This document shows positions 1 through 64,000 of a stretch of 64,000 nt of DNA, piece by piece. The stretch is from contig NDWX01000001.1 of NCBI GenBank assembly GCA_002855745.1, positions 124,001-188,000 on the forward strand, given 5' to 3'. This stretch comes from Thermofilum sp. NZ13. GTDB taxonomy: Archaea > Thermoproteota > Thermoprotei > Thermofilales > Thermofilaceae. Under the pieces are notes generated by a model. The model had not been told where the DNA came from and did not search any database. It worked only from the letters and a program-made list of their open reading frames with translations. How positions within the stretch are numbered: the first letter of the stretch is position 1; each line of letters begins with the position of its first letter. The position numbers were made by a program, and so were the translations under genes.

Positions 1-1767
1 ATGATCAGGTTCTTCGAGGACTTCACCGGCGTGAAGTACCCCTACCCGAAGTACGCGCAGGTCTGCGTCGACGAGTTCGTGGCAGGGGGTATGGAGAACG
101 CCTCCGTCACCATACTAACCAGCGCAACCCTGCACGACGAGAAGGCGCACGTGGACTACAGGAGCGAACCCCTCGTGAGCCACGAGCTGGCCCACCAGTG
201 GTTCGGGGACCTGGTCACCTGCAGGGACTGGTCGCACCTCTGGCTGAACGAGAGCTTCGCCACCCTGATGGAGGCGCTGTGGAGGAGAAGGGAGCTCGGG
301 GAAGACGAGTTCGTCTACGACCTCATCGGGATGCTCGACTCGTACTTAGGCGAGTACGAGAGGTACTCCCGACCCATCGTCACCCGCACCTACAGGTACG
401 CGGAGGAGCTCTTCGACGCCCACAGCTACCCGAAGGGGGCGCTCATCCTCTGGACCCTCATGAACCTCGTGGGGGAGGAGGCCTTCCGCAGAGGGGTGAA
501 CCTGTACCCCACGAGGCGCAGGGAGGATAACGCGGACACAGACGACCTCCGCAAGGCCATGGAGGAGGCTTCGGGGAGGAGGCTCGACTGGTTCTTCGAG
601 CAGTTCGTCCAGAACTCGGGCCACCCGTCTCTGACCGTCTCCTGGAAGTGGAGCGAAAAGGAGGGGCTCCTCGAGCTCCGCGTCTCGCAGAGCCAGGGAG
701 AGGACTCGCTACCAAGGTACAGGCTGACGCTTGAGGTCGAGTTCGTCGGGGACGGGTGGAAGATCCGTAGGGCCTTCGAGATCTCGGAGAAGAGCCACTA
801 CTTCCCGGTGAAGCTCCCCTCGCAGCCCAAGGCGGTCTGCGTCGACCCTGACTTCAAGCTCTTCAAAGCCCTTAGCCTAGACGTCGGCCCGGAGGAGCTC
901 GTCAATATAATCAGGAACTGCGGAAAGCTCTACCCGCGCGTCGTCGCCGTCCGCGAGCTCGGGAAGAAGGGCGGGGCAAGGCACGTCGACGAGCTTGGCA
1001 AGGTGCTCCTCGATGAGAACGAGTTCTGGGGCCTGAGGGCCGAGGTCGCGGATGCGCTCAGGCGGATAGGCGGGGACAGCGCTGCGAAGCTCCTCCTGGA
1101 CTCCCTCGCTACAGTCAAGCACCCTCGCGTTCGGAGAGCCATCGTGAGAGCTCTATCGAGCTTCAGGGGGGACCGCTTCGGGAAAGCCCTAGCCGAGGTG
1201 CTCAGGAACCCCGAAGAAAGCTACTACGTGCGCGCGGAAGCCGCGATCGCGGTCGCGAAATCCCGCTACTCCCAGGCGTTCGAGGAGCTCAAAAAGGCCT
1301 TAGAGTACCCTTCCCACAACCACGTTATAGCAGCGAGCGCCCTCGAGGGCTTAGGGCTACTCGGCACCGAGGAGGCGCTCGAGGTAATCCTCCCCTACAC
1401 CGAGCCTGGGAAACCACTGCAGCTGCGCACAGCGGCTCTGAGGGCGCTTGGCTACTTCGCTCCCAGCCCCCGCGTGCTCGATGTCCTCGAGCAGGCCTCC
1501 AGGAGCCAGCACCCCCACATCAGAACAGCAGTGGTGGTTGCTGCTACGCGGTCGCCCAGCCCGAGGTATCTGGGTATACTCGAGGTGCTGAGAGGGGATG
1601 TCTCGGGTTCTGTCGCGAGGCGCGCTAGGGACGCGATCGAGCAGATCAAGAAGAGTATGGAGAGAGGAGAGGAGTACAGGAAGCTGCGAGAGGAGCTCGA
1701 CAAGCTAGCGGAGGAGGAGCGCAGGCTCGCGGAGAGGGTTGAGAAACTAGAGAAGCGGGGGGCCTAA
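1..1767 (+). CDS. M1 family zinc aminopeptidase, 3' part, with HEAT-repeat tail (5' end outside window)
   Basis: This is a membrane or cytosolic peptidase that removes N-terminal residues from peptides. The zinc site HELAH lies at residues 61-65 of the visible part and the third ligand is the Glu of LNESFA at 84, giving the HEXXH-X18-E spacing of family M1. The substrate-binding GGMEN motif is at residues 30-34. M1 enzymes have roughly 250 residues before GXMEN, so the ATG at base 1 is internal and the gene starts upstream of the window. From about residue 290 to 550 there are six or so HEAT-type alpha-helical repeats, followed by a charged coiled coil to the end. HEAT-like tails occur in tricorn-interacting-factor-type M1 enzymes. 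The stop is followed by a run of T residues that may end transcription. Confidence 0.93.
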   Translation: MIRFFEDFTGVKYPYPKYAQVCVDEFVAGGMENASVTILTSATLHDEKAHVDYRSEPLVSHELAHQWFGDLVTCRDWSHLWLNESFATLMEALWRRRELGEDEFVYDLIGMLDSYLGEYERYSRPIVTRTYRYAEELFDAHSYPKGALILWTLMNLVGEEAFRRGVNLYPTRRREDNADTDDLRKAMEEASGRRLDWFFEQFVQNSGHPSLTVSWKWSEKEGLLELRVSQSQGEDSLPRYRLTLEVEFVGDGWKIRRAFEISEKSHYFPVKLPSQPKAVCVDPDFKLFKALSLDVGPEELVNIIRNCGKLYPRVVAVRELGKKGGARHVDELGKVLLDENEFWGLRAEVADALRRIGGDSAAKLLLDSLATVKHPRVRRAIVRALSSFRGDRFGKALAEVLRNPEESYYVRAEAAIAVAKSRYSQAFEELKKALEYPSHNHVIAASALEGLGLLGTEEALEVILPYTEPGKPLQLRTAALRALGYFAPSPRVLDVLEQASRSQHPHIRTAVVVAATRSPSPRYLGILEVLRGDVSGSVARRARDAIEQIKKSMERGEEYRKLREELDKLAEEERRLAERVEKLEKRGA

Positions 1768-1790
1768 GAATTTCTATTTCAGCCTTTTAG

Positions 1791-1799
1791 ACTTTTTTC
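1791..1799 (+). terminator. T-rich stretch after the aminopeptidase gene
   Basis: A run of six T bases about 25 bases after the aminopeptidase stop codon resembles the oligo-T signals that end archaeal transcripts. There is no clear stem. It lies between two convergent genes. Confidence 0.3.
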
Positions 1800-1847
1800 C
1801 ACGTTCCTTGGACGAAAGCATCTTTCTACTCACGTGAGCGCTGAAAG

Positions 1848-3050
1848 CTACTCCGCCAAGAAGTACCCGAGGAAAACTGTGACCGCTGCAGTCCAACCGA
1901 AGTTGAAGCGGTTCGTGATGCCAGGTTTACCGTCTGCGTAGTAGTATTCAGCGAAGTTAAGCGAGCTCGCCATAAGGTCGAGCCACTTTCGCGCAACACT
2001 GATGGCTAGGTCACGGTAAGAGTAGTTGGTAAGACCTATCGCCGCTAGAGCAGTAGTGGGCGGCCATATGGGGCCACTCCAGTAATATGGGTCGAACGAG
2101 TACAGCCAGTCCGGCTCCTCAGACATGTACTTAGGGTCGTCGAAGGCCGCGGTCGGGACGCCGTGTTGGCCCCAGAACTCCTTCTCGGATGTCAAGTGGC
2201 TTACCAGCTTCGCGGCCTGGCCTTTATCGGCGGCTCCCGCGTAGAGTATGGTAAAGGCCTGAACCGACTTCACCCTGACGGGCTGGAGAGACCACGTTAG
2301 CGGGTAGTAGAAGCCGTCTTCGCTACTCCAGAACAGCTCGTTGATCACGTTGGATAGCTCCTCGTGCTCAGACTCGAAGAAGCGCCTCTCATCCCCCAGT
2401 CCGAGCTCCTCGGCTGCTATTGACATCGACCGGGCGCTCGCGGCTAAAGAGGCCGTGAGGAAGGGGTCAAGCACTTCAACGAAGTAGTAGTCCCCGACCT
2501 TCACCGTCCTGCCCTCGGCGACGTCGTAGGTGGGGTGGTTGTCCATCCCAGTCGAGCAGACAGCCCAGTACGCGAGCTTAAACTCCTTCTCAGGGTCGCC
2601 CTCGCGGGCACCCGTGAAGGGGCTCAGAGCCCTCTTCGCTCTGCCGTGCAGGTTACCGTTCCGGCTCCACCAGCGGTAGTACTGCTTCAGCCTCGGAAAC
2701 CACCTCCTAACGCTCTCCCTGTCGCCTGTGCGGCGCAGGTAGTACTCGACCGCGAAATGTATGATCGGGGGCTGGCTTCTCAGATCCTGGTTGCCAGCGC
2801 TCAGCGGCGCGTTCGGGATAAGCCCGTCATCCCTCATCAGCAGTAAAAGCGATTCGATGTTCTCTTTCGCCAGCACGGGATCAACGTGTACCAAACCAAG
2901 CACGTGAAATGCCGTGTCCCAGCAGTACGGGACGGGGTACGCCTTAAGGTGAGGCACAACCACCCTGTAGCCGTTAAACACCTTCACGTTCCCAAGCAGG
3001 ACCTCCCTGGCCTTGCTCAAAACAGGCGAATAGCGCTCACCCAGCATCAT
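1848..3050 (-). CDS. Glycoside hydrolase, GH63-like (alpha/alpha)6 barrel
   Basis: A glycosidase of the GH63/GH37 clan (glucosidase, mannosylglycerate hydrolase or trehalase-like fold). The segment CSTGMDNHPTYD matches the conserved (S/T)GMDNSPRWD region carrying the catalytic acid. YYWSGPIWPP and the later NFAEYYYADGKPG match the conserved barrel motifs, the latter containing the likely catalytic Glu. At 400 residues it is a bare catalytic domain with no signal peptide, so it probably acts in the cytoplasm. It is divergent from the alpha-mannosidase gene downstream on the other strand, which suggests a shared role in breaking down alpha-mannosides or mannosylglycerate. The substrate is inferred from context only. 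Confidence 0.82.
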   Translation of the reverse strand: MMLGERYSPVLSKAREVLLGNVKVFNGYRVVVPHLKAYPVPYCWDTAFHVLGLVHVDPVLAKENIESLLLLMRDDGLIPNAPLSAGNQDLRSQPPIIHFAVEYYLRRTGDRESVRRWFPRLKQYYRWWSRNGNLHGRAKRALSPFTGAREGDPEKEFKLAYWAVCSTGMDNHPTYDVAEGRTVKVGDYYFVEVLDPFLTASLAASARSMSIAAEELGLGDERRFFESEHEELSNVINELFWSSEDGFYYPLTWSLQPVRVKSVQAFTILYAGAADKGQAAKLVSHLTSEKEFWGQHGVPTAAFDDPKYMSEEPDWLYSFDPYYWSGPIWPPTTALAAIGLTNYSYRDLAISVARKWLDLMASSLNFAEYYYADGKPGITNRFNFGWTAAVTVFLGYFLAE

Positions 3051-3079
3051 GACAACTACGCTATTGTCTAGGGCGCTAA

Positions 3080-3095
3080 TAAGCCTTATACATTA
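3080..3095 (+). promoter_or_regulatory. TATA-like element of the alpha-mannosidase gene
   Basis: The sequence CTTATACA in the 114-base gap between the divergent glycosidase genes resembles an archaeal TATA box. It would place a transcript start near 3110, upstream of the ATG at 3165. Confidence 0.35.
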
Positions 3096-3164
3096 CACGC
3101 AAGCAGACCACGCTCAAGCTTGCGACCCTTTCAGCACGAACATAAGCCGGAGAAATTACACGTT

Positions 3165-6100
3165 ATGGTTTTAATCCCTGCGAATGCCGTAGAACACGTG
3201 TCAACGAGCTTGAGCCTCTCCGAGATCGAGAGAAGGCTGTTCGACCTTCTCGCATCGGCGGTGCTCGGCTTCTCCGAGCTCAACGAGTGGAGGCTTGGCG
3301 ATCAGGAGGTGGAGCTACCCTTCATGCGCAAGGCTAGCGCCGACGAGGAGGTTACGCTCGAGCGAGAGGTCAGCCTACCCGCGAGTGCGGGATCGTGGCT
3401 CCTCAGGCTTGACATCACGGGAAACGGTGAGCTATACGTTGACGGAGAGCTCTACCAGGCGCTGGACGAGTACCACAGAGTGGCCATGCTCCAGCCGGGC
3501 TCCCACGCGCTGCGCTTGTCGGCCACCCCCAGGAGGCTGTTCGGCGAGAGCCCCTGGGTCTTCGGCTTCCTCGGGGCGGGAGTTGCCTCGGTGCTGTGGG
3601 ATGAGTTCGTGAAGACTCTCTCGCTCATGGACCTCGTTCCGCTAGCCCGGTCCGACGCGCGGGTTAGGGAGGCTCTCGCGGGCGCCGCGTCGAAGATTAC
3701 GGTGTCACCCTCCCAGCTGCAGGTCTACGCGGCCACCGTCCTGCTGTACGGCTTCACGCTCCAGGACAGGAGCCCGGAGTTCCGCGGACCAAGGTGGGAC
3801 TACGCGTACAACTCGTCCGTGTACGGGTCAGCTGTGGCGAGGGGGCTCATCGCCGACACGCCGCGGCCCAGGCCCGAGGAGGTCAGGAGGGAGGTGGAGG
3901 AGGCCGTTAGGGAGGTGCGGCGGCTTCTGGGGGGTGAGAAGCCCGGCGGCGAGATCTACCTCTTCGGCCACGCGCACATAGACACGGCGTGGCTCTGGCC
4001 GTTCAGCGAGACGAGGCGCAAGGTCAGGAGGACTTTCAGCACGGTTGTGAGGCTCGCGGAGCTGGGCTACAGGTTCACCTACGTGCAGAGCGGGGCGCAG
4101 AACTATGCTTGGCTTGAGGAGCTGGACCCGCGCCTCTTCGAGAAGTTGAGGGTGCTCGTCGCGAAGGGCTTGTGGCTACCAGTTGGTGGGATGTGGGTGG
4201 AGTCCGACACCCAGCTCGTCACGGGTGAGTCCCTTGCGAGGCAGTTCCTCTACGGCCAGAGGTACTTCGCGGAGAAGCTCGGGAGGAGGTGCAGGATCGG
4301 CTGGCTACCTGACAGCTTCGGCTTCTCGGCCCAGCTACCCCAGCTCCTGAGGAAGTCCGGGCTTGAGGCGTTCGTGACGCACAAGGTTATGTGGAACGAC
4401 ACGAACGAGTTCCCGTACCACGCCTTCGTGTGGAGGGGCCTCGACGGCTCGGAGGTGGTGTCTCACGTCCTGGTCCAGACGTACAACGGCGTCCTCACGG
4501 CTGAGGAGCTCCGCTCCCTGTGGGAGAAGTACAAGCAGAAGGACGTGTTCCCGGTGGCCGTCCACGCGTACGGCTTCGGCGACGGCGGCGGGGGGCCGAC
4601 GTTCACGATGCTTGAGCGCTTAAAGCTCCAGGAGGAATTATCCATCGTCCCCCGGCTGGTCGAGGCCCCGAGCGAGGAGGAGTACCTGGCTAAGCTCCGG
4701 GCCAGCTGGGACAAGTTGCCCGTCTGGGCCGGGGAGATATACAACGAGTTTCACCGGGGAGTGTACACCACCAACCTGAGAGTCAAGCAGCTGATGGCGA
4801 AGGCTGAGAGCGAGGCGATGTGGGCCGACTTCCTGGCGGCTGTGTCGCTACTGCTCGGCATCAGCGGGCCGAGGAGTTTCAGCGAGGAGTGGAAGACCAT
4901 ACTCAGGAACCAGTTCCACGACGTCCTTCCCGGCTCCTCCTGCTACGAGGCGTACCTCGAGTCGTACAGGGAGCTGGAGGAGGTTCTGCGCTCACTGGGC
5001 ATTGCCTGCGGTGAGATGCTCAGGAGCGTCGCCGAGAGGGTCTCGGCTCCTAAAGGGAGCATCGTCCTGTTTAACAGGCTCTCGTGGCCCGTGAAGCTGC
5101 CCGTTTTGCTGCCCTCTTGTCGCTACGCTTCAAGCTCGATCCACGCCTGCCAGGAGGAGGGCGAGGGGGCTGTGGCCGTCGTCTCGGTGCCGGCGCTCGG
5201 CTACACGGCGCTCGAGCCGGCTGATGAGCCGAGGGTGGTTGGGGAGGCCAGAGCCTACGAGGAGGAGGGGAGGGTTGTTCTCGAGAACGAGGGGGTGCGC
5301 GTTGTCATCGAGAGGGATGGGAGGATCTCCTCTGTTTTCAGTAAGAGGCACGGGTTCGAGGCAGTCAAGCGGGTGGAGTTCAGAGTTCACGTGGACAAGC
5401 CTGGGAACTTCGACGCCTGGGATATCGACAGGTCGGCGCTGCAGCTACCCTCCGAGCTCCTCGTGACCTCTGAGGGTCCGAGGGTGGTCTCCAGCGGGCC
5501 CTGCGCTGCTCGAGCCGAGGTGGTGTACAGGTACCGCAACTCCACAGTGAAGCTCCGGGTCAGCGTCTACTCTGGCCTGGACCTCGTTGAGGTTGAAGTA
5601 GGGCTTGATTGGAGCGAGAAGTCCCGCCTCCTGAAAGCCTGGGTTGACACTGCTCTCGACGTCGACCACGCACACTGCCACGTGCCCTTCGGGGTCGTGA
5701 GGCGTCCCACGAGGCCTTCGGACAGGAGGTCTGAGGCCATGTTCGAGGTCCCAGCGCTCCACTGGGTGGACCTCAGCGACGGCGCGCGAGGTCTGAGCTT
5801 GATAGCGACGGACAGGCACGGCTACAGCTTCAGCGGCGGCAGGGTTGGCCTGAGCATCCTGAAGTCCCCCTCGATGCCCAACCCCTGGTCCGACCTCGGT
5901 AGCATGACCACGCGGTTCTACCTATACCCTCACCTCGGAGACTACGCCACGGGTGAGGTGTACAAGGTAGCCTACGCGCTGTTTTCAGGCCTTAAGACCG
6001 CCTCCAAGGCGCAGGCCGGAGGCAACCTCCCGCCGGAGGGGTCCTTCCTGAAGGTGTTTGGGGGAGCTCTGGAGGCTCTGAAGGTGTCCGAGGACCTGAG

Positions 6101-6299
6101 CGGCATCGTCGCGAGGGTATACGACGTTACAGGCCAGGGTGCGGTCGTCGAGGTGAGGCTCCCGAGAGAGGCGTCGCTGCTCGAGTCAGATATCCCAGAG
6201 CTTGACCTTAAAGAGCTCGGCTCAGGCGCGAGCTCCTTCAAGGTGAACCTCTCACCCTTTGAGGTGAAAACACTGCTTTTCCGGCTCAGCCGCCGCTGA
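3165..6299 (+). CDS. Alpha-mannosidase, GH38
   Basis: Retaining alpha-mannosidase of family GH38, about 1044 residues, a normal length for the family. Visible motifs are HAHIDTAWLW (zinc-binding His269 and Asp273 counted from the ATG at 3165) and GWLPDSFGFS, whose Asp383 is the expected nucleophile and zinc ligand. A middle helical domain contains another conserved His in NQFHDVLPGSS, and a long beta-rich C-terminal part completes the GH38 architecture. The frame is open back to a TTG at 3120, but the ATG at 3165 fits the upstream TATA position better. There is no signal peptide, so the enzyme should be cytoplasmic. With the GH63-like gene and the CUT2 sugar transporter downstream it forms a glycan-use module. 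Confidence 0.95.
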   Translation: MVLIPANAVEHVSTSLSLSEIERRLFDLLASAVLGFSELNEWRLGDQEVELPFMRKASADEEVTLEREVSLPASAGSWLLRLDITGNGELYVDGELYQALDEYHRVAMLQPGSHALRLSATPRRLFGESPWVFGFLGAGVASVLWDEFVKTLSLMDLVPLARSDARVREALAGAASKITVSPSQLQVYAATVLLYGFTLQDRSPEFRGPRWDYAYNSSVYGSAVARGLIADTPRPRPEEVRREVEEAVREVRRLLGGEKPGGEIYLFGHAHIDTAWLWPFSETRRKVRRTFSTVVRLAELGYRFTYVQSGAQNYAWLEELDPRLFEKLRVLVAKGLWLPVGGMWVESDTQLVTGESLARQFLYGQRYFAEKLGRRCRIGWLPDSFGFSAQLPQLLRKSGLEAFVTHKVMWNDTNEFPYHAFVWRGLDGSEVVSHVLVQTYNGVLTAEELRSLWEKYKQKDVFPVAVHAYGFGDGGGGPTFTMLERLKLQEELSIVPRLVEAPSEEEYLAKLRASWDKLPVWAGEIYNEFHRGVYTTNLRVKQLMAKAESEAMWADFLAAVSLLLGISGPRSFSEEWKTILRNQFHDVLPGSSCYEAYLESYRELEEVLRSLGIACGEMLRSVAERVSAPKGSIVLFNRLSWPVKLPVLLPSCRYASSSIHACQEEGEGAVAVVSVPALGYTALEPADEPRVVGEARAYEEEGRVVLENEGVRVVIERDGRISSVFSKRHGFEAVKRVEFRVHVDKPGNFDAWDIDRSALQLPSELLVTSEGPRVVSSGPCAARAEVVYRYRNSTVKLRVSVYSGLDLVEVEVGLDWSEKSRLLKAWVDTALDVDHAHCHVPFGVVRRPTRPSDRRSEAMFEVPALHWVDLSDGARGLSLIATDRHGYSFSGGRVGLSILKSPSMPNPWSDLGSMTTRFYLYPHLGDYATGEVYKVAYALFSGLKTASKAQAGGNLPPEGSFLKVFGGALEALKVSEDLSGIVARVYDVTGQGAVVEVRLPREASLLESDIPELDLKELGSGASSFKVNLSPFEVKTLLFRLSRR

Positions 6300-6512
6300 A
6301 CCCAAGCGTAGCGTGCGGAGTTGTTTTCTCGAAAAGTTTTCCACTTCTACCGGTTTACTCTACCTCAGGGGATCATGCGAAAAGGCTGTAGCGGAAACCT
6401 AAGGGATGGAGAAAACTCTCAAGTATCTGCGCTTACGCCTTCCAGCTTTTCAATCAAAGCTCCCTACTACGCGATGAGCCGGGAAAAAAGCGGCCAGAAG
6501 CGAGCATATTGC

Positions 6513-7271
6513 TTAGGAAGCCTCTTGGAGGGGTTGACCCTTCCTGATTATCTCGATGACTTCCTCGGGGGTAACCTTCTCTTTAGGGGTGTCGGCTATC
6601 TTCCTGCCGTGGTCGAGGACCACGATCCTATCCGCGACCTCGTAGACGTGGTAGATGTTGTGCGAGATTATGATGACGCTCACACCCTGGTTCTTGACCT
6701 CGAGCACGTGGTCTAGCACCCTCCTGGTCTCCCTCACCGACAGCGCCGCTGTAGGCTCGTCTAGGATCAGGAGCTTGGCCTTGAAGTGCATAGCCCTCCC
6801 GATCGCCACCGACTGCCTCTCACCTCCGCTCAGCTTCGCGACCCTCTCGCTTGGGCTCCTGAGCCTCTTGAGGCCTATGCTCTGGATGATGCTCCATGCC
6901 TGCTCGTCCATCGCCCTCCTGTCGAGGAAGGTGAACGGCCCTATCTTCTTGGTCGGCTCCCTTCCCAGGAAGATGTTCCTGCTGATGCTGAGGAGGTCTA
7001 TGAGGGCTAGGTGCTGGTAAACTATCTCCACGCCAGCCGCCCTGGCCTCCGCGGGGTCGCGGAATATCCTCGGCTGCCCCTCCCAGTAGATCTCACCCTC
7101 GTCCGGCTGGTAGACGCCAGCGATTATCTTCACCAGCGTGCTCTTACCCGCGCCGTTGTCCCCCACAAGCCCCACTACCTCGCCTCTCCCGACGTGGAAG
7201 TCCACGCCCCGGAGGGCCTCTACGCGGCCGAACCTCTTGACGATCTTCCTCATCTCTAGGAGCCTCTCCAT
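6513..7271 (-). CDS. Sugar ABC transporter ATP-binding protein, CUT2 type, single domain
   Basis: ATPase subunit of a ribose/xylose/galactose-type (CUT2) importer. Walker A is GDNGAGKST near residue 40, the signature is LSGGE, Walker B is LLILDEP, and the switch histidine lies in IIISHN. At 252 residues it has one nucleotide-binding domain, whereas the bacterial RbsA type carries two fused domains in about 500 residues; the functional transporter would therefore use a homodimer. It is the last gene of the operon binding protein-permease-ATPase (8 bases after the permease stop). It should energise uptake of the sugar bound by the 8309-9378 product. Confidence 0.92.
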   Translation of the reverse strand: MERLLEMRKIVKRFGRVEALRGVDFHVGRGEVVGLVGDNGAGKSTLVKIIAGVYQPDEGEIYWEGQPRIFRDPAEARAAGVEIVYQHLALIDLLSISRNIFLGREPTKKIGPFTFLDRRAMDEQAWSIIQSIGLKRLRSPSERVAKLSGGERQSVAIGRAMHFKAKLLILDEPTAALSVRETRRVLDHVLEVKNQGVSVIIISHNIYHVYEVADRIVVLDHGRKIADTPKEKVTPEEVIEIIRKGQPLQEAS

Positions 7272-7278
7272 AGGCGGA

Positions 7279-8268
7279 TCACCCCGCTGTCACGAACTTC
7301 TTGACGATGAAGGTGTTTATCACTGTGGCGACTATGAGTATCACTCCTATGAAGGCGCTGTACCAGTACGCCGGGGCTTTCGCCAGCACGAGCCCGACGC
7401 GTGTCATGGCTACGAGGAGGGCTCCGAGGAAGGTTCCCGCGATGCTCCCATAGCCCCCTGTCAGTAGGCAGCCGCCGAGCACCGCGCTCGTGATAGTATC
7501 GAGCTCGAGCCCCTGCCCCAGTGTGGGGTCGACGACCTTGAAGCGCGAGAAGGCCATCAGCCCCGCGAGCCCGGCCATTAGCGAGGAGAGGCCGAAGTTC
7601 ACGAGCTTCACCCTCTGGACCCTCACTCCAAGCTCTCTAGCAGTCGCGGCGCTCGCGCCCACAGCGTAGGTCCAGTTGCCGTAGGGTGTGTAGTCTAGGA
7701 CAACCGCGTACAGCACCGTCAGGAGTACGAGCCATATCGCGCTCGTGCGAAGGCCCTCCGTCCCTATAGGGCCGTTCAGCACGTCTGTAAGCCAGTGAGC
7801 GACCTCGAGCCGAACCGGGAATCCCCCGGTTACCGCTAGGAGGACCCCCCTGAGGAACATCATCATGCCCAGCGACGTTATGAAGCTCGGGATCCCCGTC
7901 CTCACTGTGATGTAGCCCGTTAGAACACCTAGGGCGAAGGCCAAAGCGAGCATGAATATGCTAGCCAGCAGGAGGTCTACACCGCTGTTGGCCATCAGGG
8001 CCACGCCCATCGGGACCAACGCGTAAACCGAGCCGACGGATAGGTTGAACTCCCCTGTGATCATGAGGAAAGCCATGCCTATGGAGGCTACGCCGAGCTC
8101 GCCCGCCAGGGTGAGGATGCTGTAAAGCGTAGTCAGGGTGGGGAAACGGTCAGGCACGAGGGCGGTGAAGGCTATGGCTATCGAGAAGAAGCTCGCAACA
8201 ACGCCTAGCTCGGGGTGCTGAAGGAGGAAAACTGGCAAAGCCATCTTCCCTTTATAGCCTGACCCCAC
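7279..8268 (-). CDS. Sugar ABC transporter permease, CUT2 (RbsC-like)
   Basis: Integral membrane permease of the ribose-type family, 329 residues, with about nine or ten hydrophobic segments spread over the whole chain. Family-typical pieces are MITGEFNLSVGSVYALV near residue 65 (the conserved E/G-DLSVG motif), TGIPSFITSLGMMMFLRGVL, and LELDTITSAVLGGCLLTGGYGS toward the C-terminus, which contacts the ATPase. It lies between the binding-protein gene and the ATPase gene on the same strand and forms the channel of this importer. Confidence 0.93.
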   Translation of the reverse strand: MGSGYKGKMALPVFLLQHPELGVVASFFSIAIAFTALVPDRFPTLTTLYSILTLAGELGVASIGMAFLMITGEFNLSVGSVYALVPMGVALMANSGVDLLLASIFMLALAFALGVLTGYITVRTGIPSFITSLGMMMFLRGVLLAVTGGFPVRLEVAHWLTDVLNGPIGTEGLRTSAIWLVLLTVLYAVVLDYTPYGNWTYAVGASAATARELGVRVQRVKLVNFGLSSLMAGLAGLMAFSRFKVVDPTLGQGLELDTITSAVLGGCLLTGGYGSIAGTFLGALLVAMTRVGLVLAKAPAYWYSAFIGVILIVATVINTFIVKKFVTAG

Positions 8269-8308
8269 CAGCGATCACCCACGAGAAAAATAGAAAAAAG
8301 CATTATTT

Positions 8309-9378
8309 TCAGGCACCACCTGTAGTCGCGATCTGCTTCCTGACGATGTCTAGCTTTGCCTTGTCGATGACTGTGGGCCCTGTCGGCACATGGGCTGGAG
8401 GTATGATGCCGTACTTGACGTAGAGGTACATGAAGACCACTGGCAGGAAGCCCTGGGCGAAGGGCTGCTGGCTGACGGCGGCGTCGATCTCTCCCGCCTC
8501 GATGGCCTTCAGTATGGTGTCATCGATGTCGACCGTGAGAAGGTGGACCTTGCCCACGAGATTCATCTCCCTGAGAACCTGCAACGCGGCGGGTGCGCCA
8601 AGACGCCCTACGGTCAAGATCACGTCTGTGTCAGGGTGGGCTGTGAGGTAGTCCCGGAAGGCCTGCGCCGCCTTGGTCGGGTCGGTGGTGATGTCTAGCT
8701 TCTCAACGGGGGTTCCGGGGTACGCTTGAGTGATAGCATCCGTGATGCCCTTAGCCCTGGTTTCGAGGCCTAAGTGCCCTACCTCGTGTATACCTATGAC
8801 GACGCGCTTGGGCTTGTAGCCCATGTCGACCAGGTACTTCGCGAGGTAGTAGCCGGCGTCGTACTGGTCCTGACCAACGTAGCTGAGGTAGGGGATCCTC
8901 TGGTTCTCGGGCCTGGGGTCTGGAACGTTCACCGCGATTATCGGGATACCCTGGCTTATCGCCCTGCGCGCAGGCTCGTCGAGGGCCCTGTAGTCCGTTA
9001 TCGTAAGGATGATCCCGTTGGGCTTAGCCGCTATCGCGCTGTTGAGGAGGTCGACGAGGACCTGGATGCTGAACTTCTCAGGCCCGCTGTAGACGACCTT
9101 AACGTTGAGAAGCTGCCCGGCTAGCTGAGCACCCTTGATGACAGGAGCCCACCACGGGTCGGCGGGCCGCCGTGGGAGACGTAGTAGAAGGTGTACTCGG
9201 GAGCCCCTGCCGGGGCGCCTGCCTTGTACTGCTCCAGCTGCTTCTCTAGCTCGGCGTATGTGGAGTAGGGCACCATCGTCGCGGCGGCAAATCCGTAGCC
9301 GACCACTGCACCTATGATTAGGCCGATTACAAGGTAGACGGCTATCGTCATCAGCCTGCTTTTTTGTTGCTGGCTCAT
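8309..9378 (-). pseudogene. Sugar ABC transporter substrate-binding protein (RbsB-like), interrupted by a one-base frameshift
   Basis: Extracellular sugar-binding protein of the periplasmic-binding-protein-1 fold. The N-terminal 70 residues (MSQQQKSRLMTIAVYL, one membrane anchor, a linker, then YTFYYVSHGGP) are in one frame from the ATG at 9378. The rest (ADPWWAPVIKGAQLAG through to residue ~355) is in another frame. The two join naturally as SHGGPADPWWAP if one base is added in the C-run around 9160-9170, so one base is missing there. Ligand-binding regions such as ILTITDYRALDEPARRA and NVPDP follow normally. A TATA-like ATATATAG about 25-30 bases before 9378 would drive the operon. Either a real inactivating mutation or a homopolymer sequencing error is possible; the intact partners downstream favour an error or a very young mutation. 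Confidence 0.85.
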
Positions 9379-9507
9379 ACAACCTTGTCGTGTAATAACA
9401 CTCTATATATGATTATACAGCAAGATTTATATTATTCCCCCTTTAAGAATTAAGGAGCTTTAACTGAGGATTCACTGGTGCTCCGGCTTGCGATTCCTAG
9501 CGCTTTT

Positions 9508-9798
9508 TTAACTCATGCAATACTCTGCGATAGACGACGAGGCCGTTCGCGATCCAGAGCAACTCTTCCTAATGCGAGTAGAAAGCCTCGAGAACCCTGC
9601 GCGTCGTCTTGTAGCTGAACTCCACGTTCCTGAGGGACACGCGCTCATCCACACGTACCACGGGTAGGTGTCGCCCAGCTCCGCTAGCCCCTTGATGAGC
9701 CAGTGCTCCACGCCGATCCTCTCCACCCTCCCAGAGGATGTGGTGAGTGGCTTCACTTTCAGCCTAAACACCGAAAGGGAGATAAACCCCCTCAACAA
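9508..9798 (-). pseudogene. Degenerate fragment of a SWIM-zinc-finger-like gene (copy 1)
   Basis: The only recognisable part encodes EHWLIKGLAELGDTYPWYVW near 9657-9706. It is nearly the same as EHWLVKGLAELGDTYPRYNVW in the wreck at 14,090-14,447 on the other strand, and the DNA of the two stretches is also closely similar over about 65 bases. After this segment the frame is lost; a second frame reads VSLRNVEFSYKTTRRVLEAF before a stop. Flanking parts do not match each other obviously. I read it as a dead copy of a gene family present at least twice here. Function is inferred only from copy 2, which keeps a SWIM-like Cys pattern. Confidence 0.55.
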
Positions 9799-9835
9799 CG
9801 CCTAACGGCAGGGCGGTTGGCCGCTGCTGCCGCTG

Positions 9836-9935
9836 AGGCGTGGCGGCCGCCGGCTGCTCCTCCCCGGAAGCCCCCTCGAGGGGCAGGCCCACTGGGCGAT
9901 GCGTCGCCCCCGTGGGGCAACCCCGAGGCCGACCA
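9836..9935 (+). other. GC-rich block with three consecutive hairpins beside a truncated gene
   Basis: Three perfect stems lie in a row: the palindrome CCCCTCGAGGGG at 9872-9883, GGGCGA-TGCG-TCGCCC at 9894-9909 and CCCC-GT-GGGG at 9908-9917. The last two overlap slightly and so compete. The block starts where the M20 peptidase reading frame loses its family similarity. It contains no convincing coding frame. It could be a structured RNA, the end of a mobile element (compare the omegaRNA-like region at 12,330-12,530), or a terminator cluster. Confidence 0.4.
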
Positions 9936-9949
9936 AAGATGACGAAGAT

Positions 9950-10474
9950 TTAAGGGAGCCAGTGGGGGCAGAAAAGGAGGAGCACGTACTCCGCTTTCAC
10001 GAGGTCGGGGTGGTTCTCCACCAGCCACCCCGCGCCCATCCTCCCGCCCATCTCCTCGTCGGCTGTCGCCGCGTAGATGAGGCGCCCCTTGAACCTCTTG
10101 GACTCGACGAAGTCCAGGAAGACGCGGAGCATCACGGCGACGCTCAGCTTGTCGTCGAGCGCCCCGCGCCCCCAGATGAATCCGTCCTTCACCAGCCCCG
10201 AGAAAGGGTCGACACTCCACTCCTCGGGGTTGGCGGGTACGACGTCGAGGTGGGAGAGGAGGAGCAGGGATGGGCCCGGCTCATTGGACTCGGCCCACGC
10301 TACAATGCTACCCCTGTTGGGCGCGCTCTCGAGCAGCTTGTACTCGACGCCCGCTCCGCTCAGGGCCTCGGCAATGAGCTTCGCGGCAGGCGTCTCGTTG
10401 CCGGGAGGGTTAGAGGTGTCCACGCGTATGAGCTCCGAGAGCATGTCGGCGACAAATGCTACTTTGGGATCCAC
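9950..10474 (-). pseudogene. M20 family metallopeptidase/deacylase, C-terminal two thirds missing
   Basis: N-terminal part of an M20 enzyme (ArgE/DapE/acetyl-lysine deacetylase group). Metal-site motifs are present: LLLSHLDVVP with the His and Asp, GRGALDDK with the bridging Asp, and TADEEMGG with the catalytic Glu pair. The protein ends at about 174 residues after VKAEYVL, against roughly 400 in the family, so the rest of the catalytic domain and the dimerisation domain are gone. The likely start is the GTG at 10474 (DPKVAFVADMLSEL follows); the open frame upstream of it is not family-like. The break coincides with the GC-rich hairpin block at 9836-9935, which suggests an insertion followed by deletion. 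Confidence 0.75.
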
Positions 10475-10738
10475 GGGTAAGCCTCTCGCCCAAGCGCATA
10501 AGCCTTTCGCTCTTCGAGGCTCGCTGACGCACCCAAGTGTAAAGGGAGGGATCGGGCAGTTCTCGCGTGCAAACCGACCAGTGAACTCCTTCCTCCGCAT
10601 TTGAAGGATAAAGGTGCTCACAAAGGTTTTGCGACGTATAACCTCACAATACAATAAAATAAAAAGCTGGGATACCGGCTTCGCATTTTAGAAGAGGGCT
10701 GATCTGAATCTCGCGCTACGTTTTTATCGGAGGTCTTC

Positions 10739-11575
10739 ATGGCTAGCGTAGGGAGGGTGTTGACGAGCAGCCTCAGCGACCTCAAGAAGGAGTTCCTCAG
10801 GCTTTTGGAGATGGACGAGGAGTTCCGCTACGCTGTAGCAGGCTACCTAGGGTACTCCGAGATCCTTAACGAGCTGAAAGCACTCCGCGAGGAGCAGCGG
10901 AGGATCTGGGAGAGCATCGAAAAGCTGTGGAAGGAGGTCAGGGCTCTCAGAGAGGAGCAGAACAAGCTGTGGGAGGAGATCAAGAACCTTAGAGAAAACC
11001 AGGAGAAGCTCTGGGAAGAGGTCAAGAACATTAGGGAAGAAGCCAAGAGCCTCCGGGAGGAGGTGAGGACTTTAAAAGAAGGCCAGGAAACTCTGAGGGA
11101 GGGGCAGGAAAAGCTTTGGGAGGAGGTGAGGACCTTGAAGGATGGTCAGGAGAGACTGTGGAAGTACGTGAAGGCTGGCTTCGCTGAGCTGCGGGCAACA
11201 CTGGGAGCCACGTTCGAGGACTACGCCAGAGCATTCCTAGAGGTGATGCTGGAGGAGATGGGTTACTCTGGGGCGCGCGTCACAAGGGGGTACCTGCTCC
11301 GCGATAGAGAGGTCGTGGAGGTCGACGTGCTCTGCGAGAACCCCCTTGTGGTAGGCGAGGCGACTTCCAGGATCCAGAGCATCGAGGAGGCTGAGAGAGA
11401 GGCTGAGAAGCTCACGGAGAGGGTCCGCCTCGCCGAGGAGAAGTACGGCAGGAAACCCGTCCTGGCTGTGCTCGCCGTGGGCTCCGCTCCTCCAGAGGTC
11501 CTCAATAGGCTCAGGTTGCTCGCCGAGAAAAACGGCTTCAAGCTGGTCGTAGGCAGACTTTACGAGGAGAGCTGA
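10739..11575 (+). CDS. Coiled-coil protein with C-terminal PD-(D/E)XK-like domain (DUF3782-like), copy 1
   Basis: A 278-residue protein with three parts. Residues 1-45 form a helical module (LKKEFLRLLEMDEEFRYAVAGYLG). Residues 45-145 are a long charged coiled coil of 7-residue units built on EEQ.KLWEE. Residues 150-278 are an alpha/beta domain with VEVDVLCENPLVVGEATS, which resembles the D-x(n)-E-x-K region of restriction-type nucleases but has Thr where Lys is expected. A strong Shine-Dalgarno GGAGGT precedes the ATG at 10739. The N-terminal module closely matches the protein at 54,297-55,118, whose nuclease domain is different. Such proteins are common in hyperthermophilic archaea; their role is not known to me. 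Confidence 0.75.
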   Translation: MASVGRVLTSSLSDLKKEFLRLLEMDEEFRYAVAGYLGYSEILNELKALREEQRRIWESIEKLWKEVRALREEQNKLWEEIKNLRENQEKLWEEVKNIREEAKSLREEVRTLKEGQETLREGQEKLWEEVRTLKDGQERLWKYVKAGFAELRATLGATFEDYARAFLEVMLEEMGYSGARVTRGYLLRDREVVEVDVLCENPLVVGEATSRIQSIEEAEREAEKLTERVRLAEEKYGRKPVLAVLAVGSAPPEVLNRLRLLAEKNGFKLVVGRLYEES

Positions 11576-11786
11576 GCCTGACCCCTGAGCCTTCACCCCT
11601 TAGGTACTTCTGCTCTCGGGGATGCGATTCTTCAAAGCAGGGAGAGCTGTGGAAAAGTTAGCGCCTTCTGCTTAAACATTACCCCGGTGTGTGGTGGTCA
11701 ATGCGCGTGAGGGCTTCTCCGAATTTGCCTGGAGTATGCTGTGAATATCAATTAAAGATAACACTTTATACTTCATTGCTTATTTA
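11576..11786. other. Intergenic stretch with promoter of the pilin-like pseudogene
   Basis: No gene is visible. The 3' end is A+T-rich and contains CTTTATA at about 11,764-11,770, a TATA-like element about 20 bases before the ATG at 11,787. Confidence 0.4.
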
Positions 11787-12330
11787 ATGCTTGTGACCTC
11801 TGAGCATGTATCCGCTATTTTCCTCGTTCTCCTCGTGGTAGCCGGTGCCGTAGCTCTCTGGATCCTTCAGCAGCAAATGCACTCATAGTACACTAAGGCG
11901 GCTCAGGAGCGGCTGCCCTCGAAGATCAAAGTCGATGCAGTTGAGGTGGGTTTAGACGGGACGGTTGTGCTCTATATTAGAACGCTTGACGACTACACGT
12001 CGAAGGTTTAGACCTTCTACCTGGTCGACCCGGTTAGCGACCTAGCCCTCGCGGTCTACAACTACGAGGTCACTCTGAGCCCGGGTAATGTTACCCGAGT
12101 GCTCATACCCTCCTACGTCCTGAAGGGAACACCCCTGCCGGAGAGGAGCTACCTCGTGCTGAAGACAGGGAGTGCCACCTCGCTCACGACGGTTGCCGTT
12201 GTGCCTCGTCAAGTGCTCGAGCAGGCCCTTGCCCGCGAGTTCCCAAAGCTGGCGTACAGGGCTTATGAAAGCTCCGCCAACCTCAACATAAACCACTACG
12301 TGGTGCTGGACCCTGTGAGGGCCGCGCCTG
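11787..12330 (+). pseudogene. Pilin-like secreted protein gene with two in-frame TAG codons, cut by the TnpB element
   Basis: One continuous reading frame runs from the ATG at 11,787 to 12,330 with only two interruptions, both TAG, at 11,886-11,888 and 12,009-12,011. The N-terminus EHVSAIFLVLLVVAGAVALW resembles the hydrophobic helix of archaeal type IV pilins and related surface proteins. The rest reads well as an extracellular beta domain (KIKVDAVEVGLDGTVVLYI, SYLVLKTGSATSLTTVAVV). At 12,330 the frame enters the end of the TnpB element, so the C-terminus is lost. Many neighbouring genes stop at TAG, so general TAG read-through is unlikely, and this is most simply a pseudogene. Confidence 0.65.
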
Positions 12331-12600
12331 GCTCATCCACCCCTTCACCGATCCGGGGCCCCCTCTTCGGGGTTCTCATGGGCTCCGCGCCTTCGGCCCG
12401 CCCCGCCAGCTCAGGTTGTGCGGCGGGGCTTTGCCTCGGCGCCTCTTCGCCTCGTCACACCGCGCGCGGCACCCGGCGTGCGGCCGTGTGGCCGTGCCGG
12501 GAACTGGGGCCGGGGCCCGCTGGCCTGCCTCTAGGGCCCTGGCCTGTCTCTCAGGCCGTGGGTCGGCGCCTTGGGGTGCTGGCTGAGCCACTTGCTCAGC
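12331..12600 (-). ncRNA. Putative omegaRNA (reRNA) and right end of the TnpB element
   Basis: This very GC-rich stretch overlaps the last codons of tnpB and runs downstream of it, the position where IS200/IS605-type elements encode the guide RNA of TnpB. On the minus strand it is rich in self-complementary runs and finishes with ATGAGAACCCC...GGGGTGGATGAG. This resembles the end hairpin typical of such archaeal elements (ATGAAxCCC...GGGGAGGATG). The element end is therefore placed near 12,330. The guide would be read from the interrupted pilin-like gene immediately beyond. Boundaries are approximate. Confidence 0.55.
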
Positions 12601-13931
12601 GCCTCTAGTTGTCTTTCCGCATTGCAGGCTTTTAGGAAGAGCTTTACAGAGTTGAAGGCTGCGGCCCAGTCCCTGCCCCAGGTGAGGCCGCACTTGGGGC
12701 AGCGGTAGCACCTCCTCATCACCTCTACCCCCCACGAGCCGCAGAGGGGGCAACGCTTCCCGCTGATGTTGTTCTCAGGCTGGAACCACCTAGCCCCCTC
12801 GTAGAGCGCTAGGTTCTCAAGCCGCCTCACCACTCTGAGCAAGGTCCTCTGCAACTGTGAGCCCTTCAAGCTCTCGGCCCTTGGCACGTCCGCGACGATG
12901 ACGACGAGGTAGCCCTGGTCCCGTAGCTTCCTCACCAGGCCCCTCACCTCCCTGAGCACGCCTCTAACCCAGCCCTCGTTCACCTTCTTTTCCTTCCTCG
13001 ACGCCTGCCCCGCTACTCTTTCAGACCTCTCCGGCGTCAGGTTCACCTTTGCCCTGAGCCTCTCCGCCAGCCTTAATGTCTCCTCCACCGTGGAGCCCTT
13101 TCCCGCTCTCCGCAACTCGTTGACGTCCCTCCTCTCCCTGAACCTCTGGACGGCTTCACTCCAGCTCTTAACCTCGGAGTAGCTGGTCATAATTGCTGCT
13201 AGTAGCCTCAGCAACGTGGTGTTGGGCGGCTTAAACACTCGCTGAGCCACCAGCTTGGCTTCGCCGTCGAAGGCGAAGGCCATAACGTACAGCCCGTGAG
13301 AGCTGTTCATGTCCACCGCTACGACCGCCAGCTTGCCCTCGCCGTCCCACCACGCCGGCTTCACCTTGCGGTGCGCTACGAGGCGAAGCCTGCCCCTAGC
13401 CGTTAGTTGCAACGTCAGCTTAACGCCGCCGAACCGCTGGACGTCCTCCAGCACAGCCCTGACCAGCGAGGGCTTCAGCCTCACCGCGACGCCAGCGCTC
13501 GGAATGCGTAGCATGCCCTTGGAGGCATCCAGCACCGCAGTAGCATCGCTTTTGCCGTGAAGCCTATCACCGCCGCTGACTACCCTTATGAGTAACGGTA
13601 TTGGAGGTGGCGTGAACCTGCTGCGCCTCTTAGACTTCCCCCTCGCCTCGGCGAGCATCCTGCACCACTCCGCGGCGTACCAGAACAGCCCCTTCGGCAG
13701 CCCAGCCAGCCTCGAGGCCTCCCCGATTAACTCCTCGCTGAACCTCTCCGGCTCCCTCCTGAACGCGTCGCCGTGCTTCCTCTCGAGCTCCTCGCTGGCC
13801 CGCTCAACCGCAGAGGCAAGGCTGAAGTAGAGGCTCCGAAGCCTCATTCTCAGCTCCCTGCTCGCCTTTACCTCCCAGACCCTGTAAGCCTCGATGAACC
13901 TCTCGCCGCTTTCCCTGCCCTCCCAGCCCAC
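12531..13931 (-). CDS. tnpB: TnpB (OrfB) RNA-guided nuclease-like protein with altered RuvC-II motif
   Basis: TnpB-family protein of 466 residues, GTG start at 13,931. RuvC-I is VVAVDMNSSHG with Asp207. The C4 zinc ribbon CPLC...CPKC lies at about residues 390-413. RuvC-III is GRDWAAAFN with Asp421. In the RuvC-II strand LVVIVADVP the place of the usual catalytic Glu is taken by Ala347 or Asp348 depending on alignment, so cleavage activity is uncertain. Intact TnpB cuts DNA next to a target motif under guidance of the RNA made from its own right end. The family DVP-x-AESLKGSQLQRTL block is shared with thermoproteal OrfB proteins as I recall them, so the change may be lineage-wide and not a local loss. 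Confidence 0.85.
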   Translation of the reverse strand: MGWEGRESGERFIEAYRVWEVKASRELRMRLRSLYFSLASAVERASEELERKHGDAFRREPERFSEELIGEASRLAGLPKGLFWYAAEWCRMLAEARGKSKRRSRFTPPPIPLLIRVVSGGDRLHGKSDATAVLDASKGMLRIPSAGVAVRLKPSLVRAVLEDVQRFGGVKLTLQLTARGRLRLVAHRKVKPAWWDGEGKLAVVAVDMNSSHGLYVMAFAFDGEAKLVAQRVFKPPNTTLLRLLAAIMTSYSEVKSWSEAVQRFRERRDVNELRRAGKGSTVEETLRLAERLRAKVNLTPERSERVAGQASRKEKKVNEGWVRGVLREVRGLVRKLRDQGYLVVIVADVPRAESLKGSQLQRTLLRVVRRLENLALYEGARWFQPENNISGKRCPLCGSWGVEVMRRCYRCPKCGLTWGRDWAAAFNSVKLFLKACNAERQLEALSKWLSQHPKAPTHGLRDRPGP

Positions 13932-14089
13932 GCTCCCACCTCCAGGGAGCCTGGCACGCTGCGCCCCTAGCCCTTCCTACGCCTGAGCCCCCGCACATAG
14001 TTGCGCTACGCGGCCTTATATCCCTGCGCCGAAAATAAACGCCGAAACTGAAAACACAGCAAACAGGGGGCAACCGCCGGCTCAGAGCG

Positions 14090-14450
14090 GCTAAGCTGGG
14101 TGATTACCTGAGGCTGATCGACTAGGCTCCCTGAGGAGCGCGGGGACCTGCTCGACGCGCTAAGCGAGTTACAAGAATCTTTCCCCGACAAGCCGGCGGA
14201 GTGGCTCTACCGCGCCGTGTACAGGCTTCTAGCCGGGAAAGTGGAGGGGGTGGGAGCGAGCACTGGCTCGTCAAGGGGCTGGCGGAGCTGGGGGACACCT
14301 ACCCCCGGTACAACGTCTGGGTACACGAGGGCAAGTACCGCTGCGACTACATCTCCAGGATACGGCTACGTCCGCAAGGCGAGGATGTGCAACCCCACAG
14401 CTACGGTGATGCTGTACCGGAGACAGCTCCGGCTCCGCGCCGGATGAGCT
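14090..14450 (+). pseudogene. Degenerate SWIM-zinc-finger-like gene (copy 2)
   Basis: Three frames must be joined. The first reads DLLDALSELQESFPDKPAEW and LYRAVYRLLAGKVEG. After a shift near 14,245 it reads EHWLVKGLAELGDTYPRYNVW and VHEGKYRCDY. After another shift near 14,355 it reads GYVRKARMCNPTATVMLYRR. Joined, the pattern YRCDx...MCNxxAxVMLYRR resembles a SWIM zinc finger (CxCx(n)CxH) in which the second Cys has become Tyr and the His has become Pro. A TAG at about 14,127 interrupts the N-terminal part. The middle segment is closely similar to copy 1 at 9,508-9,798. Clearly a dead gene; the parent function would be nucleic-acid or protein binding. Confidence 0.6.
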
Positions 14451-14777
14451 TGAGCGCCCGCTCGCCACAGGCCACTTCCTCAGGGCTGTAGCTGAGCAGC
14501 GCGAGGAGGCCGCAGGCACGCTCGGTGAGGTAGACGTACCTCACACTGCCGACCACCGCCTCCCTGACGAAGCCCGCTGAGCGCAGCCTCCCCAAGGCGC
14601 TGGCTATGTGCCTGGTGTTGCGGGTGCCGAACGCTCTGCTGAGGGGCCTGGGTTGGCTCAGGTGCCAGAGCGTCCTTGCGAGGCCGGTCAGCTCGAGCCA
14701 CTGGCCACGCAGTCCCAGACCTCGGCGCCGACCTCGACCATCACCGCTAAATGCGAGAGGGGGGTTGTAGGCGTTCA
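14420..14777 (-). pseudogene. Winged-helix-like protein, probably degraded
   Basis: A stretch of about 95 residues reads as a DNA-binding winged helix: LARTLWHLSQPRPLSRAFG, TRNTRHIASALGRLRSAGFV, REAVVGSVRYVYLTERACG, then a helical end. It resembles small archaeal wHTH regulators. Upstream of about 14,700 the frame is open but low-complexity (Arg/Gly/Pro rich) and not family-like; a GTG at 14,777 is the best available start. It converges on the SWIM-like wreck. I treat it as a remnant or a poorly defined gene. Confidence 0.4.
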
Positions 14778-14825
14778 CATAAGCTGTGCTCGTCGAGGCT
14801 ATGTCAATGCATAGTGCTCGAGTGA

Positions 14826-14939
14826 ATGGGGATCGTCTGCGTGCGCGTGACGCCGGCCGAAAAGGAGAGGCTGAGGGGGGAGGCAGAGGAGGGGGGCCTG
14901 AACCCCTCGGAGTACCTCCCCCTCGAGATCCTAGGCTAA
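14826..14939 (+). CDS. Tiny ribbon-helix-helix-like protein (37 residues), possibly a remnant
   Basis: ATG at 14,826, TAA at 14,937-14,939. The product reads VRVTPAEKERLRGEAEEGG and then LNPSEYLPLEILG. This is the strand-helix-turn-helix pattern of CopG/MobC-type ribbon-helix-helix proteins (R-V-T-x-x-E-K-x-x-L...G-L-x-x-S-E-Y). It would be a DNA-binding dimer such as an antitoxin or plasmid regulator. No toxin gene follows, so it may be what is left of a mobile module. Confidence 0.4.
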   Translation: MGIVCVRVTPAEKERLRGEAEEGGLNPSEYLPLEILG

Positions 14940-15399
14940 AAAACTGCCTTTTTCTCTCTCCCTCTCTTTCCCCCACCTTACCTGACCCCACACATGCTGT
15001 GACCGTATCGAGCTTGAGTCCCAAGGGCGCTACCCGCGCACCCTCTCACAACCCCTTCTAACCCTTGGTGGCAAGGGAAAAGAGCGAGTCGAGCACGGGA
15101 AGAAACTAGGGAAAAGCTAAAAAATAGCATTGCTACACCCTGCAGAGATTCCTGTGTCTACTGCAAGGATTTCAACGCTTATTGGCAGGTCGTGTCCGGT
15201 GGCTACTACCGTGAGTTCTACGTCACGAGCACGGCCGTCAACCCCTAGGCCCCTCGCAGATTCCAAGCCAGCAACGCCTGGAAGCTAGCCGTATCCCGCA
15301 ATACAGGAGGAGATATTGCTTCCAATCAGGAGTTCGCACCCGCTCTCCTTTCTCTCCCCGAGGCCAATTCCCGTTTTCAAAGTGCTTCTGAAATTCGTT
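14940..15399. other. Non-coding or decayed stretch
   Basis: No gene can be supported. A short frame near 15,130-15,248 encodes CRDSCVYCKDFNAYWQVV and ends at a TAG, which looks like the end of a lost Cys-containing protein. The stretch after it is featureless up to the VapB operator. Confidence 0.3.
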
Positions 15400-15434
15400 G
15401 TAGTAAGATTTAAGTAAGAATTCTTTCTTACTAC
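15400..15434 (+). promoter_or_regulatory. VapB promoter and nested palindromic operator
   Basis: Two nested inverted repeats lie immediately before the antitoxin gene: GTAGTAAG (15,400-15,407) pairs with CTTACTAC (15,427-15,434), and AGTAAGAA (15,413-15,420) pairs with TTCTTACT (15,425-15,432) with a 4-base spacer. The A+T-rich GATTTAAG between them is a plausible TATA box. AbrB-type antitoxins usually bind such palindromes and repress their own operon. Confidence 0.6.
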
Positions 15435-15437
15435 ACC

Positions 15438-15707
15438 GTGGTGAGTATGTTGAAGACTGTGGTTTCCAGCAAAGGCCAAGTCGTGATCCCGAAGCGCGTG
15501 AGGGAGGAGCTGGGGCTTACTCCCGGCACAGTTCTCAGAGTGCGGGTCGAAGGGAAAAAGGTTATCTTGGAGCCGGTCGAGGGGCCACCTAAGGAGGTGT
15601 TCGTCAGGGCTGGGCCGAGCGTCACCGAGCGAATACTCAGGGAGGCTAAGAGCTCTGGCGATAAGGCGCAGAGGCTACTGGAGGACCTAGGTGTTCCTGT
15701 TGGCTAG
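15438..15707 (+). CDS. vapB: AbrB/SpoVT family antitoxin (VapB)
   Basis: An 89-residue protein (GTG 15,438; the internal ATG at 15,447 is equally possible) with the swapped-hairpin AbrB domain in the first 45 residues: TVVSSKGQVVIPKRVREEL then LTPGTVLRVRVEGKKVILEP. The C-terminal half is the flexible toxin-neutralising tail. It overlaps the PIN toxin gene by 17 bases, the usual vapBC arrangement. It should bind and inhibit the toxin and repress the operon through the palindrome just upstream. Confidence 0.9.
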   Translation: MVSMLKTVVSSKGQVVIPKRVREELGLTPGTVLRVRVEGKKVILEPVEGPPKEVFVRAGPSVTERILREAKSSGDKAQRLLEDLGVPVG

Positions 15708-16155
15708 CGTGGGCTTAGACACAAGCGTGATAATAGAGTACATCGACGAGGAGGGCGAGTACCACGAGCAGGCCGAGGCCGTGTTCTCAGCTATCATGTC
15801 GGGGAAGCTGGAGGCGCTGATACCCCACCCCATCTTAGCAGAGACGTTCTACGTGGCCGCGAGGCTATACCGCGAGCTCGGGGCTGGAGAGCCGGAGGCC
15901 ACCGCTTCGAAACTGGTGGAGTGGCTCTACAGGCTCCCGCAGGTGAAGGTGATCGGCACGAGCTTAGAGCTGGCCCTGGAGGCGGGGAAGGTCAAGCTAC
16001 GCTACAAGCTCGCCTTGACGGACTGCTACGTCATCGCGGCGTGCAAGATACACGGCTGCACCGCGCTCTTCAAGAAGCCCGAGGCAGAGATGCGGGAGAG
16101 CATCCAGCGGCTGAAGAAGGACTACATGGTAGTCTTCCTGGAGGAGTACAGGTAG
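15691..16155 (+). CDS. vapC: PIN domain ribonuclease toxin (VapC)
   Basis: A 154-residue PIN domain protein. Acidic residues are in their family places: Asp in VGLDTSVIIEYI near residue 10, Glu in PILAETFYVAA near 52, and Asp in LALTDCYVIAA near 110. PIN toxins cut RNA, often tRNA, with Mg2+. The GTG at 15,691 lies inside the antitoxin gene (17-base overlap), so translation is probably coupled. The C-terminus FKKPEAEM and KDYMVVFL is typical of the family. Confidence 0.9.
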   Translation: MFLLASVGLDTSVIIEYIDEEGEYHEQAEAVFSAIMSGKLEALIPHPILAETFYVAARLYRELGAGEPEATASKLVEWLYRLPQVKVIGTSLELALEAGKVKLRYKLALTDCYVIAACKIHGCTALFKKPEAEMRESIQRLKKDYMVVFLEEYR

Positions 16156-16411
16156 AGGCCTCGACAGACAGAATTAAGCCGCCCTCGGGACCACAAAGCA
16201 AAAATCGTTAAAAACGGGTAATCAATCATGTTCCAAGGATGAGGTAATTGGCTACCTGCCGACCGCGTGAGGCCTCCCGGCCTTGACCGACCGCTGGCGG
16301 GTGCCGTTCATTCAACCACTGACCTTAAAGTAAAGGATCGTGTTAAAGAGCCGTGGATTTTGCAAGCCAGTTGACCTAGTCGGTTCGCATCGCCGAACTT
16401 TTCCGCCTGAA
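16156..16411. other. Intergenic stretch between vapC and sufD
   Basis: Convergent gap of 256 bases with no supported gene. No tRNA-like fold was found, although GGTTCGCATC at about 16,381 superficially recalls a T-arm. Confidence 0.4.
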
Positions 16412-17500
16412 CTAGTTGTTTCCCAGCTCCTCCACCAGTAAGTCAACAATTCTCTTCAGCTCCAGCTTTCCGAGGATGTCCTCGACAAGGCTGTGGTAGG
16501 CGCCCCTTACGAGGGCCTCGACAGCCTCGTCATAGCTGAACCCCCTTGACCTAAGGTAGAAGATCTGGTCCTCGTCGAGAGGTGCTTGTGCCACCGAATG
16601 GCTGGCCTCCTCAGGCTCGTCGGACTCTATCTCGAGGACGGGGGAGGCGTATACCTTCGCTTTGCTCGTGAGCGGCACCAGCCTCGAGATGACCCGCAGC
16701 CTGCTACCTCTGGCACCGCGGCGAGACCTCGCGTACCCCTTGTGGGCGATGTACCCGTCCCCGGCGAAGCCGACGGCTCTGATATCGAGCTCTGCCTCAG
16801 GGGCGCGGGCCTCTGCGTCCGTTACCAGCGCGAGCTTCGAGCCCTTGTTGGAGGCGAGGAGAGCTCTCGTGCTTAGCCGGGAGTTCGCACCTGCGAGGTC
16901 TGCGTGCGCTTCTAGGTGGAGCATCCGCGAGCGCGCCGCGATTATGAGGTTTTCCATGGACGCGTTCTCCCCGAGGGATGCGTCCAGGAAGATGGCTGAG
17001 GGCGAGCCCCGTGAGTCGAAGACCACGTAGCTCGCCTTGAGGCTAGCCCCCGGCGCCACGTTGATGTTCAGGGTGAGGGTCACCAGCCCTCTAGAGGATT
17101 CTGGCGAGAGTAGCAGGACCCTGAGCCCCGAGTGGCCCCGAGCCTGGACCTCGAGGTGCGCGGACAGCGCACCCTCGTTCGGCTTCGGTACGAGGACGGT
17201 TACGCTGGCGTCTGTGAGGAGGAGCCTGTGGAGGGAGTTGAGGTTGTGCTCGTGGAAGCTCAGGATCCTTAGGGAGCTTGCCCTCGGGAAGGTGGGTCTC
17301 TCCGCGACGGGGGTGGGCTTCAGTATGGTCGTGGGCTCTGCGCCTAGAGCGTTCAGCAGGCTGTCGTCCCAGCTCAGCTCTAGCGGCGGGGAGGGGTTCT
17401 CGATGTACGGATCGAAAGCCTTCCAGTCAGTGTAGTAGCGCACCGTTGGGGAGTCGGCTACCGGCTGGTAGGGCACCTTGAGTACTTCCTCGAGCTTCAC
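16412..17500 (-). CDS. sufD: Fe-S cluster assembly protein SufD-like
   Basis: A 362-residue SufB/SufD family protein made largely of right-handed beta-helix turns, with the family C-terminal segment LDEDQIFYLRSRGFSYDEAVEALVRGA. SufD pairs with SufB to build the scaffold on which Fe-S clusters are assembled, with SufC supplying ATP-driven conformational change. It starts with GTG in a 4-base GTGA overlap with the sufB stop, so the operon order is sufC-sufB-sufD. It is shorter and more diverged than SufB, which is usual in archaea. Confidence 0.88.
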   Translation of the reverse strand: MKLEEVLKVPYQPVADSPTVRYYTDWKAFDPYIENPSPPLELSWDDSLLNALGAEPTTILKPTPVAERPTFPRASSLRILSFHEHNLNSLHRLLLTDASVTVLVPKPNEGALSAHLEVQARGHSGLRVLLLSPESSRGLVTLTLNINVAPGASLKASYVVFDSRGSPSAIFLDASLGENASMENLIIAARSRMLHLEAHADLAGANSRLSTRALLASNKGSKLALVTDAEARAPEAELDIRAVGFAGDGYIAHKGYARSRRGARGSRLRVISRLVPLTSKAKVYASPVLEIESDEPEEASHSVAQAPLDEDQIFYLRSRGFSYDEAVEALVRGAYHSLVEDILGKLELKRIVDLLVEELGNN

Positions 17501-18909
17501 CCGTAGCCACCCAGCTCCTCGAACTCCAGCTCAAGGACCCGCCGGAAGACCACCTGGTACTCGAAGGGTAGCCTCCCCAGTAGGTCCCCGACGTAGCCCA
17601 GGACCAGCATCCTCCTAGCCTCGCCCTCGCTCAAGCCCCTCGACTGGGCGTAGAACAGTGCGTCCTCGCTCAGCCTGCCCGTTGTCGCCTCGTGAACGAC
17701 GGTTACGCTCTCCTCCTCGACCTCGTTTTTAGGGTACGTGTATGCCTTCGACGACTCGTCGAGTATTAGGCTATCGCACTTCACGGAGGCCTTGGAGCCA
17801 GACGCCCCCCTCGCCACCCTCACGAGCCCCCTGTAGACGGCCACCCCGCCCTGCGCGCTTATGCTCTTGCTTACAACCTCACTGCTCGTGTTGGGCGCCA
17901 GGTGGAAGACCTTGGCTCCACTATCCTTCCAGGTCGGGCCCTTCGCGAGAGTGATGTTCGCTATGCTCGCCCTGGCCCCCTCGCCCTTGAGTATAGCAGA
18001 GGGGTAAACGTAGCTGACCTTGCTACCCAGGCTCCCCTCAGCCCACTCGATTGTGGCGTTTTCCTCGAGGATCGCCCTCTTGTTGTTGAAGTTGATCAGG
18101 TTCTTGCTCCAGTTCTGGACAGTGGTGAACTTAACGTGCGAGCCCCTGTGCGCGTATATCTCCACCATGCCGTCGTGGAAGCTGTACTTCTTGAAAAGGG
18201 GCGCCGCGCAACCCTCGATGAAGTGCACGAAGCTACCCTCGTCAGCGACTATCAGGGTGTGCTCGAACTGGCCCTCGAGCTCGCTGGCTACGAAGAAGAA
18301 GGCCTCGATGGGCGCCTCTATCCTGACCCGAGGGGGAACGTAGAGGAACACTCCCCCGCTCCACAGGGCCCCGTGCAGTGCGGCGAACTTGTGGTCGCTG
18401 GGCGGGAAAACGCGCATGAAGTACCTCTTTACGAGGTCAGGGTACTTCACGAGAGCCTCGCTCATGTCCATGAGGACCACACCGGACCGCTCGAGGTATT
18501 TTTTGAAAGCCAGGTACACGGTCTCGCTCTCGAACTGGGCGGCGAGGCCCGAGAGGACCTTCGCCTCGATCTCCGGCAAGCCCAGCCTCTCGTAGACACG
18601 TCTGATCTCCTCGGGCAACTCCTCCCAACTCCTCGCCCTCTCTACGTCAGGCTGGACGTAGTGGGCGAGCTCCTCCAAGTCCAGCTCCTCGACCCCCACG
18701 AGCCAGTTGGGCATAGGTAGCTTTTCGAAGAGCTCGAGGCTCCTGAGCCTGAGCCTCAGCATCCACTCCGGCTCCTTCTTCGACCTCGAGAGCTCCTCCA
18801 CCAGGCTTCTCGAGATCCTTCCCCTGAGCTCCAGCCGCGGCTTGTGCGTTATCGAGCTGACAGTGTAGTCCAGCTCAGGTAGCCCCTCGAGGACGGCCGG
18901 CCTGCTCAC
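17497..18909 (-). CDS. sufB: Fe-S cluster scaffold protein SufB
   Basis: A 470-residue SufB. Typical features are the N-terminal helical part with YVQPDVERARSWEELPEEI, the segment GALWSGGVFLYVPP, HTLIVADEGSFVHFIEGCAAP with a conserved Cys, and the C-terminal DALFYAQSRGLSEGEARRML. Together with SufC and SufD it assembles Fe-S clusters in the cytoplasm; the many FeS proteins nearby (for example the Mo-reductase operon) depend on such a system. GTG start in a 4-base overlap with sufC. Confidence 0.94.
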   Translation of the reverse strand: MSRPAVLEGLPELDYTVSSITHKPRLELRGRISRSLVEELSRSKKEPEWMLRLRLRSLELFEKLPMPNWLVGVEELDLEELAHYVQPDVERARSWEELPEEIRRVYERLGLPEIEAKVLSGLAAQFESETVYLAFKKYLERSGVVLMDMSEALVKYPDLVKRYFMRVFPPSDHKFAALHGALWSGGVFLYVPPRVRIEAPIEAFFFVASELEGQFEHTLIVADEGSFVHFIEGCAAPLFKKYSFHDGMVEIYAHRGSHVKFTTVQNWSKNLINFNNKRAILEENATIEWAEGSLGSKVSYVYPSAILKGEGARASIANITLAKGPTWKDSGAKVFHLAPNTSSEVVSKSISAQGGVAVYRGLVRVARGASGSKASVKCDSLILDESSKAYTYPKNEVEEESVTVVHEATTGRLSEDALFYAQSRGLSEGEARRMLVLGYVGDLLGRLPFEYQVVFRRVLELEFEELGGYG

Positions 18910-19622
18910 TCCGCGACCACCGGGAAGCCCTCAGCTTCCACCCTCCTCGCAAGCTCGAGTCCACCCTGCGCCACAATCCTCCCAGACACCATGATGAGCA
19001 CTTTGTCCGGCTTCACGTACTCGATCGTCGTGGGATTATGGCTGACGAGCAGGACTGCTTTACCGCTGGAGGCCAGCTGCCTAACCTTCTCAGCCAGCAT
19101 CCTCAAACCGTCTATGTCGAGGCCCGAGTCCGGCTCGTCCAGCATCACGACCTTGGGGTTGAAGACCAGCGCCTGCGCCAGCTCGAACCTCTTCCTCTCG
19201 CCCCCCGAGAAACCCACGTGCACGCTACGGTACGCGTACTCTCTCGGAAGACCCACCTCCTCCAGAGAGCTTTCCACCTTATCCTTCACGCTGACACCCA
19301 GCTTACCCGCAGCCTCTACGAGAAAATTGAACACCTTAACCCCCGGCAGCTCTGGGGGTGACTGGAAGGCGAGGAAGAGACCCCTCCTGGCCCTCTCCTC
19401 CGGCCTCAAAGCCAGCAGATCCTCCCCGTCAAGCAGAGCGCGGCCCTCCGTAACCGTGTACCTGGGGTGGCCCATGAGTGCGAGGAGTAGCGTGCTCTTC
19501 CCGCTGCCGTTGGGCCCCATGATCACTGTAACCACTCCCTTCGGCGCCGTGAAGCTGGCTCCGCGCACTATCCGCTTCCCCTCAACGGCAACCGTTAGGT
19601 TTTCAACAACGAGCCCTTCCAT
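18906..19622 (-). CDS. sufC: Fe-S assembly ATPase SufC
   Basis: ABC-type ATPase of 238 residues without membrane partners. Walker A is GPNGSGKST, the signature is FSGGERKRFELAQ, Walker B is VVMLDEPDSGLD and the switch His is in LLVSHNP. The distinctive SufC text FLAFQSPPELPGVKVFNFL is present. First gene of sufCBD; the ATG at 19,622 follows a TATA-like TTTATATCC about 30 bases upstream on the minus strand. Confidence 0.96.
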   Translation of the reverse strand: MEGLVVENLTVAVEGKRIVRGASFTAPKGVVTVIMGPNGSGKSTLLLALMGHPRYTVTEGRALLDGEDLLALRPEERARRGLFLAFQSPPELPGVKVFNFLVEAAGKLGVSVKDKVESSLEEVGLPREYAYRSVHVGFSGGERKRFELAQALVFNPKVVMLDEPDSGLDIDGLRMLAEKVRQLASSGKAVLLVSHNPTTIEYVKPDKVLIMVSGRIVAQGGLELARRVEAEGFPVVAE

Positions 19623-19669
19623 GCGTATCCCACCGTCATAAACACCTGACCGGATATAAAGGTTACCGG

Positions 19670-20881
19670 CTAGACGAGCACCCTGAACTCCTCGTTGACG
19701 AAGACCTTGTGGCTCTCGAGCTCCGCGAGCACACCTCTCCTAACCACACCGGGCAGAGCCTCAGGAGGGTATACCCCTGCGAGCCTCCTGCCCCTTAGGA
19801 CCCTCAGGACCGCTAGAGCGACGAGCGCCGTTGGGTAGGTGATGTAGGTAGCGCCGGGCATGAGCTCGTTAACCTTCCTCTGGCTAGGGAAGACGACGCT
19901 CCTGGATGAGACGGCCCTAGCCCCCCCGACCTCTCCCTCGACGACCACCTTCAGGGCGAAGAAAGCGTCCTCCAGGTCCCCCTCCTCGACTGCGCGGATA
20001 GCCTCAAGCGGCCCGCTGGGCTCTCTGAGAACCTGGTAAAGAATGCTCCTCAGGGGAACCAACCGCCCCCTGACCAGTATCTTCCTGTCCTCCAAGACGC
20101 CTAGGCGGTAGAGCGCCCTCAGCGTCTCGATGTCGCTCCCTCCGGCGTAGTAGGAGAAGTCCCTTATCCTAAGGAAAGCCGGGATAGTGTAGCTCTCGTC
20201 GTTCGAGACGGAGTAGCAGCGAATCGACCCGATGGGCTCCGGGAACTCGCAGAGCGCTGAATCCGCAAACGGCTCGGACATGAAGTACCTCCCGTTCCTG
20301 TACACCAGGACGGGTGTAGCCACGTTCAGCATCTCCTCCTTGGACCACGAGATTATGAAGGACGAGCCCCGCTGGTCCTCGAGAGACATGACCTTGACCG
20401 AGTGCGCCCTGTCGAAGTCCTCGTAGGCCTCCCTAGCCAGAATGTTCGAGAGCCCCGGAGAGGCCCCCGCGTTTATCACAGCCGTCACGCCCTCGGCCAA
20501 GAACCTTTTCGACAAGGAGAGCTGCTCAGCCCTCCTCCTCTTCCCCCCGTAGCACGCCAGGTCCACGTAGCCGACCCCAGCCCTCAGAGCGGCCTCCATA
20601 ACCAGGGGGTTCAGGAGAACTTCTCTCTCCCCCACCCTGACGAAGGTCGGGAGGGAGTTCACGACGAAGTCGAAGCCCTTAAGCTTAGCAGCAAGCTCGT
20701 CAACCCGGACAGCGTCCACCTCCTCAACGGGCACGCCACCACCCTCGTCGAGGCTCAGGAAGCTCCTAGCCTTCTCGACGTCCCTGTCGAGGCAGACTAC
20801 GCTCTCAGCCACCTTAGTCCTCAAAGCCAGCCTAGCCACCACCGATCCTACCGCACCGCATCCAAGCACAGCAAGCCTCAT
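19670..20881 (-). CDS. Saccharopine dehydrogenase-like oxidoreductase
   Basis: A 403-residue NAD(P)-binding protein of the saccharopine dehydrogenase family (LYS9-like). The N-terminal Rossmann motif is LAVLGCGAVGSVVARL. The middle part keeps ADLACYGG-like text (VGYVDLACYGGKRRRAEQL) and NAGASPGLSNILA, both typical of the family. Substrate is not determined; archaeal members act on lysine-related or carboxynorspermidine-like compounds. It stands alone, 47 bases from the suf operon. Confidence 0.82.
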   Translation of the reverse strand: MRLAVLGCGAVGSVVARLALRTKVAESVVCLDRDVEKARSFLSLDEGGGVPVEEVDAVRVDELAAKLKGFDFVVNSLPTFVRVGEREVLLNPLVMEAALRAGVGYVDLACYGGKRRRAEQLSLSKRFLAEGVTAVINAGASPGLSNILAREAYEDFDRAHSVKVMSLEDQRGSSFIISWSKEEMLNVATPVLVYRNGRYFMSEPFADSALCEFPEPIGSIRCYSVSNDESYTIPAFLRIRDFSYYAGGSDIETLRALYRLGVLEDRKILVRGRLVPLRSILYQVLREPSGPLEAIRAVEEGDLEDAFFALKVVVEGEVGGARAVSSRSVVFPSQRKVNELMPGATYITYPTALVALAVLRVLRGRRLAGVYPPEALPGVVRRGVLAELESHKVFVNEEFRVLV

Positions 20882-21015
20882 AGCCGCCTAAGAGACATTC
20901 ACGCTAGCCTTTTAACAATGTTTCCCCTCCCTCATTACTAGTAAGGTTCTATAGCATTGACATGCTGTGCCGAATACAAGGAAAAGCTTTAATAACGAAC
21001 ACTAGTAACTATCTC

Positions 21016-21222
21016 ATGTTTAGGAGTGTATACGACGTCTCATCTAACTCTCTTAAGATAGTAACCCTCGAGGGAAAAGAGCCCGTTAAGACGCTGAAAG
21101 CTGGAGAAGACATTCTCATTCGCGTAGATGAGCACGGGAACGTGCTGGAGATAGAGTTCAGAGACCCCAAGAAAATCATATCAACTCTTCTAAAGAGCTA
21201 CCTTGAAGCCCCTACAGTCTAA
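21016..21222 (+). CDS. Small DUF2283-like protein
   Basis: A 68-residue beta-rich protein (MFRSVYDVSSNSLKIVTLEG, then DILIRVDEHGNVLEIEF) resembling the DUF2283 family, whose function is unknown. The frame is open from 20,962, but TTTAATAA near 20,988 lies about 25 bases before the ATG at 21,016, which supports a leaderless transcript starting there. Confidence 0.6.
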   Translation: MFRSVYDVSSNSLKIVTLEGKEPVKTLKAGEDILIRVDEHGNVLEIEFRDPKKIISTLLKSYLEAPTV

Positions 21223-21311
21223 CCAGGAAGCTAGTACTTTATAGGCGTCGTTTTCTCCCCCTGCGAAAGAGATTAGAGTAAGGTCCTTTTCACAGTAAGC
21301 CGGGATTGTGC

Positions 21312-21959
21312 TTGAGGATCGTAGTCGTCGGTGGAGGCTACATCGGGTTTTTCCTCGCTAAGTACTTCGCCCGTAGAGGCGACAGGGTGGTCGTGGTCGA
21401 GAAAAGGAAGCCCCTGTGCGACAAGATAGCGAAGAAGATCGACGCGACTGTATTCTGCGGGGACGCGACGCGAGTGGAGGTATTAGAGGACGCTGAAGTC
21501 GATAAAGCAGACGTGCTGTTAGCCGTGACTGGCCGCGACAGCGTCAACATCCGAGTTGCAGAGCTGGCTAAGAAGAGGTTTGGAGTCCCACTGGTGGTGG
21601 TTCGCGTAGACGAGGCTGAGAACACGCGGAAAGCGATAGAGGCTGGGGCCGATAAGGTGGTGTGCATGGACGACTTCGCCGAGTACTTTGCCAGGGTTGT
21701 GACCGCTAAAGGTTACAGGTACCTCTCGAGCTTCAATGGTGAAGCCATCCTCGAGGTCGACGTCCCGCCGGACTCTCCAGTAATCGGGCAGGACGCGCGG
21801 GAGATTGAGAGCAGGGGCGTTCGCCTGCTCCTCGCGGTCCAGGACGGAAGACCCGTGATCCCATCAAGCGGATACGTGGTCAAAGCCGACGACAAGTTGA
21901 TAGTTTTCGGCAGGAAAGAGGATCTGGAGGAGTTTCTGGACTTCGCGTTCAGCGGGTGA
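21312..21959 (+). CDS. TrkA-like NAD-binding K+ transport regulator
   Basis: A 215-residue protein with an RCK/TrkA-N Rossmann domain (IVVVGGGYIGFFLAKYFARR, then the acidic VVVVEKRK and CGDATRVEVLEDA) and a TrkA-C domain from about residue 135 (LEVDVPPDSPVIGQD). Such proteins bind NAD(H) or ATP and gate potassium channels or transporters. The start is a TTG at 21,312 or 21,306. It overlaps the downstream MscS-type channel gene by 4 bases, so the two are co-translated and may act together in ion or turgor control. Confidence 0.88.
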   Translation: MRIVVVGGGYIGFFLAKYFARRGDRVVVVEKRKPLCDKIAKKIDATVFCGDATRVEVLEDAEVDKADVLLAVTGRDSVNIRVAELAKKRFGVPLVVVRVDEAENTRKAIEAGADKVVCMDDFAEYFARVVTAKGYRYLSSFNGEAILEVDVPPDSPVIGQDAREIESRGVRLLLAVQDGRPVIPSSGYVVKADDKLIVFGRKEDLEEFLDFAFSG

Positions 21960-22693
21960 TGCTGGTGGACGCTTTGCCTGAGAGTTTGATCTTGTTCCTG
22001 GCCTCGCTCGTAGGTACCGTTATCGCCGGAAAGCTGTTCTCATGGGCTGTGAGGAGAACGCTCGGTAGGGTGAACAAGGTTCTAGGGGATGCTCTAGCCA
22101 GGTTTGGGAGCTGGGGTATATACCTCACCGGCTTCCTCTTCTCGCTGGAGCACCTGAACCTGAGGCTCGAGGTTCTCCTGATCCTCTTTGGGGCCCTAGC
22201 GGCGATGCTCCTCCTCGGCCTCAAGGACGTTTTGCCCAACGTCGTCGCCCGACACATGCTCGAGATATACAGGCCCTTTAAAGTCGGGGACTGGATCGAG
22301 GTGGACGGGAACGTTGGGAGGGTCGTGGACATCGACGACCTCTACACGGTAATCCTGACGGTTTACCACGAGAGGGTTTACATACCGAACACAGCCCTGT
22401 TGAAGAAGCAGGTTGTGAACATAACGAGGAGCGAGGGGGTAGATGTGGTGACGTCCTTCGAGGTGCCCGTGACCGGTGACATCGGCAAGCTGATCTCCCG
22501 CCTCGAGAAAACACTCAAGAAAGAGCTTGAGGAGGAGGTGATGGAGGGAGAGCCCGAGGTCTGGCTTTCAGGGATCTCTGGCGGCAAGGCGCGGCTAACT
22601 GTCAGAACCCGCATTGGAAACCCTAATAGGGTTCCGGAGGTGAGGTCGAAGATCCTACTCTCTGTGGCAAAGGTTATCTCGGAGCCGGGCTAG
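21956..22693 (+). CDS. Small-conductance mechanosensitive channel (MscS family)
   Basis: A 245-residue membrane channel with about three transmembrane helices in the first 95 residues. The pore-lining and beta-domain part reads LLLGLKDVLPNVVARHMLEI followed by RPFKVGDWIEVDGNVGRV, typical of MscS. It relieves osmotic pressure by opening under membrane tension. Starts with GTG overlapping the TrkA-like stop; its 3' end overlaps the convergent APC permease gene by 20 bases. Confidence 0.92.
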   Translation: MMLVDALPESLILFLASLVGTVIAGKLFSWAVRRTLGRVNKVLGDALARFGSWGIYLTGFLFSLEHLNLRLEVLLILFGALAAMLLLGLKDVLPNVVARHMLEIYRPFKVGDWIEVDGNVGRVVDIDDLYTVILTVYHERVYIPNTALLKKQVVNITRSEGVDVVTSFEVPVTGDIGKLISRLEKTLKKELEEEVMEGEPEVWLSGISGGKARLTVRTRIGNPNRVPEVRSKILLSVAKVISEPG

Positions 22694-24044
22694 CCCTGCG
22701 CCTCCTCTGGTAAAGGTAGTAGAAGATCAGCCCCGCCGCGAGCCACGCGAAGCCCACGTTTCTCCCCTCCTCGTGGGACCACACGACCATTAACCACATC
22801 ACCGTCGTCGATAACGCTCCCAGAAGCGCCGATACTGGGAACTCCACCCTCCTGCCCCTCACCCTGACGGGGATGTTGCCCGGCACCTTGAAGGGCCTGT
22901 ACCTGTACGGATCCTTAAGCCTGAGCACAATCACCGACAGGTTGACTATGGTGTAGGATATCAGTGCGCCGAAGTTGTAGAGGTCGGCGGCGAGCCCGAG
23001 GTGGCCGGCCATCGCAAGAGCGAGCTGCACGACGGCGAATATGAGCACAGCGCGGTAGGGCGTGAGGAACCTAGGGTGAAGCTCGCTGAGCCACTCCGGC
23101 AGCATTCCCTCCTTCCCCATAGCGTAGGCCATCCTTGAAACCCCCACGATTCCTGTGTTCGTGGCGACGTAGCACACTGTCATCCCGATGAACGAGACCC
23201 ATAGGCTCAGCACCTCGCCGTAGGGGAGGTGCTCCGCGACCACAGCCGCTGGATCCTTGTAAGACGCCGCGAGCCTCTCCCACCCTACAACGCCGATTGC
23301 CAGGGTTGAGAAGGCGATCGCGAAGCCAATGACCACAGCGCTGACGAACTTTACGGCCAGGGGTATGGTTCTGCCTGCTCTTCTCGTCTCCTCGGCTGTC
23401 TGGGATATCACCTCTATCCCTAGGTAGGAGGCCATCGCGAGCGTCGAGGCGTATATGAAGTCGTGCAGTGTTGGGTTAACCCCGATCATCACCTGGTCGA
23501 AGAAGGGCTTGAAGCTGGTGAGGTAGCCGAGGCTCATTATCACCAGCAGGCCTGATATGTCGGCCAGGACTAGCGCAGAGCTGAACCTCGCCGACTCCCT
23601 GATTCCCAGAATGTTCAGCGCCACGAGGATGGCTACGAGGATGGAAGCCGTCATGCCGAAGTAGGGGTCGCGGTGAAGGAGCGGGAAGAGGTGCCCCAAG
23701 TACCCCGTTGTCGCGAGGGCGAAGATCGAGCCTGTCACAATGTAGTCGAGGAGGAGGCTCCAGCCGCTTATAAAAGCAGCCAGTCTCCCGAAGGCCCTTT
23801 CAGCGAACTTCATCCCTCCACCCGCCTCGGGGATCGCGGAGCTCAGCTCGGCGTAGCTTAAGGCGGTGAGAAGGTAGGAGATCGAAGCCACAGCGAACGC
23901 TAGGGGGGTTGCTGGACTAGCGTAGGACGCCACCAAGCCGAGGGTCATGTAGATGCCGGCTCCCACGTCGGCGTAGCCGAAGCTGAAGACGCCGAGAAGG
24001 CCAATCCTCCTTTTAAGCCTCTGCTCTCCCTCCGAACCAGGCAC
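22674..24044 (-). CDS. APC family amino acid permease
   Basis: A 456-residue polytopic membrane protein with about 12 hydrophobic helices. The start GVFSFGYADVGAGIYMTLG matches the TM1 G-x-G region of APC transporters. LSYAELSSAIPEAGGGMKFAERAFG is the conserved TM2-TM3 text, and FIYASTLAMASYLGIEVISQTAEETRRAGRTIP is the TM6 region. It should exchange or import amino acids or amines; the substrate cannot be told. Confidence 0.92.
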   Translation of the reverse strand: MPGSEGEQRLKRRIGLLGVFSFGYADVGAGIYMTLGLVASYASPATPLAFAVASISYLLTALSYAELSSAIPEAGGGMKFAERAFGRLAAFISGWSLLLDYIVTGSIFALATTGYLGHLFPLLHRDPYFGMTASILVAILVALNILGIRESARFSSALVLADISGLLVIMSLGYLTSFKPFFDQVMIGVNPTLHDFIYASTLAMASYLGIEVISQTAEETRRAGRTIPLAVKFVSAVVIGFAIAFSTLAIGVVGWERLAASYKDPAAVVAEHLPYGEVLSLWVSFIGMTVCYVATNTGIVGVSRMAYAMGKEGMLPEWLSELHPRFLTPYRAVLIFAVVQLALAMAGHLGLAADLYNFGALISYTIVNLSVIVLRLKDPYRYRPFKVPGNIPVRVRGRRVEFPVSALLGALSTTVMWLMVVWSHEEGRNVGFAWLAAGLIFYYLYQRRRRASPAPR

Positions 24045-24222
24045 AAAAGTGACAGTATCGTTAAGCTAAAAAACTTTAGACGATTTCGGAGAGGGAGACG
24101 GCGTGGAGGAGCGCGTGAGGAATCACGCGGAAAGCCTCTGCCATTTCGGAGCCTATGGCTGCTCCGAAGGCGGCCGCTAGCGTTTCAAGCTGCTGAACGG
24201 TCACAGGCCACGTGGCCTCGAA

Positions 24223-24894
24223 CTAGCTCCTGTGCTTCGAGAGAGCCTCCATCTTACGCGCGAAGGTTCTCGAGACGTCGTGGAAGTAATTCGGCCTAGA
24301 AGTGTAGTAGTAAACGACGGCGGCGACGAGGTGAGGTGGGAGGTCGCGAAGGACGAGGGGAAGGGGGGAGAACATGACGGCCTCTGAGACCAGCCAGCCG
24401 GTAATCCTGTGATCGGGGTGCGCCTCGTACATCAGCCAGGGATCGGGAGCCAGCACGACGTCGGGCTTCTCCTCGCGGATCGCTCTGATCACGCGGCTTC
24501 GGGCTTCAGGCGTGTAGGGAAGCTGGATGTCAGGGTAGTCGAGCCAGTGAATCCTCGTGACCCCGATGACTTTAGCGGCCTCCTCCTGCTCGCGCCGCCT
24601 GGTCTCAGCGAGCTTACGGGGCTCTAGAGAGAGGTCTGAGGCGCCCATCGAGCCGTCGGTCATCGTAAGGTAGACTACCTCGACGCCCTTGTCGGCCAGA
24701 TCCGCCAGCGTTCCCCCGGCGCCGAACTCGCAGTCGTCTGGGTGCGGCTGGGCTCAGAGCACCTTCCTTGCACCCTCAAAGGGCGCGCCGATCTCCGGGA
24801 AAGCTTCGAGCGCGAGCTCCCTGAGGGCCTGCACAAGGCCGAGCCTGGAGACGAGCTTCCTCACCCTTTGAGCGTTTTCAGCGGGGAACCCCAC
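24223..24894 (-). pseudogene. PIG-L (LmbE) family deacetylase with one in-frame TGA
   Basis: The zinc-dependent N-acetylglucosamine deacetylase-like fold is visible: QPHPDDCEFGAGGTLADLA with the AHPDD-type metal motif, MTDGSMGA, and DPWLMYEAHPDHR with the second metal His pair. One frame runs from the GTG at 24,894 to 24,223 except for a TGA at 24,754-24,756, exactly one codon before AQPHPDD. Without it the protein would be 223 residues, normal for the family. The remaining ORF starting at 24,663 lacks the metal motif and would be inactive. It may be a recent nonsense mutation (for example TGG to TGA) or a sequence error. Confidence 0.8.
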
Positions 24895-25234
24895 ACGCTA
24901 CTCCGCGCTTCGCGCACTAAAAGGTTTTTTGCGGTACCCCTCCTTCCTAGCACCTCAAGTGCTCCACGGATAAGGCTGTGTAGACAAGCGCGGTGATGGC
25001 CGCGTGGGGTCAGTGACAGCGCAAGCCCGTAAGCAGGCACTCCCAGCGCGGATGAGAGGAGGAAGTAGAAGATGTAAGTGTTCCTCCTCCCGTCTACCTT
25101 CACGAAAGTCATGCCCAGGCTACCGGTCGCGAAGCTACCCTGTAGCTCCCACGACTGCTGTAGCCACCTGGCCGGAGAACACTCCTGCCGCACCCGCACG
25201 CATACGAAAACGTCAGATCGAGTAATACTAACCC
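24895..25234. other. Gap between the PIG-L and methyltransferase genes
   Basis: No gene can be supported. A minus-strand frame at about 24,940-25,170 reads GSLGMTFVKVDGRRNTYIF and SALGVPAYGLALSLTP, which could be a piece of a lost protein, but I recognise no family. Confidence 0.3.
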
Positions 25235-26002
25235 CTAGAGGGCGCGCGCGACGACCACTACTTCGGGGCTGAGCTCCGTGAAGGGTTTGCAAGCGTAGTC
25301 CTCGAACATCGCCCTCACCTCGAAGCCCGCCTCCCGCAGGTAGTGCTTTATCTCGCGCGGCGAGAAGAGCCTTATGTTTATCCTGTGCGTGAAAACGTCG
25401 ATTTTGCTCTGGGGCAGGTCTATCACCGACCACGTGATCTCCAGGAGCGCTGCCTGGTTGTGGAGGTCGAGCCTCCAGGTTTCCTCCTTTATGGCGAGCA
25501 TCGACCCAGACCTGCGGAATCTCGCTGAGGGTGTCTCGTAGTAAAGCCTCTTCTCCTGCACGCCGACCAGGTTCCAGGTGTCGAAGACGAAGAGGCCGCC
25601 CGTGTTTAGGTGAGCCCTGATCGCCTTGAGCGCGCTCAGCAGGTCGTCATCGTCGACGAAGTAGCTCATGACGCCGTACATGGCTATCGCCGCGTCGAAG
25701 CGCCTGCCGGCGCTGAAGGACCTTATGTCCGCTTGCACGAACGAGGCGTTCTGCAAGCCCCTGCTCTTCTCGCGGGCCTTCTCCACCATCTCCCGGGAAA
25801 CGTCCACGCCTAAAACGCTGTACCCCCTCCTAGCCAGCTCAAAGCTGTGGATGCCCGTCCCGCAGCCCACGTCAAGCACGCTCCTCACCGGTATCGCCGA
25901 GTGCTCGCGGAACATCTTCTCCAGAAAGTCCGTCTCAGCCTTCACATCCCTGTGCGAGTAAAGCAGGTCGTAGTACAGTGCGTAGTAGTCTGTCTCACCC
26001 AC
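25235..26002 (-). CDS. Class I SAM-dependent methyltransferase
   Basis: A 255-residue protein with the Rossmann SAM-binding motifs SVLDVGCGTGIHSFELARRG (motif I), VLGVDVSREMVEKAREK (post I) and FVQADIRSF (motif II), followed by AAIAMYGVMSYF. This is the UbiE/Methyltransf_25 type. The acceptor is unknown. GTG start; TTTAATAACC about 25 bases upstream is a fitting TATA box. Confidence 0.88.
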   Translation of the reverse strand: MGETDYYALYYDLLYSHRDVKAETDFLEKMFREHSAIPVRSVLDVGCGTGIHSFELARRGYSVLGVDVSREMVEKAREKSRGLQNASFVQADIRSFSAGRRFDAAIAMYGVMSYFVDDDDLLSALKAIRAHLNTGGLFVFDTWNLVGVQEKRLYYETPSARFRRSGSMLAIKEETWRLDLHNQAALLEITWSVIDLPQSKIDVFTHRINIRLFSPREIKHYLREAGFEVRAMFEDYACKPFTELSPEVVVVARAL

Positions 26003-26034
26003 GCGGTGTTAAGAGAAAGGTTATTAAAAAATCT

Positions 26035-27225
26035 TTACGCCCTTCGCCTGCGTATCACGCGGAGCAGTAGAGCGGTGCACGTGGCCTGGGTCGCGAGGAC
26101 GTAGACGCCGCTCACCCACAGTGGGAGGTTCAGGTCGATCATCAGGCCGTAAACCGCGCCGGATAGCAGCGATCCCAGGCCGACCGCGGTGCTGAAGAAG
26201 CCGTAGGCCGTAGCTCTCACGGAAGGCTCCGTAAGGTCCCCCACCGCCGCCCTGTAGACCGACTCCTGGGAGCCGAGGACCTGCCCGAAGACCAGCGCTG
26301 AGAGAGCTATCGGCGCGAAGCCGCGCTGCAGCGCCAGGAACGGCACCGCTATCGAGAGCGTGAAGGGGAAGAGGAGCACCCAGAGCCTGTACCTGTCGTA
26401 CAGGAGCCCGAAGACCAGCGCGAAGATAGCGTCCACGAACTGTATCGCGGCGTAGAGGACGGGGGGCAGCCAAGAGCCCATCTGCGCGACCTCCGGCGTT
26501 TCCGCCGCAAGGTAGAGGATGAGGGAAGCTGGGAACAGCCCCACCGCGTTCACGAAGACGGCCGCGATGTAGGCCGCAGCCTCCTTGCCCAGAGCCCGGC
26601 CCTCCCCGCTCTTCCTCTCCTCCCTCATCTCGACCGGGAGTGCGGTGGTCGACCTGACGTAGGCCAGGGTAAGCATCAGGAGGGCGTAGGGGATTATCGA
26701 GTAGAAGAACGCGAGCCTGTAGCTCGACGTCACCGCCAGCACGGCGGCGAAGAGCAGCGGACCGCTCGTTGCTCCTACCTGGTCGAGGAGCTCGTGCAGG
26801 CCGAATGCCTTGCCGCTCCCGATGCTCTTGGAGGCGAAGGATATTATCGTGTCGCGGGACGGGGTCCTAATGCCCTTGCCGAGCCTCTCAAGGATGACCA
26901 GGGCTGCCGCGAGGGCCCAGCCGAGGCCGAGCGCCTCGCTCAGGGGTATCAGGGGTATCGCGATTATGAGGCCGTAGCCTAGGAAGACGAGGGCCCAGTA
27001 GCTCTTCGTCTTGTCTGCGAGGACGCCACCCAGGAGCCTCGAGAAGTAGGATGTGAGCTCTCCCAGCCCCATGACTGTGCCTACGACAGCCGCAGACGCC
27101 CCCAGGTACTTCATGTACTCCGGTATAGTGCCCCTCGAGCCCTCGTATACGATGTCACCCAGGAGGCTTACCAAGCCGAAGGAGAGAATGAGCCTGTAAG
27201 CCTTAGCCTTTTCGCTGCCCGCCAA
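26035..27225 (-). CDS. MFS transporter
   Basis: A 396-residue protein with about 12 hydrophobic helices. The conserved loop 2-3 motif appears as LLGGVLADKTKSYWALVFLG. SFASKSIGSGKAFGLHELLDQVGATSGP resembles a group of archaeal MFS proteins with a G-x-x-D-Q motif in TM5. An exporter is likely, but the substrate is unknown. Confidence 0.9.
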   Translation of the reverse strand: MAGSEKAKAYRLILSFGLVSLLGDIVYEGSRGTIPEYMKYLGASAAVVGTVMGLGELTSYFSRLLGGVLADKTKSYWALVFLGYGLIIAIPLIPLSEALGLGWALAAALVILERLGKGIRTPSRDTIISFASKSIGSGKAFGLHELLDQVGATSGPLLFAAVLAVTSSYRLAFFYSIIPYALLMLTLAYVRSTTALPVEMREERKSGEGRALGKEAAAYIAAVFVNAVGLFPASLILYLAAETPEVAQMGSWLPPVLYAAIQFVDAIFALVFGLLYDRYRLWVLLFPFTLSIAVPFLALQRGFAPIALSALVFGQVLGSQESVYRAAVGDLTEPSVRATAYGFFSTAVGLGSLLSGAVYGLMIDLNLPLWVSGVYVLATQATCTALLLRVIRRRRA

Positions 27226-27270
27226 GCTGAACCGCCGAGGTGATAGGGATCAGTCAATAGAAATACTTTT

Positions 27271-28428
27271 TCACGTCGGCCGCTTCTCCCCCTCGGGCGG
27301 CTCCCACTCCTTCGTCAGCTGGGCCAGCCGCCCCAGCACCCACCCCGAGTAGACCTTCCGCTCGAGCAGCCTGCTGAGTATCGACAGAACCTCGTCGTAG
27401 GTCCTCCTGTCGACGGGGAAGGGGACTCCGTCCTTCCCGCCGACAGCGTAGGCGAACTTGAAGGGGTCAACGGGGTGCGTGACGGGGTCCCGCCAGGAGG
27501 GCGGGGTCTCGTAGACGAGCTCCGCGATGAGGGCTAGAGCTCTAACGGTCGAAGGCCCCACGCCGCGGATCGACAGGAGCTCCGCGTAGCTGCTCACACC
27601 CGCCTCGCGGGCCGCCTCAAGCCCCCTCCTCTCAGGCTTGGGCACCCCGAGCTTAGCGTACCTTTCGAGGACCCCCCTGACGTCGACCCCCTCGTAGGGC
27701 TTGTAGAGGACCAGCGGCCTGTAGCCCGAGGCTAATGCCTGGGCCTGCCTCAGGTATCCCTCGATCCTCGCGGCACCCTCCTGCGCAAGGTCTACGGCCA
27801 GCCTCCTGAAGCCCGATGCCTCCGACGCCACTGTGTTGAGCGCGAAGGGCTCCCGCACCCCCATGATCCCGGAGTGGGGCTCGTTCACGGGGTCTGTCAC
27901 CCTGCCGGAGAACCAGTGCCACCTCCTGGCGAGCCTGGCGCCCGGGTTCATGCCCTGCTGGACGACCGCCCAGGCACCGTCCTCCGAGACGAAGAAGGCG
28001 TGGTGATAGAGCTGGTAGCCCGCCTGCACGGCGGCGCTGTCCACCTTAGCGACGAGGTACGAGGTCCTGGTGTAAGCGGCGGGGTCCAGTCCCAGCTCGC
28101 CAGCATGCCTCTCGAGCTCCGCCGGGGTCTCGAGGCTCCTCCTGCCCTTCCCGCCGGCAACCCTCACGCCCAGATCCGACGCGTTGAGGACGGCCTTCAG
28201 GATGCCCGTGGTCACGGTCGTGGACCCCGAGGAGTCCCAGTCCATGCCGATGAGGTTGCTCAGCGCCTGGAAGTACACCGGGTCTGCAAGCCTCTCGAGC
28301 AGCCCGCGCGGGCCATACTCGTCGACGATGAGCTCGGCGACTACAGCGGCAAGCCTGGTCATCCTTCTAAGCAGCCAGGCCGGGACAGAGCCCGTGTGGA
28401 GCGGTAGCTCCGCTACGCCTACCCTCAT
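27271..28428 (-). CDS. DUF763 family protein with helix-hairpin-helix motif
   Basis: A 385-residue DUF763 protein. The family begins with VGVAELPLHTGSVPAWL as here, and has LIGMDWDSSGSTTV, GYQLYHHAFFVSEDGAWAVVQQGMN and DPVNEPHSGIMG. Near residue 285 a helix-hairpin-helix motif (LLSIRGVGPSTVRALALIAE) suggests DNA or nucleic-acid contact. Function is unknown; the family is widespread in thermophiles. The likely start is the ATG at 28,428, about 25-30 bases from the shared TATA box at 28,456-28,461. Confidence 0.88.
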   Translation of the reverse strand: MRVGVAELPLHTGSVPAWLLRRMTRLAAVVAELIVDEYGPRGLLERLADPVYFQALSNLIGMDWDSSGSTTVTTGILKAVLNASDLGVRVAGGKGRRSLETPAELERHAGELGLDPAAYTRTSYLVAKVDSAAVQAGYQLYHHAFFVSEDGAWAVVQQGMNPGARLARRWHWFSGRVTDPVNEPHSGIMGVREPFALNTVASEASGFRRLAVDLAQEGAARIEGYLRQAQALASGYRPLVLYKPYEGVDVRGVLERYAKLGVPKPERRGLEAAREAGVSSYAELLSIRGVGPSTVRALALIAELVYETPPSWRDPVTHPVDPFKFAYAVGGKDGVPFPVDRRTYDEVLSILSRLLERKVYSGWVLGRLAQLTKEWEPPEGEKRPT

Positions 28429-28455
28429 CTCTAACAAATGTTAGGAAATCAAGGA

Positions 28456-28461
28456 TTTAAA
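28456..28461. promoter_or_regulatory. Shared TATA box of a bidirectional promoter
   Basis: The palindromic TTTAAA (in GGATTTAAACC) lies about 25-30 bases from both the DUF763 start at 28,428 and the TauE/SafE start at 28,484. The gap is only 55 bases, so one TATA element probably serves both strands with leaderless messages. Confidence 0.5.
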
Positions 28462-28483
28462 CCTAAGCGTAGTTCTCCGAGGC

Positions 28484-29275
28484 GTGTCGTGGACCACGGT
28501 CTTGGTAGCGTTCACGGTAGGCCTACTAGCAGGCACCGTGACGGGCTTCACCGGTGCTAGCGGGGTTGTAGTCGTGGTACCCTTGCTCAGCTTGCTGTGC
28601 GGCTTGACCGTGCACAGCGCCATAGCCGCTAGCCTGTTCGTCGACACGCTGGCATCTCTCACGGTCGCGTACACTTACTTCAGGAACGGGAGGGTTGAAG
28701 TCAAGGACGGGGTGATGATAGGCTTAAGCTCGATTGCCGGCGCCCAGATCGGTGCCTTTATAGCCTCAGCGACTCCCGAGTCCCGCATCTCGAGGGCCTT
28801 CGGCGTTTTCACGATAGCACTGGGAATTATGATGATGCGGCGCAGCAGAGGCCAGGGCCTGCTGTCGAAGGACTTTTCGGGGATAACCTCGCGCCTCCCG
28901 CCTACCCAGAGGGTTCTCGCGACGGTGATCTTAGGATTCGGGGTTGGAGTGATCACCGGGGTCTTCGGCGCAGGTGGAGGCTTGATGTTCCTCTTACTTC
29001 TCGTCGTCGTCCTGGGAGAGCCGCTTCACAAGGCTGTCGGGACCTCTACGCTCATCATGGCCTTGACCGCTTTCTCGGGCACCGTCGGGTACCTGGTCCA
29101 CGGCTTCCTCGACGTGCTCTACAGCGCAGCCACTTCTGTAGGCAGCATATTAGCTGGAGCAGCCGCTTCCAGGGTAGCTAACAGGTTGCCGGAGCGAACA
29201 CTCTCCATGGTTATGGGACTCGTATTCTTGGCCATCGGCGCGCTGATGATACTTCTAAGAGGTGGGCTGTCGTAA
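28484..29275 (+). CDS. TauE/SafE family membrane protein (sulfite/organoanion exporter-like)
   Basis: A 263-residue integral membrane protein with about eight helices in two related halves. The family repeats are visible: VGLLAGTVTGFTGASGVVVVVPLLS at the N-terminus and VGVITGVFGAGGGLMFLLLLVVVLG near residue 155, each with the G-x-x-G-A-G/S-G pattern. LHKAVGTSTLIMALTAFSG is also typical. It moves sulfite, sulfonates or similar anions. GTG start. Confidence 0.9.
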   Translation: MSWTTVLVAFTVGLLAGTVTGFTGASGVVVVVPLLSLLCGLTVHSAIAASLFVDTLASLTVAYTYFRNGRVEVKDGVMIGLSSIAGAQIGAFIASATPESRISRAFGVFTIALGIMMMRRSRGQGLLSKDFSGITSRLPPTQRVLATVILGFGVGVITGVFGAGGGLMFLLLLVVVLGEPLHKAVGTSTLIMALTAFSGTVGYLVHGFLDVLYSAATSVGSILAGAAASRVANRLPERTLSMVMGLVFLAIGALMILLRGGLS

Positions 29276-29494
29276 GGCTGAGCCGATACTAACACCCCTC
29301 ACACCTTGACCACGGCGAAAGAGAACCCTTCCCACCGCTAAGTCCCCAGGCACCAGCCTCCGGCTTGGAGCCAGGGGTATTCAAGCGAGGGTAGTACATG
29401 CTGCACTGTGCCGCCGCACTGCATATTGCTCTAAAAAAGGATTTCAGCGAGAGCAGAGATATAAACCACTTTTCATAAACTTTAAGCGTTGCAT
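29276..29494. other. Intergenic stretch with promoter of the ABC-2 operon
   Basis: No gene visible. The A+T-rich end contains ATATAAACC near 29,460 and CATAAACTTTAAGC near 29,475, either of which could act as the TATA box for the ABC ATPase starting at 29,495. Confidence 0.4.
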
Positions 29495-30427
29495 ATGCGC
29501 TCGGGCGAGACCTTTATCGAGGCCTCGCACCTCGTTAAAGACTACGGCTCGGTTAGGGCGATAGACGGCCTAAGCTTCGAGACCGGCGCGAGCGTCCTCG
29601 CGCTCGTGGGGCCGAACGGCGCGGGGAAGACCACCTTCGTGAAGATCGCGACGTGCCTCCTCAAGCCCACCTCGGGCAAGCTAGAGGTTCTGGGATTAGA
29701 TGTGACGCGTGACTCGGGGGAGCTGAGGAGGAGGATCTCGCTTCTCCCGCAGGACGCTAGCCCCGACACGGGCGCCACGCCTCTGGAGCACGTCGCTTAC
29801 TACCTGTTCGCGAGGGGCTACGGCATGGCTGATGCTAGGGCTCGAGCGAGGGAGGTCCTCGAGCGGCTCGGGCTGTGGGACCACAGGGACAAGCAGTGCC
29901 TCAGGCTTTCCGGGGGCATGAGGAGGCTCGTCCTGCTCGCCATGGCCCTAGCCCCCGACGTCGACGCGGTTTTCCTCGACGAGCCCACGTCGGGGCTGGA
30001 CCCCGTCAACAGGGTGAGGATCTGGGGTGAGGTCAAGAGGATGTCCAAGGAGGGGGTGCGCGTGCTCGTCACCTCGCACGAGATGGACGAGGTGGAGGAG
30101 AACTCCGACGAGGTCGTGATGATAAACAGGGGCAGGCTCGTGGCCAGGGGCTCGCCGGCTGTGCTCGCCTCAGAGGTCTCGGGGCTGGCTAGAGTGGAGG
30201 TGACCCTTCCCGGGGAGGGTGCCTACGAGAAGGTGCGCGAGGCTCTCAGCGGCCTCACGTCGGTTAAGGGGGTATACAAGGTGGGGTCGGTGGCCGTGGC
30301 CTACGTCGAGAAGCACGCGGCTGCCGAGGCGGCGGCGAGGATCTCGGAGGCGGGGGGCGGCCTGGACGTTAAGGTGGGTAGGTGCGGGCTGAAGGACGCG
30401 TTTTTCCTGAGGGTGATGCAGCCGTGA
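29495..30427 (+). CDS. ABC-2 type exporter ATP-binding protein
   Basis: A 310-residue ATPase of the daunorubicin-resistance/CcmA group. Walker A is GPNGAGKTT, the signature is LSGGMRRLVLL, Walker B is AVFLDEPTSGLDP and the switch His is in LVTSHEMDEVEE. A regulatory tail follows from about residue 225. It overlaps the membrane subunit gene by 4 bases (GTGA). It should power export of a lipid, drug-like or polysaccharide substrate. The ATG at 29,495 is preferred to the TTG at 29,489. Confidence 0.92.
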   Translation: MRSGETFIEASHLVKDYGSVRAIDGLSFETGASVLALVGPNGAGKTTFVKIATCLLKPTSGKLEVLGLDVTRDSGELRRRISLLPQDASPDTGATPLEHVAYYLFARGYGMADARARAREVLERLGLWDHRDKQCLRLSGGMRRLVLLAMALAPDVDAVFLDEPTSGLDPVNRVRIWGEVKRMSKEGVRVLVTSHEMDEVEENSDEVVMINRGRLVARGSPAVLASEVSGLARVEVTLPGEGAYEKVREALSGLTSVKGVYKVGSVAVAYVEKHAAAEAAARISEAGGGLDVKVGRCGLKDAFFLRVMQP

Positions 30428-31125
30428 GGGGCGCGCTGGGAGTGGCGCTACTGGTCTCGCGCAGGGGCTTCAGGGCGTGGCAAACGTACGTGAACTCAAT
30501 CCTCTACACTGTTTGGCTTCTCGCCCTGTTCTACGTGCTGGGCGGCGCCAAGCTGCTCCCGCACGTGCTGGTCGGCGCGGTGCTCTCGCTCGCGCTGAGC
30601 TCGGGCTCCTCGAGCGCAGTGTACGAGGCGTACTACAGCCTCATCAAGCTCGAGGACACTTTCCTCGCCTCACCCGTGGGCATGCTGGAGTTCAGGTTCG
30701 GGCTGGCCCTCGGCTTGCTACTCCCCTCCGTGGCCACGATCCTGGCCTACTCCGCGCTCCTGGCGCTCTCGGTCAGCGCTCACCCGCTCGCCGTCGACGC
30801 GGCGCTCATCCTTATAGTGCTCGTTCCCTGGGCCGCGGGGGTTTTGCTGGGCTACGTTGTAGCCAGGGGTGACCTGAACGCGGGCCCGAAGGTGAACCTC
30901 ATAGGAAACATCCTCACACTCGTGCCGCCGGTGTACTACCCCGCCAGCATCCTGCCCGAGGCTGTCAGGCCGCTCAGCTACTTGGCTCCGACGTTCAACG
31001 TAGCTGAGCTGGCGAAGATGCTTCTCGGCGTCGAAGCAGTGGATGCCCACCACGCTGCTGCGTGTGGCTTCTTCCTGGGCCTAGAGCTCGCAGCCCTCTG
31101 GGTGTTGGCGAGGAGGGTGCGCTGA
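30424..31125 (+). CDS. ABC-2 type exporter membrane protein
   Basis: A 233-residue membrane subunit with six hydrophobic segments (for example ILYTVWLLALFYVLGGAKLL and ALILIVLVPWAAGVLLGYVV). PPVYYPASILPEAVRPLSYLAPTFNVAELAK matches the conserved region of ABC-2 permeases. The GTG at 30,424 overlaps the ATPase stop by 4 bases; the frame is open further upstream inside the ATPase gene but that part is a shadow. Confidence 0.85.
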   Translation: MRGALGVALLVSRRGFRAWQTYVNSILYTVWLLALFYVLGGAKLLPHVLVGAVLSLALSSGSSSAVYEAYYSLIKLEDTFLASPVGMLEFRFGLALGLLLPSVATILAYSALLALSVSAHPLAVDAALILIVLVPWAAGVLLGYVVARGDLNAGPKVNLIGNILTLVPPVYYPASILPEAVRPLSYLAPTFNVAELAKMLLGVEAVDAHHAAACGFFLGLELAALWVLARRVR

Positions 31126-31188
31126 GCGGCCTCAAGGCATGCGCGCACGGTGTGTAAGGTTTTTCTAGGTGCGGGTCTGTAGTGTCGT

Positions 31189-31782
31189 GTGCGGGAGTAC
31201 TGGGACGCGTTCGTGATGCTGTTCATCGTGCTCGACTCGGTCGGGAACATACCCATCTTCTACGCTCTCACCGGCAACATGAAAGAGTGGGAGAGGAGGA
31301 GGGTGTTCGCGAAGTCCGTGCTGATAGCCTCCACCCTGCTGGTCTTCTTCATGCTTTTCGGGTACTCGTTCTTCACGTACTACAACGTGACCTTCACGGA
31401 CTTCAAGATCGCCGGGGGTATCCTCCTACTCCTCCTGGCGCTGGAGGGGCTCGTCGGCAGGGTGGAGGCGGAGACGCTGAGGAGCGAGGACGTGGCAGTG
31501 GTGCCCATGGCGACACCGCTCCTCGCTGGGCCCGGGAGCATATACGTGGTCATGTACCTGGACAGCGTCTACGGGACCCTCCCCACGCTCGCCTCGATAG
31601 CGCTGAACACGCTGATAGCGTACGCAATCCTGTCGGGAAGCCACCACATAATCGGGAAGGTGGGAAAGAACACCGTGCTCGTCCTCGCCAGGATTTTCTC
31701 GCTACTGCTCGCCGTGCTCGCTGTTTCAATGATCAGGTCCGGCCTCGAGGACGCGCTCCGCGAGGTGCTCAGCCGGGGCTAG
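31189..31782 (+). CDS. MarC family integral membrane protein
   Basis: A 197-residue protein with about six helices. It begins with FVMLFIVLDSVGNIPIFYAL, the MarC signature (D-P/S-x-G-N-x-P), and has MATPLLAGPGSIYVVMYL near residue 110, also conserved. Function of the family is unclear; it is not itself an antibiotic-resistance regulator. GTG start; 3 bases separate it from the next gene. Confidence 0.9.
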   Translation: MREYWDAFVMLFIVLDSVGNIPIFYALTGNMKEWERRRVFAKSVLIASTLLVFFMLFGYSFFTYYNVTFTDFKIAGGILLLLLALEGLVGRVEAETLRSEDVAVVPMATPLLAGPGSIYVVMYLDSVYGTLPTLASIALNTLIAYAILSGSHHIIGKVGKNTVLVLARIFSLLLAVLAVSMIRSGLEDALREVLSRG

Positions 31783-31785
31783 GCG

Positions 31786-32751
31786 ATGAGCGTCCAGCTG
31801 AATGAAGAGCAGCTGGAGTTCTTGAAGGCGGCCCGCAGAGCCCTAAGCCTGAAGCAGGTTTCGCGGGAGTCGGGCCTGCGCTACGCCGTGGCCAGGAGGA
31901 TCCTGCGCGAGCTCTCAGGCGTCGTAGCCTTCAGGTTCCTCGTGGACTTCCCGGTCATTAAGCTGATGCCCGCCGCGCTCCTCGCGTCGGGGGGTTGCCC
32001 GACTTGGCTGGCCTGCACGTTCGTCTCGAAGCTGGAGGGGGAGCATGAGTTCCAGCTGTGCCTGGGCTTGGCGCCAGCCAAGAAGGTCCTATGGGGAGAG
32101 CAGGAGGAGAACGGGGTCTTGAGAGGCCTCGAGCTGGTCTTCTGGGATCCCTCGGGCTTCCCGCTTGGGCGTGCAAGAAGGCCGAGCGAGGAGGACTACG
32201 CCCTCCCCGAGGAGCCCAGAGTGTACGCGCTGAGGCCCGACGTCGTCGACGCCGCACTGCTCTCGTTCAAGCTGGACGCCCCCTTCCTAAGGGTGTTCAC
32301 GGCCTACGGGAGGGCGCGGAGCCTAGACGACTCTCTCCCGAACCTAACCACTCAGGCAGTGGAGTACCACTTCAAGAGGCACGTCAAGCCCGCGTGGACC
32401 GGCAACGCGGCCTACCTGCTTATCCCAGACTCCAGCATCCCAGTCCAGGTGTACCTGGTCGAGGGGTGGCGGAGCTGCGCGCTCGCAAGGGTGACGTCGA
32501 CCCTCACGGGGTACCGGTTCGCCCTCCTCGACAAGAAGAGAGCCCTCATCGTGAGCCAGTTCCCCGCGCGGGAGAAGGTCGAGTTCTACAGGGCTGTTAG
32601 AGCCCTAGAGGTGAGGAACGTGTACGGCGAGCTCATAGTACCGCCAGGAGAGGCCGCGTACAAGAGGCCGCTTCTCTGGAAAAGCCTGAGAGAGGGGGGC
32701 TGGTCTCACAGCTTCGAGTGCGTGGACAGCCCGAGGCCCGTTTTCCCGTAG
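31786..32751 (+). CDS. Archaeal HTH protein of unknown function
   Basis: A 321-residue protein whose first 45 residues look like a helix-turn-helix (LKAARRALSLKQVSRESGLR then YAVARRILRELSG). The next 60 residues could be a ligand-sensing domain, and there is a second HTH-like helix pair near residue 185 (SLDDSLPNLTTQAVEYHFKRHV). I do not recognise the family. Start 4 bases after the MarC stop, so it is likely co-transcribed with MarC. Confidence 0.6.
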   Translation: MSVQLNEEQLEFLKAARRALSLKQVSRESGLRYAVARRILRELSGVVAFRFLVDFPVIKLMPAALLASGGCPTWLACTFVSKLEGEHEFQLCLGLAPAKKVLWGEQEENGVLRGLELVFWDPSGFPLGRARRPSEEDYALPEEPRVYALRPDVVDAALLSFKLDAPFLRVFTAYGRARSLDDSLPNLTTQAVEYHFKRHVKPAWTGNAAYLLIPDSSIPVQVYLVEGWRSCALARVTSTLTGYRFALLDKKRALIVSQFPAREKVEFYRAVRALEVRNVYGELIVPPGEAAYKRPLLWKSLREGGWSHSFECVDSPRPVFP

Positions 32752-32835
32752 CCCCACGGATGGGCAGAGGGCTGAGCGCGAGCCCAAGCGCCCGGTTGCC
32801 GATTGAGAGGAAAAGCCATCTATTGAGGCCGCTGC

Positions 32836-34005
32836 TCAACCTTCTTTTCCTTTGAAGAGGCCGTAGAGGAGGAGCACGCCCGCCGTGTAAATGATTGCCG
32901 TGAAGTAGAGCGGGTAGTCCGGGTTCACGCCCATGAGCAAGCCTCCTATGGCCGAACCGAAGCCCCCCGCCAGCTGCCACGCGAGGGTGCTCAGCATAGT
33001 ATACCGTGAGCGCTCCTCCTCGCCCACCAGCCTCATGCTCAGCGACCAGAACAGCGGGTTGCATGCGTTCATAAGCACGCTCCTCGCTGTGAAAGCTGTA
33101 GCGGAGGCGAGGAAGCTCGGGGCCCAAGCTGTGAGCAGAAGGAGGGGGATCGAAGCGGCCTGCATAAGTACGATGGCGTGTAGCGTGCCCATTCTTGAGT
33201 AGACGACCGGGGCTAGTGAGGTTGCGGGTATCATTAGGAGGGTTTCCGCGAGCATACGGCTTCCGAGCTCGCCGGCCTCCACCCCGAACTTCAGCATGAA
33301 ATAGTAGTTTATCATCCACACAGACGCTCCAGCGCCGAGGGCTGTCACAGCGTTCACAGCAGAGAGGAGAACGGTATTCCTCGTGAAGGCGAGCTTGAAG
33401 CTCTTGCCACCTTTAACGTCGCGGCTCCGCACAGCGAGAAGGAGCGGGAAGCTGGCCATGGAGACCACACCGCCCGCGAGCATGAACAGCCTGTAGGCAT
33501 TTACCAAACCACCCAAGGATGACGCCGCGAGCTGGGGCAGCCAGGAGAGAGCCATGCCGATCGAGCCGCCGGCCAGCCCGAGGATCTGGGATAAGGACGC
33601 CACGGAGTCCAGCATCTCCGGCGGAGTCACGTCGGCGAGGAGCGGGTTCAGCGAAACCGAGGCCAGCGCGTTTCCCAGGCCGAGGAGGGCGAAGCCAACG
33701 TACAGGGGGCCTGCCCCGTCCCCGAGCACCACTAGCGGGAAGCCCGGGGCTGAAAACGCCAAGGATGCGAGCGCTACCCTCTTCCTGCCGTGCATGTCCG
33801 CTAGGTAGGCCGACGGCACTAAGGCGAGGGCTGTTGAGGCGGACATCACAAGCTGCAGCGAGCCGACGTCCTGGGGGGAGAGGCCCAGGTGCTTGAGGTA
33901 GGGCTGAAGGACGACATTCATCACAGCGCTGCCCAGGGAAGTCATGAAGCCCAGCAATAGCAGTGCGGCGATGCTCCTGTCTATTCTCTTCAACATGTTC
34001 TCCAT
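32836..34005 (-). CDS. MFS transporter
   Basis: A 389-residue protein with about 12 helices. The loop 2-3 motif is AYLADMHGRKRVALASLAF. GLGNALASVSLNPLLADVTPPEM matches the TM4-5 text of multidrug-type carriers. The frame is open to a TTG at 34,029, but TTATATAA at about 34,040-34,048 lies some 35-40 bases from the ATG at 34,005, which is preferred. Substrate unknown; a drug/H+ antiporter role is plausible. Confidence 0.88.
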   Translation of the reverse strand: MENMLKRIDRSIAALLLLGFMTSLGSAVMNVVLQPYLKHLGLSPQDVGSLQLVMSASTALALVPSAYLADMHGRKRVALASLAFSAPGFPLVVLGDGAGPLYVGFALLGLGNALASVSLNPLLADVTPPEMLDSVASLSQILGLAGGSIGMALSWLPQLAASSLGGLVNAYRLFMLAGGVVSMASFPLLLAVRSRDVKGGKSFKLAFTRNTVLLSAVNAVTALGAGASVWMINYYFMLKFGVEAGELGSRMLAETLLMIPATSLAPVVYSRMGTLHAIVLMQAASIPLLLLTAWAPSFLASATAFTARSVLMNACNPLFWSLSMRLVGEEERSRYTMLSTLAWQLAGGFGSAIGGLLMGVNPDYPLYFTAIIYTAGVLLLYGLFKGKEG

Positions 34006-34095
34006 GCGGGTCAGCACTACATGTAACAAGCCACTATTATATAAGATTTACCTTACATAATGCTAAAAGTACAGGGAAGTGCGGGCTAAGACACG

Positions 34096-34665
34096 GTGCA
34101 CTTGCAGCTCGGTAGGCTCCTGCTACTCGCCCTGTACAGGCTAGCCCCCCAAGGAATATACGGGAAGACGGCAGGCGCGATCGCTCCCGGGAGAGTGCTG
34201 CTCGATGTGGGTGGCGCCAGCGGGAGACTCGCCGAGAGCGTCGGCGCCAGGTACGAGCTGTCCCTGGTGCTCGACGTGGACGCCGCGCACTTTCCGCGGC
34301 GCAGCCCAGCCGGGGTCGAGTTTATCTGCGCGAGCGCCTGCTACCTTCCGCTCAGGCGCGAGTCCGTTGACTCTGCCGTGTTTCACGACTCCCTGCACCA
34401 CATGGACGACCCCGAGAAGGCTATCCAGGAGGCAACAGAGGCTCTGAGGGTAAACGGTAAGCTCTACGTCTTCGACTTCGACAGGTGTGGGCTAGCGGGC
34501 AGAGCTATCCTGCTCTTTGAGAAAGCACTCGGCTTCCCCGCGAGGCTCATGACGGCCGAGGAGCTGGAGCGGCTGATAAGTGGCCTGCGGGTGCTGAGTG
34601 TGAGGCGTGGAGCGCTTTCAACTCTCACCCTCGTCGCCGTCAAGCCCTCTCGAGGAACTCCTTGA
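34096..34665 (+). CDS. Class I SAM-dependent methyltransferase, short
   Basis: A 189-residue methyltransferase of the Methyltransf_11 type: VLLDVGGASGRLAESVGARY (motif I), ICASACYLPLRRESVDSAVF, HDSLHHMDDPEKAIQEATEAL. GTG start. Its 3' end overlaps the convergent ferredoxin-like gene by 26 bases. Acceptor unknown. Confidence 0.85.
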   Translation: MHLQLGRLLLLALYRLAPQGIYGKTAGAIAPGRVLLDVGGASGRLAESVGARYELSLVLDVDAAHFPRRSPAGVEFICASACYLPLRRESVDSAVFHDSLHHMDDPEKAIQEATEALRVNGKLYVFDFDRCGLAGRAILLFEKALGFPARLMTAEELERLISGLRVLSVRRGALSTLTLVAVKPSRGTP

Positions 34666-35995
34666 GCTCGTCTGCTAGAGATTCCTGCTTGCACTTCTCG
34701 CAGAGCCAGAGCTTCTCCACCTGCGCCTCGGAGACGCCGGCCTTCCTCAGCTTCTCCGCAATCCTCACTATCCTCGCCTGGGGGCCTATGGGCGCGCCGC
34801 AGCGCCTGCAATGGGCTTCCGGAGAGCTGGCCACCGCGATTGGGGAGCGCGCTGACAGCAGCGCGGGGTTCGCGGCTCTCACGAGGCGCACCGCCTTCTC
34901 AGGGCACACCGAAACGCAGGTGCCACAGCCTATGCAGTCCGAGTGGGTGAACAGGAGAGTGTAGCCCTCCCCGTGCCGGAGTGACAGGGCGTGGGTGGGG
35001 CAGGCCTTCTCGCATGCCCCGCAGAGCGTGCAGGCTTCAGCGTCCACCTTTACGCGGAAGAGGGGGAGGCGGCTGAGGGGGATCCAGCTGCTCTCGCCGG
35101 AGGCCAGGGGGGCGATGATGTCTGGGAGCTTCTCGCCTGAGACCGGTTTAGCCTCCTTGCTTGACGTGATGAGCTCGGCCTCGCGCACCAGCGCGAGGTA
35201 CTCCTCGACCGCCCTGCCCCTGGGGCACTTAGCCCTTAGCTCGGCGGGGCAGTGGAACACCACGTTCAGCCCCAGCTGCCTGGCGAAGAGGTACTCGTGT
35301 ATCCTCAGCGCGGCCACGCACGGTAGCTCAACGACGGCCCCCTTCAAGCTGCTGCTGTACACGCTGGTCCTGCCCTCGGGGCACGTCACGACAACGCCTT
35401 GGGCGCCGCTCGACTTCAGCTCGTAGAGCAGCCTTCGCAGCGCGGCAGGGGGGAAGGCTGGGACTAGTAGGAGGCCTGATGGGCAGGAGGAGGTGCACAG
35501 CCCGCACTCCACGCACTTCTGCTCCGAGACTCCCGGGGGTTTCCCGGATAGGGCGTCGTAGGGGCAGGAGCTGAGGCAGAGGCTGCAACTCTTCAGTGAT
35601 GAGCACTGCGCGTCTCGAACCTCCGGCATCGCAGTGTACGTGAAGAACACCCCTAGGCCCGCCTTCAGGATCTCGCGGCGTGACACGGTCTTGCCAGCCT
35701 CTGAGACGACGACCGGTATGTACTCCGCCGAGGCCTCCAGGTACGCCTTGTGCGACCTGACGAGGCCATCCAGGCTAACTCCGGAGAGCGCCGGATCCCT
35801 CTCCGAGTCGATGTAGACTACGCGGTTCCACCTTGCACCCATCCTCCTTAGCTCCCCCCTGATCCTCAGCCAGTCCCCTGGGCTCCACGCGCCAACGACG
35901 ACGAGCCCATCCAGCTCACCGAGCCTCCTCGCGAGCTCTTCGGGAGCCGGTGGGCTAGGGTACTCTGCGACCTCTACTTCGGGCACCGGCCTCAC
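34640..35995 (-). CDS. Multi-cluster 4Fe-4S ferredoxin-like protein with zinc-ribbon tail
   Basis: A 451-residue soluble protein. After an alpha/beta N-terminal part (about 140 residues) come two ferredoxin cluster sites (CSSLKSCSLCLSSCPYDAL and CVECGLCTSSCPSG). A middle domain of about 120 residues has a Cys-rich VVTCPEGRTSVYSS and ELPCVAALR, resembling HdrD/MvhD-type delta domains. Two more clusters follow (CTLCGACEKACPTH and CIGCGTCVSVCPEKA) and a C-terminal zinc ribbon (CRRCG...CEKC). It should pass electrons between enzymes. The start GTG at 35,995 overlaps the DUF973 stop by 4 bases (GTGA). Confidence 0.78.
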   Translation of the reverse strand: MRPVPEVEVAEYPSPPAPEELARRLGELDGLVVVGAWSPGDWLRIRGELRRMGARWNRVVYIDSERDPALSGVSLDGLVRSHKAYLEASAEYIPVVVSEAGKTVSRREILKAGLGVFFTYTAMPEVRDAQCSSLKSCSLCLSSCPYDALSGKPPGVSEQKCVECGLCTSSCPSGLLLVPAFPPAALRRLLYELKSSGAQGVVVTCPEGRTSVYSSSLKGAVVELPCVAALRIHEYLFARQLGLNVVFHCPAELRAKCPRGRAVEEYLALVREAELITSSKEAKPVSGEKLPDIIAPLASGESSWIPLSRLPLFRVKVDAEACTLCGACEKACPTHALSLRHGEGYTLLFTHSDCIGCGTCVSVCPEKAVRLVRAANPALLSARSPIAVASSPEAHCRRCGAPIGPQARIVRIAEKLRKAGVSEAQVEKLWLCEKCKQESLADELKEFLERA

Positions 35996-36759
35996 ACCCC
36001 CGCAGGTGGCTGTTGCGGGGTGGAGGAGAGGATCCTCGTGCACTCCTCCATAGCGAGGTAGAAGGCGACCGCCTGGAGGCCCGCGACGACCACGAGGCCT
36101 GGGAGCATAGCTGCAGGATTAGGGATCAGGCCCACGAGGACGCCCCCGAGGATGTACGCCACCGTCAGCAGAGCGACGTGCTTGAACCTCTCTGACTGGA
36201 GGGCCCCTCCCAGCTCGTAGAAGAGCATTATCATCCCAACATCCCCCACGAAGCCGAGGATGCCGGCGAGAACGACAAGGATGAAGGGCACCATCAGCAG
36301 TGCCACCAGCATAATCAGACTCTCTGCCTGAGCCGCTTGCATCAAACCTGGGAGAGCACCCGCAGCGAGAGCAACCGCGGCAATGAACGCCGAGACGCCT
36401 GCGGCCAGCGCCCCCCAGTAGCCTATGTACAGCAGCTTCCTTGGCGTGTCGAAGACAGAGGGCCTCCACTTAGCGAGGTGCTTGCTCGAGGGGAGTAGCT
36501 TCGCGTAGATAGCGTAGAGGCTTATTACCCCGGATGCTAAGCCAAGCAGGGCTCCGATGATTAGCAACGGTAACCACGCGATTATCCTGCTCGCCAAGCC
36601 GCGAATCGAGGTTTGAGCCGTCAGGGGGATCGAGAGCAGGGCTGGGACCGCAGACAGGATAGCCACGCTAACTAAGATTCCGAGGATCGAGGCTACGAGC
36701 AGTAGCTTCGAGGCGCTGCGAAGGTCCCTAAGGCCTGCGACTAGGTGATCCTGCTCCAC
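35992..36759 (-). CDS. DUF973 family membrane protein
   Basis: A 255-residue membrane protein with five or six hydrophobic segments, typical of the DUF973 family found in Thermoproteota. The frame is open far upstream, but the GTG at 36,759 (followed by EQDHLVAGLRDLRSASKLLL) is the family-like start, and AATATAT at about 36,780-36,786 sits 25 bases upstream. That TATA box lies inside the last codons of the cysteine synthase gene. It is the first gene of a two-gene operon with the ferredoxin-like protein. Function unknown. Confidence 0.75.
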   Translation of the reverse strand: MEQDHLVAGLRDLRSASKLLLVASILGILVSVAILSAVPALLSIPLTAQTSIRGLASRIIAWLPLLIIGALLGLASGVISLYAIYAKLLPSSKHLAKWRPSVFDTPRKLLYIGYWGALAAGVSAFIAAVALAAGALPGLMQAAQAESLIMLVALLMVPFILVVLAGILGFVGDVGMIMLFYELGGALQSERFKHVALLTVAYILGGVLVGLIPNPAAMLPGLVVVAGLQAVAFYLAMEECTRILSSTPQQPPAGV

Positions 36760-36776
36760 AAGACAGACGTGTATAC

Positions 36777-36790
36777 TTACAATATATTCT
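36777..36790 (-). promoter_or_regulatory. TATA box of DUF973 inside the 3' end of the cysteine synthase gene
   Basis: Minus-strand AATATATTGTAAG overlaps the final codons and stop of the upstream gene, and is spaced about 25 bases from the DUF973 GTG start. It suggests separate expression from cysK despite the 17-base gap. Confidence 0.45.
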
Positions 36791-37706
36791 TTCCTGGCGA
36801 GCTTTCGAGGAGGCTCGCGTAGCGGAATATCGAGTCGGGGGCTAGGGTGACGATTGCGCCGTCGCACTCCCCGGCTACCCTGAGGACGCCGGCGATGTTC
36901 GCGCCCGTGGATACTCCCCCGAGGATCCCCTCCTCTCTCGCGAGCCTAAGCATCCACTCCATCGCCTCCCTTAGGGAGACCTCTACTACGGCGTCGACAA
37001 AGTCCCGGTTGCGGGCGAGTATGTCCGGTACCGTGGAAACCGCTAGGCCCTCAATCTCCTCCCCCCGCCCTACGCCGCCTGCCACCGGCGAGCCCTTCGG
37101 CACCACTGCCACAGCCTTAACCCTTGGGCCGATGACGCTCTTGAGGTACTTCGAGACACCCACGATCGTCCCTCCGGTTCCCACGCCCATGACGAAGCAA
37201 CCCACCCTGTCCCCCAGCGCCCTGTAGATCTCGGGCCCCGTGGTCTCGAAGTGCGCCCTCACGTTCGCCTCGTTCGAATACTGGGCCAGGAACACCCCTC
37301 CCCGCTCCTGGGCGACGCGCTTTGCCACGTTGATCATGTGGTCCGGGTGGTCTCGGGGGACCTTCGGGGCGAAGACGACCTCGGCTCCGAGCGCCTTTAT
37401 CACCGCTACCTTAGCGGGGGAGGTGCCTTCCTCCAAAACGATGACGGCCCTGTAGCCTAGCCGCCCCGCGATCCACGCGACGCTGATCGCAGTGTTTCCG
37501 CTGGATGCCTCCACCACCGTCCCGCCGGGCTTGAGGAGGCCTCTCTCGACCGCGTCCCTGATCATGTAGAGGGCGATCCTATCCTTGTGGCTACCAGTGG
37601 GGTTCAGGTACTCGAGCTTAACGTACACCTCGCAGCCGCTTAGGGGCTCTATCCTCCTGAGGCGTACCAATGGCGTGTTGCCGATGAGATCCTCAACACT
37701 CATCAC
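36777..37706 (-). CDS. PLP-dependent cysteine synthase (O-acetyl/phosphoserine sulfhydrylase family)
   Basis: A 309-residue fold-type II PLP enzyme. The PLP lysine is in NPTGSHKDRIALYMIRD, the substrate loop is EASSGNTAISVAW, and the phosphate-binding GVGTGGTIVG follows near residue 175. It makes cysteine from an activated serine and sulfide. The motif is TGSHKDR in place of the bacterial GSVKDR; archaeal homologues accepting O-phosphoserine are known, so the acyl donor is not certain. TATA-like CTTTTATCC lies about 25 bases upstream. Confidence 0.92.
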   Translation of the reverse strand: MMSVEDLIGNTPLVRLRRIEPLSGCEVYVKLEYLNPTGSHKDRIALYMIRDAVERGLLKPGGTVVEASSGNTAISVAWIAGRLGYRAVIVLEEGTSPAKVAVIKALGAEVVFAPKVPRDHPDHMINVAKRVAQERGGVFLAQYSNEANVRAHFETTGPEIYRALGDRVGCFVMGVGTGGTIVGVSKYLKSVIGPRVKAVAVVPKGSPVAGGVGRGEEIEGLAVSTVPDILARNRDFVDAVVEVSLREAMEWMLRLAREEGILGGVSTGANIAGVLRVAGECDGAIVTLAPDSIFRYASLLESSPGKNIL

Positions 37707-37823
37707 GCTACCGTGAGACTCACGGAGGATAAAAGTTTTAACCTGGCTCTGTGGCGTGGAAGTTGAGGAACCGGTGACAGGGCCTTCAGCGGTCTGAGCC
37801 CCGTGATGAGGTCTCGGGGTTTC

Positions 37824-38615
37824 TCACCTCTTCTGCCTTAGCGCGAGCTCGATGCGGCAGACGCTGTCGCCCCTGGCTATGCAGCTCGTTTCCCTGGCCT
37901 CGATGGAGGTCCTGTCGGCGCCCCACAGCTCCTCAAAGATGCCCGCGACCAGGCCCTTCAGTATGGAGGACTCGAAGCCCGCGACCCCCCTCATCGCGCC
38001 GCACTCGGCGCTGCCGTGAACCGTGACGGTTGCGTGCGATTCGGTGACGGACTCCCAGAAGACCTTGCCCAGCCCCATGTGACGTAGCACCTCCGACACG
38101 GCGACGAGGAGGCTCCTCCCTTCTAGCCCGAGGCCCCTCAGCCCTCGGGCCAGCTCCCGTCCATAGGCGAACGAGGCGCTGTAAAGGGGCAGCAGGAGGG
38201 ACCTGCCCAGGAGCCTCCAGCTCTCCCTCAGCATCGAGCCGAAGAGCTCGGAGTCGAGAACGAGGGCTCTGCGCGTGCCCTGTAGCACGGGGAACCCCCA
38301 GCTCTCCACCGCCAGCCCCTTAGCCGGCCCTGGTGCGCTGTCCACGGCTTTGACACCCTCTAAGCCCCCGAGGCAGGCCATGAATGGCTCTAGGCAGCCC
38401 TCGCTCCTACACGAGGCGGAGAGGAGGAGCACGTCCACGAGCTCCCCCCGCGTTGTCCACAAGTTCAGGAGCTCAACGTCCCTGCCCGCGCACCGAGCTA
38501 TTCCCGAGAGGAGAAGGGAGAGGTCTGCGCCCTTCTCCGCCAGCAGCAACACGAGGCGGACGTCACGCCCCGGGTAGACGACCAGTCCTGAAAGACCAGT
38601 TGCAGGCTCACCCAT
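37824..38615 (-). CDS. V4R domain protein (sensor-like)
   Basis: A 263-residue protein with a C-terminal V4R (4-vinyl reductase-like) domain from about residue 175. The family end is recognisable: CGAMRGVAGFESSILKGLVAG and ETSCIARGDSVCRIEL, with three Cys residues that could bind a metal or cofactor. The N-terminal 90 residues look like an ACT-like alpha/beta domain. V4R domains bind small hydrocarbons or porphyrin precursors in regulators such as XylR/DmpR. It is 15 bases after the HD-domain gene, in a run of genes following the Mo-oxidoreductase operon. Confidence 0.75.
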   Translation of the reverse strand: MGEPATGLSGLVVYPGRDVRLVLLLAEKGADLSLLLSGIARCAGRDVELLNLWTTRGELVDVLLLSASCRSEGCLEPFMACLGGLEGVKAVDSAPGPAKGLAVESWGFPVLQGTRRALVLDSELFGSMLRESWRLLGRSLLLPLYSASFAYGRELARGLRGLGLEGRSLLVAVSEVLRHMGLGKVFWESVTESHATVTVHGSAECGAMRGVAGFESSILKGLVAGIFEELWGADRTSIEARETSCIARGDSVCRIELALRQKR

Positions 38616-38630
38616 CGAGTAAACACGCCT

Positions 38631-39254
38631 TCACACAGTTTTAGGCTTTATGGCGAGCTCCTCGACGAGCCAGCTCACGGCGGTCCGCGTCCTCGCCTCC
38701 AGCTCCTCGGCAATCCTCCTTGAAGCCTCGAAGTGTAGCAGGCTTTTGAGCGTGAATATCTTCTCCTCGAAGTGGGCGAGGCTGTCCTCCACGCTCCGCC
38801 CCGTCTCGAAGCCGTAGACCAGCACCCTCAGGAAGCCGACGACGCCGAGGGCGTCGAGCTTGTCAGCATCGCTCAGGACCATCGCCTCCACGCTGAGGGG
38901 CTTCACGCCCCGGCTCCTGGCGTAGCTGAAGCTGTGGTACTCGATGGCGTTAACGACGAGCTTCACCTCCCTCTCCCCCACACCCCACTCTCTCAGCAGG
39001 CTCTCAGCGAGCCTGGCGGAGTAGTAGGCGTGGGGCTCCCCGAGCTTCCTGCCGATGTCGTGGAGGTAGACTGCCACCCTGAGCAGGTCCGCGTCAACGT
39101 TGCCCACCTCCGAGGCTATCCTCTCCGCGAACCTCATCACGCGCTCCACGTGGGGGAAGCCGTGCACAAAGTCCTCCCCTAGCAGCTCTCGGGCGAGCCT
39201 CCCAGCAACCTCCACGAGCCCCTCCACGCTGGCACCCCCACACCTCAGTTGCAA
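38631..39254 (-). CDS. HD domain phosphohydrolase
   Basis: A 207-residue HD-superfamily protein. Metal-binding residues are visible: His in FVHGFPHVERVMRFAERI, the HD pair in AVYLHDIGRKLGEPH, and Asp in LSDADKLDALGVVG. This pattern is of the YedJ/YpgQ type acting on nucleotides. The TTG at 39,254 is the longest start, but a GTG near 39,227 is possible. It precedes the V4R gene closely. Confidence 0.85.
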   Translation of the reverse strand: MQLRCGGASVEGLVEVAGRLARELLGEDFVHGFPHVERVMRFAERIASEVGNVDADLLRVAVYLHDIGRKLGEPHAYYSARLAESLLREWGVGEREVKLVVNAIEYHSFSYARSRGVKPLSVEAMVLSDADKLDALGVVGFLRVLVYGFETGRSVEDSLAHFEEKIFTLKSLLHFEASRRIAEELEARTRTAVSWLVEELAIKPKTV

Positions 39255-39272
39255 GCGACCTAATAGGTTTAC

Positions 39273-39902
39273 TCAGCGGCAGAAGTTGCGTGTCGCGAAG
39301 AACATCTCCTCGAGCTCGGCGACCTCGCGCAGGAGCCGCGCGGAGGCCCGGTAGTTCTCCAGGAGGGCGTGGCTTTCTAGGCAACTGGCGTACGGCTCCG
39401 CCCACACCGAGATGTGGTCCTTGAAGAGCCTCTCCTGGAGGCAGAGGAAGCTCTCGTCCTCGAGGCTTCTCAAGACTAGGTAGTGCATTAGCTCTAGCTC
39501 CAGCGCGACGTGCTCAATCGGCTGCCTGGCGATGGGTGAGGGCTCGAGCCCTGCGGTCCTGTATATCTCGAGAAGGCTGCTGTAGCCCGAGCCGTAGATA
39601 GTGCGCTCGCCGTCGCGCCAGTACGTCTCGTATGGCGGGCACGCCAGGTGAGGGCAGTCGTTCACGAAAAGCCTAGTGTACTCGACGAGAAGACCCTCCC
39701 GAGGGATAGACAAGGCCTCAATCCACGAGCCGGTGAACAGCTCGAGAGTTCCTGCGTCTAAGCGTAGCTCCTGTACGCTTCTCAGCAGGGGGAGGAGTTT
39801 CACAAGCTCGTCCACAGCTCCCGAGTCGCTCGGCGTGTGGAAGGCGAGGCTGAGTACCTTGTAGACTAGCCCGCGCTCCTGGAAAAGCCTAACCTCAAGC
39901 AA
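39273..39902 (-). CDS. TorD/DmsD-family chaperone for molybdoenzyme maturation
   Basis: A 209-residue all-helical protein with the TorD hallmarks LLVEYTRLFVNDCPHLACPPYETYW and EHVALELELMHYLVLR. These chaperones hold the molybdopterin catalytic subunit and check its Tat signal before export, which fits the Tat-type leader of the 41,406-43,916 product. The frame is open to 39,965 (inside the NrfD-like gene), but the TTG at 39,902 gives family-like sequence (LEVRLFQERGLVYKVL). Confidence 0.85.
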   Translation of the reverse strand: MLEVRLFQERGLVYKVLSLAFHTPSDSGAVDELVKLLPLLRSVQELRLDAGTLELFTGSWIEALSIPREGLLVEYTRLFVNDCPHLACPPYETYWRDGERTIYGSGYSSLLEIYRTAGLEPSPIARQPIEHVALELELMHYLVLRSLEDESFLCLQERLFKDHISVWAEPYASCLESHALLENYRASARLLREVAELEEMFFATRNFCR

Positions 39903-39948
39903 AAACGAAACACCCTTCCGGAAGAAATAGAGTAAAAAAAGATATTTT

Positions 39949-40794
39949 TTACCAGGGTAGCTCAATCACGCCGGCGTACACTATCAGGAAGCGTGCAAGC
40001 AGGCTCTGGAGGATGAGGAGCAGCGCGATCGCTAGTAGCAGTGCTTTAGACGGCTTCTTGTAGTAGTAGAGCTGGAGGGCGAGTGGAGCGAGGAAGCCTA
40101 GGATGTAGAGCGCCGCTGTCGCGGAGAGGAGCTCCGAGAGCATCAGGTCTATTGAGGCCCTGAAGGCCTCGGTGCTGATGTTGGAGAGAGCGAAGTACAG
40201 GGTGAATGTGATGAAAGCCAGGAAGGTTGAGAGCACTCCCAGGTCGAGGAAAGCCCTCGGCACCTCCTTTTTCAGGGCGTAGGCCACGAGGGCGTAGAGG
40301 CCGACTCCGCTCGACAGGGCCAAGAGGATGAAGAGGACAGGTGTGGCGGGGCTCCTCCACAGGTGTATGCTAGTCCTGGCGAGCAGCGTCCCGGTGTAGG
40401 TCATGACGAGGAAGGCGAAAACCGCGCCGAGCCACCCTAGGGCCTTCATGGCTTTCTCGTTCGACGCGTAGGGTAGCTTCAGGACCGCGGGGAGCGCGAA
40501 GAGGCCTCCGAAGAGGAGTGTCAGTATGTTGAAGAAGACTCCGAGGGCCATCACAGATCCTAGGTTGGGCGTGAGCACCGTGTAGATGGCGGCTTCTGGC
40601 TTGCCGAGGTGGGTTATCAGCACCAGGAGCCCCAGGAGGAGGGACGCCAATCCAGCGAAGGCCGCTTTCAGGCTGAAATCCCTGTCGCCCTTGAGGTACT
40701 GGTAGAACGCAAGCAGGTAAGTGGCGACGCCCATCCCGCCCAGAGTGAGGTCTAGGACGATTCTAATATCCCAAGCGTGCTGAACCTCCATCAT
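39949..40794 (-). CDS. NrfD/PsrC-like membrane anchor subunit
   Basis: A 281-residue membrane protein with eight or so helices. It has the NrfD features WDIRIVLDLTLGGMGVATYLLAF at the N-terminus and LITHLGKPEAAIYTVL. It anchors the Mo/FeS enzyme and exchanges electrons with the quinone pool. Third gene of the operon catalytic subunit-FeS subunit-anchor. Confidence 0.92.
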   Translation of the reverse strand: MMEVQHAWDIRIVLDLTLGGMGVATYLLAFYQYLKGDRDFSLKAAFAGLASLLLGLLVLITHLGKPEAAIYTVLTPNLGSVMALGVFFNILTLLFGGLFALPAVLKLPYASNEKAMKALGWLGAVFAFLVMTYTGTLLARTSIHLWRSPATPVLFILLALSSGVGLYALVAYALKKEVPRAFLDLGVLSTFLAFITFTLYFALSNISTEAFRASIDLMLSELLSATAALYILGFLAPLALQLYYYKKPSKALLLAIALLLILQSLLARFLIVYAGVIELPW

Positions 40795-40800
40795 CCCAGC

Positions 40801-41394
40801 TCACCTCCTCATGGGTAGTATGTAGAACACCTTTGGCTTTGTCCCCTCCTCTTTCTTGAACACGGTTGCCGCACCGGAGGCGACCACCTTCGAGATCTCG
40901 CTGTTCGGGTCTTCGAGGTCTCCGAACATCCTGGCTCCCGTCGGGCATGTGGCTACGCAGGCGGGCAGCTCGCCCTTTGCTAGCCTGTGCTCGCAGAACG
41001 TGCACTTGTCGATGGAGCGGATGTAGGGGTCCCAGAGCCTCGCGCCGTAGGGGCAGGCCTGGACGCAGTACTCGCATCCAATGCACTTCTCCTTGTTCAC
41101 GAGCACGATGCCCTCCTTGGTCTGGTAGCTGGCGCCCGTGGGGCACACCGAGACGCAGGGCGGATCCTCGCAGTGCTGGCATATCATGTGCATGTAGTAC
41201 ATCCCGACGTTGGGGTAGGTGCCCGTGATGTAGGTGTTGATGTAGGTTCTCTTCTTGAAGCCCTCGAGCGCGGGCAACCCCTCGTTAATGGCCCTGAGCG
41301 CCTGCTCCCTCCTGTTCTCCGCTATGCACGCCATAACGCAGGCTCCGCAACCCACGCACTTGTTCAGGTCTATAACCATCCCGTACCTGGTCAT
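40801..41394 (-). CDS. 4Fe-4S electron-transfer subunit (NrfC/PsrB/DmsB-like)
   Basis: A 197-residue protein with four cubane-cluster motifs: CVGCGACVMAC, CEDPPCVSVCPTGAS, CIGCEYCVQACPYGAR and CTFCEHRLAKGELPACVATC. It carries electrons from the membrane anchor to the molybdopterin subunit. It has no signal peptide and is probably exported together with the Tat-leader subunit, as in related enzymes. Confidence 0.95.
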   Translation of the reverse strand: MTRYGMVIDLNKCVGCGACVMACIAENRREQALRAINEGLPALEGFKKRTYINTYITGTYPNVGMYYMHMICQHCEDPPCVSVCPTGASYQTKEGIVLVNKEKCIGCEYCVQACPYGARLWDPYIRSIDKCTFCEHRLAKGELPACVATCPTGARMFGDLEDPNSEISKVVASGAATVFKKEEGTKPKVFYILPMRR

Positions 41395-41405
41395 CTACAC
41401 CACCC

Positions 41406-43916
41406 CTAAGCCTTCTCAACCCGGACAACCACCTCCTGCGACATAATGCCCCCTGCGACGGGGTCGGCTTTAACCGACGTGAGGGCGTGGTACGGCACGC
41501 CGAACTTGGTGAAGTGCAGGGCCTCGCTCGAGTGGCCGAAGTCGCTGGAGACCCAGATGGTGTCCTCCCTGATGAGCTCGGTGGGGAAAGCGATCGCCTC
41601 GACAGCCCTGCCTGTCTCGACGTTGACGAGCCTGATCCTGTCGCCCTTCTTGATCCCGAGGCTCTCGGCGACCCTCCTGTTGATCCAAGCCATCCTCTTG
41701 AAGTCGGGCGTCAGCACCGAGAGTAGCGGCTCGTCGGCCGTAGATGTGTGCGTCATCGTGGGCACGCGGCCGTAAATCAGGTAGAACGTCTGCTTGCTGT
41801 CGGCCTTGTTGATGACCTCGGGCTCGCACCAGGCGACGATGGGGTCCCAGTACGGCTGGTACCCTTTCTTGGCCTTGATGCTGTTGAGGGCGAAGCTGAA
41901 CAGCTCTATCCTCCCAGTCGGTGTGAGCAGCTGACCGGCCTGGGCCTTCTGGGCCATCTCCCTCCTCAGGGTCGCGGAGTCCTTGACCACGACAAGGCCT
42001 TCTGATTCGAGCTTGGCCACGTCCAGGTTCCTCGTCGAGGCCTGAAGCCTGCGTATACCCCTCACACCGTCCTTCTCGTAGGCGTCCTTGAGCTTAGGGG
42101 CCATCGCGGCGGGGTCGGCGGCGCCTAGCGCCTTAGCCAGGTTCAGCCAGAACTTCTCGTAGTAGTCGGTGCCCAGCTTCTTTAGTATACCGACTATTAT
42201 GTCAACCAAGTGCCTGGTGTCGTAGAGCGGTTGCACGGCCGCGACCCTCGTCTGGAAGCCCACGACTGGGGCGTAGGCCATTCCGTAGAGCGGGTCGTCA
42301 CGCTCGAGGTACGTCGATTCCGGAAGGACGATGTCAGCGTAGAGCACCGTGTCCACGGGGTATATGTCGATCGCCACTACTTTCTCGAGCTTCTTGAGCG
42401 CCTCGCGCCACCTCGCCGAGTCGGGCGCGGTTAGAGCTATGTTCGCTGAGAAGAGGAACAGTGTAGAGACCTTGTAGGGGTCTCCCTTCTCGATGGCGTC
42501 AAGGAACCCCTGGCACGTGAATCCCTTCGACGCCATTGCAACTCCCTGCTTTGTCCCCCATATCCTCATCACGCTCTCCTCGCTCACGTCAGGCGTCGGA
42601 GACGCTGTGCTACCGACCCCGGTGATCAGCACGCCGTCCTTCACGAGACCCCCCACGAGGGCGTTGAGTACCGCTGCCGCCCGCCAAGTCATCACGCTGT
42701 TCTTGTACTTGGGATCGTGCCAGCCGGTGTCGACGGCCGCTGGCCTGGTCTTCCCGAACTCGACTCCGACCTGCCTGATCAGCGAGGCGGGGACTCCTGT
42801 GACGCCCTCAGCCCACTCGGGAGTGTACTGGGAGACCTTCTCCTTGAGAAGCTGGAAGACCGGCTTAGCTTTCTTGTCCCCAACCGTGAACTCGCCCTCG
42901 AGTGCGGGTAGGATGGCCTCCTCGTGCTTGACCGCCTTGTTCTGCGCGAGGTCCCACACCAAGTACTTAACCTTGCCCCCCTCTGTCCCGGCGGTGAGCG
43001 GTGTTCCGTCCTCAGCAACCAGCATGGGAGCGTTCGTGTACTTCCTGAGGAACTCGGCGTCGTAGAGGCCCTCGCTGATCACCACGTTGATGAGAGCCAG
43101 AAGGAAGGCGAGGTCCGTTCCCGGCTTTATGGGTATCCAGAGGTCGGCCTTAGCCGCGGTCTCGCTGAACCTCGGGTCCACGACTACGAGCTTGTAGTTG
43201 CCCAGCTTCCTGCCGGCCCGCGCGCCGTGAACGACGCTTATGCTGCCGAAGAAGTTCCTCCTGATCACGATAAGGTACTTAACGTTCTCGTAGTCCACCA
43301 GTATCTGGGAGTGAGCACCAACGCCTATGGCCGTGCTCCAGCCGAAGGCTTTCGGGAAAAAGCAGGTTGCACCCGGTATGCCGATTGCGTTCGGGGTGCC
43401 GATCGTATCCGCGAAAGCCTTCATGTAAGGCTCTAGGTACAGACAGGTCGGCCAGCCCCCGAGCATGAAGACCTCCTTAACCCTCCCCTCGCTGATGAGC
43501 TTTTTGAGGTGCGCCGCGACTGCCTCGAGGGCCTCGTCCCAGGAAGCCTCCCTGAAGCCCTGGAATGTCCCCCTCGCGGCGGGGTTGTCGCGGATAAGAG
43601 GCTTTTTAAGCCTGTCGGGGTTGTAGACCCGGAAGAGGCCGGCTTGCCCTCTGGCGCAGATCGTGCCCAGGTTCGTGGGGCCCTTTGGGTTGCCCTCGAT
43701 CTTCTCGATTTTACCGTTCCTGACGCGGACGAGGATCTGGCAGGCGGCCGGGCACATCATGCAAATGTTCGGGACGAGCTTCTCGCCCTCGGCCTGCAGG
43801 CTCGTCTCCTGGCTCGCGGGCTTGAGCAGGCGTAGCGCAGGAGTACTCGTGGACAGGGTTACTGCAGTGAGCCCTGCGGCTTTCAGGAAGTCCCTCCTTG
43901 TGACAGTTGTTGTCAT
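41406..43916 (-). CDS. Molybdopterin oxidoreductase catalytic subunit (polysulfide/thiosulfate/tetrathionate reductase-like)
   Basis: An 836-residue DMSO-reductase-family enzyme. A Tat signal is present (VTRRDFLKAAGLTAVTLST), so the enzyme faces outward. The N-terminal [4Fe-4S] site is CMMCPAAC followed by GTICARG. The Mo/W ligand is likely the Cys in IGIPGATCFFPKAFGW, as in PsrA/PhsA-type enzymes. The molybdopterin-binding regions and the C-terminal KKGDRIRLVN domain are complete. It should reduce sulfur compounds (polysulfide, thiosulfate or tetrathionate), but related enzymes act on arsenic or selenium compounds and the substrate is not fixed by sequence. TATA and a palindrome lie just upstream. 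Confidence 0.93.
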   Translation of the reverse strand: MTTTVTRRDFLKAAGLTAVTLSTSTPALRLLKPASQETSLQAEGEKLVPNICMMCPAACQILVRVRNGKIEKIEGNPKGPTNLGTICARGQAGLFRVYNPDRLKKPLIRDNPAARGTFQGFREASWDEALEAVAAHLKKLISEGRVKEVFMLGGWPTCLYLEPYMKAFADTIGTPNAIGIPGATCFFPKAFGWSTAIGVGAHSQILVDYENVKYLIVIRRNFFGSISVVHGARAGRKLGNYKLVVVDPRFSETAAKADLWIPIKPGTDLAFLLALINVVISEGLYDAEFLRKYTNAPMLVAEDGTPLTAGTEGGKVKYLVWDLAQNKAVKHEEAILPALEGEFTVGDKKAKPVFQLLKEKVSQYTPEWAEGVTGVPASLIRQVGVEFGKTRPAAVDTGWHDPKYKNSVMTWRAAAVLNALVGGLVKDGVLITGVGSTASPTPDVSEESVMRIWGTKQGVAMASKGFTCQGFLDAIEKGDPYKVSTLFLFSANIALTAPDSARWREALKKLEKVVAIDIYPVDTVLYADIVLPESTYLERDDPLYGMAYAPVVGFQTRVAAVQPLYDTRHLVDIIVGILKKLGTDYYEKFWLNLAKALGAADPAAMAPKLKDAYEKDGVRGIRRLQASTRNLDVAKLESEGLVVVKDSATLRREMAQKAQAGQLLTPTGRIELFSFALNSIKAKKGYQPYWDPIVAWCEPEVINKADSKQTFYLIYGRVPTMTHTSTADEPLLSVLTPDFKRMAWINRRVAESLGIKKGDRIRLVNVETGRAVEAIAFPTELIREDTIWVSSDFGHSSEALHFTKFGVPYHALTSVKADPVAGGIMSQEVVVRVEKA

Positions 43917-43941
43917 AACGCTATCCTAACATATTTTCATG

Positions 43942-43964
43942 CTTATAAATCATTGTATAACAAT
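43942..43964 (-). promoter_or_regulatory. TATA box and 13-base palindrome before the molybdoenzyme operon
   Basis: Minus-strand ATTTATAAG at 43,942-43,950 is a good TATA box about 25-30 bases before the ATG at 43,916. Directly upstream is the perfect palindrome ATTGT-ATA-ACAAT at 43,952-43,964, overlapping the expected BRE position, so a regulator bound there would block or recruit transcription factors. Confidence 0.5.
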
Positions 43965-44092
43965 ATTTATATAATGACATCGGTATTAGATGAGAGAAGT
44001 TAATATTTTTATATGTCAATATTTTTCAGTGCTTCGAGCCTGCAGGACAAATAAGTGGTGCTTAGCTTAGCGTGGGTGGGGCTGCTCGGCCT
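43965..44092. other. A+T-rich intergenic region
   Basis: Markedly A+T-rich first half with repeats of AATATTT(T/A)TAT, at about 43,963-43,972 and 44,002-44,014; the two copies could belong to the operon control region. No gene is seen. Confidence 0.4.
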
Positions 44093-45289
44093 CTAGCCCT
44101 TTCTCCTTCTGCGCGAGATGGCGACTGCCGCGGCGGTAATACTGGCTATCATAGCCAGGGATGCTACAGCCTCAGGTAAAGCGATCGCTAGGGGCTGGCC
44201 CTGCTCCTGACGCTGGGGCGGGGCCGTGGTGTTGGCAGGTGGGGGTGGGCTGGGTAGCGTCGCGTTCCTCACCCCGAGCTCCAGCTTGATGGCGTAGACT
44301 GACCAGCGGGGTCCCTGCTGCTCTTTCTCGGCCGCGGCGACGTAGACAGTGGTGTGGTTCACGGCCATTGAGCCAAGGGTGGGGTGAGCCGGGTTCTGGG
44401 AGAGCTCGAGGATTGCGGCTACGTCGAGGGTGGTTGAGTTGAGGATGTACAAGAGGGGCTTCACGGACTCCGCGTACAGTGCGATGTAGCCGTCCACCAC
44501 CGCGAGCTTGTAGCCCCCCACCGACGATTTAGCTAGCATCGCGCCGCTACTGTCTAAAACGATGGTGCCGTTGGGGCCCGTGACGTACACGAGCCCCTCC
44601 CCGCTCAGGGATACCGAGAAAGCGTAGCCCCCGATGCCCGGCCGGAGCCCAAGAAGCGGGCTCATGTTTGCCGCGATCTTCTCAACCCTCCACGTGAAGC
44701 CCCCGGGTGTGAGGGCTGTGCCGGCGAGCCAGAGCGAGCCATCGCCTAGCGCGCACGAGTACACGCCGGTGTTGGGGACCCTCGGGCTGTACGTCGCGAC
44801 GAGCTTCAGGCTTTCGAGGTCCCGCTTCTCGACCCTCACTCCAGCCGTCGAGGAGTCGATGCCGGCCACGTAGAGGTACCTCCCGTCTGCCGCGAGCGCG
44901 GTCGCGTAGCCGGCGACACCGGTGTAGGACCCCAGCAGGGTGAGGTCATCGCCGAAGGAGGCCACGATCCACCTGCCATCAGGGGATACGCCGGCGACGA
45001 AGAGCCTGCCCCCGGTGTAGAGGCAGGAATAGAGGATGCTCGCGCCGCGGTACGAGTAGCTCTTGACGAGCCCCCCGCTCAGAGGGTCTCTAACCTCGAT
45101 CCGAGCCGTGAGGTTTGAGCCCGCACCCGTGTAGCCGACGACGTAGAGGCTTCTCCCGAGGCAGACTGAGAACGCAGCCCCCTCCGCCGAGGTGACTCTC
45201 CAGAGAACCCGGGCTTCGGGGGGCTGCGCCAACGAGTATTGAGAGGCGAGGAGGAGCGCGAGGAGAGCGATGGCTAGGAGGGGACGCAT
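44093..45289 (-). CDS. Secreted beta-propeller-like protein with C-terminal membrane anchor
   Basis: A 398-residue protein: signal peptide (MRPLLAIALLALLLASQYSLA), then seven or so repeated units of the type SLYVVGYTGAG, RLFVAGVSPDGRWIV, YLYVAGIDSSTAG, SLWLAGTALTPGG, a Thr/Pro-rich spacer, one helix (AVASLAMIASITAAAVAI) and RRRRKG. The repeats look like blades of a beta-propeller. It is probably displayed outside the cell on the membrane. The start ATG at 45,289 is chosen because the longer frame upstream is not signal-like. A similar secreted protein begins at 63,615. Function unknown. Confidence 0.75.
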   Translation of the reverse strand: MRPLLAIALLALLLASQYSLAQPPEARVLWRVTSAEGAAFSVCLGRSLYVVGYTGAGSNLTARIEVRDPLSGGLVKSYSYRGASILYSCLYTGGRLFVAGVSPDGRWIVASFGDDLTLLGSYTGVAGYATALAADGRYLYVAGIDSSTAGVRVEKRDLESLKLVATYSPRVPNTGVYSCALGDGSLWLAGTALTPGGFTWRVEKIAANMSPLLGLRPGIGGYAFSVSLSGEGLVYVTGPNGTIVLDSSGAMLAKSSVGGYKLAVVDGYIALYAESVKPLLYILNSTTLDVAAILELSQNPAHPTLGSMAVNHTTVYVAAAEKEQQGPRWSVYAIKLELGVRNATLPSPPPPANTTAPPQRQEQGQPLAIALPEAVASLAMIASITAAAVAISRRRRKG

Positions 45290-45323
45290 ACGAGGTACAA
45301 CAACAGTAGCCGTATATTTGCTT

Positions 45324-45842
45324 TTAGGGTTCAGGGCAGTCACTGCTTCCGCTTCGCAGGAAAGCGATGGCCTTCTCCAGGAGCTTCCTGTGGTACTCCT
45401 CCCTGGAGGCAAGCTCCTCGAAGAGAAGGGGCTCAACACAGCGGGACAGCGAGGCCACCCTAAAACCGAGCTTTGCGTAGTTCTCCTCACCGGCGAGGTT
45501 CTCCACCTTTACTTCATCCTCGAGCAGGCTGGCTAGCTCCTCGGGGCTTGGAACCCAGCCAGAGTCGAGCCTGGCGACGAGCTCCCGGTACCTCCTGATC
45601 GCTGAGACCCCGGCCTCCCCTATGCGCCGCGCGCAGTCCGCGACCTTAGGCTCACTGCCGGTAGCCTGAAGCACGGAGAGCAGGAGCTCCCTGTGGGCTC
45701 GGCTTTCCCGAGCTATGTGACGGAGCAGGATCTGCAGGTAGCCACTTTTAACCACCTCTGATAGCCTCTCGAGAAAGGCTGCGACCCATTCTTCGAGCTC
45801 TGACAAACATTGGAAGTACTCCTTTGAGAGCCCTATGCTCAT
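45324..45842 (-). CDS. Ferritin-like helical protein
   Basis: A 172-residue, mostly helical protein. Its pattern of Glu and His in helices (LLRHIARESRAHRELLLSV near residue 50, EEYHRKLLEKAIAFL near 150) suggests a ferritin/rubrerythrin-like four-helix bundle that may bind two metal ions. The ATG at 45,842 follows TTTTATTATAAAT at about 45,865-45,877. The longer open frame to 46,151 is overlapped by the divergent binding-protein gene and is a shadow. Role unknown. Confidence 0.55.
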   Translation of the reverse strand: MSIGLSKEYFQCLSELEEWVAAFLERLSEVVKSGYLQILLRHIARESRAHRELLLSVLQATGSEPKVADCARRIGEAGVSAIRRYRELVARLDSGWVPSPEELASLLEDEVKVENLAGEENYAKLGFRVASLSRCVEPLLFEELASREEYHRKLLEKAIAFLRSGSSDCPEP

Positions 45843-45950
45843 GCACCAGCTACTGTGCAAATTTATAATAAAATTTTTGCTCTGAGAACATTGACCTGCG
45901 GTGGAAACTTTGTGTAAGTATTTTGTCGCATTATTTAAGCAATATCCATA

Positions 45951-45961
45951 AGTTATATAGG
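45951..45961 (+). promoter_or_regulatory. TATA box of the CUT1 sugar importer operon
   Basis: AGTTATATAGG lies about 27-30 bases before the ATG at 45,987, the spacing expected for a leaderless archaeal transcript. It is in the divergent gap with the ferritin-like gene. Confidence 0.5.
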
Positions 45962-45986
45962 AAGTAATAGCGATAACTGAGACGCT

Positions 45987-47303
45987 ATGGCGACGAGGCG
46001 GGATTTCCTCAAGTTGGCAGTGGTGGGCGCAGGGGCCTTCGTGCTTGGCTTCGGTGGCGGGTACCTCTACGGTTCCTCTCGACCAGCTGCTCCGGCGGCA
46101 CCTGCTGCAAAGACGTATTCCTTGTCCCTCCTCGGGAGGGATGCTGAGCACAATGACATAAACATGGCTGTTATAGACTTCTTCACCCGAGAGAACCCGA
46201 ACTACAAGGTTGACTACACGCCTCTAGCTTACAGCCAGCTGTACGACAAGATGGTGCTCACGCTCCAGCAGGGCTCGAGCGCCGTGGACCTCGTGTACAT
46301 GGACGACCCGTGGATACCTCAGTTCGGTGAGAAGGGGTGGCTATCGGACATCGAAGCGGTTGCCAAAGACGCTGGTGTGACGCTCGATCTGAGCGATTTC
46401 CCTAAGGTGCTGGTGGACGTGGGCAGGCACCCCTACGGAACCGGGAAGCTCGTAGCGTTCCCGCAGATGGGTAACGTGCAGATCTTCGCCTATAGGAAGG
46501 ACGTGTTCGACAAGCTTGGTCTCCCGGAGCCGAAGACGTGGACCGATGTGCTGAATGCCTGCGAGAAGATAAAGGCTTCGGGGCTCGTAGAGTACCCTGT
46601 AGCCTTTAGAGGTGTTAAGGGCAACCCCGTCGCTACGGCCTTCCAGCCCATCCTCTACGCCTTCGGGGGCAAGATTATCACAGACGACCTGAAGAAGTGC
46701 GCCCTAGACTCGAAGGCTGTGGAAGCCCTCGAGTTCCTTCTGCAGCTGAAGAAGTACGCTCCTCCCGGTGTCGAGAACTTCAACACTCCTGACGTTCGCG
46801 ACCGGCTTATCGGCGGAAGGATAGCGATGAGCACGGAGACCTGGCCAGGCTGGATTAAGGACTCGGACAACCCGGCTGTAAGCAAGGTTCCAGGCCTGCT
46901 AGCCTACACCGTCACCCCGGGCGAGCGCGCGAGGCCTTCACCGCTACTAGGAGTGTGGTACTGGGGCATAAACGCGGCGTCCAAGAACAAGGAGGCCGCG
47001 CTCAGCTACATTCTCTACACTACTAGCGCGAGGATGCAGAAGCTGATGGCGATATACAAGGGTCTGCCCCCGGTGAGATCCAGCGTCGGCAACGACAAGG
47101 AAGTTGTAGGGCTGAGGAGGTGGGTAGCGGTCCAGGTGAGCAGCCTCCAAACAGCAGTGCCTAGACCCAGAACACCGCTGTGGTCTAAGGTTGAAGACAT
47201 CTTTGGCAGCTACGTCAACCAAGTGCTAGCCGGGACGATTAGCCCAGCCGACGCTGTCGCCAAGGCCGCTGCCGAGATAGACAAGGTCCTGGCTGGAGGG
47301 TAA
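45987..47303 (+). CDS. Sugar ABC transporter substrate-binding protein (CUT1), Tat-like leader
   Basis: A 438-residue extracellular binding protein (family 1). The leader MATRRDFLKLAVVGAGAFVL has the twin-Arg Tat motif, followed by an Ala/Pro-rich linker. The body shows typical pieces (DLVYMDDPWIPQFGEKGWL, LVAFPQMGNVQIFAYRKDVF, RIAMSTETWPGW). It delivers oligosaccharides or sugars to the two permeases downstream. The binding protein should be anchored or exported folded. Confidence 0.92.
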   Translation: MATRRDFLKLAVVGAGAFVLGFGGGYLYGSSRPAAPAAPAAKTYSLSLLGRDAEHNDINMAVIDFFTRENPNYKVDYTPLAYSQLYDKMVLTLQQGSSAVDLVYMDDPWIPQFGEKGWLSDIEAVAKDAGVTLDLSDFPKVLVDVGRHPYGTGKLVAFPQMGNVQIFAYRKDVFDKLGLPEPKTWTDVLNACEKIKASGLVEYPVAFRGVKGNPVATAFQPILYAFGGKIITDDLKKCALDSKAVEALEFLLQLKKYAPPGVENFNTPDVRDRLIGGRIAMSTETWPGWIKDSDNPAVSKVPGLLAYTVTPGERARPSPLLGVWYWGINAASKNKEAALSYILYTTSARMQKLMAIYKGLPPVRSSVGNDKEVVGLRRWVAVQVSSLQTAVPRPRTPLWSKVEDIFGSYVNQVLAGTISPADAVAKAAAEIDKVLAGG

Positions 47304-47327
47304 AAAAGGAGGGGGTGGAGAGGCCCC

Positions 47328-48179
47328 TTGCGCCAAAAAATAGCTGTTTTTCTAGTTCTCCCCTCTCTCCTGCTCATGCTTTTCCTGACCGTATACCCGA
47401 TATTCGGCATCTTCTACTACTCGCTTCACGCCTACAACCTGATAACCGGCGAGTTCAGGTTCACGGGTTTAGGTGAGTACGCGAGCCTCCTCCGCGACGA
47501 CGTGTTCGTGGTGAGCGTTAAGAACACCGTTCTCTTCTCGCTGATGGCCACTTTCGCCCAAACGCTCCTGGGCTTAGGGATTGCGGTCCTCGTTAACCAG
47601 AAGATCAGGGGGAAGAGGTACCTGGTTCCGCTGATAGTCCTGCCCAACATGTTCTCCGTGGTTGTCGTCAGCTCAATGTGGAAGCTTATGATGGACTACG
47701 ATACGGGGCTTCTCAACTACATCCTACGCTTCCTCGGTTTGCCGCCCCAAGCCTGGCTGACGAGCTTTAACCTCGCGCTACCAAGCATCGTGCTGATAGA
47801 CACTTGGCAGTGGACACCAATCTGCTTCCTCATATTCTACGCGGGCCTCCAGTCCATACCCAGGGACCTCTACGAGGCTGCGATGCTCGACGGGGCATCC
47901 CCTCTTCGGACGTTCAGGAGCATCACGCTTCCGCTTCTAAAGCCGTACATAGCTTTGGTGCTACTCCTCAGAAGCATCGACACGTTCAGGCTCTTCGACA
48001 AGGTGTACCTTCTGACGGGTGGGGGGCCTGCGTACGCCACGGAAACTGTGTCCCTCTACGTGTTTAAGTCGGGGCTGATCTTCTGGGAAATCGGGAAAGC
48101 CTCCGCCGCATCCTTCTTGATGCTTCTCATAGTGCTCGTGCTAAGTGCGCTGTACGTGCGGGAGGTGATTCTCAGATGA
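47328..48179 (+). CDS. Sugar ABC transporter permease (MalF/UgpA-like)
   Basis: A 283-residue CUT1 permease with six helices and the EAA loop LYEAAMLDGASPLRTFRSITLPLL near residue 185. TTG start at 47,328, preceded by AGGAGGGGG about 12 bases upstream, a Shine-Dalgarno site that fits an internal operon gene. The stop overlaps the second permease by 4 bases (ATGA). Confidence 0.93.
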   Translation: MRQKIAVFLVLPSLLLMLFLTVYPIFGIFYYSLHAYNLITGEFRFTGLGEYASLLRDDVFVVSVKNTVLFSLMATFAQTLLGLGIAVLVNQKIRGKRYLVPLIVLPNMFSVVVVSSMWKLMMDYDTGLLNYILRFLGLPPQAWLTSFNLALPSIVLIDTWQWTPICFLIFYAGLQSIPRDLYEAAMLDGASPLRTFRSITLPLLKPYIALVLLLRSIDTFRLFDKVYLLTGGGPAYATETVSLYVFKSGLIFWEIGKASAASFLMLLIVLVLSALYVREVILR

Positions 48180-48982
48180 AGGTAAGAGTTGAGAGCATGG
48201 CAGTTTACCTCGGCGTAGCACTGATACTCCTGTGGACGCTAACGCCGATTTACTGGATTGTTAACGTTTCGCTGAGAGCGGGGCTTGAGGTCTACGAGGC
48301 ATTCTCCCTTCGCATAACGCTTGAGAACTACGTGAAACTGTTCCAAGAGGGGTTTGAGCGCTACCTCGTGAACACGATTTACCTCGCCTTCCTGTCCACG
48401 GGGATATCCGTCCTTCTCGCGGTTCCAGCCGCATATGCTGTCTCCCGGCTGACCCTGCACGAGCACTTCAGGCGCGGCTTCCTAGCTTGGACGCTCTTCG
48501 CAAGGACGATCCCTCCTATAGTCCTGATACTGCCCATATATGTGATGTTCGCATCTATGAGGCTTCTGGACAACCTGAACGCGGTGGCTCTAGCGTACCA
48601 GATTTACACGCTGCCGTTCGCAATATGGACTCTAATAGGCTTCTTCAGGGCGGTGCCAAAAGAGGTGGAGGAAGCCGCCCTCGTCGACGGTGCGGGCACC
48701 CTGACTATACTCGCTAGAGTCATGCTTCCAATGGTTGCACCAGGGGTTGTGGCAACGGCTATCTTCTGCCTTCTCATGACTTGGAACGAGTTCCTCTATG
48801 CTGTCATCCTTCTGCAGAGCTTGAAGAACTACACTGTGCCGCTGATTATCGCTAGCTACATCTCGGAGTGGGGTGTGAAGTGGGGCGAGATGGCTGCTGC
48901 CGGAATCATCTCATCGCTTCCAATGTTGCTCTTTACAGGCTATGTGCAGAAGTACCTGGTTCTAGGTTTCATGAAACAGTAG
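48176..48982 (+). CDS. Sugar ABC transporter permease (MalG/UgpE-like)
   Basis: A 268-residue CUT1 permease, the partner of the preceding gene, with six helices and EAA loop VEEAALVDGAGTLTILARVMLPMV. No ATPase gene follows before the serpin, so the transporter must borrow one (a MsiK/MalK-like shared ATPase elsewhere in the genome). Confidence 0.93.
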   Translation: MKVRVESMAVYLGVALILLWTLTPIYWIVNVSLRAGLEVYEAFSLRITLENYVKLFQEGFERYLVNTIYLAFLSTGISVLLAVPAAYAVSRLTLHEHFRRGFLAWTLFARTIPPIVLILPIYVMFASMRLLDNLNAVALAYQIYTLPFAIWTLIGFFRAVPKEVEEAALVDGAGTLTILARVMLPMVAPGVVATAIFCLLMTWNEFLYAVILLQSLKNYTVPLIIASYISEWGVKWGEMAAAGIISSLPMLLFTGYVQKYLVLGFMKQ

Positions 48983-49048
48983 CCTCGCAACGTACTTTCG
49001 GTGCATCAAGCTTTTCTGCGAGTACTCGGTTGATTAGCTCGAGTAAGC

Positions 49049-50311
49049 ATGGAGCGATCGAGAACAATTTTAGTCATGTGCGGAGCCCTTCTCATAGCAG
49101 TTGTTGCAGTAGCAACTTTATATCTCTACCCTTACCATCCACATAGACCTCCGTTGGCGAACGAGTCCAACTACACCGAGAGCAGCCTCCAGGCGGTCGT
49201 CGCTTCAAGCAACCTCTTGGCCGCGAACCTCTACAGGGACGTTGCCCTCAAAGAGAGTGGCAACGTGTTCATCTCACCGTTCAGCGTGTACTCCGCGCTG
49301 GCGATCCTCTACGAGGGGGCCAGGGGCAGCACGGCTGAGGAGTTCAGGAGCGCGCTAGGCTACCCCAGCGTCGAGGTTTTGAGGCCCAACTACGCCCACC
49401 TCTACAACTCCCTGAACAGCGTCAGTGGCGTGGAGCTCGCGACCGGGAACGCGCTCTGGGTCCAGAGGGGGTTCGACGTTCTACCCGAGTACAGCAGGGT
49501 GGTTGAGGAGTTCTACGGAGCCAAGGCGGCGAGCCTCGACTTCGCGGGGGACCCCGAGGGCTCCAGGGTTACGATAAACAGGTTCATTGAGGAGCAGACC
49601 CGGGGGAGGATCAAGGACCTGATACCACCGAACTTCATAGACAGCTGGGTCAGGCTTGTCATAACGAACGCGGTGTACTTCAAGGGCTCGTGGCTCTACG
49701 CCTTCGACAAGGGTAAGACCTCCCAGGCCAGCTTCAGGGTCTCTGCGGACAGGACCGTCAGCGTGCAGATGATGTGCATGGAGCCCTCCGGGAAGGAGTT
49801 CATGTACGCCGACCTCGAGGACGCGCAGGTGCTTGAGCTACCCTACGCGGGCGGGAGGCTGAGCATGGTCATCATCCTGCCGAAGGGCGACCTCCGCGAG
49901 CTCGAGAAGGGCCTAACGCGCGAGAGGCTTGAGAGCTACCTTTCCTCGCTCAGGCCGGAGAAGCTGGACAGGATTTGCCTGCCCCGCTTCGAGCTCGAAA
50001 GGAAGTACCTCCTCAACGAGAACCTGCAGAGCCTCGGCTTGAGGAAGGTCTTCCAGGGCGATGAAGCGGACCTCTCGGGCATCGACGGGAGGAGGGACCT
50101 GTACGTCGCCTGGGTTATCCACCAGACGTATGTCAGGGTGGACGAGGAGGGAACCGAGGCCGCCGGCGCGACGGCGGTCGGCGTAAAACTCACGGCTTAC
50201 ATGCCGTCGAAGACCTTCGTAGCGGACCATCCGTTCATCTTCCTCATAAGGGACAGGGAGACGGGGCTCGTGCTCTTCATCGGCAGAGTAGTCGACCCCA
50301 CTTCGAAGTGA
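49049..50311 (+). CDS. Serpin (serine protease inhibitor), membrane-anchored
   Basis: A 420-residue serpin with an N-terminal membrane segment (ILVMCGALLIAVVAVATLYL), so it sits on the outside of the cell. Family motifs are clear: NVFISPFSVYSALAILYEGA, NAVYFKGSWLYAFD, and the C-terminal FVADHPFIFLIRD. The reactive-centre loop spans residues ~366-390: the hinge EEGTEAAGATAVGV is rich in small residues, as in inhibitory serpins, and cleavage should fall near LTAYM. It probably protects against foreign or own secreted proteases. Serpins are rare in archaea, occurring mainly in Thermoproteota. Confidence 0.93.
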   Translation: MERSRTILVMCGALLIAVVAVATLYLYPYHPHRPPLANESNYTESSLQAVVASSNLLAANLYRDVALKESGNVFISPFSVYSALAILYEGARGSTAEEFRSALGYPSVEVLRPNYAHLYNSLNSVSGVELATGNALWVQRGFDVLPEYSRVVEEFYGAKAASLDFAGDPEGSRVTINRFIEEQTRGRIKDLIPPNFIDSWVRLVITNAVYFKGSWLYAFDKGKTSQASFRVSADRTVSVQMMCMEPSGKEFMYADLEDAQVLELPYAGGRLSMVIILPKGDLRELEKGLTRERLESYLSSLRPEKLDRICLPRFELERKYLLNENLQSLGLRKVFQGDEADLSGIDGRRDLYVAWVIHQTYVRVDEEGTEAAGATAVGVKLTAYMPSKTFVADHPFIFLIRDRETGLVLFIGRVVDPTSK

Positions 50312-50409
50312 GCCTTCAATCCCGGGGCACAGAGGAGGCGCGCCGATTACTCCGGTTTATCACAGCACAGTGTTTTTATTCTCCCCTGTCCTTTAGGCTC
50401 GGTGGTCTG

Positions 50410-51912
50410 GTGACAGGGAAGGCATTTTACGTGACGACGCCCATATACTACCCGAACGACGTGCCCCACATCGGGCACGCCTACACGACGGTCCTGGCGG
50501 ACGTGCTGGCCAGGTGGTACAGGCTGAACGGCTACGACGTGTTCTTCCTGACGGGCACCGACGAGCACGGCTTGAAGCTCCAGAGGGCCGCCGAGAAGGC
50601 TGGGAAGACGCCGAAGGAGTTCGTGGACAGCATGGTCCCGGTGTTCAAGAAGTACTGGAGCCTCCTCGAGATAGAGTACAGCAGGTTCATCAGGACCACC
50701 GACCCTGACCACGAGGAGCTCGTGAAGAAGGTCTTCCAGAGGCTGTACGAGAAGGGCTACGTGTACAAGGGCTCGTACAGCGGCTGGTACTGCGTCAGCT
50801 GCGAGAAGTTCTACAGCGAAGGCGAGTACGTGGAGCAGGGGGGGCAGAAGCTCTGCCCCATCCACAGCAAGCCCCTGGAGTGGGTGGAGGAGGAGACGTA
50901 CTTCCTCAGGCTCTCGGCCGTGCAGGACGAGGTGCTGAAGACCATCGAGAGCGGCGGAACGGTCTTCCCCGAGGCTTACGCGAGGGAGGTCGTCGGGAGG
51001 ATCAGAAAGGAGGGGTTGAGGGACGTCTCCGTCGCCAGGCCGAAGACAAGGGTTTACTGGGGCGTCGAGCTCCCATTCGACAGGGACTTCGTGGCCTACG
51101 TGTGGATAGACGCTCTGCTCAACTACCTCACCGGGATAGGCTTCATGAGGGATGATGACAGCTTCCAGAAGTACTGGCCCGAGGCCCACCACATCATCGG
51201 GAAGGACATCCTCTGGTTCCACAGCGCCATATGGTTCTCCGTGCTCAGAATGCTCGGCCTCGACCCGCCGAAGAGGCTCATCGTACACGCCTACATCGTC
51301 AACAGGGGGCTGAAGATGGGCAAGAGCACTGGGAACGTGGTGATGATCGACGACCTCCTCGAGAGGTACAAGTCGGCCGACGCGGTCAGGTACCTCCTGA
51401 TGAGGCTCCTCAACCTGGAGAAGGACGTGGAGTTCGACCAGAGCCTCCTCGACAGCATCTACAACGGGGAGCTGGCCGACACCTTCGGCAACCTCGTCCG
51501 CAGGGCGGGCGTCCTCGCCCTCCGGAAGCTCGGAGGCAGAGTCCCCCGCGCCGACCCCGACCCCGGCCTGGCGGAGCTGGCCAGCAACACAGTCAAGAAA
51601 GTCGCGGAGCTCATAGCAGAGGTCAAAGTTTCGGAGGCCCTCACAGCAACCTTCGACCTCCTCAGGGAGGCTAACAGCTACATGAACAGGACGGAGCCCT
51701 GGGCGCTCGACGACCCCACGCGGCCCCTATACAACACCCTGGAGGCGCTCAGGGTCGCGACAAACCTCCTCTACCCCGTCATGCCCGCGACGGGCGAGCA
51801 GGTGTCCAGGGCCTTCGGCTTCCAGCTAATCCCTCCCGCCGAGCTGGCGTTCGGCCAAGTCGAGGAATACAGAGTCACGGAAGCCCCTATACTCTTCCAA
51901 AAGGTCAAATAG
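50410..51912 (+). CDS. metG: Methionyl-tRNA synthetase
   Basis: A 500-residue class I synthetase that charges tRNA-Met. The HIGH motif is PHIGHAYTT near residue 20, KMSKS appears as KMGKST near residue 303, and the zinc knuckle is WYCVSCEKFY with CPIH. The C-terminal anticodon-binding helical domain is present and there is no EMAP/dimerisation domain, so this is the short form usual in bacteria and some archaea. The GTG at 50,410 is preferred; the frame is open back to 50,308 but that part is unrelated. The 3' end overlaps the convergent gene by 8 bases. Confidence 0.95.
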   Translation: MTGKAFYVTTPIYYPNDVPHIGHAYTTVLADVLARWYRLNGYDVFFLTGTDEHGLKLQRAAEKAGKTPKEFVDSMVPVFKKYWSLLEIEYSRFIRTTDPDHEELVKKVFQRLYEKGYVYKGSYSGWYCVSCEKFYSEGEYVEQGGQKLCPIHSKPLEWVEEETYFLRLSAVQDEVLKTIESGGTVFPEAYAREVVGRIRKEGLRDVSVARPKTRVYWGVELPFDRDFVAYVWIDALLNYLTGIGFMRDDDSFQKYWPEAHHIIGKDILWFHSAIWFSVLRMLGLDPPKRLIVHAYIVNRGLKMGKSTGNVVMIDDLLERYKSADAVRYLLMRLLNLEKDVEFDQSLLDSIYNGELADTFGNLVRRAGVLALRKLGGRVPRADPDPGLAELASNTVKKVAELIAEVKVSEALTATFDLLREANSYMNRTEPWALDDPTRPLYNTLEALRVATNLLYPVMPATGEQVSRAFGFQLIPPAELAFGQVEEYRVTEAPILFQKVK

Positions 51913-53284
51913 CTGGAGCTAAGCTCCTTCTCCTCGGCAACAGCGAGACAACAGCCGCGAGCACTGCTGCTACGAGCGCGAGTAGGGCTAGGGCGGTCTC
52001 AGCTAACGCCTGCGGGCTCCCGGGAGAGCCGAGACGCTCGGGGGACTTGAGGACGTTTGTGTCGACGAGCTTCAGCGAGGTGAAGCCTTTGGCGCTCCTT
52101 GTGAAGTAGATCGCGTCCTCCCCCTCCCAGCCGAGGTACTCGGAGAGGACAGCTATGTTCTCGGTTCCCATGGGCGACTCCTCGAACTTTCCGCCGTGAG
52201 AAACCTCGAGCAGAACACCGGTGCCCCTCTCCCAGACAAGGCGGCCATAGGAGAAAGCGGCCACCATGAGAAGCCTGCCTCCGAGCTCCGCCACGGGAAG
52301 CGTGTCAACGCGCGTGCACTTGAACAGCGTGAGGTTGCTGGCCTCCGTGACGGTGGTGAAACGCCATGGCTTCCGCTCAAGCCCCGTCGAGTTGAACAGC
52401 GAGAGCGGAGTGTAGTTGACCACGACAATGTTCCCAGATCTGGCGACCTTGAACTCCGGGGGCATAGACGCGTAGTAGCCCTTCAACATCCCGAGGAGGT
52501 TGCTCGTCGACGCATCGTCGAGGCACTCGTAGCGGATCGACACTACGCCGTATGGGAGCACGTAACCGTGGACGAGGTCTGTCGGCGGGACGACGACGCC
52601 TCCCACTGTGATGCCCTCTCCGGGCTCCACCCTCGAGAGGTTTACGCCGACAATGGTTGCGACGCCGCTGCCCTCGAGCCCCGGCGTGATCTGCGCTATC
52701 ATCGATGCCACGTGCGCGAGCACGACCGTGTAGCTCTGCGCTCGGGAGCGCTCCGGGAGCCAGAATAGCCACTCCCCGATCAGGCGGCCTGCCTCGTCGT
52801 AAACCCCGTTGTCGACCCTGGAGACGTAGAGCTTTCTCGTCACGTTCAGCGTCTCCAGGCGGGCCAGTAGCAGGCTGCCGTTGCGCTGCCATTCAATGCC
52901 CTTCAGGATACTAAATCCCTCTGCGGGCGGGTAGCAGGCGAGCGTCGCGTTCCTGAGGATTAGGGAATATCGCACGGTGTAGAAGCTGGCGTTTGCTCCC
53001 AGGATATCTACTCTGACCTCGTCTGAATCAGCGCTAACGTCGCAGGCCTCGAGCTCTTCCCCCGTCGAGAAATTGTAAAGGCCGATTACGAGCTCTATTC
53101 CAGAGCTGTGCTTCCCGACCTCACCTAGCGCCTCGTTGCGTATCCTCCCCTGGTCATCGCACGTAGTTATGTTATAGACAAGATAGCTGCCCGCGGGAAT
53201 GGCTCGTGCCTGAAAACAGGAGAAAACAAGAGTAGCCACAAGGATCAGCGCAAGACTCGCTGACAGGAATCCCTGCACCCTCAT
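51905..53284 (-). CDS. Secreted, C-terminally anchored protein of unknown function
   Basis: A 459-residue protein with an N-terminal signal (FLSASLALILVATLVFSC), an extracellular beta-rich body with many N-glycosylation-type NxS/T sites (NLT, NYT, NAT), and a C-terminal helix (ALLALVAAVLAAVVSLL) followed by RRR, so it is displayed on the cell surface. I recognise no family. The promoter-like A+T-rich ATACAAAAATATTT lies about 25-40 bases upstream. Confidence 0.6.
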   Translation of the reverse strand: MRVQGFLSASLALILVATLVFSCFQARAIPAGSYLVYNITTCDDQGRIRNEALGEVGKHSSGIELVIGLYNFSTGEELEACDVSADSDEVRVDILGANASFYTVRYSLILRNATLACYPPAEGFSILKGIEWQRNGSLLLARLETLNVTRKLYVSRVDNGVYDEAGRLIGEWLFWLPERSRAQSYTVVLAHVASMIAQITPGLEGSGVATIVGVNLSRVEPGEGITVGGVVVPPTDLVHGYVLPYGVVSIRYECLDDASTSNLLGMLKGYYASMPPEFKVARSGNIVVVNYTPLSLFNSTGLERKPWRFTTVTEASNLTLFKCTRVDTLPVAELGGRLLMVAAFSYGRLVWERGTGVLLEVSHGGKFEESPMGTENIAVLSEYLGWEGEDAIYFTRSAKGFTSLKLVDTNVLKSPERLGSPGSPQALAETALALLALVAAVLAAVVSLLPRRRSLAPAI

Positions 53285-53346
53285 TGCTCTGTTAAATACA
53301 CAATCAAAACAAATACAAAAATATTTCTTCTTTGAGGTACAAAGCT

Positions 53347-53865
53347 ATGCTACTACCGCCAGGCGACGTGTACGTGTTCGACGTCGACGGGGTGCTCGTG
53401 GACGCAGCTGAGAGGCTACGCGAGGCCCTCCGGAGGCTCGGGGTCTCAAGCGCCTCAGCGCCCGGGGAGCTGGAGCCCCGGCTCAGGCAGAGGTTCTGGG
53501 AGGTGTTCCTCTCGGAGGAGCTCCTCGCGCTCGACAGGCCTCGCAGCGTGGGCATACAGCTGCTGCTCGACCGGCTGGGCAGGGGCGTGGTGCTAGTGCT
53601 GACGGGGAGGCCGTACAGGCTCTACAGGGCTACCCTCAGGGAGCTCCAGGGGTTCGGCGTCCCGGTTGACCGTGTGGTGGTGAGCATGAGGCCGAGGGGC
53701 GACAGGAGGAGGGACGTCGAGTTCAAAGCGAGCGTGCTCGCGAGGATCCCCAGCGTGGCCGAAGTCCACGACGACGAGCTAGAGGTACTCGAGGCCGCGA
53801 GGAGGCTGCACCCGGAGGCGAGGCTGTTCCTGCACCGCGGGGACTCGTACGAGCAGGTCACCTAG
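53347..53865 (+). CDS. HAD-superfamily hydrolase
   Basis: A 172-residue phosphatase-like protein. Motif I is VFDVDGVLVDAAE near residue 13 (nucleophile Asp and acid Asp), motif II is the Thr of VLVLTGRPYRLY, and motif IV is EVHDDELEVLE. Its cap is very small, as in the C0/C1 HAD groups. It may act on a sugar phosphate or nucleotide. The ATG at 53,347 is better than the open TTG at 53,332. Confidence 0.85.
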   Translation: MLLPPGDVYVFDVDGVLVDAAERLREALRRLGVSSASAPGELEPRLRQRFWEVFLSEELLALDRPRSVGIQLLLDRLGRGVVLVLTGRPYRLYRATLRELQGFGVPVDRVVVSMRPRGDRRRDVEFKASVLARIPSVAEVHDDELEVLEAARRLHPEARLFLHRGDSYEQVT

Positions 53866-54035
53866 CGGCTCGGCGGCAAACCGGCCTCCTCACCTCTCGA
53901 AGAGGTCCCCAGGGCTTCATCGCCTGGGATTAAAACAGGTAATAGCTTTTAACCGTCCCCCCTGGAGAGAAACATAGGACGGCGTGATGAGCCTGCGGCC
54001 CGCGACCTCTACGGGATGAGCTGTAAGCTGTTGGC
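53866..54035. other. Intergenic stretch between the HAD gene and the ABC ATPase wreck
   Basis: No gene visible. It holds a TTTTAACC-type A+T-rich patch near 53,946 but no clear partner gene. Confidence 0.3.
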
Positions 54036-54300
54036 TGACCTCCTCACTCTACGCCTTCCCTCCTGAGCTCCCTGAAGTCCACGTTCCTCAGCCCCTCGAT
54101 GGGGGTTCTGGGCGCCACCACGAGGACGCGGTCTCCGCCCTTGAACAACTAGGGTATGCGGGCTGAGCTCCAAGGGTCTACTCCAACAAAGGGGTCGTCG
54201 AGGCACAGGAGCTCCAAGTGAGGGGGCGAGCACGGCTACGGACTGAGCCATCCCCTGCATGCCCATGGGTAGCTTCCCTAGCCTCGCAACGTGAAGCTAC
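54036..54300 (-). pseudogene. Remnant of an ABC transporter ATPase
   Basis: On the minus strand two frames join to read VARLGKLPMGMQGMAQSVAVLAPSL then ELLCLDDPFVGVDPW. The first is a blurred signature region and the second is Walker B. After a stop, RVLVVAPRTPIEGLRNVDF resembles the tail of such ATPases. Walker A and the first half are missing. It has at least one frameshift and several stops, so it is dead. It may have had a membrane partner that has also been lost. Confidence 0.5.
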
Positions 54301-55118
54301 GCGCCGCCAGTCCCGGAAATCACCCTGACGCCTAGCTTCTGCGCAGCCTGCTGCGCCTTTGGGTCGGCGAAGGGCGTGACGATCACCAGTTTTGGCTTGA
54401 CGCCCGTCTTCTTCTCGTAGAGCCGGGCGATGCGCCAGAGCTCGTACACGTCTCCCCGCGAGACGCTGGACTTCACCTCGACGAGGATGTGCTCCTCGTC
54501 TCTGACCACGACGTCTGCCTCGACTGGTGAGGGGTGCCCGTACACGAAGCCCTCCTCGTCGTAGGAGACCCACTTCTCAACCCTCTCGCCGAAGCTCCGC
54601 AGGATGTCGGCCATGGCCCGGCGGAAAGCCTCCTCGCTCATCAGCCCCCACCTGGCCCCGAGCGCCGAGATCGTCCTCTGGAGCTCGCGCATGGCTACGG
54701 TGTGCTCCGCAATCACCTTGCTGTGCTCCGCGACCTGTTCCTGGAGCGCCTTTATAGCCTTAGAGTGCTCGGCAACCTGCTCCTGGAGGGCTTTGATTGC
54801 TTTTGTGTTCTCGGATACCTGCTCCTGTAACGCCTTTATGGCTTTCGAGTGCTCCGCGACCTGCTCTTGGAGCGCTTTAATTGCTTTCGAGTGCTCAGCG
54901 ACTTGCTCTTGTAGTGCCTTGATCGCTTTGGTGTTGTCGGCAACCTGCTCCTGCAAGGCTTTAATCTCCCGTTGAAGGTCCCGGATGGCGCGCGTGTTCT
55001 CGTCTAGCCTCTCCAGCACCTCGCGCATACCCAGGAGGCCGGCTACGCTGTAACGGAACTCCTTGTCCTCCTCAAGCAACCTGAGGATCTCCGCTTTCAG
55101 CGCCTCTCTGCTCAGCAT
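54297..55118 (-). CDS. Coiled-coil protein with C-terminal PD-(D/E)XK nuclease-like domain (DUF3782-like), copy 2
   Basis: A 273-residue protein with the same layout as the 10,739 protein. The N-terminal module is LKAEILRLLEEDKEFRYSVAGLLG. The coiled coil consists of near-identical 14-residue units (EQVAEHSKAIKALQ) repeated about seven times between residues 50 and 145. The C-terminal domain has VEADVVVRDEEHILVEVKSS, a proper D-x(n)-E-V-K nuclease motif. The ATG at 55,118 lies about 30 bases from GTTTATAAGC, so it is chosen over the longer frame. The repeats are DNA-level repeats and may vary in number. Function unknown; defence-like or DNA-repair roles are possible. Confidence 0.78.
   Translation of the reverse strand: MLSREALKAEILRLLEEDKEFRYSVAGLLGMREVLERLDENTRAIRDLQREIKALQEQVADNTKAIKALQEQVAEHSKAIKALQEQVAEHSKAIKALQEQVSENTKAIKALQEQVAEHSKAIKALQEQVAEHSKVIAEHTVAMRELQRTISALGARWGLMSEEAFRRAMADILRSFGERVEKWVSYDEEGFVYGHPSPVEADVVVRDEEHILVEVKSSVSRGDVYELWRIARLYEKKTGVKPKLVIVTPFADPKAQQAAQKLGVRVISGTGGA
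54700..54960 (-). repeat. Tandem 42-base repeats encoding 14-residue coiled-coil units
   Basis: About seven imperfect copies of a 42-base unit (EQVAEHSKAIKALQ or EQVADNTKAIKALQ) form the central coiled coil of the protein at 54,297-55,118. Copies two and three are identical at protein level, which points to recent slippage or unequal recombination. Confidence 0.75.
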
Positions 55119-55532
55119 TCCCCTGTTGAAAAGCGGAGCGGCTCGCTTATAAACATGCTCGCTACTACATGCAAGCACGCCGCGCTCTCTGAGACACCGG
55201 GTGCACTTACGGGCCGAGCTGGAGGCCGGGGCTGTCGAGGAGAGACAGCTTAAACCCCCGGGTATGGGCTCGCCTGTGGGCTAGCTTGGCTGGGCAGGGA
55301 GGTTCCCCACTACAGGTGTGAATTCTCCAGGATATTCTTGAAGCGTGAGTGCCTAGGAGGGGAGTCGGGGGTGCCATGTAGGTGCGAGTTCTTGCAGGCA
55401 GCTTCAGGAAAAACCTGCCGTGTTCCCTCTCTAGCGCTGTAGTTTAAAAAGCTAGGATTTACGGGTCTTATGTTAGTAGCGTTAGGCTTCTTCGGTCCGC
55501 CGAAGGCTGAGAGAGAATGGCAGGTTAGTGGG
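55119..55532. other. 414-base gap before the MFS gene
   Basis: It contains the promoter of the coiled-coil gene (GTTTATAAGC near 55,145-55,153). The rest shows no supportable gene. A short frame starting ATGTTAGTAGCG at 55,469 overlaps the MFS 3' end and is not convincing. Confidence 0.35.
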
Positions 55533-56810
55533 CTACTCTCTGTGGGTAGAGGGCTCCTCGACGAGTAGAGCTACCACAGCAGTGTTGGCGGCGCCGAGGA
55601 TTGCCGCAAGCAGGAAGGGGTACGCAGGCCCCTCGCTGTAGAGAAGACCCGCCAGGGCCGAGGCGGGTATGGAGGCAAGCAACCTGAGAGCTCCGACCGC
55701 TCCCATCACTCTGCCGCGGGCTTCCCTGGGTGCCAGGTCTGCCAGCATTGCCTGGTAGGCTGGGTTGAAGAGCGAGGCCCCCAGCGAGAAGGCTGTGAAG
55801 GCGAGCGCCATCTCGAGCGTGCTGCGGCACTGGACGAAGTAGATGGTGGCTGGGACCCAGAGCGCGTAGGCCAGCAGCATAGACCTACGCCTACCTATGG
55901 AGTCCACGAGGAGGCCGAGCGGTATCCCGGCTACGAGCGGGACCGCGAAGAATATCGAGCTCAGCAGAGCCCACTCAGTCTCGCCGATGCCGGCGACGCC
56001 GACCACATAGAGGGGCATGAACCGGAACATCGACTCCTCGAAGGAGTTCACCACGAGGGCTACCGCGAGGGGCAGGAGAGGTGCCTGGACGCCCTTCGGC
56101 GTCGCGATAGCCCCTTTCACCGAGGACACGAGGCGAGCGGAGAGGCTAGGGGGCTCGGGTGCGCGTACCAGGGTTTCCTCAAGCCAGAGCGCCCTCACGA
56201 GCCCGGCTGAGAGGGCTAGGAGCGCTCCCAGCGCGTAGACCAGCCTCACCCCTTGAACGAGCCCGCTCCTCTCAACCAGCAGGGCCGCCGAGATGGGTGC
56301 GAACACGGATAAAGCCGCGGGAAGCGTGTCGACCAGCGCGTATGCCAGCCCCCTTCTCCCTGATGCAGCCGAGTCGGCTGTGAGCGCCTGGAGAGCTGGA
56401 AGCGAGAGCGAGGAGAACGCCCCCACAAGCGCGACGCCCACCGCGGCGAGCCACCAGCACGGGGCAGCTGCGATGACGGAGTACGAAAGCGCTACGCCGA
56501 AGGTCGCTAGCACGGCGACCTCCTTCCTCCCGCGGCTGTCTGCGGCGTACGCTCCAAGCAGCCTCGAAACCAGTACGAGCGATGACGCGAGCGAGCCAAG
56601 GAGCCCTATAGCCAGCGCCGGCGCCCCGAGGGCCTGCAGGTAGAGCAGCTCGTACGGGTACGCCATGGACTCGGCGAAGTAGGTTAGCGAGGCAGTAGCG
56701 CCGAGTACGATGACGTTGCCCTTCAGCCCGGAGAGGTGGCCGGTTCGACGATCTCTGCTGGTGGGCATAGCGTTACACCACATGGGAATCAGAGCACGAG
56801 TAACCATCAT
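55533..56810 (-). CDS. MFS transporter
   Basis: A 425-residue carrier with about 12 helices; loop 2-3 is LLGAYAADSRGRKEVAVLATFG and its repeat in the second half is GLLVDSIGRRRSMLLAYALW. The frame is open to 56,810, but the first 20 residues (up to PTSRDRRTGH) may be untranslated; an ATG at 56,768 starts PTSRDRRTG. Substrate unknown. Confidence 0.88.
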   Translation of the reverse strand: MMVTRALIPMWCNAMPTSRDRRTGHLSGLKGNVIVLGATASLTYFAESMAYPYELLYLQALGAPALAIGLLGSLASSLVLVSRLLGAYAADSRGRKEVAVLATFGVALSYSVIAAAPCWWLAAVGVALVGAFSSLSLPALQALTADSAASGRRGLAYALVDTLPAALSVFAPISAALLVERSGLVQGVRLVYALGALLALSAGLVRALWLEETLVRAPEPPSLSARLVSSVKGAIATPKGVQAPLLPLAVALVVNSFEESMFRFMPLYVVGVAGIGETEWALLSSIFFAVPLVAGIPLGLLVDSIGRRRSMLLAYALWVPATIYFVQCRSTLEMALAFTAFSLGASLFNPAYQAMLADLAPREARGRVMGAVGALRLLASIPASALAGLLYSEGPAYPFLLAAILGAANTAVVALLVEEPSTHRE

Positions 56811-57053
56811 TTATGCTTCAACGTGGGCTGTGGCTGTAGAAAAAAGTCATTCGAGGCTGCTTATAATGGTTCCGTGCGGGCACGGGAGCTACCCACTACT
56901 TACGCTGTTAGGAAACTGCAACCCCAGTTGCGTCTGCTTGCCGGATTTTTCGGTATATTAGGAGTTTTCTGATTAAATTAACAGCTTTCTCGGGGTTACG
57001 TTTTAGTATGACGCAGGTATAAGTTAATAAGCTTTAACAGAGTTTAAAGAGCG

Positions 57054-57431
57054 GTGGAGCAGATAACTGTTCTTTTCGGTGGAGCGGCTGGAGACGGCGT
57101 GAGGAGCCTCGGGGTAACCTACGCACGGGTGTTGTCGAGGTGGGGCTGGCACTCCTTCGTCTACGACGACTACCAGAGCCTGATCAGGGGTGGGCACAAC
57201 TTCTCAATAGTCACGTCCAGGAGAGGTGAGCGCGTGTTCGCCCACTGGGACACCGTCGACGGCATCGTAGCACTCAACCAAGACACAGTCGACAGACACC
57301 TCGGAAGGCTACGCGACAGCGGGTTCATGGTCTACGACTCCGACGCGGTCAAGAATCCGCCAGGCAAGGGGCTCGCGGGCGACTACTCGCAAACTCGCCT
57401 CAGGGAAATCATTGAGGAGAGGTGGCTGTAG
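57054..57431 (+). pseudogene. 2-oxoacid:acceptor oxidoreductase gamma domain, truncated
   Basis: A 125-residue protein with the N-terminal gamma domain of oxoacid:ferredoxin oxidoreductases (PorG/KorA-N/IorB): ITVLFGGAAGDGVRSLG, VYDDYQSLIRGGHNFSIVTS, ALNQDTVDRHLGRL. The domain is usually about 180 residues and, in the fused KorA type, is followed by about 400 more. Here it ends at 57,431 with RLREIIEERWL and no alpha or beta subunit follows. Probably the remains of a deleted operon, though a free-standing short gamma-like protein cannot be excluded. A TATA-like element lies near 57,030. Confidence 0.65.
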
Positions 57432-57515
57432 CTTAAGCCGAGCCTCCGGGCACCGAGCTCGGCGTAGACTGAGATAAGTTTATATGACGGCTGGATAAAC
57501 TCGATGTGATAAACA

Positions 57516-57893
57516 ATGTCAAAGCCTTTTGGAGATCTAATATATACGCCCGAGAGGGCGGCTGGAGAGGCTGTCAGCAAGGTTGAAACGCACACCCCCA
57601 AGATAACCGCGCCGGACAAGGTTAAGGCCAGTGAGGAGTTCCAGGTCACGATCACCGTTGGCCCCCATCCGAACACCGTCCAGCACTCAATCAGGAAGAT
57701 AAAGGTCTACTTCGCGGAGGAGGGGAGGCCCTTCAACCCGATCCACCTAGCCACCGTAGAGCTCGAGCCCGAGTACGCTGAACCCAAGGTGACCCTAACC
57801 GTCAAGCTGAAGAAGAGCGGAACCATATACGCTGTAGAGTACTGCAACCTGCACGGCCTGTGGGAGGCGAGGAAAGAGATAACAGTTGAGTAA
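57516..57893 (+). CDS. Superoxide reductase (neelaredoxin)
   Basis: A 125-residue class II superoxide reductase that reduces superoxide to peroxide in anaerobes. Fe ligands are in place: ETHTPKI (Glu, His), GPHPNTVQHSI (two His) and EYCNLHGLW (Cys, His). The N-terminal desulforedoxin domain is absent, as in neelaredoxins. The first 20 residues (MSKPFGDLIYTPERAAGEAV) are typical. The TATA box TTTATATG at about 57,479-57,486 lies upstream. Confidence 0.95.
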   Translation: MSKPFGDLIYTPERAAGEAVSKVETHTPKITAPDKVKASEEFQVTITVGPHPNTVQHSIRKIKVYFAEEGRPFNPIHLATVELEPEYAEPKVTLTVKLKKSGTIYAVEYCNLHGLWEARKEITVE

Positions 57894-58493
57894 CAAGGAA
57901 GCACCCTAGTTAAATTGCTTCTTTAGGCTTCCTCCTTTCATCCAGGCCCCCTTAGTCATCCGCCCTTCACAGCCTCGCTCCGAGGCCCGCTCCAAGGGAC
58001 TTCCGTAAGCTTTGCCTCCAGGGCACCTCATCTATGGTTGCTCTACGCGGCGAGGTTGCATCACACCACCTTATAGCTCCTCCGCGGTTCACAGTACAGG
58101 CTTTGACAGTACAACCTCCCTTTAACCTTTCCTCAATCTGTGGGGAAAAGAAGGGTTGGCTTGGATGCGGGTATGCCAGGGGGCTGTTCAAAGCAACGTT
58201 GGTGGGACAGGCTAAGTTCAGGCAAGACAGGCTTACATTCAGCTCCTCTGTACGCCCATGGTGTGGGATGAAGATGAATTCTGGGACCTCTGTGCAGGCG
58301 TCTATGGCCAGCAAGCTTAATTGCGCCGCTCACGCGGGCACGGGGACCAGAGACTCTCCCGAAACGCTACTTGACCTGCTTTTACCTTCAAAAAATAATA
58401 TTAACCCTCGGTCAGTCAAAAGGAGAGGTACCCCCTTCTCAGCGTCTTGAATAGGCTTAGGGGAGGACTCTGTGGGACGTGGGGTGGTAGGCC
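57894..58493. other. 600-base gap with no clear gene
   Basis: Several overlapping open frames on both strands (the longest 57,967-58,314 minus, 115 codons) look unlike any family I recognise and have no promoter or Shine-Dalgarno support. Base composition is closer to 50 % G+C than the rest. It may be the remains of an inserted element. Confidence 0.3.
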
Positions 58494-59650
58494 TTGAGAT
58501 TGAGGAACATCACACTCATCGCCGTTGCCCGCTCCTCCCAGATGTTCGTGCTAGGCTTCCTCACGTGGTACCTTCCCATCGCGATAGAGGGGAGCTCGGC
58601 CTTCCCGCGCTGGGTCTGACGTACTCTGCCTCCTGCGCTCTATCGGGGTTCGCAGGGCTGGTGGGGGGAGCGCTGAGCGACAGCCTGGGTAGAAGACCCG
58701 TGATCGTAGCCGGCTCAGCGGCAATGCTCCTCGGTGCCCTGCTGGTGGCGTTAGCGCCGCTTTGCGGCGCGGGAGCGCTCGCGCTGTCCGCGTTGCTGCT
58801 CTTCGGCCTCCAGCACCTCGGTGACGCGGCCATGGACTCGGCGCTCTACGAGTCCACGGGGGAGGATTCTCTGGGCAGAGCTCTCGCCGCGGTGTTCGTG
58901 GCAGGCGCCCTCTCTGGATCAGCGGGCTCTGCAGTACTTGGCTTCACCACTGAGCGCGACGCGGCGCTCGCAGGAGCGCTTGTGCTGGCGGTAGCGCTCA
59001 CCTGTTTCGTGTCGAGCGCTCTCCTAGAGGAGACTGCGCGGGGGAGAGGTGCTTTGAGCGTGCGGGGGAGCGTGGAGCGTGCTGCCGAGTGGTTCAAGTC
59101 GATGGGCAGTGTACCTCTCGCGGTTCTCTCCCTGACCGTCCTGATGGCGGTGGAGGTCGACTCTACCCTAAACCTTTACCCCGTGTTTATGAAGGAAGTG
59201 CAGGGCTTCGCGGAGAGGGAGGTGGGCTTGGTTTACGGGGCGATCCCGGTGATACAGGCCCTTATTTACCCCCTCGCCGGCGCCGCCGTGGACAAGCTGG
59301 GGACTCCGAGGGCTGCGTGCGCGGCACTCCTGATTCAGTCAGCCGGGGTAGCTGGCTTCGCAACACTAGGGCGTCCCTACGCGGCTCTGGCGCTTCTAGC
59401 GGCTTCTGCTGCTGGGGCTGTGTTCAACCTCGCGTACAGGGCTATGGTGGTTTCAAGTGCCTCTGCTAGTGCTAGGGGCACCACTGTGGCGCTCGTGTAC
59501 GTAGTGTGGGACCTCGCGGCGGTGCCCGCGCCTGCCCTGGGAGCCATGCTGTATACCCTTGACCCCAGGCTCCCGTTCTTCCTGGCCTCCTTTACCCTTG
59601 GATTGGCGGCCATCATCGCACAGAGCGCTGATCGCAGGCATGTCAATTGA
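58494..59650 (+). pseudogene. MFS transporter with a one-base frameshift near the N-terminus
   Basis: The C-terminal 340 residues are an MFS carrier in one frame (GALSDSLGRRPVIVAGSAAML loop 2-3, about 11 helices). The first helix lies in another frame from the TTG at 58,494: RNITLIAVARSSQMFVLGF then LTWYLPIAIEG. The two join as AIEG/ELGLPALGLTYS if one G is added to the GGGG run at 58,589-58,592. Without the shift the N-terminus from 58,472 is nonsense. This is a second one-base homopolymer defect in the window, so a sequencing error is possible. Confidence 0.78.
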
Positions 59651-59891
59651 AGCTACTTGCTGATGTACATGCTACCCATTAAGTATGAGCCTGTAGGCAC
59701 ACCCGATGAAGAATTTCAGAATTTCGCGCCTAAAACTGCGTACCAGCCTCCATTAGTATCGCAAGAATGGGAACCTTCGCTGCGGCGCCCCCTTGGACCT
59801 GAGATTATGTTTTTAAGATGCTGAGCGGCTTCCTTGAAAGCTTTAATGGCATGCAAAAAAGTTTAATAATACTAATGAAAGTTTAGTATTT
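59651..59891. other. Intergenic stretch with promoter of the wHTH-like gene
   Basis: No gene visible. The A+T-rich end includes TTTAATAATACT near 59,859-59,870, a TATA-like element about 25-30 bases before the GTG at 59,892. Confidence 0.4.
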
Positions 59892-60395
59892 GTGAAGTGT
59901 GACCAAGCTTTTGCTGAAGCATTGTCAATCCTTCTCAGAAGAGGGTTTATCACCTACAAGTCCCTCAGAGACTCTTACGGGCCCTGCGCCCTGTACGTTT
60001 TCAGAAGCCTGCTGATGTCAGGCCTCGCGGTGAAGCCCTCGCGGGGACTCCTCGTGTCAGCCGACACCAGGGGCCTCCAGGTCTCAGACCTAAAGGCGGC
60101 CATAGAGCTCTGCAACGGGAGAGGCGACTGCGTCTACGAGCTCCTAAAGACTGCCGCCCGCGAGGCGGACAGGGTGATCAGGACACTGGTTAAGGCGGGC
60201 GCGCTGAGGGTTGAGGGCGTGAGCGGGGATTACCTGGCGCTGTGGCTCGAGTACGGCTGGCCGTCGGAGGTCCCCGCTGAGAGAGTTAGGGGCGAGTGGC
60301 AGAGGCACTTCGCGTTCGCGGGACCCAAGGCAGTAATGATGCGCCCTCCTTGGACTGTGGAGGGGGCGGTGGTAAGAGTTGTTAACCGCGAATAG
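59892..60395 (+). CDS. Winged-helix-like protein of unknown function
   Basis: A 167-residue protein with two segments that look like winged-helix units: EALSILLRRGFITYKSLRDSYG at residues ~8-30 and AREADRVIRTLVKAGALRV at ~98-116. The C-terminal 50 residues are Trp-rich (ALWLEYGWPSEVP). I recognise no family. The last 17 bases overlap the TTG start of the ATPase gene, so the two may be co-expressed. G+C content is high, unlike the ATPase. Confidence 0.55.
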   Translation: MKCDQAFAEALSILLRRGFITYKSLRDSYGPCALYVFRSLLMSGLAVKPSRGLLVSADTRGLQVSDLKAAIELCNGRGDCVYELLKTAAREADRVIRTLVKAGALRVEGVSGDYLALWLEYGWPSEVPAERVRGEWQRHFAFAGPKAVMMRPPWTVEGAVVRVVNRE

Positions 60396-62250
60396 CCCTG
60401 CAAGTCAATGTACCCTGGAGAAATTCAAAGTCTTGCTTAGTGACACAATTTCTAGTGAAAACAGATACAAGATAAGAGATGCTTTTCGTTCCTGTGGCTT
60501 CGTTGAAACAACGAGTTACAGGTTTGTAATGGAACGTATTAAGGAATTCGAAAGCGGCTTTCGTGGAACACCGGTAATAATGATTTACGGTGAAGCAGGA
60601 ATCGGTAAATCTTTGTTGTGCAGAGCCGTCGAATACACACTTTGGGAAGAAGCTATCAGTAAAGTCAGGAAGAGTCTAAGTGCAACCTCAACCTGCATTG
60701 AAAGAGCAATTTTGCCTGTATATGTGAATCTAGAAAGTATACCGGGTGAGGCATTAGCTCCAGTCACGAGAGATCGAGACTTAGAGAGTCTATCCGATAC
60801 TATTTCAGATATTATTTCCAAAGGTATAAAAAATGAAACCATGAATATTCTCTCAGAGATTTTAGGTAATGCAGGCATCATCATGTATAGTGAACTCTGG
60901 GAGGAGCTAGTACCAATTGTAAAAAATGTGCTAGAGACTTTGAAAAAACGCCACGATTTTACTCTTCCTGCATTTTTCTCTCTACTTAGGCTAGCAGAGT
61001 TCAGGTATTTCATTATCCTAGACGGGGTGACTACATTGATTGGTAATCCTGAAACTAAGGAAGGTTTCACAATTATCAGAGACGCCGTTTTTAAGAAGGT
61101 GCTACGCAAATGGCGTGAAGCGCTTAACAACTTACTCGCAGGCTTCATGATCACAGCTCATGTACTCAATGTGGACTCCTTTAACGCATTTCTAGGCTCC
61201 ATCGAAAACGAGCTCGTAACATCTATTGGAGAAGCTGAAAGATTCAGGTTCGAGTACATTACTGGAGGAGAATTCTTCCCTTCTTCAGACGAAGCGGTAA
61301 TACGCTGGCTCAAGAATGCGGGAATTGATAACGAGTGGGTTGCCGGGATCTACAGAGATATCGTAGCAAACAGCAAGTTCAGGTATGGGTCATATTTCCT
61401 CAAAGAGTATATTGAACTTCGTGAAAACCCTTCCGGTTATAGTAGTGGTAGCTTTACCTCTGCTATTCATGGAGATTTGTCAAAAAACCTTGAGAGGTTG
61501 ATCACGGAGCATCTCGCGAAAGAGTTAAAAAACAAACAACTCACAAAAATTGTGAAAGCAGGGCATAAAGTAGGGGACATGGTGTGCGATCTCCTGGTTG
61601 GAAATATGTGTGTAGACGTGAAAGTTACCGGAAATGTTCCCCAGCTCGAAAAAGCTATAGAGGATGACCTAGACAGGCTAAGCAAGGCCAAAGAAATTAA
61701 GCTAGCATATTTAGTGGTTACCGACAAAAAAGTCATTCAGAGCTCAATAAAGGGTGTCCCGCTAATCTCTATACACATTCCAGAACTCGATGTAATTTAT
61801 CGTTCATTGCAAAACACAGAAGAGAGAGTCGCGAAGATGATGAAAACTCTCCAAATAAGAAAGCAAATAACTTTCAAACCGTATTTATTCAACCGTATCG
61901 CCGTAGTCGCCTCGCAGAAGTTAGTTGACTTCATGCTTAAACCCCCCGCAGACCTCCTCCATTCATTTCAGCAGGCAGAAAGTCTTTTAGCGCCCTCTTA
62001 CGATGTAACGCTTCTAGAAATTGTTAGAAGAGACTGTAAGGAGCTCAACGGCAAATCTAGAACCGAATGGATTAAGAGGGCTGAATCTGTGTCGAAAGTC
62101 TATGGAGGAAAGGTTAAAAGGGAAAAAGTCGAGAAGCTACGAGAAATTATAAATAAAATAAACGAAAGAATATCCGGTAGTGGGTTACAACTAGTGGAGA
62201 AAGAAGAGGGAGGGAAAGGGTATATCATTTGCGTGGAAGAAAGAAACTAG
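60379..62250 (+). CDS. P-loop ATPase with C-terminal PD-(D/E)XK nuclease-like motif, A+T-rich, probably acquired
   Basis: A 623-residue protein. The Walker A is MIYGEAGIGKSLL (residues 71-78 GEAGIGKS) and a Walker B-like strand YFIILDGVTTL has Asp215. Residues 395-415 read GHKVGDMVCDLLVGNMCV and DVKVTG. The spacing Asp404-x8-Asp413-x-Lys415 fits the D-x(n)-(D/E)-x-K core of restriction-type nucleases. The remaining 200 residues are helical and coil-like. The TTG at 60,379 is the longest start; a TTG at 60,421 with GGAG before it, or the ATG at 60,530, are alternatives. Composition is about 40 % G+C against more than 60 % around it. Transcription follows the wHTH-like gene. No family is assigned; defence is an inference. 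Confidence 0.6.
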   Translation: MLTANSPASQCTLEKFKVLLSDTISSENRYKIRDAFRSCGFVETTSYRFVMERIKEFESGFRGTPVIMIYGEAGIGKSLLCRAVEYTLWEEAISKVRKSLSATSTCIERAILPVYVNLESIPGEALAPVTRDRDLESLSDTISDIISKGIKNETMNILSEILGNAGIIMYSELWEELVPIVKNVLETLKKRHDFTLPAFFSLLRLAEFRYFIILDGVTTLIGNPETKEGFTIIRDAVFKKVLRKWREALNNLLAGFMITAHVLNVDSFNAFLGSIENELVTSIGEAERFRFEYITGGEFFPSSDEAVIRWLKNAGIDNEWVAGIYRDIVANSKFRYGSYFLKEYIELRENPSGYSSGSFTSAIHGDLSKNLERLITEHLAKELKNKQLTKIVKAGHKVGDMVCDLLVGNMCVDVKVTGNVPQLEKAIEDDLDRLSKAKEIKLAYLVVTDKKVIQSSIKGVPLISIHIPELDVIYRSLQNTEERVAKMMKTLQIRKQITFKPYLFNRIAVVASQKLVDFMLKPPADLLHSFQQAESLLAPSYDVTLLEIVRRDCKELNGKSRTEWIKRAESVSKVYGGKVKREKVEKLREIINKINERISGSGLQLVEKEEGGKGYIICVEERN

Positions 62251-62363
62251 TACACGTTGGGCAAACACGCATCCAAGACTAAAAATATAAGAATAATAGA
62301 AAAGAACTAGTTTTTAAACATTCTAAAAATAATTGTCGATCGTTTTAACCAGAACTTAACCCG
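62251..62363. other. A+T-rich spacer after the ATPase gene
   Basis: Strongly A+T-rich 113-base spacer with no gene, ending the low-G+C segment that began near 60,400. It contains an oligo-T tract (TTTTTAAAC near 62,311) that may stop transcription. Confidence 0.4.
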
Positions 62364-63266
62364 CTATCTGGGAAGCACCCTAAGCGTGGCGGTCAGGGCT
62401 TTATTGTTCAGCGTGACGGTGACTGAGTACACACCTGGGGGTAGCTTCAGGAGGTATGCTCCCTCGAAGTACGGTCCCCTGGCCCTCAGCTCCAGCGGGA
62501 ACTCCTCGACCACTCCGCCGCCCTCAACTCTGAGCTTCGCCTGCATACCACCTTCTGCCCCTCCCGGGACGTAGACCCAGACTAGGAGCTTGAAGCTCGC
62601 CAGCTCGTCCTCGCCCGCCCTTGAGGCGAGCCCGTCGACCTGCACGGCGTAGCTCCTGGTTGAGCCGTTGAAGGGGATCCACTCGGGCGCTTCGGGTGGC
62701 TCGGGGAGCACCTCCAGCTCTGCGGTCTTCCCCAGAGAGTACCTCAGCGTGATCCTGACCTTGAGGTCCCCGCTCGACTGCCATGAGACCCTCAGCCTCG
62801 CGCTGTACACTCCCTTCTCGATGAGCATTGGGGCGTCGAACCCAGGGATGAGCATCATAACCCTGAAGCACTCCATCCCACTCGCGGCGACGCAGGGCAT
62901 GTCTACCTTGTAGCTTCGGACGGAGCCCTCGAGCTCGAGTGTTGCGCTCAGGATGAAGCGGGCGTTCCCGGACAGCAGCTGAACCTCTGGTTTGAAGACA
63001 ACGTTCGAGCTCTCCGAGAAGTTGATGCTACTGAGGCTCAGCACCTCCTCCCCTCTCCCGGCCGTCAGTGTGAGCTCCGCAGACTGGTAGGCGTTTCCCG
63101 GGGAGTAGCTCCCATGAGTGGGGTTCGATGCCCATGGGGAGGCTAGGCTCCCCTGAGAAGCGTGACCCCCAGCTAGGGGTTCTGGGAAAAAGGCGAGGAG
63201 GATGAACAGCGAGGCGAGAGCTGCAAAAACAGGTGCCAGCACCAATACTAGAGTTCTTGCTCTCAT
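62364..63266 (-). CDS. Secreted or membrane-anchored protein with Ig-like beta domains
   Basis: A 300-residue protein with one N-terminal helix (LVLVLAPVFAALASLFILL) and a beta-rich extracellular part. It ends in YLLKLPPGVYSVTVTLNNKA, a common end of Ig-like or carboxypeptidase-regulatory-type domains, and shows short repeats of the type GVYSARLRVSW. No family recognised. The promoter-like GTTTAATG lies about 28 bases upstream on the minus strand. Confidence 0.6.
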   Translation of the reverse strand: MRARTLVLVLAPVFAALASLFILLAFFPEPLAGGHASQGSLASPWASNPTHGSYSPGNAYQSAELTLTAGRGEEVLSLSSINFSESSNVVFKPEVQLLSGNARFILSATLELEGSVRSYKVDMPCVAASGMECFRVMMLIPGFDAPMLIEKGVYSARLRVSWQSSGDLKVRITLRYSLGKTAELEVLPEPPEAPEWIPFNGSTRSYAVQVDGLASRAGEDELASFKLLVWVYVPGGAEGGMQAKLRVEGGGVVEEFPLELRARGPYFEGAYLLKLPPGVYSVTVTLNNKALTATLRVLPR

Positions 63267-63614
63267 CGAGCTAGCAGGCTAAGTTGGTTTCATTAAACTT
63301 AGCGTAGCTTTGATACGTATCCTCGCGACAGCCACCGCTCGCAGGTGCAAGTTAGAGGGAGGTACGCGTAAACCTCTGAGAAAGCCACCGGATAGGGGGT
63401 GGGCTCGACGGGAGTTTACTCAGCTAGCGCTCAAACCGAGGTTTGCTTCAGCCTCCTCGTGAACCAACAGTAGCCTGCAGGTAGCGCAAGCGTAGGACTC
63501 TAGTGTCCTCGACAACGCTAACAGCCTTACTCGAATGCTGGCTAGTAAATTCTCAGACCGATTCATGTATTAAGAGTACTTTATGTTTAAAAGTATCTTT
63601 GTACGGTTGCTTTT
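63267..63614. other. 348-base divergent intergenic region
   Basis: Between two divergent secreted-protein genes. It contains the two promoters (GTTTAATG near 63,291 on the minus strand and TTTAAAAG near 63,586 on the plus strand). No RNA gene or ORF is supportable in between. Confidence 0.4.
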
Positions 63615-64000
63615 ATGGGCTTTAAGGCCGCCTACCTAATGTGCCTGTTTCTCGCAGTCTGCCTTACCTCTTTTGCCTTAGCACTCCCGGAGAGGACTAT
63701 TCAAGGAGGGACACGCATAGTCGGGAGTAAGGGCGACTATGTTCTCTTTTCCGACGTCGTAGTTGCTGGCGGGAGTGTTTACATCGGTGGTTGCTCCGGT
63801 AGTTATAGCAACCATAACTGGACTCTCTGGAGGCTCAGCCCTAATGGAAGCCTAACCTACATAGAGGGAGGGTGGGGTTGCGTGGCTAGCCTCGACACAG
63901 ACGGGTCAATAATCTACGCGGTAGGCACCCTCGAGCACGGTTCATCTCCTAAGCTTACGGGTTTCATCGCGGCGCTAAGCACAAATCTCAAGAAACAGTG
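63615..64000 (+). CDS. Secreted beta-propeller-like protein, 5' part (3' end outside window)
   Basis: The frame is open from the ATG at 63,615 to the end of the window (128 codons). It begins with a signal peptide (FKAAYLMCLFLAVCLTSFALA). It then reads VGSKGDYVLFSDVVVAGG, SVYIGGCSGSYSNHN and DGSIIYAVGTLEHG, repeating Y-x-x-G units like the propeller protein at 44,093-45,289. TTTAAAAG about 25-30 bases upstream is the TATA box. Function unknown. Confidence 0.7.
   Translation, partial: MGFKAAYLMCLFLAVCLTSFALALPERTIQGGTRIVGSKGDYVLFSDVVVAGGSVYIGGCSGSYSNHNWTLWRLSPNGSLTYIEGGWGCVASLDTDGSIIYAVGTLEHGSSPKLTGFIAALSTNLKKQ

What the first reader, a model, noticed from the sequence alone, without database searches (positions are those of the whole stretch)
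12331..12600. Putative omegaRNA and right end lying inside a pilin-like gene
The GC-rich region after tnpB ends with ATGAGAACCCC...GGGGTGGATGAG, like the end hairpins of IS605-type archaeal elements. It abuts a pilin-like reading frame, so the guide would be read from the disrupted host gene. No tnpA is present.
Basis: partly seen in the sequence, partly recalled or inferred. Interest (0 to 1): 0.5.

Follow-up and report, generated by a model that had tools for sequence, protein, structure and literature searches.

The report
Guide RNA end of TnpB element
A mobile element in an archaeon has landed inside a pilin-like gene and ends in what looks like a guide RNA for its own TnpB protein; the same guide-RNA unit occurs about 39 times in this genome, half of them without the protein, and the protein's active site is unusual.

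Summary
Window 12321-12512 (minus) is a conserved, structured RNA unit just downstream of tnpB (12531-13931): 39 covariance-model matches in the own genome, none in 11 relatives, with a compensated 5' hairpin. A same-species genome (G192) carries the uninterrupted pilin-like gene; here the element (12321 to ~15137) replaces 482 bp of it. The guide would be antisense pilin sequence. No Y1 TnpA was found in the genome. New points: (1) 20 of 39 RNA copies have no tnpB beside them, including four ~250-nt mini-elements; (2) the TnpB clade (23 of 23 aligned) lacks the canonical RuvC-II glutamate, yet copies show dN/dS 0.21-0.38; (3) the right junction is exact in 8 of 8 same-species comparisons, while the left is sloppy (six with both flanks: 482, 433, 62, ~14 bp lost; 0; 12 bp duplicated). 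Best reading: a TnpB/omegaRNA transposon family with a non-standard active site and guide-only satellites. No RNA data; cleavage untested.

The parts
12321..15137 (-). whole element as inserted; right end at 12320/12321, left end at 15135-15137 (TAGCAATG...TTTTCCCTAGTTTCTTCCCG)
   Evidence: G192 homology stops at window 12321 and resumes at 15138; left-end motif shared by other full-length copies such as L012, L028, L029, L037 and G192 loci
12321..12512 (-). putative omegaRNA scaffold: 5' hairpin P1, long closing stem P2 made with the right-end terminus, further hairpins
   Evidence: alignment A3 of 27 copies, folding, pair counts, model R1 match at G000:C1:136321-136504 = window 12321-12504
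12300..12320 (-). predicted guide (flanking DNA, antisense to the pilin-like gene)
   Evidence: unique flank after the fixed end; matches only its own locus in the own genome
12531..13931 (-). tnpB, 466 aa; RuvC-I D207, RuvC-III D421 and four zinc cysteines kept; canonical RuvC-II Glu replaced by A347
   Evidence: PF07282 E 6.4e-8; alignments A1, A4; AlphaFold model pLDDT 88; VIA-align Z 14.3 to ISDra2 TnpB 8h1j
14041..14054 (-). TTTTCAGTTTCGGC, matching the left boundary of the ~250-nt mini-elements (TTTCACTTTCAG)
   Evidence: the equation of the two motifs is by eye
14133..14790 (.). degenerate cargo: a winged-helix-like gene (minus) and a SWIM-like zinc-finger gene (plus); names are recalled, Pfam gave no match
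11790..12320 (+). 5' part of the interrupted pilin-like gene, two in-frame stops
15138..15190 (+). the pilin-like gene resumes (same frame region as G192 ...PCGDSCVYCKDFNAYWQV); the full extent of this 3' part was not mapped

Best explanation
The element is one of a multi-copy archaeal TnpB/omegaRNA transposon family. Transcription through tnpB, or from the short leader of tnpB-less copies, gives an RNA whose conserved fold ends at the transposon right end and whose 3' tail is read from the host DNA; here the tail is antisense to the interrupted pilin-like gene (position shown; transcription and processing inferred). TnpB would bind this RNA and recognise the empty pilin allele, as in G192, acting for retention of the element; the 20 tnpB-less copies would be served in trans by TnpBs from other copies (inferred). 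Because the clade has lost the canonical RuvC-II glutamate, TnpB either cuts with a reorganised active site (D348 and/or E353 are candidates) or only binds. Who mobilises the element is unknown: no Y1 or clear serine transposase was found in the genome.
For: Fixed right end with unique flanks; exact right junctions against eight same-species sites; uninterrupted gene in G192; compensated hairpin overall and, in a separate re-deal of 3' letters, in both tnpB-less (113 paired cells, 0 of 2000 shuffles) and tnpB-linked copies (133, 0 of 2000); 39 model matches in the own genome, 0 in 11 relatives; RNA unit directly 3' of all 13 intact tnpB copies; TnpB fold and profile matches; dN/dS 0.21-0.38 in 91 pairs; each of 33 flanking guides matches only its own place above chance level; a T-rich motif WTYH directly 5' of the guide in 6 of 8 empty sites (sites read; counted, background 2.9%; motif chosen after seeing the sites).
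Against: No RNA or cleavage data. Canonical catalytic Glu absent in 23 of 23 TnpBs. The WTYH motif fails at this very locus (CCCC) and at L010. P1 pairs in 80.7% of cells in tnpB-less copies against 89.3% in tnpB-linked ones, so some tnpB-less copies decay. The single-sequence fold is only mildly more stable than shuffles (z -1.30).
Confidence: 0.8

Rival explanations
1. The conserved 3' unit is only a DNA transposon end (hairpins read by a transposase) and not a functional guide RNA.
For: Fixed terminus; tnpB-less copies common, 20 of 39, as for MITE-like satellites; canonical RuvC-II Glu missing.
Against: Compensated hairpin ~160-190 nt from the end and constant position behind each intact tnpB fit an RNA; but DNA hairpins can covary too, so this is not excluded by sequence alone.
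Confidence: 0.12
2. A TldR-like nuclease-dead repressor system in which guides silence host genes.
For: RuvC-II Glu absent clade-wide under purifying selection; several guides run into start regions of neighbouring genes (seen by eye).
Against: All 33 guides match only their own flank in the own genome (weaker matches at chance level, and short seed targets cannot be seen); elements keep both transposon ends and vary in position between two strains.
Confidence: 0.12
3. RNA-mediated (target-primed) insertion: constant 3' end, variable 5' end, target duplication or deletion.
For: Right end exact in 8 of 8; left ends differ, with 12-bp duplication and microhomology at L010 and 14-482 bp losses at four other sites.
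Confidence: 0.06

Closest known systems
ISDra2 TnpB with reRNA (IS200/IS605), PMC8612924 (passages read)
   Same: tnpB followed by an RNA made from the right end with ~16 nt of flanking DNA as guide; same fold (8h1j Z 14.3, 8exa Z 14.0)
   Different: No Y1 TnpA in the genome; canonical RuvC-II Glu absent; left junctions often with host DNA loss; many tnpB-less copies; larger element with cargo
Fanzor / pro-Fanzor TnpBs with alternative RuvC-II Glu (Ealt), PMC10711439 (passages read)
   Same: RuvC-II Glu not in the canonical place
   Different: Ealt is defined six residues before the zinc CxxC; here that place is N387, with E/D one residue earlier only in the own-genome family, and the DPG motif is DxN
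TldR nuclease-dead TnpB repressors, PMC13418256 (passages read)
   Same: TnpB-like protein with altered RuvC and linked guide RNA
   Different: Transposon ends kept, many copies, guides match only the insertion flank
Non-autonomous IS200/IS605 derivatives (PATE-type; term from recall, PMC7290912 and PMC10544981 seen only as search listings)
   Same: Short copies with the ends but no genes
   Different: Here the short copies keep the whole compensated RNA scaffold
TnpBs with rearranged or lost catalytic sites in the 2023 PNAS census (recalled; not held)
   Same: Rearranged RuvC sites are known there
   Different: Whether this clade was included could not be checked

Membership tests
TnpB (OMEGA nuclease) | TnpB/Cas12f-like fold with C-terminal zinc finger domain | tested here: met
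   PF07282 above cut-off; model pLDDT 88.1; ISDra2 TnpB 8h1j Z 14.3, rmsd 6.3, 329 aligned
TnpB (OMEGA nuclease) | canonical D-E-D catalytic triad | tested here: not met
   D207 and D421 invariant, Glu at position 347 absent in 23 of 23; the profile alignment puts it opposite the E of VEDL in 9yyg
TnpB (OMEGA nuclease) | guide RNA from the transposon right end with flanking DNA as guide | tested here: inconclusive
   anatomy and covariation fit; RNA not observed
IS200/IS605 | Y1 (HUH) TnpA transposase | tested here: not met
   PF01797: 0 matches in the own genome, 98.94% complete; TnpA could have been lost or act from another replicon
IS200/IS605 | insertion exactly 3' of a short motif without duplication or loss | tested here: inconclusive
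   six G000-only insertions with both flanks in G192: one clean (L013, after TTTA), one 12-bp duplication, four with host DNA missing; later deletion cannot be excluded
IS607 | serine recombinase TnpA | tested here: not met
   PF00239: best E 0.057, below cut-off
Fanzor/pro-Fanzor | DPG at RuvC-I and Glu six residues before the zinc CxxC | tested here: not met
   DxN motif and no Glu at that place in the alignment; definition
TldR | nuclease-dead, guide aimed at a gene away from the element | tested here: inconclusive
   catalytic Glu missing, but 33 of 33 guides match only their own flank

The most novel reading that the evidence does not exclude
A dispersed RNA-guided network: one archaeal genome keeps a pool of ~13 diverged TnpBs with a third arrangement of the RuvC-II site (neither canonical nor Fanzor-type) that serve ~39 guide-RNA units in trans, half of them protein-free mini-elements, and that spread without Y1 or serine transposase with one exact RNA-guided end and one sloppy end.
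Probability: 0.2. Interest if true: 0.75.

Novelty: new variant of a known kind. Interest (0 to 1): 0.55.

Why it matters
If true, it gives a natural case where guide-RNA-only transposons outnumber the nuclease genes, so guide sharing in trans can be tested, and a TnpB clade whose catalytic site differs from both known arrangements, so one can ask whether loss of the canonical glutamate gives a binder or a differently built nuclease. The two same-species genomes give ready-made filled and empty sites with exact junctions.

Tried and rejected
The search for related loci in genome contigs with A1 found no relative. Rfam at gathering scores: no match in the window. Relatives of the pilin-like gene by protein search in eight other genomes: none; the answer came from G192 instead. 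Left-end search by aligning tnpB upstream regions gave two unrelated upstream types, and I first took 14789 and then 14054 as the left end; both are internal, the G192 comparison puts it at ~15137. I first read the long terminal branches of the tnpB tree (84% of tree length) as immobile, individually kept copies; this was dropped when G192 showed at least six insertions to be absent there. Target-primed retroposition was considered and is unlikely (see rivals). Pyrrolysine-type read-through of the TAGs was considered and dropped because tnpB itself ends in TAG. VIA-align rows are a second look only. Four of the 39 RNA matches are weak (E 1.4e-7 to 1.9e-4); without them 16 of 35 lack tnpB. G000 loci compared with G192: six G000-only with both flanks (window, L009, L010, L012, L013, L024), two with the right flank only (L021, L036), one with flanks in different places (L029, second copy), five shared (L026, L030, L031, L029 first copy, L037), two not found at the predicted place (L017, L034); the rest were not compared. 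For L012 BLAST stops 23 bp apart, ~14 bp by eye. L013 has 64 nt of non-host DNA before TAGCAATG. The search scored only the first five candidates a genome, so G192 copies are under-counted.

Full report
Observation. The minus strand of 12321-12530 follows tnpB (12531-13931, PF07282; TnpB fold). A BLAST search of the own genome with 12301-12560 gave 42 places. Right ends from fetched loci (33 sequences) share a terminus GCCAGGCGCGGYY and then diverge completely, so the end is at 12320/12321, eleven bases past the hairpin.

RNA. 27 copies align over ~190 nt. The 5' hairpin P1 changes sequence while keeping pairs: 91.6% of cells paired over the named structure, 30 cells changed on both sides, 0 of 500 shuffles as high, 6 to 19 cells when slid (the shuffles ignore relatedness, and the measures 'pairs with a change on both sides' and 'further pair types' did not exceed shuffles: 159 and 378 of 500 as high). 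The terminus pairs with GCCGCGCGCGG upstream (P2), which hardly varies and so is not tested by covariation. A covariance model finds 39 copies in the own genome and none in 11 other genomes of the family. 13 lie just behind an intact tnpB, five behind damaged or remnant tnpB, one behind a second tnpB family, and 20 have none (my count from its rows). Four of the latter (L019, L027a, L034, L040) are ~250-nt units that begin TTTCACTTTCAG in unrelated DNA, a motif that resembles the region upstream of tnpB in the window (14041-14054, by eye).

Empty sites. G192, marked 'same species', is uninterrupted at the window's locus: window 9981-12321 and 15138-23410 are colinear with it at 93 to 95% identity, and G192 has 482 bp between them that the window lacks. 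There the pilin-like gene is one open frame from the hydrophobic N terminus through ...HYVVLDPVRGDFRLHDEP... to ...CVYCKDFNAYWQVV.... In the window the gene stops matching at DPVR, the element intervenes, and it resumes at PCRDSCVYCKDFNAYW. The frame also has two stops upstream of the element. Seven further loci give right junctions in G192: L009, L010, L024, L036, L012, L013, L021; with the window, 8 of 8 resume at the predicted base within one or two bases. More distant genomes agree. On the left side the six with both flanks show 482 (window), 433 (L009), 62 (L024) and about 14 bp (L012) of host DNA missing, none missing at L013, and a 12-bp duplication at L010, whose element is cut short inside the cargo at a microhomology. 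Full-length copies share a left end TAGCAATG...TTTTCCCTAGTTTCTTCCCG in both genomes. Five other insertions are shared by the two genomes.

Targeting motif. The four bases 5' of the guide in the eight same-species empty sites are TTCT, ACAC, TTTA, TTCC, ATCA, TTTC, TTTC and CCCC; 6 of 8 fit WTYH against 2.9% in the window. The motif was chosen after looking, and the window's own site does not fit.

TnpB. 23 sequences (13 own, one of a second own family, nine from G002, G004 and G013) keep RuvC-I D207, RuvC-III D421 and the zinc cysteines, but none has Glu at 347; D348 is invariant and E353 is in 22 of 23. Fanzor-type Ealt sits six residues before CxxC; here that residue is N387, and an E or D one residue earlier occurs in the own family only. 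Among 14 own copies (one with a stop), 91 pairs give dN/dS 0.21-0.38 and dS of at least 0.52. So the proteins are kept under selection, and no recent duplicates exist in the genome although at least six insertions are absent from G192; movement without copying, loss of donors, or influx from other strains would explain this. A search of 300 genomes of the phylum at E 1e-20 hit 10.

Mobility. No Y1 transposase and no serine recombinase over its cut-off were found.

Function. Guides (32 nt of each of 33 flanks) match only their own places in the own genome; the next matches have E of 0.27 and above. This fits a retention role on the empty allele and gives no support for distant regulated genes, though short seed matches would be missed. 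The host effect here is loss of the pilin-like gene, already carrying stops.

Literature. I read passages of PMC8612924, PMC10711439 and PMC13418256; other titles are search listings. Searches did not show a description of this element, but the library is partial, the organism's name is unknown to me ('Thermofilum' was a guess), and the PNAS census of TnpBs was not held.

Noticed in passing
G000:C14, C19, C1:317734, C2:82454, C12, C29:2029, C10, C22, C28:119439, C13:123619: A second TnpB family of about ten places, 34-41% identical to the window's in the C-terminal part; the one read (L039) has the same DxPxxESL motif and a weak RNA-model match nearby.
   Followed up: partly
L040 right flank against L098 and L099: The first ~42 nt after the right end are inverted relative to two other species, as if the guide was taken from the other strand.
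   Followed up: no
L036 and the second copy in L029: Left and right flanks map to different places in G192, so copies sit at rearrangement breakpoints.
   Followed up: partly
L021 right flank: The element lies just upstream of what looks like a tRNA gene (by eye).
   Followed up: no
window 9508-9798 and 14201-14491: Two related fragments of a SWIM-like small protein family (name recalled) repeated around the genome.
   Followed up: partly
window 10739-11575: A 278-aa protein with long coiled coil next to the pilin-like gene; only weak coiled-coil Pfam matches.
   Followed up: no
L029 1-2600 against L142; L037 against L134: Two shared insertions have damaged tnpB here but open frames in G192, so individual copies decay.
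   Followed up: partly

Follow-up and report, generated by a model that had tools for sequence, protein, structure and literature searches.

A native wHTH-like gene followed by an apparently replaced ATPase gene in Thermofilum sp. NZ13: a candidate two-gene defence module

Within the window analysed here, a stretch of 64,000 nucleotides from the genome of Thermofilum sp. NZ13 (1.88 Mb, 33 contigs), a gene of native composition for a wHTH-like protein is followed by an ATPase gene that appears to have been exchanged for a foreign allele precisely behind its start codon (Table 1). We propose that the two genes form an antiviral or anti-mobile-element module, in which a lineage-specific ATPase-nuclease effector acts with a wHTH partner, and we put the probability of this reading at roughly 0.5. 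Several features suggest such a module, including a defence-type gene pair that occupies the corresponding slot in a sister genome, the sharpness of the swap, a patchy distribution, conserved motifs, and a gene overlap that has been kept. Weighing against it are the lack of a nuclease profile, PDB relative or predicted fold, the lack of a match of the pair to a known defence family, the existence of just two intact copies, and a missing Walker B acid.

Table 1. Features of the locus, in window coordinates.
Feature	Position	Strand	Remark
AT-rich archaeal-type promoter region, TTTAATA / GTTTAGTA boxes	59855..59891	+	putative; read from the sequence and a two-genome alignment
wHTH-like partner gene, 167 aa	59892..60395	+	GTG start; native composition (61% G+C)
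ATPase gene, 623 aa: P-loop NTPase, PD-(D/E)XK-like motif, C-terminal wing-like domain	60379..62250	+	TTG start; A+T-rich, apparently replaced allele
Exchanged segment	60382..62388		2,007 bp in the window; the sister genome has 3,876 bp
Walker A GEAGIGKS, residues 71-78	60589..60612	+	all residues except I75 kept in the 41%-identical homologue
Walker B-like strand YFIILDG, residues 210-216	61006..61026	+	YFIILDE in the sister allele
Putative PD-(D/E)XK core, residues 368-415: acidic helix (E372, E377), D404, D413-V-K415	61480..61623	+	invariant in the two alleles
C-terminal region, last 85 residues	61993..62247	+	most highly conserved part of all three copies
Conserved downstream flank gene, 300 aa	62364..63266	-	last codons inside the exchanged segment

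The ATPase gene stands out from its surroundings in composition. Its G+C content, estimated by eye in a preliminary description of this DNA at about 40%, was computed as 41.4% (GC3 41.7%), the lowest among the 53 ORFs of the window, which average 61.4 ± 4.1% (GC3 77.8 ± 9.5%). The wHTH-like gene, at 61.1% G+C and a GC3 of 74.4%, is compositionally normal. Comparison with the corresponding locus in a second genome from this species (G192) gave the borders of the anomaly. The flanks are 93.3% identical over 55499-60381 and 92.6% identical over 62389-63400, and identity per 50-base window runs at 84-94% up to 60381 and then falls to 48%. The earlier placing of the shift in composition in the last codons of the upstream gene proves exact, as the drop at 60381/60382 coincides with the end of the ATPase gene's TTG start codon, whose last base is 60381. 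Identity resumes at 62389, among the final codons of the converging 300-aa gene, and between the two borders blastn aligned just one piece of 113 bases, at 71% identity. At the protein level the two ATPase alleles are about 41% identical over their full length. Because the sister allele is host-like (59.1% G+C, GC3 79%) and the wHTH-like proteins of the two genomes are 90% identical, the pattern is most simply read as a foreign allele having supplanted the ATPase gene in the window genome, while the wHTH-like gene, which belongs to the conserved flank of host composition, stayed in place. The preliminary description had regarded the pair as acquired; that view holds for the ATPase gene, foreign in composition and swapped, and joint acquisition of both genes was rejected, since the wHTH-like gene has host composition and its high identity in the sister genome. 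The exchanged segment of the sister genome has GGTCAGGG at either border (L007, about 10348-10356 and 14233-14242), whereas the first border in the window reads GGTAAGAG; the repeat is a possible microhomology and may be due to chance.

Exchange of the ATPase gene has left the arrangement of the pair unchanged. The two genes share 17 overlapping bases, which had already prompted the suggestion that they act as one unit, and since the overlapping TTG start is kept in both genomes, we consider the unit to be real. Both proteins are also intact ORFs in the second genome, more than would be expected by chance, and the putative promoter region 5' of the GTG start is similar in the two genomes when aligned. 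This single promoter region would drive both genes as one transcript, and their translation would be coupled through the overlap.

The argument for defence that we find strongest comes from the context of the locus in the sister genome, although it has been seen in that one genome. There, the exchanged segment contains the ATPase allele and two genes on the opposite strand, convergent with it. One encodes a 436-aa ATPase that matches Pfam AAA_21 (E = 3.1e-29) and, in PADLOC, HEC-01A (4.4e-33), AriA (3.4e-28) and AbiLi (1.4e-25); the other encodes a 185-aa protein that matches the PADLOC mad4 model (E = 1.5e-8). By these profiles, an AriA/HEC-01A-type ATPase and a mad4-like protein make up a defence-type pair in the same slot, hinting that the slot holds antiviral cassettes. 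As the flanks are conserved while the content differs between two genomes of one species, the locus is, on this two-genome comparison, a slot for cassettes that follows a conserved partner gene. Alleles have been exchanged within the species at a site that carries defence-type genes, as judged from these two genomes. The genes examined upstream in the window serve transport and metabolism and include no defence island.

In the 623-aa protein itself, the Walker A sequence was found where the preliminary description had placed it; it conforms to the pattern GxxxxGK[ST] and is conserved in the 41%-identical homologue. The nearest Pfam matches are the generic P-loop domains AAA_16 and AAA_22, AAA_16 being the best for the window protein (E = 1.1e-4, 23.2 bits) and reaching 6.4e-6 and 27.2 bits for the sister homologue, with neither allele attaining the curated cut-off of 32.6 bits. 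Residues of about 55-350 resemble an ORC/STAND-like P-loop NTPase. Set against the Walker B pattern hhhhD[DE], the sister allele has the acidic residue behind the aspartate (LDEL), and the window allele has a glycine behind D215 (LDGV).

The restriction-type nuclease motif described earlier, D404-x8-D413-V-K415, was confirmed residue for residue. D404, D413, K415 and the residues of the acidic helix are invariant between the two 41%-identical full alleles; a truncated third copy, in the genome G005, starts downstream of the D..DxK motif. None of about 165 further ORFs examined contained a strict version of the motif (D-hh-x(3-9)-h-[DE]-h-K-h), which arose in 2.9% of shuffles of the 623-aa protein. 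From the conserved motif residues alone, it is plausible that residues of about 365-480 form a putative PD-(D/E)XK nuclease domain, but no such domain was found in this protein by profile, PDB or profile-profile searches. A PDB match to BrxL over residues 368-413 (E = 0.24) was not significant and was set aside. Single-sequence AlphaFold runs, for which there was no usable alignment, gave pLDDT values of 40 and 35, too low to show either the alpha-beta-beta-beta-alpha-beta core of this superfamily or the non-nuclease fold at residues 380-480 that the preliminary description had named as a ground for giving up its reading. The C-terminal region was modelled, weakly and with a pLDDT of about 50 at best, as three helices and a beta hairpin, and may be winged-helix-like. 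For the 167-aa partner, searches of Pfam, PADLOC and the PDB returned no family match, and it was read as a wHTH protein by eye.

NTPase modules joined to nuclease-type parts are not without parallel in prokaryotic defence. Avs and other STAND-NTPase effectors couple an NTPase switch to a nuclease-type effector, a make-up that the 623-aa protein shares if its putative nuclease part is accepted; unlike in Avs, however, the NTPase comes first and the nuclease after, there is no recognised repeat sensor domain, and no nSTAND model matched above the cut-off. BrxC/DUF499 ATPases of BREX systems likewise combine an ORC/Cdc6-STAND ATPase with wHTH modules (PMC12839542), and the likeness lies in a STAND/ORC-type ATPase joined with winged-helix parts, whereas no methyltransferase, PglZ or other BREX gene was recognised nearby and no BREX profile matched. 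The closest parallels in make-up are PDC-S01 and PDC-S27, single-gene putative defence candidates, abundant in archaea and without experimental proof, in which an ATPase is fused to PD-(D/E)XK (PMC12988326). Here, too, a P-loop ATPase is followed by a probable PD-(D/E)XK part in one archaeal protein that is a candidate for defence, and because this fusion is the make-up of PDC-S01 and PDC-S27, the kind is already known. The window pair differs from them in that a wHTH gene accompanies the ATPase gene and the C-terminal part is longer. Their PADLOC models gave no match to the pair at E ≤ 1, and the PDC-S01 model PDLC04792 had zero matches in the window's genome. Kinship with the PDC-S01-like and ATPase_2-like proteins of the genus was rejected, as profile-profile comparison aligned the P-loop only and left the nuclease part without alignment. 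The best reading of these sequence comparisons is that the 623-aa proteins are an orphan, lineage-specific family of the PDC-S01/S27 kind, and not members of either. The AriA/HEC-01A/mads_3-type ATPase and its mad4-like partner share the slot and are hence slot-mates; that ATPase is of the AAA_21/AAA_15, RecF/SMC-like type, to which the 623-aa protein is homologous at the P-loop only. PADLOC-DB 2.0 as a whole gave the 623-aa protein only P-loop matches, to LmuB (residues 61-95, E = 2.7e-4) and AbiLi (residues 51-87, E = 0.04), so that the defence function suggested earlier finds no profile of a known system in the pair and draws its support from the slot-mates in the sister genome.

Relatives of the pair are few. 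Intact copies are known from two genomes, those of the window and G192, and broken pieces of both genes occur in a third species (G005). The ATPase remnant there is C-terminal, has about 200 residues and shares 52% identity with the G192 allele and 36% with that of the window; the wHTH remnant comprises 29 residues. Some 3.4 kb separate the two remnants, whose order is scrambled; cas3-type genes are found within a few kb of them, and a PIN-like ORF is near. Directly upstream of the ATPase remnant, at L008:10364-11767 (-), is a gene for a 467-aa AAA_14-like ATPase with a weak PDC-S01 match and a nuclease-type motif, DLDVV...YEVKV. No relative of the ATPase was found in the other 78 of the 81 genomes of the class, nor was any relative found among 398 genomes sampled from the phylum. 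In plasmids and phages, tblastn found no relative, and pattern scans of genome contigs and viral contigs, a method that reaches close relatives only, returned only P-loop-level matches. Matches in genus g29 were short and P-loop-centred, lay in 826-899-aa ORFs of Rad50/SMC-like ATPases, and were not counted as relatives.

Could the pair have a role other than defence? A small DNA-binding-like first gene, a two-gene unit and a translational overlap would also fit a toxin-antitoxin-like or selfish addiction module, in which a toxic ATPase-nuclease is repressed or neutralised by the wHTH protein and the swap reflects competition between selfish alleles; the decayed pieces in the third species, beside a PIN-like ORF and a cas3 locus, point the same way. 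A specific antitoxin would be expected to travel with its toxin, however, and here the partner is 90% identical while the effector is 41% identical; the effector is also far bigger than usual toxins, and we regard this explanation as unlikely. Nor do we favour a DNA-repair, recombination or chromosome-handling ATPase, ORC/Cdc6- or ATPase_2-like and with no immune role, in which D-x8-DVK would be fortuitous or non-catalytic. The generic nearest profiles, the missing nuclease profile and the frequency with which shuffling creates the strict motif all agree with it, but allele replacement, patchiness and decay are atypical of housekeeping genes, and the motif residues have been conserved across alleles that have otherwise diverged to 41% identity. 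The preliminary description had named homologues that are housekeeping genes in conserved synteny as grounds for abandoning the defence reading. Synteny is indeed kept in the two genomes of the species, but the gene itself has been swapped within it and therefore does not behave as a housekeeping gene. We regard this second explanation as about as unlikely as the first.

We give still less credence to the idea that the ATPase gene is cargo of an inserted mobile element, such as a plasmid or virus remnant, without a stable host function. Its foreign composition, and the variability of a region in which the two genomes differ by further insertions, would be expected of cargo. Yet the window contains no tRNA and the site is flanked by no recognised integrase or transposase, collections of phages, plasmids and viral contigs yielded no relative, and what took place was an exchange of homologue for homologue, in register with a conserved partner, and not insertion into an empty site.

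If the pair is an antiviral or anti-mobile-element module, the wHTH protein would be the partner that stays fixed and is adapted to the host, most likely serving as a DNA-binding sensor or autoregulator, and the 623-aa protein its exchangeable effector, an ORC/STAND-type NTPase that would respond to a trigger. The triggered NTPase may then license the PD-(D/E)XK-type nuclease domain and the C-terminal, winged-helix-like DNA-binding part, and the activated effector could cut invading DNA or, in abortive infection, the host's own. Recombination in the flanks would swap the effector and so renew its gene; as the slot begins at the effector's start codon, such recombination would leave promoter, wHTH gene and translational overlap untouched. 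Effector specificity or type would thereby be renewed while control stays. It is conceivable, though at present doubtful, that this amounts to a new archaeal immune system, with a fixed wHTH sensor or regulator anchoring a slot for interchangeable ATPase-nuclease effectors. Thermoproteota reportedly have, in general, a lower prevalence of recognised defence systems, save for restriction-modification, CRISPR-Cas and argonautes (PMC12988326), and unrecognised lineage-specific families are therefore to be expected among them. The locus offers a small, concrete candidate with a comparison built in, namely two 41%-identical alleles behind one conserved partner gene, and the slot shows where more candidates of the genus might be sought.

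The region around the locus is variable as a whole, since the sister genome carries further insertions on both sides. One (L007:2027-5473) contains an alpha/beta-hydrolase-like membrane protein and another (L007:15244-18000) a 523-aa protein and a CPBP-like membrane protein, all as judged by eye. Two proteins that combine a DUF3782 coiled coil with PDDEXK_10 are encoded at 54297-55178 (-) of the window and at L009:7479-8180 (-); the coiled coil of the former is a tandem repeat of KAIKALQEQVAEHS units, and within these repeats the alignment with the sister genome is interrupted. Elsewhere in the window, a complete serpin gene lies at 49049-50311 (+) (Pfam Serpin, E = 2.3e-110), directly 5' of a methionyl-tRNA-synthetase-type gene at 50308-51912, which it overlaps by 4 bases.
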